A DNA stretch of 64,000 nucleotides, from NCBI RefSeq assembly GCF_050624435.1, contig NC_134535.1, positions 73,838,494 to 73,902,493 on the forward strand, written 5' to 3'. Positions within the stretch are counted from its first letter, which is position 1, and each line of letters opens with the position of its first letter. The notes beneath the pieces were generated by a model. That model was not told the origin of the DNA and ran no database searches. It worked only from the letters and a program-made list of their open reading frames with translations. Shown here in pieces: positions 1 through 64,000 of the stretch. Source of the DNA: Tenrec ecaudatus (lineage: Eukaryota > Chordata > Mammalia > Afrosoricida > Tenrecidae). The position numbers and the translations under genes are program-made.

Positions 1-145
1 AGCACATTTGTACATTCATTGCCCTCATCATCCTCAAAACATTTGCTCTCCACCCAAGCCCCTGGCATCAGGTCCTCATTTTTTCCCTCCCTCCCCGCTC
101 CTCCCTCCCTGAGGCCTTGATAATTTATAAATTATTAATACTTAA
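1..145 (-). mobile_element. Family A retroelement, 3'-terminal fragment cut by window edge
   Basis: This is the reverse complement of the 3' end of the repeat family that dominates the window (family A). It carries the diagnostic run of pyrimidine blocks followed by the AT-rich string around 118-145. It lies in OS9 intron 5, and its terminal tail is outside the window. Family A is not assigned to a named family here; its 5' truncations, A-rich tails and target-site duplications make it LINE-like. Confidence 0.7.
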
Positions 146-665
146 CACTATCATTATAAGGAAAAGAAAAGGCAATGTGGCTTACACACCAAAAGACAAC
201 ACTCTGATGACCACAAGGAGGCTGGGGACGGGGGTGGGGGTGGGTGGGGGGGGAGGACAGGTAGAGGGGAGGGATAGGATACTGAGGAGAGAGGGGGAGG
301 ATAGGGCCTGGGGGGGAGAAAGAGAACCACATATATCGAGGGTTTAACAGGATACTGTTGTTGATTTCACTTCTTAAGATGGGCTGTGTAAATATATACA
401 GTCTGTGTCTTTGAAAACCAAAACCAAAAATAAAAATTCCTCCAGATTCCTTATCCCTCAAATCTAAATAATGGTCTGAGTGGCTATTTAAAAAAGAAAA
501 GAAAAATTAATTACCTTATACCCCAGGGGAATTATTTATAATGTTCTCTACCATAAAATGGGAATAATGATGCCTCTGAAATAAATCAGAGACATAGATA
601 AATCTAGATATATGAGTGGATTTGGGCTCACACTTAATTCTAACCCCACTCTAAGAACTATTAGT
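146..665. other. OS9 intron 5, no gene seen; G-rich tract
   Basis: No exon or recognised gene. About 219-320 is a purine-rich, G-run tract with several runs of four or more G, compatible with G-quadruplex formation on the plus strand, which is the OS9 template strand. Around 550-575 there is a short MIR-like string, too short to call. Confidence 0.4.
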
Positions 666-905
666 TCCTGCAACACGGCCCTGCTCGATGCTCACCCTCA
701 CGAAGAGATCGCTGAGGACGTGGGTGCTTGAGCAAAGTTTGGTAAAGAAACCAGATGGTGTCCGGCTATCAGAAAGAATAGTGTCTGGGATCTTAAAGCC
801 TTGTCTTCAGAAAAACAGCCATCCAAGGGAGGCATCAACTATCCTCATGGAAGAAGCAGATCAACCTGTATGATCCAAGGATTGTGAATAATATAATCCA
901 TCTCT
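666..905 (+). mobile_element. Family A fragment (internal part, diverged)
   Basis: It matches the internal block of family A that elsewhere reads as bad-matching copies of the 'Gcttgaaggtaaacaagc' region, but with many substitutions, so it is an old copy. The plus strand is the poly(A) orientation. No terminal tail or target-site duplication was found. Confidence 0.5.
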
Positions 906-1529
906 AAAGGAGGGAATGGTTTCAGAGTTTACATTGTGAACGTGGCATTCCAAAGGCTGTGGGTGACCGTGGAAGTCCAAAATCCATTTGCAGGGCCACA
1001 TGGAGTAAGTTTCCGGCGACTCCCCTGTGCCCAGTCAAGGGGTGGGAGTGCCCTTGCTATGGAATAGAGAGCATTGTAAAGTCCATTACGGCAGAGGCAG
1101 AGCCGTGAACATATTCACATCCCATCATTTTATCTCCCTTTTGACCTATTTCAAAGTCGTTTTGGTTTTCAATATTTCTGCTTTCTCTTTAATTGGGGGT
1201 TTTCTACGTTATGTCTACTCATTGATGCTGGGCTTTTTTGTGTTTTTGCTTGCTCGGTATGATTTTGTATAATTGTTTTTGTTTGTATGACTTTCTGTAT
1301 ACGAAATGCAGGACAGCTACATCTATAGAGGAAAATACTGGACAGGGGCATAGCAGGGGAGATGGGGGAAATGGGGGGCTGACGAGTATGAGAAGAAACT
1401 TCTGAAATTGATTCTAGTGATGAGTCCACAATTCTTAATATGAGTAAACAAATAAATTGGATGACAAGTGAAGTATATGCTGATAAAATTATTATATTAA
1501 ATAACAAATTTTAAAAATTAAATGATATC
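906..1529. other. OS9 intron 5, unassigned
   Basis: No conserved coding sequence on either strand. The composition is AT-rich towards 1450-1510. It could be a very diverged continuation of the family A copy to its left, but I cannot align it by eye. Confidence 0.3.
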
Positions 1530-1680
1530 ATCATTCTGGTTAAACTACTTCAGTGGCTTCCCCCTGTCTCTGAGGATGTCCAAGCCCCTCCACACAGCTA
1601 CAGAGCCCAAGACTCGTCTCCTACCAACTGCCTAGCCTCACCACGCACACTCTCCTTTCCCACGAGTCTCTCACTGAGAA
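1530..1680 (-). mobile_element. Probable L2 LINE 3' fragment
   Basis: The wording of this stretch (a 'cagtggcttccccctgtctc'-type block followed by CTC/CCT-rich sequence) is typical of the reverse complement of the old L2 LINE 3' end. It is short and diverged, so the call is tentative. The following 1685-2110 is C-rich intronic sequence with no recognised gene. Confidence 0.35.
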
Positions 1681-2109
1681 TCAGGTGAGGGTTTACATTT
1701 CAGACAAGCACTTTAGTCAACAGTTCAAAGCACTCATCACACCCCCACCCAGTGTCCTACCCCACCCTCCATCCCAAATTTCTCTTTCCCTTCTTGTGGA
1801 CTTCTACCCACCCCATCCCCAAACTCAACACCTGCCGACCTTGGCTTCACCTTCCCTCCCACTCTCCCCTGCCTCACCCACCCTCTCAAGTCTGCCACTG
1901 GCCGCAAGAGTAGCTGGAGCCCTGCCCTGCTGTGTTCTGACACACTTCTCTAAGGATAGGAAGCGAGACAAAGACGTGCATACCAAAGGGACACACTGTC
2001 ATGTTCCCTCCATGCCTTGCCTCAAGGGACACTGCCATGCACTGACCTGGGATCCACACAAAGCCGCACCCATCAGCCTGGGATCTTCCTGCCTTCTGCA
2101 TCACTGCAT

Positions 2110-2295
2110 GTGGCTGCGTGAGTCTGAAGAGGGACTTAGAGACTAGAATGGGACTTATGGACTTGAGTTAGACTAGGCTGGGAGGCTTTCTTGATATATA
2201 ATTGCTTCTTGGTAGAAAGCTCTTTCTTACACATATATAAGTGTCACTGGATTTCTTTCTCTAGCCAACCCAGTCGACCACATCGCTGAAGAAGA
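2110..2295 (+). mobile_element. LTR-like repeat (family B), 3' part
   Basis: It shares its last ~150 bp with copies near 34.70-35.11 kb and (reversed) 46.17-46.35 kb: a stretch of short colour-word-like GGACTTATGG motifs, an ATATA segment, then a 'tttctctag' end. It is an old fossil fragment. LTR origin is likely from the end pattern, but the family is not established. Confidence 0.4.
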
Positions 2296-3200
2296 CAAAG
2301 TGTTATAATGAAATAGGCACAAACCTGGAATTGGAAATCCAAGAGTGAAGAACACACAGCATGTTACTGAAAGAACCAAAGAAAAATTCACGCCTAAAGT
2401 TGTTAACACTGAAAGAGTCTATGGACAAAATACTGACTGATGCGAATTTCAAAAGAAGTGTCAATAGACTCTGGAAGGAACACACAGAGTCATTGTCCAA
2501 AAACATTGGTTGACAGTCATCATGAACCAGTGGCGCTGAAGGAAGAAGTCCAAGACTCTATAGGCATTAGGCAAACACGGCTCCAGGAATCAGCTGCACC
2601 CATCTGAAATGTGCCAACAAACTAATGCAGCCCTGGAACACTGGGCGGCGAGCTACCTGGCCAACTGCCTGCGAGAGCCCCATAGGCATGCCCTTTCCAC
2701 AGAAAGGTGACCCAACCGGCTGTGGAAACAAACTGTCCCCAAATACCATAATGTCCCATGCAAGGAAGAATGTGCTTGCTTAAGCGAAGAGAACGTGAAG
2801 CATTTGCTGATGAAATCAAAGACGACAGCGTCCAGGGTGGATCACAACTCCATGCGAAGAAAAATAAAACCCTCCTGTCTGAACGAGGACACAACATCAT
2901 GATGAGTGGAGGAAAGTTTAAAGGCCAGGCTTGCCGTCTACTTGTATCCACAAACAATGCTCACAGGAACGGCGGTCGAGAAACGAAATGATATAGTGCA
3001 CTGAGCAAGTCTGCCGCCTGAGAGCTCTTTACAAAGGGAGCAAAGAACATGCGGCCGGGACATGGTGGCGCCTGAGCCCTTGATGGCATTTCAACCGCCT
3101 CACGTCGATGGGACAGTTGGACAATGTACGGACGCCCGAAGAAGGGAAGCATCTACGTTATGGTGCGGTGTGACAGGGGAGGTTGTCCAGGAGGGCGGCG
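2296..3200 (+). mobile_element. RTE-type LINE fragment
   Basis: The translated pieces resemble the reverse-transcriptase ORF of RTE (BovB-like) LINEs in plus orientation, for example the LLM/ADEIKDDS-like stretch near 2790-2830 that corresponds to the segment just after the YADD motif in RTE elements. The reading frame is interrupted repeatedly. It is an old, inactive copy in OS9 intron 5. Confidence 0.5.
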
Positions 3201-4478
3201 GGTGGGGGGGGGGGGTGTTAATTACAGAGAGTACAAGAAAGAGGCAAATGTTCTAACACTGACTGCGCAAGTCTTCTTGAGATGGATGACTGAGCTATTG
3301 AATTGTAGGCTAGGTGGATTATATCCCCATAAAACAGTCTTCACATTTAAATAAATGATGGTGTTGGTAAAGAAGCAGAGTAGCAAACAGATCATCTCAG
3401 CGCCAGTACAGTCGGGATGCTCTTAGGAACAGAGGGCGGGGAGGCCTGGGCTCAGGAACTTTGGGCACGCGACCAGGAGAGGCAAGTCCCTGGAGAAGGA
3501 CCTCGAGTCGAGGGTGAGGGAAAAGGAGGAAGATGCTCAACAAGATGAATCGACACAATGGCTGTGAAAATGGGCCAAAGCAGGACACTGGTTGTGAGGA
3601 GGGCCCAGGGCAGGGCGGTGTTTCATTCTGTTGTATAGCGGGTGGAAGCCCACTCACAGACACCCAACAAAAGCAAACCCACTCCCCACTTTGGAAAATG
3701 CCAATTCCATCCTTCCAGGGGCTCAAGTGAAAAACCGTTAACTCTACCATGTCTATGGTTTTTGTCCATCACCATAGCTGACTTATGACCCACGCACGCC
3801 ACAGCCAATCTTTCAACAAATCCTACTGGCTCTACCCTAACAACACTCTTCCCCCGCTTTCGGAAAGTTTCCCTTATTCCACCAAAAACTTACATTAGTA
3901 GCCATTTTCACAAATCAAGAGAAATCTGAAGAGGACTGTTGCCTTTACTAAAAAAAAAAAAAAAGAAGGCACAAAGCAAAACTCACATTCAACATTTGTT
4001 TCGCACCCGCCAGTAAGGAGGCAGCGCTCGTTCTGAGCAGCATCCAGTTGCCATAGCTCTGAGCCGTGTCTGCGAACACTGCTTCTGTGCTTTTAGCTTT
4101 TAGGAGTTCTGATATGGAAATTTAGAAGGGGGGGAGTGTTCTGAGAGTACTGAAAAAAAGAATCCCATACAAAGGAAGAGCCCTTGCTTCTTTTCTTGAG
4201 TCATTCAGCTTCCAGAAGGTGCCACCGCAAGGCGCTGCTACGTTTGGATAGTGGGGGAAACCTACATGAACGGGCTTCCGAAAGTCCATAGAGAAACGGA
4301 ATGGAAAGACAATGGAATCTTTCCATGAACATTTGCTATGAGTCAAAATCGCCGCCATGCCAGGCGGGCTTTCACATATGCAGAACACCCTCTTTTCACC
4401 GCTTCCCCGGCGTCACCCTGGTGTGTGCTGGGGCACTTGGGAAGAAGGCGCAAGGGCTGGAGGTGCTCCAGGACCAGG
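3201..4478. other. OS9 intron 5, unassigned
   Basis: No OS9 exon was found. 3220-3355 looks like an old LINE 3' end (AATAAA-type string near 3350). 3400-3740 has short open frames on both strands with no recognisable protein. A short A-run lies at 3950-3964. Confidence 0.4.
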
Positions 4479-4650
4479 CAGAGTTGACCAAGAGGCTTTT
4501 AGAAGGAAGTGTCCTTTTTATCTCACATTTCCTCCCGCACCTCCATCTCTGCTTATCCCTTACTCCAAGGGATAAAGTTAACCCTGCTCGGTCTCTCTAA
4601 AAAAGATAGGCTGGATGAACAATCTGGAGGAGAAAACAACGGGACTGACA
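4479..4650. repeat. 172-bp local duplicate of 6890-7061
   Basis: This block aligns without gaps to 6890-7061 with 7 mismatches by my count (about 96% identity). Its right-hand 61 bp is the 5' start of the family A insertion at 7001, while its left part is the non-repeat flank of that insertion. It therefore copies an insertion junction. It lies in OS9 intron 5, whereas the other copy lies in intron 2. Confidence 0.85.
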
Positions 4651-4784
4651 AGTGCTTCAGGAGCCAGCTCACACCACCTCTCTGGAGCTTGACGTGAACA
4701 TTTTCAGAAGTTGTGCTAGCCGGTTGACGTCACACTTATCACTTGAAACTGGCCATGGGGGGTGGGGGTATTTCTGCCAGGAAA

Positions 4785-5000
4785 CCAAAAAAGCCCACCT
4801 CCCTGCCATCAAGTCAATTCCAACTTATAGAGATCCTGTAGGACAGGGTAGAACTGCCCCTGTGAGTTTCTGAGACTGTAACTGCTTACTGCAGAAAAAA
4901 GCCCATCTTTCTTCCACAGGGCAGCTGGTGGTTTCGAACTGCGGGCTCTACAGTTAGAAGCCCAACACAGAACCCCTCTGCCCTAGGGCTCCTCGTTTCC
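4785..5000 (-). mobile_element. AfroSINE (reverse orientation)
   Basis: It reads as the reverse complement of the AfroSINE consensus: the GGACAGGGTAGAACTGCCCC block, a variable middle, then the tRNA-like head ending in AGGGCTCC. Near full length. The following 5001-5809 is OS9 intron 5 with no other feature recognised. Confidence 0.8.
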
Positions 5001-5809
5001 ACCACAGAGACTGGCAAACACAAAAAACTCAAGGGTTTTCTTCCATAGCAACCTGGGTATGTAACAACCAATTGCCAGCAAAATACCTCAGGCAGGTGGC
5101 ACATGGTTCTCTAAAGGTGTGGGTGGGTTGTGAACACACGTTAGGGCCATCTGAACAACTCGAATCAACAGACACCTGCCTCCCACCCAACTCAGGGATG
5201 GGGGATCGGGCCATTTGTTAGGAGGATGTTGGCAATGATGCAAGTGGGAAATGAGAGGACCAACCACGGGGCCGGGGAGGGGAGAAGAAAGGAGGAGGTG
5301 ACATGCAAGGGCTTCGTTACTTACTCTCAGGAACCTAGACTCTTTCATATTATTTACACTTTAAAACCATACTCAGTTCTGAGCTTAGCAAAAGCTAACA
5401 CCTGACTTCCCCTCTAGATAGCATGAGAGCAGGGGCCTCCGCTTGCTCTCCAGTGTGCCCAGAGCCACGGCCAGGATTTATACCCAGGAAGAGCTCACAG
5501 AAGAGTCACCAAGTGAAGCCAGGGAGGGCAACATGAAGGAGAAAGGAGCGTCAAAGAGGGCCCACAGGTGACACACAGGGGTGTCAAAGAGGGCCCACAG
5601 AAGAAGCGTGGAGGAAAGAGTGTGTGGTGTTAGGGATGCCGAGGGAAGGCCGGGCCAGAGAAAAATGCTGACTTGAAGCTCCTTTGGGCATCCCCGCAGC
5701 GACAGCCAGTGGACAGCTGGAAATGTCTCTCTGGGAGAGACCCTGCTCTCTTCCATTAGACTTTGAATAGTCCCTGAGGGAATGCCAACCTTCTGCCCTC
5801 CAAACTCAC

Positions 5810-8800
5810 CCGAACCTCAGCCTCCCGGGGCCTGCCGTTGAGGTCACACCTGGAGCCGTTCCCATAGGTCTGGCTGTGGTAGCGCTTCAGGCGGTGTTGC
5901 TTAGAGGCCTGTGAGGGCAGCACAGGAGAAAGGGAGATGAGAGCAAGGAGGAAGGATGGCACGGAGTCCCCACCGGGGCCTTAAGAGACTTTGGGAATCC
6001 AAGCTCAGCGTCCTTTGCCTTCACCCAGAAACCATGCCAGCCAATTATAACCCTAACCCAGGACAGTTAGGCTGCACCCAAGACCCCTCCCCTCCCACCC
6101 CCCACAGCTACAACCTTGGCTGTTTCATCATCCCAGTCGAAGGCCGATTGGTAGTAACCAAGGTAGAGGACTTCACCTTTGATCTCGGAATCTGCAAGAG
6201 GAAGCACAAGTTGAGCACCATTCCTTTCTCCTGAGAGAACCGGGAGGGAAGTAGGCCGGGGAGTCAGGTCACTTCCCATGCCTGACCTTAGCTGAGGGCT
6301 TAGGGAGAATTAGGGGGGAGTCACCTTCCATGTGGTACTGCTGGATGTGGCGCCCATAGCAGAATTCATATGTCCACCAGTCCTTGGTCTTGCCATTGAA
6401 ACAAAACAAAGAAAGGGCAATGAGGGATGGAAAAGGGATGTGTCTCCCAGGGACCAGCATCTCTCCTGAGACACACCTCTCATCTCTTTCCCATGGCCGC
6501 TCGGTTCTCCTGGCTCAATCCAGAGAGAGTATTGTTTCCTTCTATAACTTGGGGTGACACCTCTGTGATCTTTCTGCTCCTCCTTGAAGCACTCAGACCA
6601 GGAAAACACGGGAGACCCCAACCTCGCACAGTAAAGTAGGCATCTACAACATTCCGAGTACTGATCAAGACATGGGGGGGTAACTACAGCTGTGACCAAG
6701 ATGAATTCCCTGGAATTCATGAAACGCACGTATATTCTAGTGCAGGTGATCAGACCAAAAATAAAGAGCAAAACGGGCGATCCAGGTAACAGGATGATTT
6801 CAGAAACAAAAGGGTGGAGGGAAAGTGCTAGGATGAAAATAAAATAGATTCATGGGACAGCAAGTGCCAGGGGCAGGCAGTGATTTTGCCAGAGTTCACC
6901 CAGAGGCTTTTAGAAGGAAGTGTCCTTTCTATCGCACATTTCCTCCCGCACCTCCGTCTCTGCTTATCCCTTACTCCGAGGGATAAAGTTAACCCTGCTC
7001 GGTCTGTCTAAAAAAGATAGGCTGGATGAACAATCTGGAGGAGAAAACAACGGGACTGACAGTTCCAGGGGGACATGGACAGGGGGAGGCGGGGGAAATG
7101 AAGTGGTGTTAACAAACCCAGGGACAAGGGAACAACAAGTGATCCAAATTGGTAGTGAGGAGGGTGTGGGAGTCCTGGTAGAGCATGATCAAGGGTAATG
7201 TAACCAAGAGGAATTGCTGAAACCCTGGTGGGGACTGAGCATAATAGTGGGACAGGAGGAAGGTCAAGGGAAATAGAGGAAAGAACTGGGACGCAAAGGG
7301 CATTTATAGAGGTCTAGATAAAGACATGTACATATGCAAATATAATTATGTATGAGGATGGGGAAATTGATTTATGTGCATATATTTATAGGTTTAGTAT
7401 TAAGGTGGCATTGGGCCTCCACTTAAGTACTCCCTCAATGCAAGAATACTTTCTTCTATTAAATTGGCCTTCTATGATGCTCACCTTCCCAACACAATGG
7501 CTGAAGACAAAGCGGGTGAATAAGCAAATGTGGTGAAGAAAGCTGATGGTGGCCAGCTATCAAAAGATATAGCGTCTGGGGTCTTAAAGACTTGAAGGTA
7601 AACAAGCGGCCATCTAGCTCAGAAACAACAAAGCCCACATGGAAAAAGCACCCCAGCCTGTGTGATCATGAGGTGCTGAAGGGATCAATTATTAGGCATC
7701 AAAGAAAGAAAAATCATATCATTGTGTGCTCACCTCCACAATACAATCGCTGAAGACAAATGGGTGCATAAGCAAATGTGGCAAAGAAAACAGATGATGC
7801 CCGGCTATCAAAAGATATAGTGTCTGGAGTCTTAAAGGCTTGAAGATAAATAAGCGGCCATCTAGCTCAGAAGCAACAAAGCCCTCATGGAAGAAGCACA
7901 CCAGCCTGTGCGATCACGAGGTGTGGAAGGGATCAGGTATCAGGCATCATCAGAACAAAAAATTTTACCATAGTGAATGAGGAGGGGTGGGTGCAGAGTG
8001 AAGACCCAAAGCCCATTTGTTGGCCACTGGACATCCCCTTACAGAAGGGTCTCGGGGAGGAGATGAGCCAGTCAGGGTGTGATGTAGCAATGATGAAACA
8101 TACAACTTTCCTCTAGTTCCTAAATGCTTCCCCCCCCCCACTATCATGATCCAAATTCTCCCTTGCAAGTCTGGCTAGACCAGAGTATGTACACTGGTAC
8201 AGACAGGAACTGGAAACACAGGTTTCCAGGATAGATGATCCCTTCAGGACCAGTGGTGTGAGTGCGATACTAGGAGGGTAGAGGTAGGGTGGGTTGGAAA
8301 GAGGGAACCGATTACAAGGATCTATATGTGACCTCCTTCCTTGGGGACGGACAACAGAAAAGTGGGTAAAGGGAGACACTGGACAGGGCAAGATATGACA
8401 AAATAATAATTTATAAATTATCTAGGGTTCATGAGGGAAGGTGTATGGGGAGGGAGGGGAAAAAATAAGGAGCTGATACCAGGGGCTTAAGTGGAGAGCA
8501 AATGTTTTGAGAATTATGAGGGTAATGAATGTACAGATGTGCTATACACAATTGCTGTATGTATGGATTGTGATAAGACTTGTATGATCCTCTAATAAAA
8601 CAATTGAAATTATATATTTTAAAGTTAACCCTGCTCTACACAGGGCAGAGTCACATGGGCGGCTGCTGGATTCTCTGCACCTTTCCTGTCTGTCTCACAC
8701 TGCGGCTCCTCCGTGGCCTGCTTCACTCCTACAGGTCCTCTAGATCCTGCTTGTTCACCAGCACTCTGGGTCTCAGGGGCTCCGCTACTTTGCAAGTCCT

Positions 8801-9595
8801 GTCTCCTCCATTCCAGCCCCGTTTACCTTTAGCAGGCAAGGGGCATTTTTCATCGGGCTCAACAACTCAGGGATCCCAGGCCCTTGGTAAGCAGGTGTCT
8901 CCTCCTCCCTTTCACGCTGGAAGTGAATGGCTCCGGCTGGCAGGCGACACTCATAGCGCTGTTTGTACTTGGAGGAGACAATCACCACGTCGGAAGCCTG
9001 GCTCTGGGGGAGAAAAAGGGGGGGCGTCGGGGAGCAGGGAGGCAAGAAGAGGCTGGGATCAGGGAGAACAACGAGATCCCTCTTCAGACCCTGGGGAAGA
9101 GCACAGCTGGGGACGGCAGCACCCACAAGGGCCCCAGCTGTGTCCGCCGGGTGCGGGGTGGGGGCAGAACACGCCCACTTCTCCACGGGGCGGAGTCTCG
9201 GTATTGAACAGGAACTGGGGCTGGGAAGCGGACGGCGGGAAGCGCCATCCTCCCAGCCCCCGGCCCCAAGAGACTGGGGCTCGGACTGTGATTGCGAAGT
9301 CACCGTCAACCCCCGATCTGGTCTTCTCGATCCCCCTGAGGCTTTTACCCCCGGCCCTGCAGCTGCCTGCTTCTCTACCTTTTCCCCTTTCGCCTTCGGT
9401 CCCGGACCCTCACCCTTCCCTCCGCCGCCTCACCTGCCCTCCCAGGACCGGCAAAGGCAGGATCTCGATCCCGTAACGCATCTCACTCAGTTCCTCCAGG
9501 TTCAAGCTCCCCACAGCGTCGGTGACATGTGCAGGTAACAGGAGCCCCAGAAGCAGCAGCCGGACTAGACTGGACAGCAGCGTTTCGGCCGCCAT
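5810..9595 (-). CDS. OS9: OS9 ER lectin, exons 1-5 (5' part of gene)
   Basis: OS9 binds trimmed mannose glycans on misfolded glycoproteins in the ER lumen and hands them to the SEL1L-HRD1 ubiquitin ligase for ERAD. Five coding exons are visible with consensus splice sites and matching phases: 9434-9595, 8827-9003, 6325-6388, 6115-6191 and 5810-5908, encoding residues 1-193. The start (MAAETLLSSL) is followed by a hydrophobic signal peptide to about residue 25. Exon 3 opens the MRH lectin domain and carries the tryptophan pair at 117-118 and Q130. Exon 5 carries R188 and an N-G-S sequon at N177. These are the known mannose-contact residues in human numbering. The remaining contacts (E212, Y218) and the acidic C-terminal half lie in exons beyond the left edge; no exon 6 was found in 1-5809. 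Nothing visible suggests the gene is damaged. Family A and AfroSINE insertions sit only in introns. Confidence 0.96.
6389..6889. other. OS9 intron 2, 3' part, no further feature
   Basis: Intronic sequence between exon 3 and the duplicated block at 6890. A 153-codon open frame on the minus strand here overlaps exon 3 and its intron and is not a separate gene. Confidence 0.5.
6890..7061. repeat. 172-bp local duplicate of 4479-4650 (ancestral site)
   Basis: This is the parental copy of the local duplication: it contains intron sequence, the left target-site duplication (6984-7000) and the first 61 bp of the family A element that starts at 7001. Confidence 0.85.
7001..8619 (+). mobile_element. 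Family A copy, 1,619 bp, with 17-bp target-site duplication
   Basis: The left repeat taaagttaaccctgctc at 6984-7000 recurs exactly at 8620-8636, bracketing a 5'-truncated family A copy in poly(A) orientation. It carries two copies of the ~235-bp internal unit (about 7455-7700 and 7710-7940) and ends in an AATAAA-containing tail. It sits in OS9 intron 2, antisense to the gene. Confidence 0.9.
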
Positions 9596-10460
9596 CTTTC
9601 GCTCCCCGGCTTACCTAGAGCAACTCTTTCCGCCTTAAACCTGGCAGCGGCTTCACCTCGCTCATTAGCGATGCAGCTGCTCATTGGCTGAACGTCCTGT
9701 CCCTCTTACGTACCTTATTCTCATTTGTAAACGTGGCTCTAAAACCCACGGGGGGGCGGAACGCGCGTGACCGGGAGCCAATGGCTCGCTGCACGTGATT
9801 GGCCCGCCGGCCGGGGAGGTCTCGGCCAGGGTTGGACCCGCCCCCCCCGGCCCGCGGGGCGGGGCGGTCCCCGGAGGCCGCGTTCAGCGGCTCCCTGGGC
9901 TCGTCCCCAGCTGGCAACTTTCACTGCTGACTTCTGGGCGCCGGCGTCCTATTCCACCGCACCGAGGATTTCAGCTCAAGGGGGGGTCGGCGCGACGTAC
10001 CTTCAGTTGCTCAATACCTGCTGCAGGACAATTACTGTAGAGAAATGGTTGTTACCTGCCGTCCAACCCGTACGGACTCTGGCGACCTATGTACGCGCAA
10101 CGGAACAAAACGGTGTCTAGTCCTGCGGCATCTTCGTGAAAATCAACGTTTGCGTTCATGGTTGTGTCTATTCATGAGCGTAGTGCTTCCCAATCGAGGG
10201 GCTCATCTTCCAACCCATACAATATAAGCATATAGTATACAGCTATACGCATATCCAAGTTCTCTCGGCTCTTCCCCCGCACACCGACAGCTTAGTCAGA
10301 GGATGGAGTCATCCCGCAATACAGTCATCACCACGGCCCATTGTTGAGCGATGGCTTTTGCGTCGATGCGTAACAGGGGGTGCGTGTGAAGTCACCGCGC
10401 GGGCCAGGCGGGCGGGCGGGCGGCGGGTGGGGCAGGGCGGTTTGAACAAGACGAAGACCA
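9100..10460. promoter_or_regulatory. CpG-rich OS9 promoter region, shared with MAPRE1 retrocopy
   Basis: CG dinucleotides are dense from OS9 exon 1 to the 5' leader of the retrocopy. Upstream of the OS9 start codon there are reverse CCAAT boxes (ATTGG) at 9683-9687 and 9798-9802, a forward CCAAT at 9778-9782 and an E-box CACGTG at 9792-9797. The last three are packed within 25 bp. The CCAAT and CACGT cores lie nine bases apart, which resembles but does not match the ER-stress element (CCAAT-N9-CCACG). A bidirectional role is inferred from the head-to-head arrangement; transcription start sites were not determined. 10100-10380 is less GC-rich with an isolated TATAAG near 10222. Confidence 0.65.
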
Positions 10461-10509
10461 AACCGGAGCCGGGTACGGGCACTGGACGAGGTTCAGTTGA
10501 GAGCCGAAG

Positions 10510-11316
10510 ATGGCAGTGAACGTCTACCTGACGTCAGTCACCAGCGATAACCTGAGTCGACATGACATGCTGGCTTGGATCAATGAGTCCCTGCCGTCGA
10601 ATCTGACAAAGATCGAACAGTTGTGTTCAGGGGCTGCTTATTGCCAATTTATGGACATGCTGTTCCCGGGCTCCATTGCCTTGAAGAAAGTGAAATTCCA
10701 AGCCAAGCTGGAACACGAATACATTCAGAACTTCAAAATACTACAGGCAGGTTTTAAGAGGATGGGTGTTGACAAAATCATTCCCGTGGACAAATTAGTA
10801 AAAGGGAAGTTTCAGGACAATTTCGAATTTGTTCAGTGGTTCAAGAAGTTTTTTGATGCCAACTACAATGGCAAAGACTGTGACTCTGTAGCTGCCGGAC
10901 AAGGTCAGGAAACGGCGGGGGGCCCTTCGCTTGTTGCTCCGGCTCGGAATAAACCGAAGAAACCTCTGGGCACCAGTAGTGCAGCCCCACAGAGGCCCCC
11001 TGCAACCCCGAGAACCGCTGCACCTGCTAAAGCCGGCCCGGGCGTGGCGAGGAAGGACCCGGGGGTGGGCAACCGGGATGACGAAGCAGCCGAATTGATG
11101 CAGCAGGTCAACGTGCTGAGGGTTACCTTCGAAGATCTGGCCAAGGAGAGAAATTTCTGCTTTGGGAAGCTGAGGAACATCGAGCTGATCTGCCAGGAGA
11201 ACGAGGGGATCAACGACCCCGTGCTGCAGAGGATTGTGGACGTTCTCTATGCCACACAAGAAGGCTTTGTGATACCAGATGAAGGGGGTGCGCAGGAGGA
11301 GCAAGAAGAGTATTAA
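10510..11316 (+). CDS. Intact MAPRE1 (EB1) retrocopy, 268 codons
   Basis: EB1 tracks growing microtubule plus ends and recruits SxIP-motif partners. This single uninterrupted frame matches full-length human EB1 (also 268 residues) with no introns, so it is a processed copy. Homology also extends into a GC-rich leader (from about 10390) and a 3' UTR that matches MAPRE1 after the stop. An AATAAA lies at 11632-11637, and no clear A tail remains. The calponin-homology microtubule-binding domain (about residues 14-116) is almost unchanged, with L7, P29 and S30 the only differences I count from human in residues 1-119. The linker and the C-terminal EB-homology domain have most of the changes, including C217 in place of the tyrosine that lines the SxIP-binding pocket. 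The terminal EEY is kept. The start lies about 0.9 kb from the OS9 start codon on the opposite strand. Whether it is expressed cannot be told from sequence. It could be a retrogene or a young pseudogene that has not yet been disabled. Confidence 0.9.
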
Positions 11317-11689
11317 CAGCCTGGACCAGCGGAGCACCATCCGAATTCTTCACTGTAAAATACTCCCTTTTATGATTCTTAGAGGACTCACTGGTTTCTT
11401 TTCATAAGCAAAAATTATCTCTTCTTAAGATGCACTTTGCAAAAGTCTCAACCCTTTTTCCATTCGTTTGAGTTAGGAGCTTTCTACCTTGTAGCAGAGC
11501 AACATTAACATCTAGTTGGCTCACCCAGAGAGCAAAGGGGTTCTCCCCAGGGCTCACTGTGCGCTTGCTGGAGACAGTGTCAGTAGAGAACTACAAAGTA
11601 AGCTAATGTGAGATCTTGGCAGAGAACAGTTAATAAATTAGTAATGCCTTAACAATTTCAGCATTTACTCCGTTGTGGTCATTATTAGT

Positions 11690-12364
11690 GTAATTTTTTT
11701 AACTTTGACAAAAAATATACCCAACAAAGCATTCTCCAACTCAATACTGTCTACATGTATTTTTAGTGCCATTGATTATTTCTGTCATGCAACCCTTCCT
11801 GGGATATTGAACAGTATTTGGTTGTGATTTGTAAGGGTTTTTATTGGCTACTTTCCTGGAAGTAGATCTGCAGGCCTGTTTTTCTAGTTTGTCTGAGTCT
11901 AGAAGCTTTGCTGAAGCCAGCCCACCATGACTGACCCTGCTGGTATTTGAAATGCGGAAGACAGCTTGCAGCCTCAGAGCGACAAGCAAGCCACCACAGG
12001 TGGCAGACAGGTGGCAGTATTGTACAGGGCACACCTCTTTTCAGACACAACTTTTCAAACAACCTGGTAATTGGTGTCAGCCATCCAGAAAAGGAAGCAA
12101 CATTTACCGTTGGGTCCAGCCCCACAGTCGGACAGTCCTACCGAGCAAAGTACGCTGTTGTGAAACGTGAGGAAGATAGCCTGCAGAGTGCAGGGGACCC
12201 CTCTCCTTTAACCGGAGAAGAGTCTAGAGTTTATTCAACGACAGGGTTTTATAGCAAGCTTCTTGCTAATACACAATACAGTGGGGGGAGTGTTCATGCT
12301 GAATATCCGTAGCCCTTCAGGGGAATAGTACTTCAAAGGGAGCACCTGGCATGCAAGAGACAAA
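11690..12364. other. Downstream of retrocopy; old SINE-like unit at 11830-12030
   Basis: The stretch 11830-12030 shares a 'ctgctggtatttgaaa' block and a 'caagccaccacag' block with 32370-32540, which indicates a dispersed repeat of unknown family. 12030-12364 has an open frame of 121 codons with no recognisable protein. No conserved gene. Confidence 0.4.
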
Positions 12365-13480
12365 TCCGCTCCTTAAGAATAAGAGACACTGTTATTGTTG
12401 GTTTGCCTACCAGTAAACGATAGGCATTGGAAGCAAACCCAAGGAGAAAGCAGCAGGACTAACCATTCTGGAGAGACCTGTGAGGAGGAGCGGTGAGCAA
12501 ACACCACCATAGACAGGGGAACTACTAGGGAATTAAAATCAACAACAAGGAGGACATAGATTCTGGTGGTACTGAAGCAACAGCAATCTAGCTGAGAGGA
12601 ATTACTAACTGGCAGAAGAAGGGCAAGCATGATGGTGGGGCAGGAGGGAGGTAAAAGGAAACGAAATAGCTAGGAAGCAAAGCTATGGATAATGGTATAA
12701 ACAAGGTGTGCACCTATGTAAACACATCAATCCATAACAATAGAGGTATTGACCCATGTACCTATATTTATATGGCAATACATTGAAGAAATGGACAGAC
12801 TTTGGGCTTCTGCTCAAGCCCTCCCTCGATGCAAGAACACTTTGTTCTAAAAACCTGGCACTCTGTGATGCTCACCCTCCTGACACAATCCCTGAAGACA
12901 AAATGGGTGCATAAGCAAATGTGGTGAAGAAAGCTGATGGTGCCCAGCTAGCAAAAGATGTAGCATCTGGGTTCTTAAAGGCTTGAAGTTAAACAAGCAG
13001 CCATCTAGCAGAGAAACAATAAGCCCACACGGAAGAAGCACCACTAGCCTGTGTGATCATGAGGTGTCAACGGGATCAGGTAACAGGCACCAGAAAACCC
13101 AAAATAACAAAAAAAAAACTTGTTGAGAACGAGGGGGGTTGGAGCAGATACCCCAAACCCATCTGTAGACAAGAGGACATGCCCTCACAGAAGGGTCAGG
13201 AGGAAGGGGTAAGTCAACCAGGGCGCAGTGTAGCACCAGTGAAGTACACAATATTCCTCTGGTTCCTTGAGGCTTCCTCACACACCCCATCCCCCTGACT
13301 ATCATGACCCCAGTCCTGCCAATCAGTTCTGGCTAGACTGGAGCATGTACATGGGTACAGATAAGAGCTCATGGCTTTTAGAATCCAGGGCAGATAAACC
13401 CCTCGTGAACAGAAATGGGAGTAGCAATACCAGCAGGGTAATGGAGCATCTGTAGAGCCAGCTTTACATGATCATTTCGT
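12365..13480 (+). mobile_element. Family A copy, older subfamily
   Basis: It follows the family A order in plus orientation (GGAGAAA block, ATA-rich block, 'gcttgaag' block, lower-complexity 3' half) but with many substitutions. It has a single internal unit and no preserved tail, and its boundaries are approximate. Confidence 0.65.
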
Positions 13481-13734
13481 GGAGGGTGGATGTGGAGAAA
13501 TGTCCTTCCTGGAATATGTCCATTTGGCATTTTCCTTATTTCGGAATGGTGGAGTGGGCCTCTCACTAGGGCTGGCCCACCAAGCCTGTTGTCACCAGTG
13601 CTAGGAGCAGGTCACCAACACTCTCTTCCAGGCCCTCCGTTTCCCCAAAATAGTATTCTGTACACTAGATGGCAAATGGAGAAAGGAAAACTGCCTGAGC
13701 AGACGAGAAAGTTGATTTCTCTACAGCGGTAAAC

Positions 13735-13855
13735 CAACCCAAACCAAACAAACAAGTTCACTGTCGTGGAGTTGATGGCCGACTCACAGCGACCCCACAG
13801 GACAGGGTAGAACTGCCCCGGTGAGTTTTCTGAGACTGTAACTGCTTAGAGAGTA
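13735..13855 (-). mobile_element. AfroSINE fragment
   Basis: The 3' half of an AfroSINE in reverse orientation, with the CAAAC repeat tail, the TCGTGGAGTTGATGGCC block and the AGGACAGGGTAGAACTGCCC block. The rest of 13481-14446 shows no gene. Confidence 0.75.
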
Positions 13856-14463
13856 GCAAGCCCTGTTATTGAAAATATCATGACTTGGGTTCCTATGCAC
13901 CACAGAAAAATTCTCAAAGCTTTCAGAGAGAAAGAAAAGGTTCCATACATGGATCAGGTTATCTGAATAGCATGAAGTTCGGGAAGCTATCAATTCTGGA
14001 GGCTAGAAGACAATGAAGAAATAACTTGAAAATTCTGAGATAAATGATTTCCAATGAGGAAGTCCGTGTTCAGGCAAATTATAATTTAATTACGAGGCCA
14101 GAACAAAAACCAAGTTCAAATATTCAAGGCCTTAAAATATTTACACTGCCCCCCCCAAAAAATATTTACACTGCATACACTGCCTTTGAGCAAGACAGGA
14201 GAGGCTGCCTTTCCCCAGAAGAAGTATTAAGATAGGAAGGTGTCAACTGCACAGACTCTAAGCACTGTTCCTTCACATGTAATTACAGGGAAGTAGAGAA
14301 TATGCTTAACATCACAAGGAATAAAACAGAACGAATGCCCCAATCTCTTCAACAAATACAGCAAGATATAAAAAAAAGAAATGATTGTATTAAAAGAGGT
14401 GTAAGCCATATCTACCGAATGCAATGTGTACACCTTGTTCCCAGAATCAAACTAGCTTTAAAA

Positions 14464-15462
14464 ATTTTTATTTAAACATTTTTAGGGACTCATACAACTC
14501 TTACCACAATCCATATACATACATCAATTGTGTAACGCACATCTGTACATTCTTTGCCCTAATCATTTTCAAAGCATTTGTTCTCCACTTAAGCCCTTTG
14601 CATCAGGTCCTCTTTTTTTCCCCTCCCTCCCCGCTCCCCCCTCCCTCATGAGCCCTTGATAATTTATAAATTATTATTTTGTCATATCTTGCCCTGTCCT
14701 GCGTCTCCCTTCACCCACTTTTCTGCTGTCTGTCCCCCAGGGAGGAGGTCACATGTAGATCCTTGTAATCGGTTCCCTCTTTCCAACCCACTCACCCTCT
14801 ACTCTCCCAGTATCGCCACTCACACTCCTGGTCCTGAAGGTATCATCCGCTGTGGATTCCCTGTGCCTCCAGCTCCTATCTGCACCAGTGTACATCCTCT
14901 GCTCTATCCAGACTTGCAAGGTAGAATTTGGATCATGGTAGTTGGGGGGAGGAAGCATTTAGGAACTGGAGGAAAGCTGTATTCTTCATTGGTGCTACAT
15001 CGCACCCTGACTGACTCATCTCCTCCCCTAGACCCCTCTGCAAGGGATCTCCAGTGGCCGACAAATGGGCCTTGGGTCTCTACTCTGCACTTCCCCCTTC
15101 ATTCACTATGGTAAGATTTTTTTTTCTGATGATACCTTATACCTGATCCCTTTGACACCTCGTGATCACGCAGGCTGGTGTGCTTCTTCCATGTGGGCTT
15201 TGTTGTTTCTGAGCTAGATGGCCACTTGTTTACCTTCAAGCCTTTAAGACCCCAGACACTATCTCTTTCGATAGCCGGGCACCATCAGCTTTCTTTGCCA
15301 CATTTGCTTATGCACCCATTTGTCCTCAGTGATCGTATCATGGAGGTGTGCACCCAATGATATGATTTTTTTGTTCTTTGATGCCTGATAACTGATTCCA
15401 TCAGAACCATGTGATTACACAGGCTGGTGTGTTCTTCCATATGGGCTTTGTTGCTTCTGATC
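14464..15462 (-). mobile_element. Family A copy, 999 bp, with 17-bp target-site duplication
   Basis: The left repeat tcaaactagctttaaaa (14447-14463) and right repeat tcaaactagctttgaaa (15463-15479) differ by one base. The copy is in reverse orientation, so its A-rich tail is at the left. It keeps the 3' UTR-like block and the 235-bp unit. Confidence 0.88.
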
Positions 15463-15479
15463 TCAAACTAGCTTTGAAA

Positions 15480-16729
15480 GTACTTTTGGGAGACAAATAA
15501 TTCAATTCAGAAAATGAATAGACACATTACCAAATAAGAGAATGCAGACAGTCATCTGGCATCTGAAGAAATGCTCTTGATCATTAACCATGAGGATGAG
15601 GCAAGTCCAAACAGTGAGCTATCATTTCACTCCAGTTCTAAGAGCAAAGTTCAAACACCAGAAAACAGCAACTGCTGCAGAGAGTGGAGAGACTGGACCG
15701 GTTATCCGCTATTGGTTATACTGTGAAATGGTGCAGCCATTGTGGGAAATGGTATGACACGTCCTGTAAAAAATCCAAATCAAATATCATATAGCCCAGC
15801 AATCCTGCTACTTGAAATTTGTCATATGAGAAACCAGAGTGGTGTCACCAGTTGGTATCTGTACACATATGAACAGGATATGCTTATCCTGATTGGCGCA
15901 CTCCAGGGCTGTGTCTTCACTCACCAGACTTGTTCAGTCTGTATGCTGAGCAACTATCAGACAAGCCGCATTACATGAAGAGGGCACCATCGGGATCAGA
16001 GGAAGGCTCATTAACAACCTGTGTATGCAAATGCCACAACCTTGCTCTCTGAACGTGAGGAGGAACCGGAGCACTTGCTGATGAAGATTAAGGATTATAG
16101 CCTGCAGTATAGATTACTACTCATGGGACTCCAAGGTCACACGGGGCAACAAAGGTTACAAAGATAATGTTCCACACCCTCCTTTAGCAAATAGTGACTG
16201 GTGTCTTCAAACTTGTGAGCAGCCATCAGAGAGGCAAATAGTGGTCTCTGCCTGTCCAGAGGCAAGAAGCGCGATGAAAATCAAGACACACGGAAACAAT
16301 TAGTTTAACGGAGAAACTGACCACAAAGACCTCAGTCTCCAGAATGCTGAGGCCAGAGGATGGTACCGGGTGACCACTACCAACTACTCCGAAAAGGACC
16401 GCAGTAGGAGGCCCGGGTAGAGTGGGAGGAAAATGTGCCCCAGGACTCAAAATCACAAGACAGACCCGATGTCTTCATCAGATTGAGACTGGGGGCCCTC
16501 CAAGACTCTGCCCATAGCCACCCTTCACGTCTAGAAAGAACTCACCCCTGCTTAGAATAACACGCAAATCATGTAAGCTGGTAGGGGCAGCGTTTGCCCA
16601 AGGTCAGAGGACTAGGGAAGGCAGAGGAATGGAAACAGGAACTCCTGAGAGGGACGGGGGACACAATGGTCCATTGAAGGGAGGAGCACAAATGAAGTAA
16701 AACAAACTGGGTATAAACTGTTGCGTGTA
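15480..16729 (+). mobile_element. Mostly unassigned; RTE-type LINE fragment at about 15870-16140
   Basis: 15870-16140 translates in pieces to the RTE reverse-transcriptase segment that spans the 'GCxxxP' and 'INNLxYADD' regions, heavily degraded. The remainder (15480-15870, 16140-16729) has no recognised gene. Confidence 0.45.
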
Positions 16730-16743
16730 AAACTCGGGATCTG

Positions 16744-17129
16744 GGATAGAGCAAGATATGACAAAATAACGATGTATAAATTACAAAGGGCACAGGAGGG
16801 AGGGGGGAGCGGGGAGGGAGGGGAAAAAAAAGAGGACCTGATGCAAAGGGCTTAAGTGGAGAGCAAATGCTTTGAGAATGATTGGGGCAGGGAATGTATG
16901 GATGAGCTTTATACAATTGATGTATGTATATGTATGGATTGTGATAAGAGTTGTATGAGTCCCTAATAAAATGTAAAAAAAGAAAAGGGAAGAAAAAAAA
17001 AAGAAAGAAAGAAAAGAAAATGATTAGGGCAAGGAATGTATGGATGTGCTTTATACAATTGATGTATGTATATGTATGGACTGTGATAAGAGTTGTATGA
17101 GCCCCTAATAAAACGTTTAAAAAAAAAAC
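16744..17129 (+). mobile_element. Family A copy, 386 bp, dimeric 3' tail
   Basis: A perfect 14-bp repeat aaactcgggatctg flanks it (16730-16743 and 17130-17143). The last ~115 bp of the family occurs twice in tandem, each ending in an AATAAA-containing A-rich tail, with a purine-rich linker at about 16977-17022 between them. Confidence 0.9.
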
Positions 17130-17143
17130 AAACTCGGGATCTG

Positions 17144-18440
17144 TTTTGCAAATCATCATCCGAATCACAATAAAGAGTTAAAATTTAAAAGCTGATGATG
17201 CGCAGGCAAATGGATAAAAGAGCCTTTTAGCTCTGGTCCCCACCAAAAAAAACTTATCTGCTCAATAAGACTTCACCCAATTCATAATAAAAAGCATTAC
17301 AAAATAATAATTTAATAAGTTAGCTAGGGAAGTGGGTACCAGGTGGGTATTAGATTATCTTAATGAAATGTGTTTGTTGAGCAGTGTTAGGTTTATATTT
17401 AAAATAGTCCCTATCTCTTAGAGATAAAAACTCTTGTATTTCCCAATGAAATTGTATGTCTATGAGAATCTGGGAAGAAATGGTAAGGTCATCGATAAAA
17501 TGGAATGAACCATATTTTATTATTTTTGAAGCTTTATGAGACATACAGAGGGATTCATTAATCTTTGCTTTCTACTTTTGTGTTTGAAACTTTCCATTTA
17601 AATTAAAAAAATGAGTAATTTTAACAATGGTTTAGATTTAATTGAAGATATGGTTAATGAAGTTCGAGAGGAAGGATTCAGAGTGAAACACAGGCCAGCA
17701 AAGAGAGGAGTTTGAAAAAGAGAGTTCTGGAAGGAGAAGAGAGAAAATATCGCAAATATAATGGTTGGGAATTTTGCAGCTGATGAGGAAAACCGATCTA
17801 AGAGACCTAACAAACTTCAAGCAGGGTAGAAAAGCAGAAGTCAAAAGATGGATGTACTACACATTGCAACTCAATAACACTAAAAGCAATTACAATATCA
17901 CTACTCGTGAAAATGATGTTTATCTTGAAAATTAACCAGACATTAAGGCACAACATCCCTGGTTTCCCTGAGTCTCTCTAGACTGCCTTGGAGTTGCTTT
18001 GACTTGCTTGCCCTGCTTTGGGTAGAGAACACAGCTGGGTCAAGGGTAATGTTGGGGCACCAGCTGGGAGCCATGCGTGGGTAAAGAAAGACAAAGGCAA
18101 ACCAAATTATGGGGCGAAAGCACCATTGGTTTCCCCTCTCTGCTGTGCTCATTGCTTAATTGAGTGGTGGGTTATTTAACTTGTTGGATGCTAATAAATC
18201 TGTGCGTGGCGAGCAATAATTGCTTTGTATTTTTCTTGGCTACCTTTCCCAATTAACATTTTTGAACTGGCTCTTTCCTGTCATCCCAAAGCCTAAAATA
18301 AAGGGTACTCTCAAATACAATAACTGACATGTGACTCAAGTAAGAAAGATTCATTCACCACATATATTTATTGTGGCACTGTTTGCAGTAATGATGGACG
18401 CACGGTGTCAATCACTCAGGACTGTTTAAATAGTGTATGG
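17144..18440. other. Intergenic, no gene or clear repeat recognised
   Basis: AT-rich sequence. Short minus-strand frames at 17598-17844 and 17943-18152 have no recognisable domains. This is one of the longer stretches of apparently single-copy DNA in the interval. Confidence 0.4.
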
Positions 18441-18444
18441 ACAA

Positions 18445-18490
18445 CAACAACAACAACAAAATCCACTGCCATCAAGTGGATTCCATCTCA
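18445..18490 (-). mobile_element. AfroSINE fragment interrupted by a family A insertion
   Basis: CAA-repeat tail and the 'tgccatcaagtggattcc' block of a reverse AfroSINE, ending at the target-site duplication that begins at 18491. Beyond the family A insertion the flank resumes at 20940. Confidence 0.6.
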
Positions 18491-18512
18491 GAGCAACCCT
18501 TTTTTTTTTTTA

Positions 18513-19293
18513 CTTGTATTTTATTTTATTTTTTTAACAATTTATTAGGGGCTCATACAACTCTTATCACAGTTCATACATATACATACATCAATTGTAT
18601 AAAGCACATCTGTACAGTCTTTGCCCTAATCATTTTTTTCTCCTCTTTTCTTTTTTTACATTTTATTAGGGACTCATACAACTCTTATCACAATCCATAC
18701 ATATACATACATCAATTGTATAAAGCACATCCATACACTCCCTGCCCCAATCATTCTCAAAGCATTTGCTCTCCACCCAAGCCCCCCGCATCAGGTCCTC
18801 TTTTTTTTTTCCCTCCCTCCCCTCTCCCCCCTCCCCCATGTGCCCTTCGTAACCTATACATCGTTATTTTGTCATATCTTGCCCTATCCGGAGTCCCCCT
18901 TCCCCCCCTTCTCTGCCGTCCCTCTCCCAGGGAAGAGGTCACACGTGGATCCTTGTAATCAGTTCCCCCTTTCCAACCCACTCACCCTCCCCTCTCCCAG
19001 CATCGCCTCTCACACCCTTGGTCCTGAAGGTATCATCCATCCTGGATTCCCTGTGCCTCCAGCCCTCATATGTACCAGTGTACAGCCTCTGCCCTATCCA
19101 GCCCTGCAAGGTAGAATTCGGATCATGGTAGTTGGGGGGAGGAAGCATCCAGGATCTGGGGGAAAGCTGTGTTCTTCATCGGTACTACCTCGCACCCTAA
19201 TTAACCCATCTCCTCTCCTAAACCCCTCTATGAGGGGATCTCCATTGGCCGACACTTGGGCCTTGGGTCTCCACTCTGCACTTCCCCCTTCAT

Positions 19294-19336
<43 letters not shown>

Positions 19337-20917
19337 TACATACACACGCATATATCTTTATTTTTTTTTGCATGATGCCTTATACCTGGTCCCTTGGCAC
19401 CTCGTGATCACACTGGCCGGTGTGCTTCTTCCATGTGGGCTTTTCTGCTTCTGAGCTAGATGGCCGCTTGTTCACCTTCAAGCCTTTAAGACCCCAGACA
19501 CTTTCTCTTTTGATAGCCGGGCACCATCAGCTTTCTTCACCACATTTACTTATGCACCCATTTGTCTTCAGCGATCCTATCATGGAGGTGTGCAGTCAAT
19601 GATAAGATTTTTTGTTCTTTGATGCCTGGTAACTGATCCCTTCGGGACCACGCGATCACACAGGCTGGTGTGTTCTTCCATGTGGGCTTTGTTGCTTCTG
19701 AGCTAGATGGCCACTTGTTTATCTTCAAGCCTTTAAGACCCCAGTCACTATCTCTTTTGATAGCCGGGCACCATCAGCTTTCTTCACCACATTTACTTGT
19801 TCACCCGCTTTGGCTGTAGCAGTTGTGTCGGGAGGGTGAGCATCGTAGAGTTCCAATTTAATAAAAGAAAGTATTCGTGCATTGAGGGAGTGTTTGAGTA
19901 GAGGCCCAAGGTCCTTCCGCCACCCTAATACTAAACCTATAAATATAGACACATAGATCTATTTCCCCATCCTCCTATATATATTTGCATGTACATGTCT
20001 TTGTCTAGACCTCCATAAATACCCTTTGACTCCTAGCTCTTTCCTCCATCTCCCTAGACTTTCCTCCTGTCCTACTACCATGCTTCGTCGCCACCTGGGC
20101 TAGAGTATACCTCTTCTCTATGCAACCTTACCCTTGATCATTCCCCACCAGGCCTGCCCCTCCCCTCTACTATTTGGGGTCCCATGTTTTTCCCTTGTCA
20201 ATGTGTTTGTTAACACCACTTCCTTACCCCCCCCTACCCCCCACCACCCCAAGTCCCCCCGGAACTGTCGGTCCCGTTGTTTTTCCTCCAGATAGTTCAT
20301 CCAGCCTGTCCTATTCAGACAGACCTGTGGAGACAATAACATGCACGAAAACAAGACAGAGGAAAACAAAGCAACAGTATACAACCAGACAACAAAACAA
20401 CAAAAAGAAACCACTGACAAAGAACAAAACAAAACGCATCATGAAAGAAGAGCTTGTAGTTAGTTCAGGGATCGTTTGCTGGGCCTTAGGAGCGCCCTCC
20501 AGTTCAGTCTGTTGGGGCACCACACCCTGACCCCAAAGTCCACTTTCAGCATTCCCTGGGGACCTTGCCACTCCATTCCCTTGCTGTTCCGCTGCACTCC
20601 CCCAGTGATTTGCCTTGGTGTGGTGGGATCAGGTCAGGTGCAATTCCCACACTGTGTCTCCGGTGCAGTCCCCTGTATCGCCCTTAGTCACTGATTGGCA
20701 TCATTTCTCATAGTAGGGCCAGCCATGTTGTTCTCTCTGTGGACTGGCTGCTCTACTCAGGAACATCATCATCACGGCCTGGTGGGCCAGGCTGTGCTCC
20801 ACTCTCTCCTCCTGCCCCTTCATCTGCTCCCATGTGCTCTGATCAGAAATGTCCATCTCCCGGAGCTGCAGAGTCAATGTTGTCCTTTGGAACAAATTCT
20901 TTTCGGGGGAGGGGCAG
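18513..20917 (-). mobile_element. Longest delimited family A copy, 2,405 bp, 22-bp target-site duplication
   Basis: A perfect 22-bp repeat, gagcaaccc followed by 12 T and an A, lies at 18491-18512 and 20918-20939. Reading in poly(A) orientation (minus strand) the copy has: a short open frame ending near 20701 with a REMDISDQ...EQMKGQEER stretch; about 2 kb of apparently non-coding sequence; two ~235-bp internal units (19376-19616 and 19620-19850); a (TA)n tract; and a dimeric 3' tail (18520-18780). The left end of the coding remnant coincides with the insertion boundary, so the element is 5'-truncated within its ORF. Confidence 0.9.
19298..19324. repeat. (TA)n microsatellite inside family A
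   Basis: TA repeat, continuing as a mixed TA/CA tract to about 19353. It sits at the same internal position as the longer tract at 24667-24708, so it is a subfamily character that varies in length. Confidence 0.9.
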
Positions 20918-20984
20918 GAGCAACCCTTTTTTTTTTTTATGTAGGGTCTCTGACGCTTCAAGAGCAGATCTCAAAAGAAAAAAT

Positions 20985-21770
20985 GAAACTCTAAAATCAG
21001 TGCCACTGAGTGGGTGCTGACTCGTAGTGACCCCGTAGGACAGAGCAGAACTGCCCCTGTGACTTTCTGTGTCCATAACTCTTTTTTTTTCTTTTCTTTC
21101 TTTCCTTTATCTTTTTAATTAATCATTTCATTGGGGGCTCTTACAGATATTATAAAAATCCATAAATCAATTATACAAAGCAAACTTGTACAGGTGCTGC
21201 CATCATCATTTTCAAAATATTTTTAAAAATCATTTTCTTACCCCCTCCCTGGGGGACAGACAACAGAAAAGTGGGTGAAGGGAGGCGTCAGACAGTGTAA
21301 GACATGACAAAATAATAATAATTTATAAGTTATCAAAGGTTCATGAGTGAGGGAGCAGAGGGGAGGGAGGGGGAAAATGAGAGCTGATACCAAGGGCTCA
21401 AGTAGATAGTAAATGTTTTGAGAATGATGATGGCAACAAGTGTACAAATGTGCTTGGCACATGGATGTATGTATGGATTGTGGTAAGAGCTGTATGAGTC
21501 CCCAATAAAATGATTTTAAAAACAAAACATTTTCTTTCTACTTGATCCCTTTGATGTCAGCTCCTCTTTATTCCCTCCCTCCCGACCCTATCACCCTTGT
21601 GAATCCTTAATTAATTGTATACCACTGTTATTACTTCCGAGTCTACAAACTTGTATGAAAGCAGAAAGTTTCATCATTCTCCCACAGAGTGACTGGTGGT
21701 TTCAAACCATTTACCTCCCAGTTAGCAACGCGAGACACAATCCATGACAGCACCAGGGATCCTTATGGGA
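20985..21770 (-). mobile_element. AfroSINE split by nested family A insertions
   Basis: The reverse AfroSINE 3' half is at 20995-21080 and its tRNA-like head at about 21660-21770. A reverse family A 3' fragment (about 21095-21640) lies between them, itself split by a forward family A copy (next entry). Confidence 0.65.
21239..21527 (+). mobile_element. Family A copy nested inside an opposite-strand family A fragment
   Basis: It begins in the 'gggggacagacaacag' block and ends in CAATAAAATGA plus an A-rich tail. The host copy's 'cattttctt' is present on both sides (about 21228-21236 and 21530-21538), consistent with a short target-site duplication. Confidence 0.75.
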
Positions 21771-21849
21771 GCAGAGAGTCGAATCTTTCTCCCTCAGAAT
21801 GGCTGGGGGTTCAAAACCACTTCTATTGAGGTTAGCTACCCACAGTCAA

Positions 21850-22734
21850 ATTTTAAAAGGGAGACACCCCTTCAGGTGTCCTGGTTAAAGGCCTCCAAGA
21901 GATATGAGTCATGTGAAAATGTTCACATGATTAAGTGTGTATACTATAATTCCTTTTTGTTTTGTCTTGTTTTACTATATGTTTAAGAATACAAAGTAGA
22001 CACATGGTACAGGGTCCTTCCTGTCGAAGGCAATGGAATTAATTTATCTTTTTTTTCTTTTCATTTTGGAGTGAATTTAAAGGAAAATCTTTCACGCAAG
22101 GGAAGTCAGACAAAAGGACAAACTCTGCATATCACTTATATGAAATAAGCAAATATATAGACGTCAAGAGTGGAAAGAAAGGAAGGGAGGAAGGAATAAG
22201 TCAGGAGGGAGAGGAGAGAAAGGGTGCTCGGTTGGTCAGTTGGTTTTGCTTGGAATACATTGTATGTATGTTAAAGGTGGTTAGATAGTTTGGAAAAAGA
22301 GAGTGACAAGGAGGTGCACAGCTTGAGAATGTCATCAATGTCACTAAAGGGCACATGCAGAAATTGATGACATGTTGCAGGTGGTGTCTGCCTGTTAAAT
22401 TAAAAGAGGAAAATTCTCCCTTCGCTTCAGACAGACAAAATGGCCGTGATACAGGAGGCAGGACATGGTCAGAAACGGAGAAGAGAGGAACCTAAGTGGG
22501 AAAATGGAGAAGGTCCACCAAAGGAGGAGGCGTGAGGGCCACGTAGAGGGTGGACAATGGACGCCTTCAGAGCCACTTTCACAAATATGTTGAAGACCTA
22601 GACTTCTCCTTTTCAAATTATGCAGACCACAAGTCAACACATTTTAATGGGTAGCTGTCGAGAGATGACTCATGTTAAATGCTTTGAGGTGAGGTTGACA
22701 CCAAGCACCTTCTTCTTTCTTTTTTAAAAATCAT
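21850..22734. other. Intergenic, no gene recognised
   Basis: Apparently single-copy sequence with short frames lacking any recognised domain (for example 22395-22640 on the minus strand). Confidence 0.4.
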
Positions 22735-23002
22735 TTCTTTCCACGAACCCAAGTGGAAGGTGAATTATGAGAGTGACGAGTGCAACGAATGTATAAGGGT
22801 GCTTTGCTCATTTGATGTATGTACAGATTGTGATAAGAGCTTTATGAGCCCCAATAAAAAGATTTTTTAAAAAAAGAAAATGATTAGGGCAAAGAATGTA
22901 CGGATGTGCTTTATACAATTGATGTATGTATATGTATATGTATGGATTGTGATGAGAGTTGTATGAGCCCCTAATAAAATGTAAAAAAAAAAAAAAAAAA
23001 AC
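22735..23002 (+). mobile_element. Family A 3' end with second 3' unit fused in its A tail
   Basis: An older-subfamily 3' end (to about 22870) is followed directly by a young-subfamily 3' unit (about 22880-22985) and a long A tail. The fusion point lies in the A-rich tail of the first unit. Confidence 0.8.
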
Positions 23003-23104
23003 CTGACTTATACAAGATCAAAATACATCAGTTTTGTGCATTTTAAAGTATTTATCCAGCACATTATTTATGGACTCTCCAAATTAAAGCAAAATGAAAT
23101 CTGA

Positions 23105-23690
23105 TAAAAAAAATCATTTCATTGGGGCTCGTACAATTCTTATCAAAATCCACATACTCATCAATTGTGTAAAGTACATTTGTTGCCCTCATCACTTTCA
23201 AAACATTTGCTCTTCACTTAAGACCTTGGCATCAGCCCCTCATTTCCCCCCTTCTTTCCCCACAACCCCCTCCTTCATGAATAATTTCTAAATTATTATT
23301 TTGTCATATCTTGCACTGTCCGATGTCTCCCTTCACTCACTTTTCTGTTGTCCGTCCCCCAGGGAGGAGGTCACATGTAGATCCTTGTAATCGGTTCCTC
23401 CTTACCACCCGACTCTCCCTCTACCTTCCTATTATCACCACTCTCACCACTGGTCCTGAAGGGATCATCTGTCCTGGATTCCCTGTGTTTCCAGTTCCTA
23501 TCTGTTCCAGTGTACATCCTCTGGTCTAGCCAGATTTGTAAGGTAGAATTGGGATCATGATAGTGTGGGAGGGGGAGGAAGCATTTAAGAGCTAGAGAAA
23601 AGTTGTATGTTTCATCGTTGCTACCCTGCACCCTGACTGGCTCATCTCTTCCCTGAGACTCTTTTGTAAAGGCATGTCCAGACACCAAGT
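23105..23690 (-). mobile_element. Family A copy, 3' part
   Basis: Reverse orientation. It starts with the 3' terminal block and ends within the region before the 235-bp unit. A short reverse AfroSINE fragment follows at about 23850-23925. Confidence 0.8.
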
Positions 23691-23984
23691 TTCTTCATAA
23701 GAAAAATTCTGACTTATAAGAGTTTCTGTGCACAGGCGGAGAAGCTGTGCTATCTTATACCAAAACTGGAACATTTTAATTTTAGTAACAGAGTTTGAAA
23801 CTGACAGATTCATTTTAGGTTTCAGAGCATTTGCAACTCTACTTATTGTACCAAAAACACCACAGTCTATTCTGACTCATAGTGATCCTGCAGGCCAGAG
23901 TGGAACTTAGTTTTTGAGGTTGTAAATTTTTTCCTTAAAAAAATTTTTTTATGCATGGTTGGTGTTTTATCTATTTATTTATTT

Positions 23985-24663
23985 ATTTAAACATTTTTTT
24001 AGGGGCTCATACAACTCTTATCACAATCCATACATATACATACATCAATTGTATAAAGAACATCCATACATTCTTTGCCCTAATCATTTTCTTTTTTTTT
24101 TTTTTTTGCCCTAATCATTTTCAAAGCATTTGCTCTCCACTTAAGCCCTTTGCATCAGGTCCTCTTTTTTTTCCCCTCCCTCCCTGCTCCCCCCTCCCTC
24201 ATGAGCCCTTGATAATTTATAGATTGTTATTTTGTCATATCTTGCCCTATCCAGAGACTCCCTTCCCCCCTTCTCTGCCGTCCGTCTCCCAGGGAGGAGG
24301 TCACATGTGGATCCTTGTAATCAGTTCCCCCTTTCCAACCCACTCACCCTCCACTCTCCCAGAATCGCCCCTCACACCCCTGGTCCTGAAGGTATCGTCC
24401 ACCCTGGATTCCCTGTGCTTCCAGCTTACATATGCACCAGTGTACAACCTCTGCCCTATCCAGTCCTGCAAGGTAGAATTCGGATCATGGTAGTTGGGGG
24501 GAGGAAGCATCCAGGATATGGGGGAAACCTGTGTTCTTCATCGGTACTACATCGCACCCTGACTGACCCATCACCCCTCCTAAACCTCTCTGTGAAGGGA
24601 TCTCCAGTGGCCGACAAATGGGCCTTGGGTCTCCACTCTGCACTTCACCCTTCATTCACTATG

Positions 24664-24709
<46 letters not shown>

Positions 24710-25880
24710 CATTATGCCTTATACCTGGTCCCTTTAGCACCTCGTGATCGCACAGGCTGGTGTGCTTCTTCCATGTGGGCTTTATTGCTTCTGAGCTAGA
24801 TGGCCGCTTGTTTACCTTCAAGCCTTTAAGACCCCAGACACTTTCTCTTTCAATAACTGGGCACCATCAGCTTTCTTCGACACATTTGCTTTTGCACCTG
24901 TTTGTCTTCGGCGATCGTATCATGGAGGTGTGCGACCAATGATATGATTTTGTGTTCTTGTTCTTTGATGCCTGATAACTGATCCCTTCGGGACCACGCG
25001 ATCACACAGGCTGGTGTGTTCTTCCATGTGGGCTTTGTTGCTTCTGAGCTAGATGGCCACTTGTTTATCTTCAAGCCTTTAAGACCCCAGTCACTATCTC
25101 TTTTGATAGCCGGGCACCATCAGCTTTCTTCACCACATTTACTTGTTCACCCGCTTTGGCTGTAGCAGTTGTGTCGGGAGGGTGAGCATCGTAGAGTTCC
25201 AATTTAATAAAAGAAAGTATTCGTGCATTGAGGGAGTGTTTGAGTAGAGGCCCAAGGTCCTTCCGCCACCCTAATACTAAACCTATAAATATAGACACAT
25301 AGATCTATTTCCCCATCATCCTATATATATTTGCATGTACATGTCTTTGTCTAGACCTCCATCAATGCCCCTTGACTCCTAGCTCTTTCCTCCATCTCCC
25401 TTGACTTTCCTCCTGCCCTACTACCATGCTCTGTCCCCACCTGGGCTACAGCTACACCTCTTCTCTATGCAACCTTACCCTTGATCATTCCCCACCAGGC
25501 CTGCCACTCCCCCCTCTCTACCATCTTGGGTCCCATGTTGTTCCCTTGTCCCTGTGTTTGTTAACATCACTTCCTTACCCCCCCACCTCCCCCTATCCCA
25601 AGTCCCCTCGGAACTGTTGGTCCCATTGTTTTGCCTCCAGATAGTTCATCCAGCCTGTCCTATTCAGACAGACCTGTGGAGACAATAACATGCACGAAAA
25701 CAAGACAGAGGAAAACAAAGCAACAGTATACAACCAGACAACAAAACAACAAAAACAAACCACTGACAAAGAACAAAACAAAATGCATCATGAAAGAAGA
25801 GCTTGTAGTTAGTTCAAGGATCGTTTGTTGGCCCTTAGGAGCGTTTTCCAGTCCAGTCTATTGGGGCACCATGCCCTGAG
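23985..25880 (-). mobile_element. Family A copy, about 1.9 kb, two internal units and partial tail duplication
   Basis: Same structure and orientation as the 18513-20917 copy. The 3' tail is duplicated (24000-24100, then a T run and restart at about 24107). Internal units lie at about 24715-24970 and 24972-25200. The segment 24976-25317 is identical to 19630-19971. The right boundary is near 25878; a clean target-site duplication could not be read. Confidence 0.85.
24667..24708. repeat. (TA)n microsatellite inside family A
   Basis: A long TA dinucleotide tract at the same element position as the one at 19298. Confidence 0.95.
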
Positions 25881-26388
25881 GTGTTTGATTTTTTGAAGAA
25901 TGATAGAGTAACTTATTTCTAGCCCCTTTTCAAACAATCGATTGAAACTGCTTTGCTATTCAGTTTCTAATAAAGGTGAAGGGATACTTGGGGGTGGGGA
26001 AATTTCATGTAATTTTCACTATTCAAATATATCTTTAGATCAGAGGAAACTATGTGAAGTATAACTTGACCTAAATATTTAGTACAACACAAACTAAATA
26101 AAGCCAGCCTGCACTTCATGTATCTCAAACTAGCTAACATTATATTACAATATCCGTGGTTTTTTTTTATGAGCGAGCAGAGTGAAGAGTGGCATAAGTT
26201 CTGTAACTCAAAAACTAGAGCGGATAGGGGACTATTTTTTGTCATCAGCAGGTCAAATATACCCCAAAACAAGTCTAACATTTGAGGCACCAAAATGTGT
26301 GTTGACCAGTGAATCGAGTGCAATGGTCACACAGACAATACTCAAGATTATGGGGCATTTGTTAGGAAAGTTAACATCAGAAAACATT
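25881..26388. other. Intergenic, no gene recognised
   Basis: The sequence between two family A copies. A 118-codon minus-strand frame (25967-26323) has no recognisable protein content. Confidence 0.4.
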
Positions 26389-26402
26389 AAGAATACAGCC
26401 CT

Positions 26403-28412
26403 CCCACAGCGAGATGGACCGACCCATGGCCCCACACAGGACAGCACTTGAGACAGAGTGGGGGATGTGCGACTGAGCTGACCCACCACACTAAAGCAAA
26501 CACTGGGGGCGTGGAATGGAGCATTGGGGGAAGCAGAGCAAGGAGGTCCCGAGGGAGTATAAAGAATGGACTTTGGGGCCAGGACGTGGCACCCTACCAG
26601 ACTCATCCGGAAAACACTTCTCAAGGCCAACAAACAGACCTCGAACTACTAACATAATTTTTTTTTGGCTGTCATTTTGTTTTGTTTTTTCTTTTTCTTC
26701 TCTTTTAAATTTTCTATGTCAGTGGCTTTTTTATCTGACAGCATGTCGGTGTTGCTGCTGTCAATGCCATGTTCTTATGTGCCACTTGGGCGCTGTCAAA
26801 GCCATCCACAATTGTATGCACATATTACTATATCTGCAGGTCCACCTAGATAAGATAAGCTGGACAAACAATGTGAGAAGAAAATAATGGGACCAACGGT
26901 CCCAGAGGGACATGAGAGCATGGGAGGTAGGGGAAGGGAGGAAGTGTCGGCCAACACAGGGACAAGGGAAAAGTGAGTGGTTCAAAACCAGTGACTGGGT
27001 GGGGAAGGGAGGACTGGTAGGGAGTGACCAAGGGCAAGGTAACTGAGAGGAATTACTGAAACCAGAATGAAGGCTGAACATGGTAGTGGGACAGGAGGAA
27101 AGCGTAAAGAAATAGAGGAAAGGAGTAGGAGGCAAAGGGCAAACATAGAAGCCTAAATACAAACATGTACATATGTAAAAATATTTATGATTATGGGGGA
27201 AATAGACCTATGTGCATATATTTATAGGTTCAGTAGTAGGGTAGCAGGTGGACATTGGGCCTCCTCACACACACTCCCTCAATACAATAGCACCTTGCTC
27301 AGCTAAACAGTCATTCCATGATACCCACCTTCCAGACATGATCACTGAAGACAGAAGTGTGGATAAGCAAACGTGGTGAAGAAAGCTGATAGTGCCCAGC
27401 TATCAAAAAGATATAGCATCTGGGGTCTTAAAGGCTTGAAGGCAAACAAGTGGCCTTCTATCTCGGAAGCAACAAAGTTCACAGGGAAGAAGCACACAGC
27501 CTAAGTGAATACAAGGTGTTGAATGGACCAGGTAGCAGACACCAAAGAAAAAAAACATCATTGTGTGATCACCTTCCTCACATAAACATTGAAGACGAAT
27601 GAATGTGTGCATAAGTAAGTGTGGTGAAGAAGGCTGATGGTGCCCAGCTATTGAGAGATATAGCGTCTGGGGATTTGAAGGCTTGAAAGTAAACAAGCAG
27701 CCATCTAGCCCAGAAGCAACAAAGCCCACATGGAAGCAGCACACCAACATGTGTGATCATGAAGGGTCGAGGGGACCAGGTTTCAAATAACAAAGGCAGG
27801 GGGGAAAAATTATATCATCGTGAATGAGGGGAGTGCATGATGGAGACCCAATGCCCATCTGTAGACAGCTGGACATCCCTTGCAGAGGGGTAGTGGGGAG
27901 GAGATGAATCACTCAAGGTTCAGTGTAGCAACAATGAAACTCAAAACCTTCCTCTAGTTCTTGAACGCTTCCTCCCCTCCAATTATCATAATCCCAATTT
28001 TGCCTTGCGGACCTGGTTAGACCAGAGGATGCACAGCAATGCAGTAGGGATCTGGAAACACAGGGAATCTAGGACGGACGAACCCCTCAGGACCAGCGGT
28101 GAGAGTGCTGTCACCAGGAGGGAAGGGGTGTAGAAAGGGGGAACCAATCTTGGGGATCTACATGTAACCTCCTCTCTGGGGGATGGGCAACAGGAAAGTG
28201 GGTGAGGGGAGACACCGGGCAGTGTAAGATAAGATAAGATAATAATTTATAAATTATTAAGGGTTCATGAGGGACAGGGGAGGGAGGGGGAGGGAAAAAA
28301 GGAAAATGAGCTGATTCCAGGAACCCAAGTGGAAGATGAATTTTGAGAATGATGAGGGCAATGAATGTATAGGGGTGCTTTGCTCATTTTAATAAAATGA
28401 TTTATAAAAAAA
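26403..28412 (+). mobile_element. Family A copy, 2,010 bp, with 14-bp target-site duplication
   Basis: The repeat aagaatacagccct at 26389-26402 and aagaatacggccct at 28413-28426 differ by one base. Two internal 235-bp units are present (about 27320-27560 and 27560-27800). The 3' end lacks the usual last ~35 bp before the tail. It is more diverged than the copies at 18.5 and 24 kb. Confidence 0.88.
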
Positions 28413-28426
28413 AAGAATACGGCCCT

Positions 28427-29310
28427 TTGCTAGAAGGCATGGCTCTCTCTGTTCTGCGGCTCTTAATCACAAGGCCCCTGGGTCTCTGCCCAGCAGGCAA
28501 GTGTTACAAAACTGCTTAGCACTGATAAACGCCCAAAGGCCAACCCCTCAACAAACCAGCTTCCTGCCTGTAGTAAATGACTCAGTCCAAGGGCTGCGTG
28601 GGCTCAGCTACTTCTGTTGCTACCTCCACTTCCCCCAGGGATTTCACATTTCCTCCACCAAGTGGAGCTTCATTCTTTAATGGTTGGGGGGCGGGGGAGG
28701 TTCTCTTTTCCTGCTTCTGAAATGACCCTTCTATGCCAGGGGAATGGCAAAACTGACTAATCCTCAAGTTAGAGTGCTCTACGCTTTGCTTGCTTGTTCC
28801 CACCCCATCACTGAGTGGACGTCACCAAGACTGTGGGGGAAGATCCACATCAAGGCACCTCGTGTCAGTGCAGCGTGGGAATCAGGGTTTACTGTGATGG
28901 CTCCAGGCTCCAGGAAGAATGGGGCCTGGAAACAAACGCAAAGAGGGCCCCTGTCAGGCAGGCCCCCCAATCCCATCTCTAACCGCTGTCTTAGAGAAAA
29001 AGACAATGGCTTGATTGTAAAATGCTGAGCAAGGAGTCCGGAAGATGTTTCCTGAAATCTGACTTCCTGACCATTTGGGATTTTCAAACCTAGAGGAAAA
29101 TATCAGTTCCTCAAACCCCCAACTGACTATTGATTTCAACATGCTTTGGTGTTGGCTCTGAGGTGCTGTGGGTTGTCTGCTACGGATGACAGAGTGAAAC
29201 GTGCTCGGGCCTGGGCTCTGCTCACAGTTGTTCTTGGTTTGAGTTCCTTGTAGATATTGTGGCAACCCACCTCCTTGAGGGCTGCCCCTCACCGGCTACT
29301 TTACCAAACA
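28427..29310. other. Intergenic, apparently single copy, no gene recognised
   Basis: Moderate GC, with no exon-like conserved peptide. The 94- and 102-codon frames on opposite strands here overlap each other and resemble nothing known to me. Confidence 0.4.
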
Positions 29311-29319
29311 CGATGTCCT

Positions 29320-31020
29320 TTAAAACAAAATCATTTTACTGGGGGCTCATACAGCTCTTATCACAACCCATTCATCCATCCATGTGTCAAGCACATTTAT
29401 ACATTTGTTGCCATCATCATTGTTAAAACATTTCCTTTCTACTTGAGCCCTTGGTATTAGGGTTCTTGGGTTAGAAATACCTCGGTCTGGAGATCTGGTG
29501 GTGTAGTGGTTATGCACTGGGATGAAATCACATGCTCAGCAGTTCAGAACAACCAGCAGCTCCGTGTGAGACAGTGACAGTCTCGGAAACCCAAAGGTGG
29601 TTGCTATGGGTCAGCATTCATTCAATGGCGGTGAGCTGAGCATAAGTGCCACTCCAAATCAATGTAAAAAAACATTAAAAAAAAAAAACGAAAGGAAGGA
29701 AGACCTCCGCCCTTGACTTCCCAAGAGAAAGAATTCACACTGATGCCTGGTGTGTGATCCAAGTGGGATTTTTTATAAAGGGTAGAAGCAGTTTCAGGCG
29801 TTACAGTAAACTGAGAGAGGGAGGGGGAGGAGGGGGAGGGAGAGGGAGAGGGAGAGGTCGCAGCCCTGCCTCCAGGAGCTGCACCATTTGGGAGAGAGGG
29901 TGGTCTCAAAGTTCCTGGCTTTTCAGGCCCTGTCCCCCATTGGGAGGTGTGGTCAACGGAAATGGTTGACTCCGTTGGCTGAATTAAGCGCACCTGGCCT
30001 AGATGAGACCAATCCAAGTGTTCCACCCACCTAGGTGTACGGCGCCCCTGGCACGGGACCTGAATGTCAGCAAGCCCTCCAGCCTTTATGGCTGGCTGGG
30101 CTTGCCTGATTCTATGCAGCAACCTCCTGTAGGGGTGCCTTGGCACAGAGAGGGACTCCTCCCTATCCCACTAACAGTATCAGCTCCTCATTTTTCACCC
30201 TCCCTCCTTCACGAACCCTTGATAATTTATCTTTTTTTTTTTCATGCCTTACACTGACGATGTCTCCCTTCACTCAATTTTCTGTTTGTCCCCCTGTGAG
30301 GGGGTTATATGTAGATCATTGTGATTGGTTCCCCCTTCTCCCCCTCACCTTCTCCTTCCCCTCCTGGTATCGCTACTCTCATTATTGGTCCTGGAGGGTT
30401 TATCTGTCCTGGATTCCCGTGTTCCGAGGTCTTATCTATACATGTGTACATGCTCTGGTCTAGGCAGATTTGTTAGACAGAATTGGGGTCATGATAGTGG
30501 AAGGTAGGGGTGGGGAGGAAGCATTAAAGAACTAGAGGAAAGCTGTATGTTTCATCTGTGCTATACTATACCTTGACTGGCTTGATTCTTCCTTGTGACT
30601 CTTCTGTAAGGGAATGTCCAATTGTTTACAGATGGGTTTTGGGTCTCCACTCTGCCCTCCCCCTCAATCATATTGATATGTTTTTTTGTTCTGGGTCTTT
30701 GATGCCTGATACCTGATCCTATCAACACCTCGTGATCACACAGGCTGAGCTTCCTCTTCCATGTGGACTTTGCTGCTTCTTAGCTAGATGGCTGCTTGTT
30801 TATTTTCAAGCCTTTAAGATCCCAGATGCACTATCTTTTGATAGCCGGGCACCATCAGCTTTCTTCACCACATTTGCTTATGCATCCATTTTGTCTTCAA
30901 TGATCATGTTGGGAAGCTGAGTATCACAGAATGCCGGGTTATTAGAACAAAGTATTGAGTAGAGGCCCAATGTCCATCTGCTACATGAATACTTAACCTG
31001 TCCTATCTTTATATATAAAT
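29320..31020 (-). mobile_element. Old family A copy split by a ~715-bp insertion
   Basis: The 3' terminal block is at 29320-29460 and the continuation at about 30175-31020 (single internal unit at about 30690-30920). The intervening 29461-30174 starts after 'ggtattag' and ends before 'agtatcag', a possible imperfect target-site duplication. It contains a forward AfroSINE (29490-29650), an A-run, and GAGGGG-rich sequence at 29812-29860. Confidence 0.65.
29490..29650 (+). mobile_element. AfroSINE, forward
   Basis: The tRNA-like head CTGGTGGTGTAGTGGTTATG is followed by the body and a short A-rich tail; moderately diverged. Confidence 0.8.
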
Positions 31021-31029
31021 ATATTTACA

Positions 31030-31645
31030 CACGCACGTGGCATGATGGCCTTTTCTGTAGACTGGTCTCTCCAAGGTACTTGAGGCAAAGTTTCATCATC
31101 CTTCCTTCTAAGGAACATTCTAGCTGTACTTCTTCTAAGACAGACTTGTTTATTCTGTTGGCAGCCCATGGTACTTTCAATATTCTTTGCCAGCATCACA
31201 GTTCAAGTGCATTGATTCTTCTACAGTCTTCCTGGTTTGGCTTTCCCAGGCATGAGGGGTGACTGAAATGTCATGGCTTGGGTCAGACCCACCTTAGTCC
31301 TCAAAGTAACATCCTTGCTCTTCAACACTTAAAAGAGGTCTTGTGTAGATTTGTCCAATGCAATCATATGTCATTTGATTTCTTGATTGCTGCTTCTATG
31401 AGCATTGATTATGAATCCAAGTAAAATGAAATCCTTGACAACTTCAATCTTTTCTCTGTGTATCATGATGTTATCATGATGTTGGTCCAGTTGTGAGGAT
31501 CTGGGTCATCTTTACAATGAGTTGCAATCCACACTGAAGGCTGCCGTCTTTGATTTCCATCAGCAAGTGCTTCAAGTCTTCCTCACTTTCAGGAGACGCT
31601 GCTGAAAGGACATAATGCCAATGTGCCCTCTTCTTGAATTTGAAC
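31030..31645 (-). mobile_element. RTE-type LINE fragment
   Basis: The reverse complement translates in pieces to the C-terminal half of the RTE reverse transcriptase. The typical reversed RTE strings ('ccttgctcttcaac', 'tgcttcaagtcttcctcact') are in order. Frames are broken; an old copy. Confidence 0.65.
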
Positions 31646-31799
31646 TACGACACACCAAATGAAACCCCTTGTTTTGTTTGAACAGCTGCATCTTGATCCT
31701 TGCACGAGCACAATGAATTGTTACGGAATTCTCAGCCCGGGCCATTTTATCTATCGTTTGTTGTAATCCACATTGTAGTTGTTAGGTGTTTTTGTTTTT

Positions 31800-32540
31800 A
31801 TTGGTTGGTTTGTTAGAAAGAAGAAAGACAGTTTATTTTGCCTGCGGAAGAAAACAGCCATGGACTAAAATTTTCAACAGTGACTCTGGGTGATAGTTGG
31901 ATTTTATGCCAACTTGGGTGGACCAGGACTCTCCCATGATATGCTGTAACGTAGCATGGTCAAGTCTAGGATGGGCTTTTCTATGCGGCAGCTCAGCAGT
32001 TGTGGGAGGAATCAGGAGTAGCACTTCCCTAATCTGTTCACTTCCCTAATCTGATACAATTAAGGGGAGTTTTATTCAGAGTGTGGCCTACTCTTGGGAT
32101 AGACTGATAAAATGCAGAAGTTCGCTTCTACTGCTGAATTTTGATCCTGCGTCTGGTCCTTCAACCTCCTGTTGTATCACCTGCCAATGTCAGAAGCCAT
32201 CAGCAGGCCTTGGATTCACGTGGCCGATCTCGGACTCAGTCAGCTCTACATCCACTAGGCTCTCCCAGTTGTATTTTGAGTGCTTAGCTTCCAGCACTGT
32301 ATCTGACAATGCTCAGTTGCTACTCATAAGGTTTTCCATGGCTAATCCCTCTGAAGGGGATCGACTGTTCCTTCTTCGTAGTCTGTTCTTAGGAAGCTCC
32401 TTTAAAACCTGTTCACTATAGGTGATCCTGCTGGCATTTGAAAGACAGGTGACACATCTTCCAGCATCCAAGCAACAGGCAAGCCACCACAGTAGGACAA
32501 ACTGACAGAGCTGCGTGCATGGTGATTCCAGCTGGCCTTC
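31800..32540. mobile_element. LTR-like and SINE-like old repeat sequence
   Basis: 31850-32300 has the texture of an old LTR fossil (family uncertain). 32370-32540 shares blocks with 11830-12030. Both are diverged and their boundaries are approximate. A short AfroSINE fragment follows at 32590-32650. Confidence 0.3.
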
Positions 32541-32899
32541 TCCAGGGTTCCTAAGGCTCTGAATATCCACAGGAGCAGAGGCCTCACCTTTCTCCCACAG
32601 AGCGACCGGGGGCTTTGAACTCCAGTCTGTGGTTCTCAGTCCTGCCCTCGGGGGAAAGGATCACAAAGTTATAATCATCAGGAAAACAAAATTTTATTCA
32701 GCATGTGCAGAAAGGTGGGAACACTGACAGGAAACAACTGGGAATGGGAATTCCATAGGCATGAGCAACACGTCTGCTAAGCATATACAATAAAGAAAGA
32801 AGAGTCCCCAAAGTAAGAGCCATATGACAAACAGGCTCAGGCACTCCCAGTTCACAACAGCAAGAGGGAAAGGACCTCTGGTACAGACACACAGCAGAC

Positions 32900-33315
32900 C
32901 CCTATGCAGCAGTAAATCCACGATGAAACCACGAAGCCCCTCCTGACACGACGGACCTGGAGAGCATGATGCTGAGTGAAGTCAGCCAATCACAAAAGGG
33001 CAAATATTGACTGAGGCCACTGTTCTAAGGAGAAAAACCATGACAATGACTTGTCTACCAAAGGGAACAGACTTTGGAAGTTGGGGTGGGCATGGCAAGG
33101 GAAAGACTAGAAGGTCCACAACGGTTGAGTTGGGTGAAAGGAGAATGGAGGTCCGCCAGAGGGAGAAGAGAAATCAGGAGAGGGGGTGGGATGGGATGGG
33201 GTACAGAGACGGGGTGTTGATGAGAGGGTTGAAGGGTTAAATACCATTTAGCTGTTGATGGTCTGAAATGTAAACCCCCATCTAGTCTACAATGTAAAAA
33301 TCATTTAAAATTAAT
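32900..33315 (+). mobile_element. L1 LINE 3' UTR fragment
   Basis: The string around 32955-33005 (gagcatgatgctgagtgaag and following) is a typical mammalian L1 ORF2-end/3' UTR sequence in sense orientation, followed by G-rich 3' UTR. Confidence 0.55.
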
Positions 33316-33790
33316 ACACAGCCACGTGGCTTCCAGTGCACTGTGCAGGCTTACCGGCAAGGTTGTTAGTGCTCTGGGAAGCCAGGAAGTTTTGCTGGAA
33401 ATGGGTTCTCTTGGTTAAAGGGCTCTGTGAAAATGGCGAGGTACAAATTAGTAGGATTGGATTTGGATTGGTTATTTGTGGAGTGTGGCTGCTCTTGTCG
33501 AAGACAGCTAAAAGGGGAAGTTAACTGTGGGATATGAGAATCTCATAGGAAGAACACTACTTTTTTTTTTAAAGGGAAGTTATCTTCCTTGAATTAGCAC
33601 AAGAGAAAGGAAACATGAACACCCCCCCCCCAGATGTGTTGGTGTTTTGTGCACGCAATTTTTATTTATTTACTTATTTATTTATACTGGGTGAAGGTTT
33701 GCGTAGCAGATGAGTTTTCCATCAACAATTCATAGACAAGTTGTTTCATTTCATTAATTGCATTGTTTTTATTAAAACAATATTCACCAC
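33316..33790. other. Intergenic, no gene recognised
   Basis: Includes a T/A-rich TTTA repeat at about 33660-33685 and a short C-run at 33625-33634. Confidence 0.4.
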
Positions 33791-33794
33791 CACC

Positions 33795-34075
33795 ACCCCC
33801 AGGGGGAAGAATAAAAGAAATGTGGGTAAAGGGAGACAAAGGACAGTGTAAGACATGAAATAACAACAATAATATATATTTGGACAAGGATTCACAAGGG
33901 TGGGAAGGTGGGGGAGGAAAAGGGAAAAGAGTTGCTGATACTCCAAGGGCCTGAATAGAAAGAACGTGCTTTGGAAATGTTGATGGCAACATATGGACAT
34001 ACGTCCTTGATATAATTGAATGGTGGATTGTTATAAGGTCTATAAGAGCCCCTCAATAAAATGATTAATAATAAA
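33795..34075 (+). mobile_element. Family A 3' end, diverged
   Basis: It has the block order of the family A 3' terminus, ending in CAATAAAATGA and an AT-rich tail, with many substitutions. Confidence 0.65.
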
Positions 34076-34159
34076 AATTCAATGGGGGTTATTATATTCT
34101 TTTTCCTTTCCACATCTCTATATAAAAACACAGTTTATTGATTTTATAAATACTTGAAA

Positions 34160-34345
34160 GTAACATGGAGTGCCAAAAAAAGACCCATCTGGATTGAAAT
34201 ACAGCCTGAAAGTTCCGGGGAAGTGAAGATGGAAGATGGCAAGGTTCCTTGGACATGTTATCAGGAAAAACCTGTCCCTGGAAAAGGATATCATGTTGAT
34301 AAAGCAGAAGATCCTTGAGGGATGTGTGTGTGGCAGTTACATAAT
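34160..34345 (+). mobile_element. RTE LINE fragment (C-terminal ORF region)
   Basis: It encodes, in one frame, a stretch resembling the RTE C-terminus (FLGHVIRK and SLEKDI-like strings). Too short for finer classification. Confidence 0.5.
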
Positions 34346-34379
34346 CTGTCAACTTCTGAAGGGGTGGAGGCTAGCCTGT

Positions 34380-35115
34380 CAATCAGGTCACAGACAATGA
34401 GGCCTCTGTGTGGGCATGGCCTTCTCCTGAGGATTCTGGGAACTCCTGTCTTCCTCACTGAAGGCACAACACAAGCTCTCCCTGTAAGAGAATTCTGTTG
34501 ACAAGCCTGATGGAGCTACACTGATGCAGCCAGAGCCCTGGAGCTGCAGAAGCCACGAGGAGACCCAAGCCAGCACTGAGATGTTTCCACCACCACTGGA
34601 TCCACAAGACTCTCCACCCACTGGCCTGTGAGCTTCCTGAATTCAGCATCATTGCATGTGTTGCATGATTCTCAAGAGGAATTTATAGATTGGTATTGGA
34701 CATATGGGCTAATATCGGACTTATGGACTTGATCTTGTCTGGGCTAAGATGTGTTCTTCATATACAATTATTTTGGGAGGGGCGTTCACAATTTATTTCT
34801 GACCCCCAGGACTCTCCTGAACCAGCACAGGTAGTGCCACATCGTTCCCATTAAGGACCCCCCTCTGTCCAGGATTCATGCCATCAGAAGTTCTTGGAGA
34901 CGATGTCATCCGCCTTGGCGCCAATGATGCGGTTGCTGGCTGAGCATATCCGTGGCATGTACAGGTCCACAAACTCGCCTGCGTTGTTCTGCATGTTGGG
35001 GCCAGGCCTGAGGACACCATGCTGAAGGCGACCAAAGAAAGCACAATGACTTTTTATATAAAGCTCTTTTTTATACACATGAGTCTCCCTAGATTTGTTT
35101 CTCTAGTCCACCTGG
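34380..35115 (+). mobile_element. LTR-like repeat (family B), interrupted by an RPS21 retrocopy
   Basis: It shares its right end with the copy at 2110-2295, and in reverse with 46.17-46.69 kb. The body is split at 34775-35042 by the retrocopy. It is an old fossil; LTR origin is probable but unproven. Confidence 0.4.
34775..35042 (-). pseudogene. RPS21 retrocopy with in-frame internal deletion
   Basis: RPS21 is the small ribosomal protein eS21. On the minus strand 34994-34884 reads [18 protein letters not shown] and onward to the normal C-terminus VSKNF and a stop, in one frame without introns. It has 36 residues against 83 in human RPS21; about 47 codons are missing between the GAK of the N-terminal half and the AKAD of the C-terminus. 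Both edges contain the codons GCC AAG, so a deletion between short direct repeats fits, although an alternatively spliced parent mRNA would too. The copy sits inside a family B repeat between imperfect repeats at 34764-34774 and 35043-35054. It lacks the ribosome-binding core, so it is a pseudogene. Confidence 0.8.
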
Positions 35116-35779
35116 ACTAACACAGAGTGGTATAGGGGCCACACCGGACCTCCTCCAGCTTCACAGGAGGAAGGAAAATTCAACTCCACATCTGCCCAAG
35201 GATGATTGCCACAAGGCAGGGGTCCGACATACCTCCACTCTCTAGCCTTCTTTACCCTTCCCTGACACCAACCATCTCCCAGTGGCACTCTATCTCTCTG
35301 CTGGGTTGTATAATCCATGCAATGGCCACACAGAACTCACAGAGAATACTCACACCTCTGGAAGCATATCAGAGAAGTTAACAGGTTACTACAAATTAGG
35401 ATCAGAAAAGATTAAGGATACAGTCCTTTGTCCCCAGCAGCACCTTTCCTCTGCCGTGCCCGCAGCCATGTCTCTCTCTGGTCCTCAGCATCTCAGCCGC
35501 ACAGCCCCTAAGCCTTGACTCAGTCCATAGGCCAGGAAGCCCACGGCGCTGTCTTGTGGTCTCGGTACTCTGACCTCTTGTGCCTCTGCTCCTCACGACT
35601 TCAGGCAAGAATCTCACACATATTCTACAGGTGGATCTTCTTTCTTTTTTTTTTTTTTTTTTTTTTTTTTGGATCTTCTTTCTTGATCGCAGTAGGATTC
35701 CTTTCTTCCTGCTTCTGTGATGATGACTTACTGAGATGATGACTTACCTGGCCAATAGGAACACGCGGGATTAGTACGG
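35116..35779. other. Intergenic, T-run, no gene
   Basis: A T-homopolymer tract at about 35643-35670 is followed by a short direct repeat of 'ggatcttctttctt' on both sides. No gene. Confidence 0.4.
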
Positions 35780-36355
35780 TCACAGTTTGATTGTAGGGCA
35801 AAGAGATAAATGGCTCAGCAAGCCCGCCTCTCTATCTCTTGCTCTCTGGTGATCAGACCAGCCTGCAGCTGCCTTTAGCTAGTTTTCTGCCTCGACTTGT
35901 GAGCTACACTACCCGTGGGACACCCAATCCATGCATCATGTCGCTAGAACTTGAGTTTCCTTTGAGACCTGCTTCACCATGGTGCTGATGCATACATTGC
36001 TTCAGCTTGAGGTTGGTGGATTCTGTCGCCTTGCATTGTTTGAACTCGATATCCCATCCCGGCCTGCTTCGCTAAGCTCCTGAACTGCTGGCTGTTGGTG
36101 ACTCGCCATGCTGTTGGCTGCCTGTTGGCAGGCTGCCTGCATTGCCTGAGGGGAGGACTCAGCTGTCTGTTTCCTTGACCTTGGACCCAGCAGCCCTTTT
36201 GAGTTGTGGGACTCCTAATACATTAACTGTTCCACAGAAGTGAGTTGAACTGAGCCCTCTGAACTGCTGTTATATTCCTTCATGCTGTATAAACCTATTT
36301 TTTTATCAATCATAAGAGTCCTGGTTTTGTTTCTCTAGAAAATCCTGCCTAACAC
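35780..36355 (+). mobile_element. Probable LTR fossil fragment
   Basis: It ends in 'tttctctagaaaatcctgcc', a form typical of old ERVL-type LTR ends, and shares that style of end with family B. Old, solo; the exact family is unknown. Confidence 0.35.
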
Positions 36356-36724
36356 ACTCACTTTACATACCCAGTGGAATGGCAAAATTGATCAATTCCA
36401 ATATCTTCAGTGTTTCCCATACCCTGTTTGCATGATCCTGCCCAATCATTTAGTGAAAGTTCCAGACTGGATCGAAGAGCCATACCCAGCACTGTCACTT
36501 TACCACAGCCCTCAGCAAGATGAATTAACATATAACAAAAATATAGATATCATAAGTCATTCTTGTTTTGCATGGGGCCCTGATGAGTCAAAGATGCCTC
36601 AACAGTACCTAACAACAAAGCAGGTTTGTGAGTTGATGGGTGTTTTGGGTTTTGTTTGGGGGACGGGGGGGGGGTAAGAGAGAGCATTATATCAAAAGAG
36701 AAATTGTATGGGATACCCCACCCA

Positions 36725-38640
36725 AATGGATTTTTCCCCTCAAAGCTATGTATTTAAATTTTTAAAATGTATGCACCCATTTTATCTTCAGCAACTGTGT
36801 CGGGAGGGTGAACATCACAGAATGCCAGGTTATTAGAACAAAGTGTTCTTGTGTTGAAGGAAGTCTTAAGCAGATGCCCAAAGTCCGTCCACTTCTTCAA
36901 TGTGTTGCCATATAGATATAGGTACATAGATCAATACCTCTATTTTAAGAATTAATTTATTTACATAGGTGCACACCTACCTCTATCCATCGCGGTGCCT
37001 CCTAGATCTTTCCTCTGTTTCTTATTACCTTCTCCTGCCCCACCATTATACTCGCCCTTCTTCTGCCTCCTAGTACTTCCTCTCAGCTGGACTGCTGTTG
37101 CTCCAGCACCCCAGGATCTCTACTGCCTCCCGGTTGTTGCTTTTAATTCCCTAGTTGTTCCCATCTATGGCGCTGCTTTCTCACTGCTCCTTTCCCTGCC
37201 TGCCCCTCCCCCCTAAGTCCCTCCAAACCGTTGGTCCCGTTGCTTTCTCCTTGGGCTTGCTTCCTGTGCCTATCTTATATTGGCAGGCAAACCAACAATA
37301 ACAAAGACAAAACAAAAGAAGATTGAATAAAAAGAGAAAACAATAACAACAAAAGCATACATAATTCCAGGTCTGTCCGCTGACCTTTAAGACTATCTCT
37401 CCACCAGACCTTGGGGGTGCTGGGAACTGCTCCTCTATCCTAAAGCCTATTGTGGAGGCTTCTGGGGGGGGGGCGGCTTTGCTTTGCTCCAGTTGCTGAC
37501 CTGGTATGTTCCCTTCTTGGTTCGCCTCACTGTCGAGGGTTCAGACTGGACACACTTCCTGCTGTGTTGCTGTGTGTCCCCAGTATTGTCCTCTGTCACA
37601 GTATGTTCCAACTAGGGGCCATCATGTCACAAGCTGTTATCAGCCCTCCCTGTGCCTTAGCAGCTCTGTGCAGGGCCGTCATCCTCAGGGCTTGGTGTTC
37701 CAGTATGGCGGTGGTTCTCCACCTTCCTACTGTCGCCACCCTTTAGTACAGCTCCTCATGTTGCGGTGACCCCCCAACCATAAAATCATTTTCATTGCTA
37801 CTTCATAACTGTCATGTTGCTACTGTAATGAATCAGGCCTCCCCCGTGAAAGGGTCATTTGACCCCCAAAGGGGTCGCGACCCACAGGTTGAGAACCACT
37901 GCAGTAAGGGTCTAGTCCTGTGCTCTCTCTTTTTCCTTCCTGGTTCGCTTCTGTGAGGGCACGGTAGGCCGGCCCCTGTCCCCAGCCTGTAGGCTTAGTG
38001 TTGTCCTCTAGAGAACATATTCCCTGGGGAGGGGTCAGTCTGCCTCTGACTGGGGCCTGTCCTGTAGACCTTTCTGTTCATGAGCTGCTCCGTGTGGCTG
38101 CATTGCCCTCAAGGTTTGGTGCGCCGTGTGGGACCTGCACGCACACTCCCGTTTTAGTGGAGACATGAACGGTACCCTCCCCACTGGGTGGATTAGGGCC
38201 TTGCTCCCCCCGTGCCATCATCTTCCCTTTTTTCCCCCCTTCTCCCTTCCCCGCCCACCTTTCCCCTTCTTTGTGTTGGAATGAAATGTGCATCCTTGGG
38301 TTTGGTCTGTCCCCACCTGGTTGCCTGTACCTCAACCTATAAAGTGTGAGATTAGTGGCTTTTCTTCTAAACCTGCTGTGCTGATTATACTTGCCTCAGG
38401 GGACTCGTGTACTTGTCCTTTTGTGGTTGCTGGCTTTGCTTCATGTCATTTTGCTGTAGCACCCCTATCTTCAGGATCTCTTCATGCAGTTGAGCATCAA
38501 GCAGGGCCATGTCATAAGAACTCGCTGTCCGTAGGTTGGGACTAGAATTGAGTGCAAGCCCCAAGTCCATGCATGCATCTACAGTTGATATAGGTCTCAG
38601 TTCACCTAGAGCCATCATTGTCACTTTATGTCATCCCCGC
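36725..38640 (-). mobile_element. Old family A copy, about 1.7 kb without its SPIN insertion
   Basis: The order of blocks matches family A in reverse from the end of the internal unit through its 5' side, as in the older copy at 12365-13480, and extends further 5' than most copies. A SPIN element is inserted at 37709-37901. Confidence 0.6.
37709..37901. mobile_element. SPIN non-autonomous hAT transposon, 193 bp
   Basis: Ends in gagaaccactg with the inverted partner ggtggttctc at the left. The interior matches SPIN (ccataaaatcattttcattg, ggggtcgcgacccacaggtt). The flanks cagtatgg (37701-37708) and cagtaagg (37902-37909) are an 8-bp target-site duplication with one change, as expected for hAT. 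SPIN families spread by horizontal transfer. Confidence 0.92.
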
Positions 38641-39050
38641 GGAGCAGCCAGTCCAGGTGACTGGTAGCAACCCTGTAGGGCAGGGTAGGGCTGCCCCTTC
38701 ATCAAGTTTCTAATGGCTGGCTGTTCAGAGAGAAATCACCAGGGATTACTTTGGAGGCATCTCTGGATTTCAGCTTTTCTATTAGCAACGCATCGTACGT
38801 GCGCATTTAGAGCAGTCAAGGCCTCCCACATGGATGTGTCTGTACACATATGAGTCGGAACTGACTCAGAGTGACCCTGTGGACACCAGAATGAAACACC
38901 ACCTGGTCCTGAGCCACGCTTGCAGCTGTGTTTGGGCCCATTGTTGCAGCCACTATGTCAATCCATCTCTCCCACTTGTTCTCTGCCCCTTGACTTTGCT
39001 AAGCATGGTGTCTTTTTCCCCAGCGATGGTCTCTGAACTGTGGAGCATTT
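38641..39050. other. AfroSINE remnants, no gene
   Basis: Two short reverse AfroSINE-like pieces (about 38645-38705 and 38845-38890) in otherwise unassigned sequence. Confidence 0.4.
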
Positions 39051-39059
39051 CACAGGTTT

Positions 39060-39790
39060 TAAAACAGGATGAAGGGAAGGGAGTTCTCTGAAGTAGCTAT
39101 TTACATCAATGAAGGAGGCCACAGGAAGGCTTGCACCCCACCCTTCTCTTCCCACGATTCTTGCTTCATTATGTCAGATCACATTACGGGGAAGGTCTTC
39201 CTGCCAAACAAGGGATTAACCAGTAGAAGAGTGGGAATTCCAGAACAATTCATTGTATTCGAACATGGGCCATGAAGCAGTGTGGGAGCAGACCAAGGAG
39301 GTAGTGCATGGTTTAAAATCAGGAAAGGGGTGCATCGGGGGTGTATTCTGTCACCACACTTGGTCAATCTCTCTGTTGAGCAAATCATCGGCGAAGTCGG
39401 ATTCTATGAAGAAGAATGCGACATCTGGATTGAAGGAAGGCATAACAACCTTGAGTCTGAGTCTGTCCCACCTGAAGGTCAAGGACAGATTTGACACATT
39501 GACCACCCATGACAGAGGCCTGATGAGCTGTGGGAGGACGTCGTTCAGAAAGAAAGCAGGATGGTCATTGCAAAGACAGGACAGAAGGAAACGATCAAAG
39601 TGGTGTAGGGGCAGCACCGTCTGCTCCTTGGGCAAGTGGAAGAGGACCACGTCTTCCACGGTCCAGGGAAGGCTCTGTGGGAAATGCTGACGGCTCAACC
39701 GGGGAGCTGAGGATGCACTGGATGGTCTGACTCTCCCCTAAGATAACAGACACTTTCCCTCCTGTTCTCTGAGAAAGCTGCTGAACACAG
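39060..39790 (+). mobile_element. RTE LINE fragment with reverse-transcriptase motif region
   Basis: 39282-39450 reads WFKIRKGVHRGCILSPHLVN and onward, which is the RTE RT block preceding the YADD catalytic box, then an INNL-like segment. The following part continues out of frame. An inactive remnant. Confidence 0.75.
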
Positions 39791-40066
39791 CACTCTACAA
39801 GGATCAGTTACTCCCTGTTCCTGGCCTTATCTCCCCTTCCGGATCATAGACAATTTGGATAAGAAAAATTAATATTTCTTTGTTTGCCCTCGGCTCATTG
39901 TCAACAATCCCCTTGTGTGGGAACTTGCCACAAGACGCAAGGTATTTTGCAAGCGTGGTATATAAAGCTGCTTTGAATAAAGCTCTGGGTCTTGCAGTGT
40001 CTATTTTCCATGTGTCCCTAGGCCTCACCTGTCTCCTTGTCTTTCTCTTAATCTATAGGTCTTCTT

Positions 40067-40393
40067 TTTTCCTTTAAATCATTTTATTGGGGTCTCATAC
40101 ACCTCTTATCACGATCCATACGTCCATCCACTTGCACATTCATTGGCCTCATCATTCTCAAAGCATTTGCTCTCCACTTAAGCCCCTGGCATCAGCTCCT
40201 CATTTTCCCCTCTCCCTTCCCACTTCCCTCTCCCTCATGAACCCTTGATAATTTATAAATTATTATTATTTTGTCATGTCTTACACTATCCGACATCTCC
40301 CTTCCCCCACTTTCTGTTGTCAGTCCCCCAGGGAGGAGGTTATATGTAGATCCTTGTCATCGGTTCCCCCTTTCCACCCCACCTTCCCTCCAC
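40067..40393 (-). mobile_element. Family A copy, 327 bp, with 17-bp target-site duplication
   Basis: aatctataggtcttctt (40050-40066) and aatctacaggttttctt (40394-40410) flank it, with two differences. It holds only the 3' terminal third of the element. 40411-40763 beyond it shows no gene. Confidence 0.85.
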
Positions 40394-40763
40394 AATCTAC
40401 AGGTTTTCTTAATTGAAGAGCATGCGCCTCTTGAACCCTGTTCCGATCTGTCAGAGAGCTGGTCTCATGAATCTCACACAGTGGATGTCAGAAGAGACTC
40501 TGAAACTTGCTCTTAATCATAGAGTAGCTAAAACAAACGATGAAGTCAAAGGGCTGAACAGAAACTTCCAAAGGTTAGCTTGAAAAGACAGTCACCCTTT
40601 GACATTTTTGGTTCGGCTCTTTTGTTTCATCTGGGCTTTTTGTTTTTGCTTTCAGTATTTATTGTAGACAATACATATACAATGCATGAAACATATATAG
40701 GGAAAACATAAAGTGAAGGTAGAATTTAATGGAATATAAGGTAATCACCACCAAGGTCACTCT

Positions 40764-41620
40764 TTAAAAAAATTTAGTGATCATTTTATTGGGGGGGGGC
40801 TCTTACAAATCTCATAACAACCCATCATTCAATTGCAGCAAGCACACTTGAATACATGTTGCCATCAACATTTCCAAAACATTTTTTTTACTTGAACCCT
40901 TAGTATCAGCTCCTCTTTTTTCCCCTCCCTCCTCTACCCACCCACCCTCATGAATCCTTGATCAATGATATATTATTATTGCTATTTCATGTCTTGCACT
41001 GTCCACTGTCTCCCTTCACCCACATTTCTGTTATTTGTGTCCCTGTTGGGGGGGCCACGATATATCCAACCTGGTGATGGCTTTCCCCTTTCCTGTCCTC
41101 CCCAACCCCCCCTGCCTTTATGATATTACTACTCCCACAACTGTTTCTAAGGGTTTTATCTGTTCTGAATTCCATATGTCAAGAACTCTTAGCTATACCA
41201 ATGTGTGTATTCTGGTCAAGCCAGTTTTATAAGATACAATTGGGTCATGGTAGTCAGGGAGGAGGAAGCATGCAGGAACTGGAGGAATGATGTGTGTTTC
41301 ATTGGTGCTACACTGCACCCTGGTTGAATTGTCCCTTCCTTACAATCCTTCTGTGGGGGGATGTCCAATTGTTGACAGATGGGCTTTCGGTCTCTACTCC
41401 AACACCCCTCTTTTGCAGCCATATAATTGTTTGTTGTGGATCTGTTGATACCTGATACCTAAGCCCGTTGATGCCTCATGATCACACAGCTGGTGTGCTT
41501 CTTCCATGTGGGCTTATTTGCTTCCCTGCTAGATGGCTGCTTGTTTAACTTCAGGCCTATAAGGCCCCAGATGCTATACCTTTTGATAGCTGGACACCAT
41601 CTGTTTTCTTCACCACATTT
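40764..41620 (-). mobile_element. Family A copy, older subfamily
   Basis: Reverse copy from the 3' terminal block to the middle of the internal unit. It ends where SPIN sequence begins at about 41621. Confidence 0.75.
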
Positions 41621-43610
41621 ACAGTGAGGAAGCAGCAACAAAAATAATTTTATGTCCTGGCCCACCAGGCTTTGAGGACAATGACCTCAATTAGAGCAGC
41701 CAGTCCACAGGAGGACCACATGGCCAGCCCCACTATAAGACATGACGTCCCTCACTGACCCATGGCCCTGCGGGGGACAGCACCGGAGACACGGTGTGGA
41801 AATTGTGCCCCACCTGATCCCACCGCACCGAGGCAAAGCACTGGGGGAGTACAGCGGAACAGCAAGGGAATGGAGCGGCAAGGTCCCCAGGGAATGCTGA
41901 CGGTGGACTTTGGGGCCAGGGCGTGGTGCCCCAACAGACTGGACTGGAAAACACTCCTAAAGGCCAACAATTGATCCTTGAACTAACTACGAGCTTTTCT
42001 TTCTTGTTGTGTTTGTTTTGTTCTTTGTCAGTGGTTTGTTATTGTTGTTGTTTTGCTGTATATTGTTGCTTGATTTGCTGTCTTGTTTTTGTGCATGTTA
42101 TTATCTCCGCAGGTCTGTCTTAATAAGATTGGCTGGATGAATGAACAAGCTGGAGGAGAAAACAACAGGACCGACAGTTCTCGGTGGGGGGGCATGGGAT
42201 AAGGGGAGGCGGGGGGAAAAGAAGTGGTGTTAACAAACCCAGGGACAAGGGAAAAACAAGTGATCCAAATTGGTGGTGAAGTGGGCATAGGAGGCCTGGT
42301 AGGGCATGATCAAGGGTAATGTAACCAAAAGGAATTGCTGAAACCCAGGTAGGGATGGAGCATGATAGTGGGACAGGAGGAAAGTCAAGGGAATAGAGGA
42401 AAGAGCTGGGAGGCAAACGGCATTTATAGAGGTCTAGATAAAGACATGTACATATGCAAATATATTCATGTATGAGGATGAGGAAATAGATCTATGTGCC
42501 TATATTTATAGGTTTAGTATTAAGGTAGCAGAAAGACATTGGGCCTCCACTCAAGTACTTTCTCAATGCAAGAATACTTTCTTCTATTACATTGGCATTC
42601 CATGATGTTCACCGCTCCGACACAACCACTGAAGACAAAGCGGGTGAACAAGCAAATGTGGCGAAGAAAGCTGATGGTGCCCGGCTATCAAAAGAGATAG
42701 CATCTGGGGTCTTAAAGGCTTCAAGGTAAACAAGCGGCCATCTAGCTCAGAAGCAACAAAGCCCACATGGAAGAAACACACCAGCCTGTGCGATCACGTG
42801 GTGCCAGATGGATCAGGTATAAGGCATCATCAGAACAAAAAACCTTACCATAGTGAATGAAGGGAGAAGTGCAGAGTGGAGACCCAAAGCCCATTTGTCG
42901 GCCACTGGAGATCCCCTCACAGAGGGGTCTAGGGGAGGAGATGGGTCAGTCAGGGTGCGATGTAGTACCGATGAAGAATACAGCTTTCCTCCAGTTCATA
43001 AATGCTTCCTCCCCCCCAACTACCATGATCTGAATTCTACCTTGCAAGTCTGGCTAGACAAGAGGATGTACAATGGCGCAGATAGGAACTGGAGGCACAG
43101 GGAATCCAGGGCGGATGATACCTTCAGGACCAGGGGTGTGAGTGGCGATACTGGGAGGGTAGAGGGTGAGTGGGTTGGAAAAAGGGAAATGATTACAAGG
43201 ATCTACATGTGACCTCCTCCCTGGGAGACAGACAACAGAAAAGTGGGTGAAGGGAGATGTCAGACAGGGCAAGATATGACAAAATAATAATTTATAAATT
43301 ATCAAGGGCCTCATGAGGGAGGGGGGAGCGAGGAGGGAGGGGAAAAAATGAGGACCTGATGCCAGGGGCTTAAGTGGAGAGCAAATGTTTTGAGAATGAT
43401 GAGGGCAATGAATGTACAGATGTGCTTTACACAATTGATGTATGTGTGGATTTTGGTAAGAGTTGTATAAGCCCCTAATAAAACAATTAAAAACAAACAA
43501 AAAATAAAGTATTGAAGAACAAGGAAAAAATAGTGTTATGGTTGGGGGGTCACCAGCACACGAGGAACTGTATGAAAGGGTCGTGGCATTAGGAAGGTTG
43601 AGGACCACCG
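41621..43610. mobile_element. SPIN remnant split by a family A insertion
   Basis: The left SPIN piece (41621-41654, acag...gaagcagcaac...aataattttatg) and right piece (43526-43610, ggttggggggtcacc...aggaaggttgagg) are adjacent parts of one SPIN element. The family A copy at 41655-43525 separates them. The SPIN outer left part is missing. Confidence 0.8.
41655..43525 (+). mobile_element. Family A copy, 1,871 bp, inserted into SPIN
   Basis: The SPIN-derived string aaaaataattttatg (41640-41654) recurs as aaaaatagtgttatg (43526-43540), the target-site duplication. The copy starts in the end of the coding remnant (compare about 20700-20790), has a single internal unit (about 42590-42820), and ends in AATAAA plus an A-rich tail. 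Confidence 0.88.
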
Positions 43611-44175
43611 GACAAGAGGGTCTGATTGCACTCTACTTTGGGTAGCGTCTGGGCGAACTAGAGAGCAGCCTGTGCATAACAGAAACATCTCGAAGTAGCC
43701 TATTACGGGGGGAGTCTGTGGGGATAATTTTTAGTCAGGAGAAGGTGACTGGGATTCATCTCCAACTCACAAATGTGAAGGCCTTCCTCCACCAGAGTCT
43801 GCCTCCCAGACTCCTTAAATGTGAGCATAAAGAATTTGTCCGCATACACTGTCTTCCCGGTTCGCAGTTTCCCACAATTCTTGAGATGACCTCTAACTTT
43901 TGGTGGAGTATGCTCAAGGTCATAATCCGGCTCTTGTGGATTTGTTTTCATTTTCTTCATCTTCAGCTGGACTTTTCCTGTGAGCAAATGGGGTCCGCTC
44001 TGCAATCGACCCCTGGCTTGACTCTACCGTGGCTGAGCTTCTACATCGCCTCTTTTCACGGGGGCAGTGGCAGTCTATCCCACTTGTGCATGGCATCTGG
44101 TGAAGCCCACGTGCATCATCTCTTCTATGTTGTTGAAAAGGGGTTTTGCAATGATTAAGGCATTGGGCTTTCAAA
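43611..44175 (-). other. Non-repeat segment with overlapping open frames, unrecognised
   Basis: Two overlapping minus-strand frames (43703-44005, 100 codons; 43920-44240, 106 codons) fall in sequence I cannot match to any repeat. One contains a lysine-rich KMKKMKTNPQEPDYDLEH stretch. It could be a decayed retrocopy of an unidentified mRNA. No splice structure or start context supports a live gene. Confidence 0.3.
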
Positions 44176-44179
44176 ATTC

Positions 44180-46130
44180 TTTCTTTTTTAATAGTACTTT
44201 TATTGCCATATCTTACGCAATTCAATAAATCCACTGGCACACAATTCTGTTGTTCAATCCCACTGCATGGAGTGATGTAATCATCAGTGCTATCAGCTCC
44301 CCATTCTCCCCCTTAACCCCACCTGTCTTCCCATCCTCTCAGGGAACCGTTACTGTTACTGCTTCTGCAGGGTTCTCTCTCTTGACTTCCACGTACTGAT
44401 CAACCTTAACTATACAAATGAACATACGCAAATCTAACATGATTAATGAGGTAGAACAAATAATGGCCTTAATAGTAAGGGGAGGAAATATTAGAGAACT
44501 GGAGGAACTACGCGTTTCAGCAGTTCCATACTGCGCCTGGATTGATCATCCTTTCCGTGTGGCCCTTCTGAGAGGGACTGTCCGATTACAGAATTGTAGG
44601 TGAGTCTGGGTCTCTGTTCACCCACACCCTTTCACATCAAGTTGGTTGCTTGTTTTTGAACTTCTGATATCTCTTCCCAAGGACACCTCATGATCACACA
44701 GGTTGGTGTGCTTCTTCCATGTAGGCTTTGTCACTTCTCTGCTAGATGGCCATTGGTTAGTTACAAGCCTTTAAGACCCCAGATGCTATGTCATTTAACA
44801 GGCATGCATCAACAGCTTTCTTCACCACATTTGCTTATTCACCTATTTTGTCTTCAGAGATCTTGACAGGAAAGTGAGTATCATACAATACCACATTATT
44901 AGAATGAACCGTTCTTGTACTGAGGCAGGATTTAAGTAGAAGCTCAAAATACATCTGCTTACACATGCATACATGTGTATATTTTAAATTTTTTCATATT
45001 TTCCCTCCCACCCCACAGTTATGTTTACCCATCATTCACATATCAGTAACTCCTCTCCAATACAATTCAATTATTTAACTACGTCAATAAAAGCAACCCA
45101 CAAGCAGCAAAGCCCACGTGGAAGAAGCACACCAGCCTGTGTGATCACGAGGTGTCGAAAGGATGAGGTATCAGGCATCAAAGAGCAAAAAAATCATATC
45201 GTTGTGAATGAGGGGAGGTACAGAGTAGGGACTCAAAGCCCATCTGTAGACAACTGGACATCCCCTTACAGAAGGGTGGCAGGGAGGAGACGAGCCAGTC
45301 AGGGTGCAGGGTAGCAACGAAGAAACATACAACTGACCTCTAATTTCTAAATGCTTCCTCCCCTCCCACTATTATGATCCCAATTCTATCTTACAAATCC
45401 GGCTAGACCAATGGTACAGATGGGAACTGGAAACACAGGGAATCCAGGGCAGATGATCTCTTCAGGACCAGTTATGAGAATGAGGATACCAGAAGGGTGG
45501 AGGGAGGGTGGGGTAGAAAGGGGGAACCAACTACAGAGATCTACATATAACCTCCTCCCTGGGGGGACAGACAACAGAAAAGTGGGTGAAGGGAGATGTT
45601 GGACAGTGTAAGATGACAAAATAGTAATTTATAAATTGTCAAGGGTTCATGAGGGAGAGGGCAGTGGGGAGGGAGGGGGGAAATGAGGAGCTGATGCCAA
45701 GGGGCTTATTGGAGAGCAAATGTTTTGAGAATGAGGAGGGCAACAAATGTACAAATGTGCTTGACACAATTGATGTATGGATGGATTGTGATGAGTTGTA
45801 TGAGCCCCCAATAAAATGATTTTAAAGAAAGAAAGAAGAGCTACCCACTCCTCTCTGTCAATTTTAGAACACTTACTCTTCTCTTGTACCCCTCATTATG
45901 GACTCCCTGCTCCCCTCCCCTGGCCCCTCTCCTCCCAGGCCCCCCAGGAACCGTCAGTCCAGTTGCTGTCTCCCTAAGGTGACCTATCCTGGATTACTTG
46001 TATAGATAAACGCCAAAAAGAAACCACCCATAAAAATAGTCCCAAGTCTCGCAAGAATAATAACGTAGAGCAGATTAATGTCTGTCTGTTTAAAGAAAGC
46101 AAAGGACGACATGTTCCATTCCCCGTTTAT
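44180..46130 (-). mobile_element. Old family A copy split by a young family A insertion
   Basis: The old copy runs 44180 to about 45095 and resumes at about 45836-46130. The block order is right, but divergence is high. The interruption is the forward copy in the next entry. Confidence 0.55.
45096..45835 (+). mobile_element. Family A copy, about 740 bp, nested
   Basis: It starts in the 'gcagcaaagcccacgtggaa' part of the internal unit and ends in CAATAAAATGA plus a GAAA-rich tail. The opposite orientation to its host copy shows that it is a separate insertion. Confidence 0.75.
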
Positions 46131-46169
46131 TTCAGGGTTACCACTCATACATACCTTTCACCTTCAGTG

Positions 46170-46690
46170 ATTGTGGTCTGTGCGAGTCTGGGTACTTAAG
46201 AGAAACACATCCACAGAAACTCATATGCATAAGAGAGTATTATATAAAGGTTAAGTGCACATCAAGAAAACATCCCAACCCAGTGCTGCCCAAGCCCACA
46301 AGTCCAACATTAACCCATATGTCTGACACCAATCCACAAAATCTTCCTCCATCTCACAAAACAGACGCAATGATGCCGACTGCAGGAAGAAAGCAGAGTC
46401 AGTGAATGTGTAAGCGTCTCAGCTCTGGCAGGGGTCTCCACACTGCTGCTCCAGCACCCAGGGCTGCATCGGGGTAGGTCCATGCGGCTTCTCCTTGGGG
46501 ATGTCTTGCAGGAAGTGAGCTTTGTCAGCTGAAATGGGGAACTGGCTAAGGCAGCTGCACGCTGGTGCGACCATCACAAAGCAAGAGACCCAAGAACTAT
46601 AAAGGTGAGGCTCACCGAGCCATTTTTCCCTCCACCCTTCAATTCACCCCACATGTGTTTATTGGTCAGGTTGGCACATAAACTTTAACT
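46170..46690 (-). mobile_element. LTR-like repeat (family B), reverse
   Basis: The reverse complement of the repeat seen at 2110-2295 and 34380-35115, more complete at its 5' side. An old fossil; its classification is uncertain. Confidence 0.4.
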
Positions 46691-46723
46691 AACTCATGTC
46701 TGAAAGGCGAGCATCCCATAAGT

Positions 46724-46967
46724 TGGGAGTGTCAAACTGGAGACCTGCGTGTCTCATGAGGCCCCCAAGGCAAATTTGGTGGCCCACAATGCTCTGAAAT
46801 AAAATGTAACAAGGGAATTGTGTATACGGTATTGCCTCGATCTCCCCTAAGTGCTATTTTCTTCATAACAATTTTTCTATTTTCATTTTATTTCAGGGCA
46901 TTGTGGGCCACAAAAAATTACCTCGGGGGCCACATGCGGCCCTTGGGCAGCCAGTTTGACACCCCTG
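46724..46967. mobile_element. Palindromic hAT-like MITE, 244 bp
   Basis: The terminal inverted repeats (left gtgtcaaactgg, right ccagtttgacac) extend inward so that most of the element is a near-perfect palindrome (gtggcccacaatgc versus gcattgtgggccac). Flanks ccataagt (46716-46723) and ccgtaagt (46968-46975) are an 8-bp target-site duplication with one change, pointing to the hAT superfamily. I do not recognise the family. Confidence 0.8.
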
Positions 46968-46975
46968 CCGTAAGT

Positions 46976-47545
46976 CCACATTGCTATTCCAGTGATTAGG
47001 GATGGAGCCATCTAGTGCCCCGCAAAACCCCAGTTAACCCGCTAGTCTTTCAGTGTGGCCCCTTGTGAGTAATCCACATCTAGTTCAGATGGGGTGCCAA
47101 GTGCAGCTCCCCAAATCTGAAGTCTATGCGTGGGATTCTTCAGGGACTTGGTGGCTTCCCACACATCACTGGCCTGTTGCACTCTGATCTTGGTCAACAG
47201 GCCACTCTCCCTGAAAGGCATCTTCAGGGCTGCCCGATGTGGCCCTGTCACCAAGGGCGAGACGTCACATCTGGAAGCTGAGGGTGGCCCTGCAGTCGTC
47301 TCTGGGGACGAGCTGCTCTGAGCAGTAACAGTGTCCTTGGGAACTGGCACACCGGAATCAGGTCTACTTCACTCCCCACTTCCTGGGGAAATGTAAACAA
47401 GACCCCGCCATTGAGTGGTTTAGTACCGTGACACCACCCCCACCCCCACTGCCATCTTTATTCTTCCCCCACCCCTCTGTTGGCCTTTTAGCACAAGTGC
47501 TTTGTGAACCTGGTGTTGATGATGCCTGAATCACTGGTTCGTCTG
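46976..47545. other. Intergenic, one 102-codon minus frame, unrecognised
   Basis: The frame at 47042-47350 has no family resemblance that I can see. It may be a fragment of an old retrocopy or chance. Confidence 0.3.
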
Positions 47546-47549
47546 GCTC

Positions 47550-49035
47550 TTGCCAGAATATCTGGTCCTCAGCCTGGGGACTGTGTGTTGTGTGTGTTTT
47601 CCCTTGTGCCTGTTCTGCTGTTTGAACTTAACTCGGTGGACTCATGTTGCACTTGACCTTTTGTGCTTGGCTAAGTTCACTCAGCATGCTATCTTCAACT
47701 CTTTCTATGAGATGAGGTGCTTCACAGTTTCGTCAGTGTTTTTTAGGGATGTGTAGTAATCCATTGTGGGAATGTACCAGAGTTTTTTTAATCCATTTGT
47801 CTATTGATGGGAATTTAAGCTGTTTCCAGTTTTTTGCAATTGTGAACTGTGCAGCAACGAACATTGCAGAGCAGACGGCTGGTCATGGTCTGTTTCTTAT
47901 TTCTTCTGGGTCTATGCCCAGCAGTGGAATTGCTGGGTCATATGGTAGCTCGATTTCCATCTGCTTTAGGTAATGCCAAATCCCTTTCCACAGTGGCTGC
48001 TACGGGACCACCAGCAGTGAATATGAGTTCCTGTCTTAGCACACCCCTTGAGAATTTGTTGCTCTCTGTCTTTCTGAATTGGGCTATCTTTGTGGGTGTT
48101 AGGTGGTATCTCATAGTTGTTTTGATTTGCATTTCCTGATGGCTAGTGATTGGGAACATTTTCTCATATGTTTATTGACCATTCGGATTTCCTCCTTCTT
48201 GTATCTCCTGTTCAAGTCTTTTGCCCGCCTCCTCAGTGGGCTTGTCAGGAATTTTGTTTGCTTGGTTTGTTTTATTCTTGTTGGAAACTTTCAAGGTTCT
48301 GTAGATTTTCATAAGAAGCCCTTTGTTATGTCATGACTAAGTCTCTTTTACTAGTCCTGGGCTCTCATTGCTCTCCTGAGGAAGTCTCTCGCTGTACACC
48401 AGGGTTTCATCTTTAGTGGGTCTCAGCTAGCCCATCTTCCTCTTGGAGCGCATCCTTTCTTATGTCCCACAGGCCATGTGTACCCTGCTCTGAAGGACTT
48501 AGCTCTGTCCCAGTTTTCCCATGGATGATCCTGATAGTTTGAGGTTGACCTCAAGGTCTGTGACCCCTCTTGAATTTGTCCTCGTGAATACAGTGAGGGA
48601 AGGATCTTGTTTCGTTCTTCGGCAGGTTGACATCCAGTTTGTCAGCACCATGTGTTAAAAAGGACCTGTTTCCCATTTGATATTTTGGGGGCCTTTGTCA
48701 AAGGTCAGTTGTCGGTATGCAGATGCTTTTATTTCTGGATTTTCTGTCCTGATCCATTGGTCCAAGTAGCTATGATTATACCAGGACCAGGCTGTTTTGA
48801 AAACTGTGGCTGTGTAATAAGTTTTAAAGTGAAGTAGTGCAAACCGCTCACTTTATTCTTCTTGAGGAGTTCTTTGCCAATTCTGGGCTTCTTCCCTTTC
48901 CCTATGAAGTTGGTAGGCAGTTTTCCCATTTCTTTGAAAATGGCGGTCTTGCAAAATCCTATCATGCAAATGTTGCAGTCATTTTTATCACCAGCATCAT
49001 ATTTTACAATGACCAAGGCTTCTTTGTTCCTGCCT
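47550..49035 (-). mobile_element. L1 LINE, ORF2 end and 3' region
   Basis: The reverse of the classic mammalian L1 ORF2 C-terminal sequence is recognisable over a long stretch: strings such as 'cagtggaattgctgggtcat', 'tttccacagtggctg' and 'tatttgcat'-like blocks in the standard order. It is 5'-truncated, old and broken. A forward tRNA-like SINE (about 49110-49210) and a reverse AfroSINE (49212-49330) follow. Confidence 0.8.
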
Positions 49036-49589
49036 CTCCCACTCCAGTCCCCAGTAGGCCGGCGATTTACGGGCGCGTCTGGATGGGAATGGACTCCGTG
49101 GCAGGGAGTTTGGGTTTGGGTTGTGGGTGGCACAGTGGTTTGCCATCAGTTGAAAGCCCAAAGGTCAGTGGTTGAACCGACACCCAACAACTCTTTAGGA
49201 AGAAATGCCTGAAAATAAACTCAAACCAAACTCCATGTCATGGAGTTCTTTCTGACTCAGAGCAACCATGTAGGCCAGGGAGAATTGGGTTAGCTGCCCC
49301 GCGCTTAACCACTATTCCACCAGGACTCTTGGCAATATGCTTCTAGAAAGATACGTCACAGCGCGTTCTGCCCTTTCCCAGCATTCAAGATGTCAACGTG
49401 ACAGTGTGGTGGGTTCTCCGGTGCAAAATTGTGGATTTCTCTAAGTGTTTGGGTAGAAGCCGTGATCAACTGGGCTGACAACACAGGAGCCCCAAATCTA
49501 CCGTTCTGTGAAGGGGAGAAACACTGCTGAACAGATCGCCCTCTGCAGGGCGACGGTCACGGTCAAAAGAGGGAAACCAAAGCTCAGAA

Positions 49590-50320
49590 AGAAAGTATAT
49601 TGGACTGCTAACCACAAGGTCAGCAGTTCAAAACCACTAGCCACGCTACAGGAGAAAGACGAGGTTTTCTACTCCCATAAAGAGTTAGTCTCCCAGGCTC
49701 CCAGGGTGGATGATACCTTCAGGACCAAGGGTGTGAGGGGTGATGCTGGGAGAGTGGAGGGTAAGTGGGTTGGAAAGGGGGAACTGATTACAAGGATCCA
49801 CATGTGACCTCCTCCCTGGGAGATGGACGGCAGAGAAGAGGGGGAAGGGAGACTCTGGATAGGGCAAGATATGACAAAATAACTGTGTAAATTACCAAGG
49901 GCACATGAGGGAGGGGGGAGCGGGAGGGAGGGGGAAAAAAAAAGAGGACCTGATGCAAAGGGCTTAAGTGGAGAGCAAATGCTTTGAGAATGATTGGGGC
50001 AGGGAATGTGAGGATGTGCTTTATACAATTGATGTATGTATATGTATGGATTGTGATAAGAGTTGTATGAGCCCCTAATAAAATGTAAAAAAAGAAAAGA
50101 AGAAAATAAATGATTAGGGCAAAGACTGTACAGATGTGCTTTATACAATTGATGTGTGTATATGTATGGATTGTGATAAGAGTTGTGTGAGCCCCTAATA
50201 AAATGTTTTAAAAAAAAGAGTCTCAGAAACCCATAGGAACAGTTGAATGCTGTCCTATAGGGTCACTATGAGTCAGAATCGGTTCATGGCAGTGAGGTTG
50301 TTTGTTTGTTTGTTTGTTTG
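49590..50320 (+). mobile_element. AfroSINE split by a family A insertion
   Basis: The head and middle are at 49590-49685, and the remainder (gtctcagaaaccc ... atggcagtgag) is at 50217-50320 with a GTTT-repeat tail. The interruption is a family A copy. Confidence 0.85.
49690..50212 (+). mobile_element. Family A copy, about 520 bp, dimeric 3' tail
   Basis: Inserted into the AfroSINE above; 'aaagagt..gtctc' is found on both sides. The first 3' unit ends at about 50095 and the second at about 50212, with a GAAAA-rich linker between. Confidence 0.85.
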
Positions 50321-50479
50321 TTTCAGCAGGGGGAATACGGAAGTCATACAGAGGGCAAGATGGTGTGTTCTTTCATTGTGAAGATAATGTGGGGGTTGTA
50401 GTAACTGACAGAGGTGATATGAAAACTTCTGCTATCACACAAGCAGTTGCAACGGAGTGCACAGACCGGTAGCTCAAGA

Positions 50480-51090
50480 TTGCATTCATTGAGAACGATG
50501 AGGGCAACCAATGTACAAATGTGCCTGATACAATGGATGGATGGATTGTGAAAAGAGTTGTACAAGTGGAGGGAGGGTGGGGGGGTGGAAAGGGGGAACC
50601 GATTATAAGGATCTACATATAATCTCCTCCCTTGGGGGAAGGACAACAGAAAAATGGGTGAAGGGAGATGTCAAACAGTGTAAGATCGGGGAGGGAGGGG
50701 AAAAAAAAAGAGGACCTGATGCAAAGGGCTTAAGTGGAGAGCAAATGCTTTGAGAATGACTGGAGCAGGGAATGTGCAGATGTGCTTTATACAATTGATG
50801 TATGTATATGTATGGATTGTGATAAGAGTTGTATGAGCCCCTAATAAAATGTTTTTAAAAAAACAGTGTAAGATATGACAAAATAATAATAATTTATAAA
50901 TTATCAAGGGTTCATGAGGGAGGGGGAGCGGGGAAGGAGGGGAAAAAGTGAGGAGCTGATACCAAGGGCTCAAGCAGAAAGCAAATGTCTTGAGAATGAT
51001 GAGGGCAATAAATGTACAAATGTGCTCGACACAATGGATGTACCTGTAGATTGTGATCAGAGTTGTACGAGCCCCAAGAAAATTATTTTT
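50480..51090 (+). mobile_element. Family A copy with a second family A copy nested
   Basis: The outer copy is interrupted at 50687-50860 by a 174-bp 3'-end copy flanked by a perfect aaacagtgtaagat repeat (50673-50686 and 50861-50874). 50480-50565 is a further, separate 3' fragment. Confidence 0.8.
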
Positions 51091-51407
51091 TTAAAGTTTG
51101 AATTCAATGTTGGCAGCATGATTTTCCAATGTATTTGTTTTACTTTGCTTACTTTATTTTCTAATTAACATAAAAATGTTCAATTATGTTTTGTTATTTT
51201 ATAGGAACACTAAATAATAAATACAACTAACTAAATAATACAATCTTGTGATATAAATACAATCTTTATATCAAAAAAATGAATGGGTGCATCATTATTT
51301 TTGTCTCCAATGTATTTGTAAAACCAATGACTGGTCTATTAAAAATTATTTACACCCAGAAAGAGAGAGAGAGAGTCACCATGCGTCTGGTGAACTCCAT
51401 GGTGGCT

Positions 51408-51560
51408 ACAAACAAAAACCCACTACCCTCCAGTCGAATCTGAGTCACCGGAACTGCCCCACAGGGTTTGCAAGCCTGTACAGATAGGCCAAGGAGCTGG
51501 GTTGGTTAAAAGCGCCGACCTCTTAGTTGGCAGTCAAGCTACGTAACCACTGCACCCCGC
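51408..51560 (-). mobile_element. AfroSINE, reverse
   Basis: AAACAAAAACCCACT tail, GAACTGCCCCACAGGG block, and a degenerate tRNA-like head. Diverged. 51091-51407 before it is AT-rich with a GA microsatellite at about 51361-51374. Confidence 0.7.
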
Positions 51561-52965
51561 GGAAGTGTCAGACACAGGAGCGGAGGCTTTAAATATGCCT
51601 TTGTTGACCAGGCAGAGCCTTTGTTTTCAATCAAAGATGTAGGCCTGTTTCTCTGATTTCATCCTAATAATGCCAAACGTCCTTGAAATGGAGTGTTAGA
51701 GGGCACTCATCCCTTCCCAGAGCCCTTACTGCTGATTCCTGGGTGCAACAGAGATAGGAGGCTCTGAACGAGTAGGCAACAGGGTGGTTGGGACTAGGAC
51801 AGATGTCTGAGATGCCAGGGTTTAGGGGTGAAAGGCTGAAAGGGGGGGGGATAGTAGGAGGAGAAGACACCGGCTCTGAGCCCCTGCGATCTCCTCGGCG
51901 CCCACCAGGTGACGCCCCGGAGCTTGAGCTCCCGGCGCCGAGCCAGAGCCTCGGCCGCAACCAGCCCTGGATCTGAGCAGTGCGGCGCCGCGATAAGAAA
52001 CGCGTGCCGGGCGGCTGCAGGAGCTCTCTCCAACGGCCAGTGGAACAGGGGTACTGGGATCCCCGCCCCCCCCAGCCTTGCTTCCTGCGGCAAAACGTTG
52101 CCTTTTCTCAATTCGATTGCTTAACCAGGAAACGCCCAGAAATCATCTCCACGTCGCTGTCCACAAAGCCCGGGTGCGCGGGCGGGAGGGCTCGGGCGCG
52201 CTGCTCAGGCTGCAGGAGCCTCGCCCTCCGGCTCACGCGCGCCCCACCCCCGGCCCGCGCGCCCCGAGACCGCCGGCTCCACGAGGACCCCTAGGCCGGC
52301 GCTGGGAGCCCGGCGCGGATCCGACTGCAAGCTGGCCTCGGCTGCAGAGCGGTAGACAGGTCAGCCCGGGCGCGACGCGGGCCGAGTGGCAGGCGGGAGG
52401 CGTTGGCATGCGCGCCGGTCCCCCCCACCCAGCATCCATCCCTTCCTCCCACCGCTTCCCGAGACAACCCCCCCACACACCAGGTCACCTCCGCCGGCGG
52501 GGAGGGATCACCTCCGCCGGGCCAGCCAACAGCACGGCCGGGAGTCTCCGTTTTTCATGACCAGCTGGGTGTGGAACCGCTCTCTGCAGCGCACCCTGGC
52601 CCAGGTGATGCTCTGGATGTGGGGCGAGGGCTGGGGGCGGGGTGCGCAAACCGGGGCGGGCGGCGGCCTCCGGGGTATTAATGGCGCTATCCCACCCACG
52701 AGCTGCCGCTTCCAAACCGCCTCCTCGACCGTCTATTGTATCAAGATGCTGGGTCTCGGGGCTGCAGACAAACCCAGCTGCTGCCTAGGGCCAGAAGAAA
52801 GGAGGCCGCGAGCCCGGCGGCGGGGAGCGAGAGGAAGTGGGCGGCAGGGCGGTGGTAAAGAATCACTGGGCGCACTCTCGATTTCCGGAGGAACGCGCCC
52901 CGCAGAGCTGCGGGGTTCCCCGGGCGCGGTCCACGACCGCGCTCTCACGCGTCCCCTTGTCCAGG

Positions 52966-58694
<5,729 letters not shown>

Positions 58695-59230
58695 TGGCCA
58701 CCCAGAGCCTCGGCCCTGCCAGGACTTCCCAGCAAGACCACCACCCAGTGACCACTCTCCAATGACTGCCTCAGCCCTCCTCATCAGTGCCCGATCCCTA
58801 GTAAGGGCTTATCCTGGTGACACCCCTCCTTTCCTTGAGTGCCCAGTGTGGGCACGATGGAGCCAGACTCTCTCCCACAGTACCAAGTTGCCCCACCCTG
58901 CTTTAATAGTGCAGGAAAGGGAGGGGTCAGGCTTTGCTTCCCAAGTGCCAAAGAGCCCAGGGGGACTAAAGTAGAAACCTTGCCACTCCTCTCCTTCGGT
59001 GTGGGGCTCCTCCCCACAGATGTAATCCCAGGACTATGTCCCCAACTCCCACTGCTGGATCCAGGACTCTGATCACCGCCTTCAGCCCCACCCGGACAGA
59101 GAGAACTGAGGAGGGAGTGGCTGGTGACCACCTGGTACAAACCAATCTCCATGGTGTCTTTTATGATGCTGTGGGCATAGAGGGAGAAACCAAGCCTGAC
59201 TTCATGGGCTCCAGAGGCCCCAAGCTTTGT

Positions 59231-59236
59231 TTTATT
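59231..59236 (-). terminator. SLC26A10: Candidate poly(A) signal for SLC26A10
   Basis: TTTATT on the plus strand gives AATAAA on the minus strand, about 370 bp past the inferred SLC26A10 stop. It is the only canonical hexamer I saw between the two convergent stop codons. Confidence 0.6.
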
Positions 59237-59606
59237 AGCCACACTAATTGTGGGTGCTTAAGAGCATAATCCAGTCCCCCCCAACCCCCCACATTGTTGG
59301 AGCTGTCCACTCTCCAAGTGACCGGATCAGACCCACACTGTGCAATTTTTTGGACCAGTGAGTTCCTAGAAAAGAGAGGGGATATGTCAGAGTAGATCAG
59401 GAGAAAATGGGCAGCCCCCACCCCTGCCTGAGATTTGGCAGTTCTCTGAGGGCCACTACCACCACCCCGTAGGAGGTTGAGCCTCAGCTTTTTGCCCACA
59501 GTGAGGCCCAACCTCCCCAGCCTGCTCTTAACATGGTCTAGTCATTTCAGCCCCACTTGTTCCTCCTTGATCTTTTCCTGAGTGTCCTCCAGCCATGACC
59601 CACATC

Positions 59607-62600
59607 TCACATGCTAGAGCCCAGCCCCTCCTGTTCCCCCCTCCCTTCCCCTTCCCTCACCAGTCTTTCCAGGGCGTGAGCAGCAGCATCCTGGACACTC
59701 ACAAACAGCTGACCTGGGGTCACTGTGTCCAGGAGTCCAGCCCAGGTCAGGGTCCCCAGCACTGAGGCTACATGGAGAAGGGATCAGGCTCTCAGGTCCC
59801 AAGTTCACACCGTGTCCTATTACCCCTCCCTTCCCTAAGTGTCCAGTCATTCCCAGGCCTAAGGTTCCTCCACGCGACGGCTCGTCTCACCATTACACTG
59901 AGCCAGGAGAAGGTGGATCCCCGCATCTCGACAGCGGCAGGCCAGCTGTGGGGATGGGGATGGGGGCGGGGGTAACTGAAGTCAGGGATTTGAGTGGAGT
60001 GACAGGGGGCTTTATCTCCATCCTCCTCTCCCTCACCTGTACCACTTCTCTGGCCCCAGCAGCATCTGCAAAGGTCACCCCACTGCAGTCAAGGACCACC
60101 ACTCTGACAGGCTCAGCAACTAGGGAGGAGGGGGGGAAGGCAGGAGGACGGAGATCTTGTCAGGGTCAGTCTCAAATCTCCCTTCTTGTCATCCCAGCTC
60201 ACCTGCGTCAGGAGGCTTTGGAGTCTCCTGTGGGGAAAGAGGGGCAGTCAGTGGGCACCAAGGGAGACATGAGCCCAAGCTCCCCTCCCCACCACACCCC
60301 CAAACACCTACTGCCTCCCAGGCCTAATGGAGCCACTCTCTTGATTGGAGGCCCTTACCTTGCCCCTCTCTCCAAGCCCCAGATGCCACTCTAGAACACG
60401 GCGGAACTGCCCACGGGTTCCAAAGTAGAGTGGTGTGGGATAGCTGAGGACACAGAGCCCAGGAACCTGGAGGAGCTAAGGGGCCAAGGGTCAGAGTAAC
60501 ATTCCAATTCCATTGATTGAACGGACTCTTTCCTTCCTTCCTCCCTCAGTGGTAGCCCACCCACCTTGCGGCTCTCCCTGAGCGGCCTGTAGAGCTCTGT
60601 TCCTTCAGCCAGTCCAAGCGCCAGGCATTGCACCCTGAGCAGGGAGCTGGGGGTCATATCCCCCAGCTTGGTCCAGCTGGGGAATCACCCAGAGCATCAC
60701 CCCCCCACCACCCCTCCATTCAGCTCCCACCTCTGAGTTCGGCAGACCACAGTCATCATGGAGAAGACCACGCCCACAGCCAAACCCAGGTCCACACTCA
60801 GGGTCACGACAGCAACCCATGTGACCATCCACACAGCCTGGGGACACGGAAGGGGATAGTAGCCAGAGAGAAGGGTTTAAGGCCGTACTGGCAGGGAGAG
60901 GCACCTTTGGGAATGATTGCCAGGGCAAGGGTGAAATACTGCCCAGAAAAATGGCTAGAACTGGCCCAACATGGGGGAAACCCCACATGCTGAGCTCAGT
61001 GCTAGCTGGAGGGTTATGAAGCTTCAAGACTAAGGGCATTCAATCAACCCCACCCTTCAGTTTATCTCTGAGGAAAAGGTACCATGAGGTATGTGCATTG
61101 CAACAGTGGGGGAGGGGAAAGGTGAGGGGGAGGGGCTTGCAAGCTTAGGACCAGGACAAGTGGGTTAATCTCGGGCAGAAGCAGGGGATGCTGGGAAGCT
61201 GGAGGGGATGGGCGATGGGAGAGCAGGGCTGCCACTTCTCACAAAGTCCACTCGGCTGATCCGCCACAACTGTGGGAGCTCCTGCATCTGGAAGAACAGC
61301 TGGCGCATGCTGGAGATGTTGATGCATGCCAGGACAGCCTGGGTGCAGAAGAGGGAGGCTGACTCCCCCAGGGCCTGGTCCAGAGCCCGTGCACCCAGCT
61401 GCCCGCCTATATCTTCTCTGCCCCTTACCTTGGGTAAGTAGTAGAAGAAGGGCCCCAGCCACAGCAGGACCGACAGGACCACGACGCAGGAGAAGAGGCC
61501 GGCCAACTGCGGGCAGCGGGGCAAGAAGGAAGGCTCTGCAGTGGGCAAGCAGACCCCTGCCTGCCTCTCCAGCTCCTAAGGAAGTCTCCCTTCCACACCT
61601 TCTAGACCTCACCACTCCCATCCACCATTCTCCTCCCCCCACCCAAACACCTGTCATGGCCAGAAAGCTCCTAGTCCTCAGTTCTCAACCTGTGGGTCGT
61701 GACCCCTTTGGGGGGGTCAAACGCTCTTTTCACAGGGTCACCTGATTCATATCAGTAGCAAAATGACAGTGATGAAGTAGCAACGAAAATAATGTTATGG
61801 TTGTGGGGGTCACAACAACATGAACTGTATGAAAGGGTCTCAGCCTGAGGAAGGTTGAGAACCACTGCCCTGGATGTAGTTCACCTCCATCTTGAAAGCC
61901 ACGCCTGGATCACCCTGGGGCACAGTTCTAACACAGTTGTCATGGATCAGAATCAACTCGTGCAGCGGGAGACCCCAACGGCAACCTAACACATGCTTTA
62001 GCAAGCCCGGAAAGAAAGGAACACCAAAAAATATTCAGGGGGCGGGGGTGAGGATTTTGCTATGATATTTCTTTTCAACACTTTGTCAAAAACGCGCCTC
62101 ATGAGAGAGGGAAGGAAAAGAGGGATCCTTCTCTCTTAATGTGGTTAGTGGTTGGCAATGTTTCTATCTTCAAATACAGATGGGTCCACACGATCTAACT
62201 CAGGGTTCCAGTTGAGTGTTATCATTGCCGTCAGCTGCTGGTGAGTTGGTTCTTGCCGAGTGAAGGGTAGAATCAGGCTGGAGGGTTTTCAAGGCTGAAA
62301 ACTTTCTAACGCAGATGGCCAACAACTGTCTTCCAAGCCACCAGCTGCACTGGTCAGTTTGACCTTCCAACTTTTCAGCACGGAGCCTTTGTGGCAGAGC
62401 AGTTAAGCACGATGGCTGAGTGCTGAAAGATGGGTGTTTCGAGGCCACCTAGCAGCTCTACAGGAAAAACACTTGGCAAAAAGCTCAATGGAGCACTTGG
62501 ACTGTGTCTCATAGCAGTTGGGACTGCTATGAGTTGAGCTGAAATACAGTTGAACGCACTGTGAGCACAGGGGCACTGGTGGTGTAGTGGTTCTGCATTG

Positions 62601-63676
62601 GGTTACTAACTGCAAGGTCAGCAGTTTGAAAACATCAGCTGCTCTTTGGGACAGAGGCCGGGTTTCCTACCCGTCCAGTGTTAGTCTTGGAAACCCACAG
62701 GGGCAGCTCTACCCTGCCCTATAACGGTTACTCTGAGTTGGCATCAGCTTGATGGCAATGGGTTTACTTTGGTTTGGTTTGAACATCAATGTCAACAACA
62801 CTGAGTACTTGTACCTCCCAGGGACTCCAGATTAGAGGCTGCTGTTATAGGCAGTAAAGTGGATTCTGGCTCATAATGACCCGATAGGATCCTATAGCGT
62901 TCCCTTAGAGGGTTTTCTAGGCTGTCATCTTTATGGGAGCAGATCATCAGGTGTGGACTTCGTTGGTCTTCTCATTACCTTACCATTGACCCTACCTACC
63001 TAGACAGTCCACCTCCCTCCCCCAATCCCAGCCTCCTCTATCTACATGCTCCCTGGGTATCCAGTTCTCTACCTGGCCCTGGATGCCCCAGCCTTTCCCT
63101 CATGCCAAGATGCCCTCTTACCTGTGTATTTCCCCCAGCATCCACTAGTAGGCTGGTCGTGGCCAATGTGGCAGAGTTGGGAAAGCAAGAAAAGAGGGAG
63201 GAGATGAGGTTGGAGACACCGTGTGCCAAGAGTTCCTGGAGGGATGCAGTGAGGGGAGGGAGGTCAGACCAGGGCTGGTCTCTCGAGTGTGGTTGGGCTC
63301 CCCAGTCAGAGTCACACCTGATTGGAGTCAATTGTGTAGCCGTACTTATCCGCATAGATGGAGGCCAGAGAGGCAGATACAGCAAACGTCACCAGGGCAA
63401 TGGGCAGTGAGTCGGCCAGAATCCCGGGCAGCTCAGTCAGGCTGGGAAGGAGAGGGTGAGGGAATCTGGAGAGGGAGGGGTCCGTGATGAGGCAAGGCCA
63501 GAGAGGAGAGAGGTGTAGGATGAGAAGAGGTGCTGGGTAGGAAAGGACTTGGGTTGCCAGACAAGGGGTGGGAGGAGCACACAGGCCTCTTACCCTGCAG
63601 GGAGCACCCCCACTATCTGGATGTTGTATCTTGTGTCCAGAGAAGAGGTGAAGCAGAGCACTGAGGCCAGGAGCAC
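59607..63676 (-). CDS. SLC26A10: SLC26A10, SLC26/SulP-type transporter, 3' twelve exons
   Basis: SLC26 proteins are multi-pass membrane anion transporters or channels with a cytoplasmic STAS domain; the substrate of A10 is not known to me. Visible exons, 5' to 3': 63594-63676, 63318-63465, 63122-63235, 61429-61506, 61243-61338, 60731-60837, 60565-60634, 60359-60475, 60203-60227, 60037-60119, 59891-59945, 59607-59761. Splice sites are GT/AG and phases join without a break into 376 codons. The first seven exons give the second half of the membrane domain (hydrophobic runs such as LAGLFSCVVVLSVLLWLGPF and the DSNQ-ELLAHG loop). The last five give the STAS domain, including VVVLDCSGVTFADAAGAREV. 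The very 3' end is less certain: the last exon is read to a stop at 59607-59609, but a gtgagg donor-like string at 59660 leaves another ending possible. N-terminal exons lie beyond 64000. As I recall, the human locus is classed as a pseudogene, whereas here every visible exon is open. Confidence 0.92.
61679..61867. mobile_element. SPIN non-autonomous hAT transposon in SLC26A10 intron
   Basis: Opposite orientation to the 37709 copy: it begins gttctcaacctgtgggtcgt and ends ggttgagaaccactg. Nearly full length with a short loss at the left terminus. No clear 8-bp duplication remains. Confidence 0.9.
62195..62960. mobile_element. Cluster of AfroSINEs in SLC26A10 intron
   Basis: Four successive SINEs: reverse (about 62195-62395), forward (about 62385-62560), forward and nearly complete with a GGTTTG tail (62573-62790), and reverse (about 62850-62960). 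The forward copy at 62573 has the full tRNA-like head, body and tail and is the best reference copy in the window. Confidence 0.8.
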
Positions 63677-63734
63677 CTGGGGAAGAGAGACAAGCAGGGG
63701 TGAGGGTGGGGACCTTGAGGGGCTCATCATGCAA

Positions 63735-63895
63735 ACTCACTGCCATAAACTGGTGCAGACCCATAGTGACCCCATAGGACAGGGTAGAACTGCTGCTGTG
63801 CGTTTCCATCTATCTCCTTTGGTGCAGCTGGTGGTTTTGAACTGCTGCCCTTGGGATTAGCAGCCCAATGTGAATCTCCTATTCCACTAGGTCTC
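63735..63895 (-). mobile_element. AfroSINE in SLC26A10 intron near window end
   Basis: Reverse orientation, with the 'cataggacagggtagaactg' block and the head ending 'attccactaggtctc'. The rest to 64000 is intron; no further SLC26A10 exon was seen. Confidence 0.8.
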
Positions 63896-64000
63896 TATGG
63901 TTCAGCATGAGAAGGGACCACAATACACTAGGAGGTGATCAGGGGCACAGGACTGAGGGAGCTGAGGTGTGTCTGAGCTCAGGACCTGACAGCAGATGTG

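Follow-up and report, generated by a model that had tools for sequence, protein, structure and literature searches.

A full-length MAPRE1 retrocopy with an intact frame and a conserved CH domain lies head to head with OS9 in Tenrec ecaudatus

Structure of the locus

The 64,000-nucleotide stretch of Tenrec ecaudatus DNA analyzed here (the window) contains, at 10354 to 11652 on the plus strand, an intronless full-length cDNA copy of the same genome's MAPRE1, reaching from the start-site position to the proximal poly(A) site, with OS9 as its neighbor. The features, in window coordinates, are as follows:

9101 to 11380, no strand: CpG-rich domain covering the OS9 start, the interval between the two genes, and the retrocopy frame, made up of several runs and interrupted at about 10711 to 10810
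9446 to 9595, minus strand: OS9 exon 1, first 50 codons, head to head with the retrocopy (match to PDB 9og0)
10354 to 10509, plus strand: leader derived from MAPRE1 exon 1 plus 3 nt at the start of exon 2, with a 16-nt stretch absent from the parent
10510 to 11316, plus strand: EB1-like frame with CH domain, linker, EBH domain, and EEY tail (open reading frame, protein match, Pfam, parent alignment)
10510 to 10866, plus strand: residues 1 to 119 (CH domain), constrained, with 3 amino acid differences from the parent
11080 to 11313, plus strand: residues 191 to 268 (EBH domain and tail), with 10 amino acid differences, including Y217C (codon 11158 to 11160), and the EEY end kept
11317 to 11652, plus strand: 3' UTR to the proximal poly(A) site, with AATAAA at 11632 and gaps of 19 and 14 nt in the alignment to the parent

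The parent gene lies on contig C96 of the same 3.9-Gb genome as a leader exon and six coding exons, all of which are joined without introns in the copy, as in a processed retrocopy. The retrocopy frame (268 codons plus a stop) contains no internal stop and no indel relative to the parental coding sequence (CDS), from which it differs at 63 of 807 nucleotides (7.8%). Its protein aligns without gaps to human EB1 residues 1 to 268 (PDB 2r8u; E value, 1.6e-156) and exceeds the Pfam cutoffs for both the CH domain (PF00307; 51.1 bits, cutoff of 26) and the EBH domain (PF03271; 55.9 bits, cutoff of 27); among the matches listed genome-wide, it is the only one that spans EB1 residues 1 to 268 without a stop. 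The 5' end of the retrocopy coincides with the first position of the parent leader, roughly 28 nt past the parental TATA box and presumably the transcription start site, and its 3' UTR homology stops at 11652, 15 nt beyond AATAAA (11632 to 11637); these two ends make it a full-length cDNA copy that did not bring along the parent's promoter. The initial annotation of this DNA had described a full-length, open, intronless 268-codon MAPRE1 retrocopy with matching leader and 3' UTR, and comparison with the parent bears out this description throughout.

One of the UTR gaps may be a parental insertion, since another retrocopy (C41) has a gap beginning at the same place. No poly(A) tail was seen at the 3' end, and a short search for a target-site duplication, which allowed few mismatches and covered about 60 nt upstream and 90 nt downstream of the copy, gave no match; both are supporting hallmarks that old copies lose and are not required for assignment to the retrocopy class. 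The leader holds a 7-codon upstream frame (10366 to 10389) that the parent leader shares, and each of the eight upstream ATGs from 9700 to 10509 terminates before the main ATG.

The spliced parent protein is identical to human EB1 in its CH and EBH parts and differs at only a few linker positions, so the copy is the source of nearly all the amino acid differences that separate it from the parent; of the 27, residue 175 forms a partial exception, being at least partly a parental change. Synonymous divergence between copy and parent (Ks of about 0.2) suggests, at usual mammalian substitution rates, that the retrocopy is tens of millions of years old, and it would for this reason be expected in several related species.

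The neighboring OS9 exon 1, with its ATG at 9595 on the minus strand, was confirmed by a match to "Protein OS-9" (PDB 9og0), and its start codon is 758 nt from the retrocopy start, in agreement with the head-to-head arrangement first proposed. The single CpG-rich region proposed to be shared by the two genes held up in part: the interval is CpG rich, with an observed/expected ratio of 0.59 to 1.04 across 500-nt windows whose starts range from about 8900 to 11000, dropping to 0.27 at 11300, but formal CpG-island criteria identify runs at 9101 to 10220 and 10171 to 10710, followed by patches to about 11380, and no single unbroken island. A stop-to-stop frame of 299 codons (8577 to 9476, plus strand) lies antisense to the start of OS9 and is probably a by-product of high G+C content. 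On the OS9 side, pairs of similar conceptual translations found by eye (4503 to 4697 with 6914 to 7198 and 7547 to 7753 with 7798 to 7980) indicate dispersed repeats.

Integrity of the frame

For comparison, we listed 15 MAPRE1-like places outside the window, excluding the exons of the C96 parent and those of the likely MAPRE2/MAPRE3 genes (C119 and C130). Ten of the 15, some of them partial copies, were analyzed; the others were C65:6.3 Mb (too divergent, at 69% identity), C80:52.6 Mb, and three further places. Neutral simulations were run on five of the 10, and Ka/Ks estimates and cut-point scans on three. All 10 analyzed copies carry frameshifting coding indels (2 to 13 each), compared to none in the window copy; two of these broken copies are at merely 3.6% and 4.5% divergence, and C41, at 7.6%, has seven. 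Two less divergent retrocopies, C22:252.20 Mb and C71:46.16 Mb, are sisters with 98% support although each lies on its own contig, which points to a common variant source transcript or to secondary copying.

An open frame of this length could in principle be that of a neutral processed pseudogene that has stayed open by chance, with its base composition held CpG rich by the OS9 island. The absence of stops is weak evidence on this point, since the chance of having none is not significantly small (P = 0.08 to 0.27, depending on the substitution spectrum). The indels speak against a chance-open pseudogene: the ratio of indels to unique coding substitutions is 0:50 in the window copy versus 12:88 in three comparable dead copies (Fisher P = 0.009), the Poisson probability of zero indels at the rate of those three copies is 0.001, and the retrocopy CDS (0:50) also contrasts with its own UTRs (3:25, including the gap that is possibly parental; P = 0.043). 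By the indel test, the frame has thus been kept open beyond neutral expectation, with P values that are optimistic because the copy was picked for study as an intact one, a choice that itself favors the chance reading.

Pattern of substitutions along the frame

Counting only substitutions unique to the window copy (50 in the CDS), we obtained replacement-to-silent ratios of 3.5:9.5 for residues 1 to 119, 15:5 for residues 120 to 190, and 13:4 for residues 191 to 268. In a neutral simulation that used the copy's own spectrum, the CH replacement fraction (0.27 observed versus 0.75 expected) was reached in 0 of 5,000 simulations, and a second run reached it in 0 of 3,000; under four spectra, the CH replacement count was reached in 0, 0, 1, and 0 of 5,000 simulations. 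Applied to five dead copies, the same simulation gave CH replacement fractions of 0.67 to 0.79 and no deficit in any of them (P = 0.12 to 0.79), and this difference from the window copy is a second argument against an origin of the open frame by chance. Whole-frame counts are unreliable, because a replacement deficit appears in the dead copy C65 (P = 0.015) as well as in the window copy (P = 0.047).

An unpolarized contrast between residues 1 to 119 and 120 to 268 gave a Fisher P of 0.011. Because the boundary at 119 had been chosen after the alignment was viewed, we tried every cut point in the range 20 to 248; the break fit best at residue 117, the last residue of the Pfam CH match (boundary-corrected P = 0.035), and the same scan on three dead copies gave corrected P values of 0.83, 0.35, and 0.91. 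Ka/Ks between retrocopy and parent tells a similar story, at 0.06 for residues 1 to 119, 0.58 for residues 120 to 190, and 0.36 for residues 191 to 268, compared to 0.31, 0.26, and 0.38 for residues 1 to 119 of three dead copies. Gene conversion by the parent was ruled out as the source of CH conservation, as silent divergence in residues 1 to 119 is undiminished (Ks of 0.21).

The whole-frame pairwise Ka/Ks was dropped as a test: it is 0.27 for the window copy and similar for three dead copies (0.23, 0.32, and 0.37), being uninformative because the parent lineage contributes silent changes. The initial annotation had proposed Ka/Ks over the CH and EBH domains as a check and had taken a whole-frame value near 1 to count against a retrogene. 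The value found is far from 1 yet lies within the range of the dead copies, and the domain-wise check divides, with a constrained CH domain on one side and a neutral-like linker and EBH domain on the other. The evidence for constraint is thus the domain contrast and not the overall ratio, and purifying selection at the protein level extends over about residues 1 to 119 only, at the boundary-corrected P of 0.035; the linker and EBH domain show a neutral-like rate of change. This modest P value and the dead-like overall ratio fit a pseudogene open by chance, and weighing them against the missing indels and the CH replacement deficit, we judge that explanation rather improbable.

The CH signal also bears on a noncoding role, in which the copy would act within the OS9 promoter region as promoter or antisense RNA and the frame would be incidental. 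The head-to-head position and CpG-rich setting are what such a role would call for, but the shortage in the CH domain affects replacement changes while silent ones are not short, which points to a protein, and we regard a purely noncoding role as highly improbable.

CpG retention and GC drift

The rate of CpG transitions per CpG base, relative to other changes, was 1.01 in the window copy, 5.13 in C41, 2.74 in C71, and 1.53 in C22a. The contrast with C41, a dead copy of similar divergence, is significant (Fisher P = 0.003), and the comparison with the younger dead copies C71 and C22a, at 5 to 6 events each, showed no clear difference. Five older copies gave ratios of 0.79 to 1.26 in four cases and 2.07 in the fifth, the values near 1 probably being due to saturation. 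New CpGs arose in 15 of 75 unique changes in the window copy (14 of them in the CDS), 8 of 44 in C22a, 7 of 39 in C71, and 3 of 81 in C41; the window copy thus resembles C22a and C71 in its yield and exceeds C41. GC-ward and AT-ward changes numbered 42 and 22 in the window copy versus 12 and 53 in C41 (P = 5e-8); against C22a and C71 together, P was 0.10. The pattern fits low germline methylation and GC-biased fixation beside a promoter island.

Features of the predicted protein

The retrocopy protein equals the parent at 241 of 268 residues, and its 27 differences fall unevenly, with 3 in residues 1 to 119, 14 in residues 120 to 190, and 10 in residues 191 to 268. Eight of the 10 EBH differences are, by eye, at positions common to EB1 and human EB3. 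The SxIP-pocket tyrosine Y217, a functional residue on which membership in the EB family does not depend, is a cysteine in the retrocopy. F218, K220, L221, R222, E225, and L246, which we likewise take to be SxIP-pocket residues, are retained together with the EEY end.

In human EB1, Y217F and Y217D were reported to abolish MCAK and APC binding and to lower tip tracking, and Y217D to break dimerization, while the mutants tested retained alpha-tubulin binding (PMC4180461); the accessible text of an SxIP study (eLife 2025; PMC12695022) gave no match for the residues looked up. As Y217F and Y217D lose MCAK and APC binding (PMC4180461), it is a fair prediction by analogy that Y217C causes loss of SxIP partner recruitment, and tip tracking may be weakened as well.

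These changes would also be expected if the retrocopy had once been in use and has since come under relaxed constraint, in which case the CH signature is the trace of earlier selection. Replacement-to-silent counts of 28:9 beyond residue 117 or 119, a neutral-like linker and EBH domain taken as decay begun, and changes such as Y217C at positions common to EB1 and EB3 agree with this; however, the C-terminal half is still without a stop or indel, and we consider ongoing relaxation unlikely, if still a credible account.

Discussion

We think it probable that the window contains a retrogene that functions now or did so until recently and whose CH domain is under constraint, a reading in which its transcription, translation, and present-day selection are inferred. 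The proposal of an expressed retrogene in the initial annotation is strengthened by the CH-domain constraint and weakened by the absence of constraint beyond about residue 119 and by the undiscriminating whole-frame Ka/Ks. Better CpG survival than in C41 also speaks for a retrogene; the eight upstream ATGs, the EBH differences at positions common to EB1 and EB3, and the lowered tip tracking of the human Y217 mutants (PMC4180461) speak against it. In the scenario that we favor, a mature MAPRE1 mRNA, running from the normal start site to the proximal poly(A) site, would have been reverse transcribed and its cDNA inserted in the orientation opposite to OS9, with 758 nt separating it from the OS9 start codon. 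Because no parental promoter was carried along, any transcription of the retrocopy would stem from the CpG-island region at OS9, which, if the promoter is shared, could be active in both directions. Selection may then have retained an EB1-like protein mainly for the CH domain, which binds the growing ends of microtubules, while the linker and EBH domain would have drifted approximately neutrally under a GC-ward substitution bias, with loss of Y217 from the SxIP pocket. The expected product would bind microtubules and recruit partners weakly or in an altered way, and it could compete with EB1 or dimerize with it. A stronger version, in which the locus is a split-function EB1 paralog at the OS9 promoter, selected for tip binding, deprived of SxIP recruitment, and acting as a natural EB1 competitor, is speculative and quite doubtful; a literature search on a dominant-negative EB1 CH domain gave no match.

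If expressed, the retrocopy would add an EB-family gene to one mammalian lineage, provide a natural experiment that parts tip binding from partner recruitment, and show how an old retrocopy persists beside a housekeeping CpG-island promoter. If it is not expressed, it would serve as a warning of how an open frame combined with a low overall Ka/Ks can mislead.

As a functional or recently functional retrogene, the locus would belong to an already known kind of element. Compared to parental MAPRE1 (EB1), the retrocopy has the same length of 268 amino acids, the same domains, and the same EEY end; it differs in being intronless and in its amino acid changes, 24 of which come after residue 119, including Y217C. 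Vazquez and Lynch (2021; PMC7952090) list MAPRE1 among the genes duplicated in Proboscidea, a statement repeated in a review (PMC9762133), and they mention early "PMSs," which we take as premature stops, in two of three elephant MAPRE1 copies and premature stops in extra manatee copies (PMC7952090). These elephant and manatee duplicates are likewise extra MAPRE1 copies, within Afrotheria, and the accessible text of that study names no OS9-linked intact copy; our literature search, in which most subscription papers fell outside coverage, also found no paper naming one. The genome analyzed here is by its own content probably not that of an elephant: the listing gave exons of three p53-family loci, a lower bound, and elephants, in which TP53 is duplicated (PMC7952090), have many copies of that gene. 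Finally, a review (PMC5408686) describes expressed retrogenes of mammals whose promoters are borrowed from nearby or CpG-rich sequence, and the tenrec retrocopy, whose own expression is putative, resembles the cases described there in its insertion beside a CpG-rich active region.
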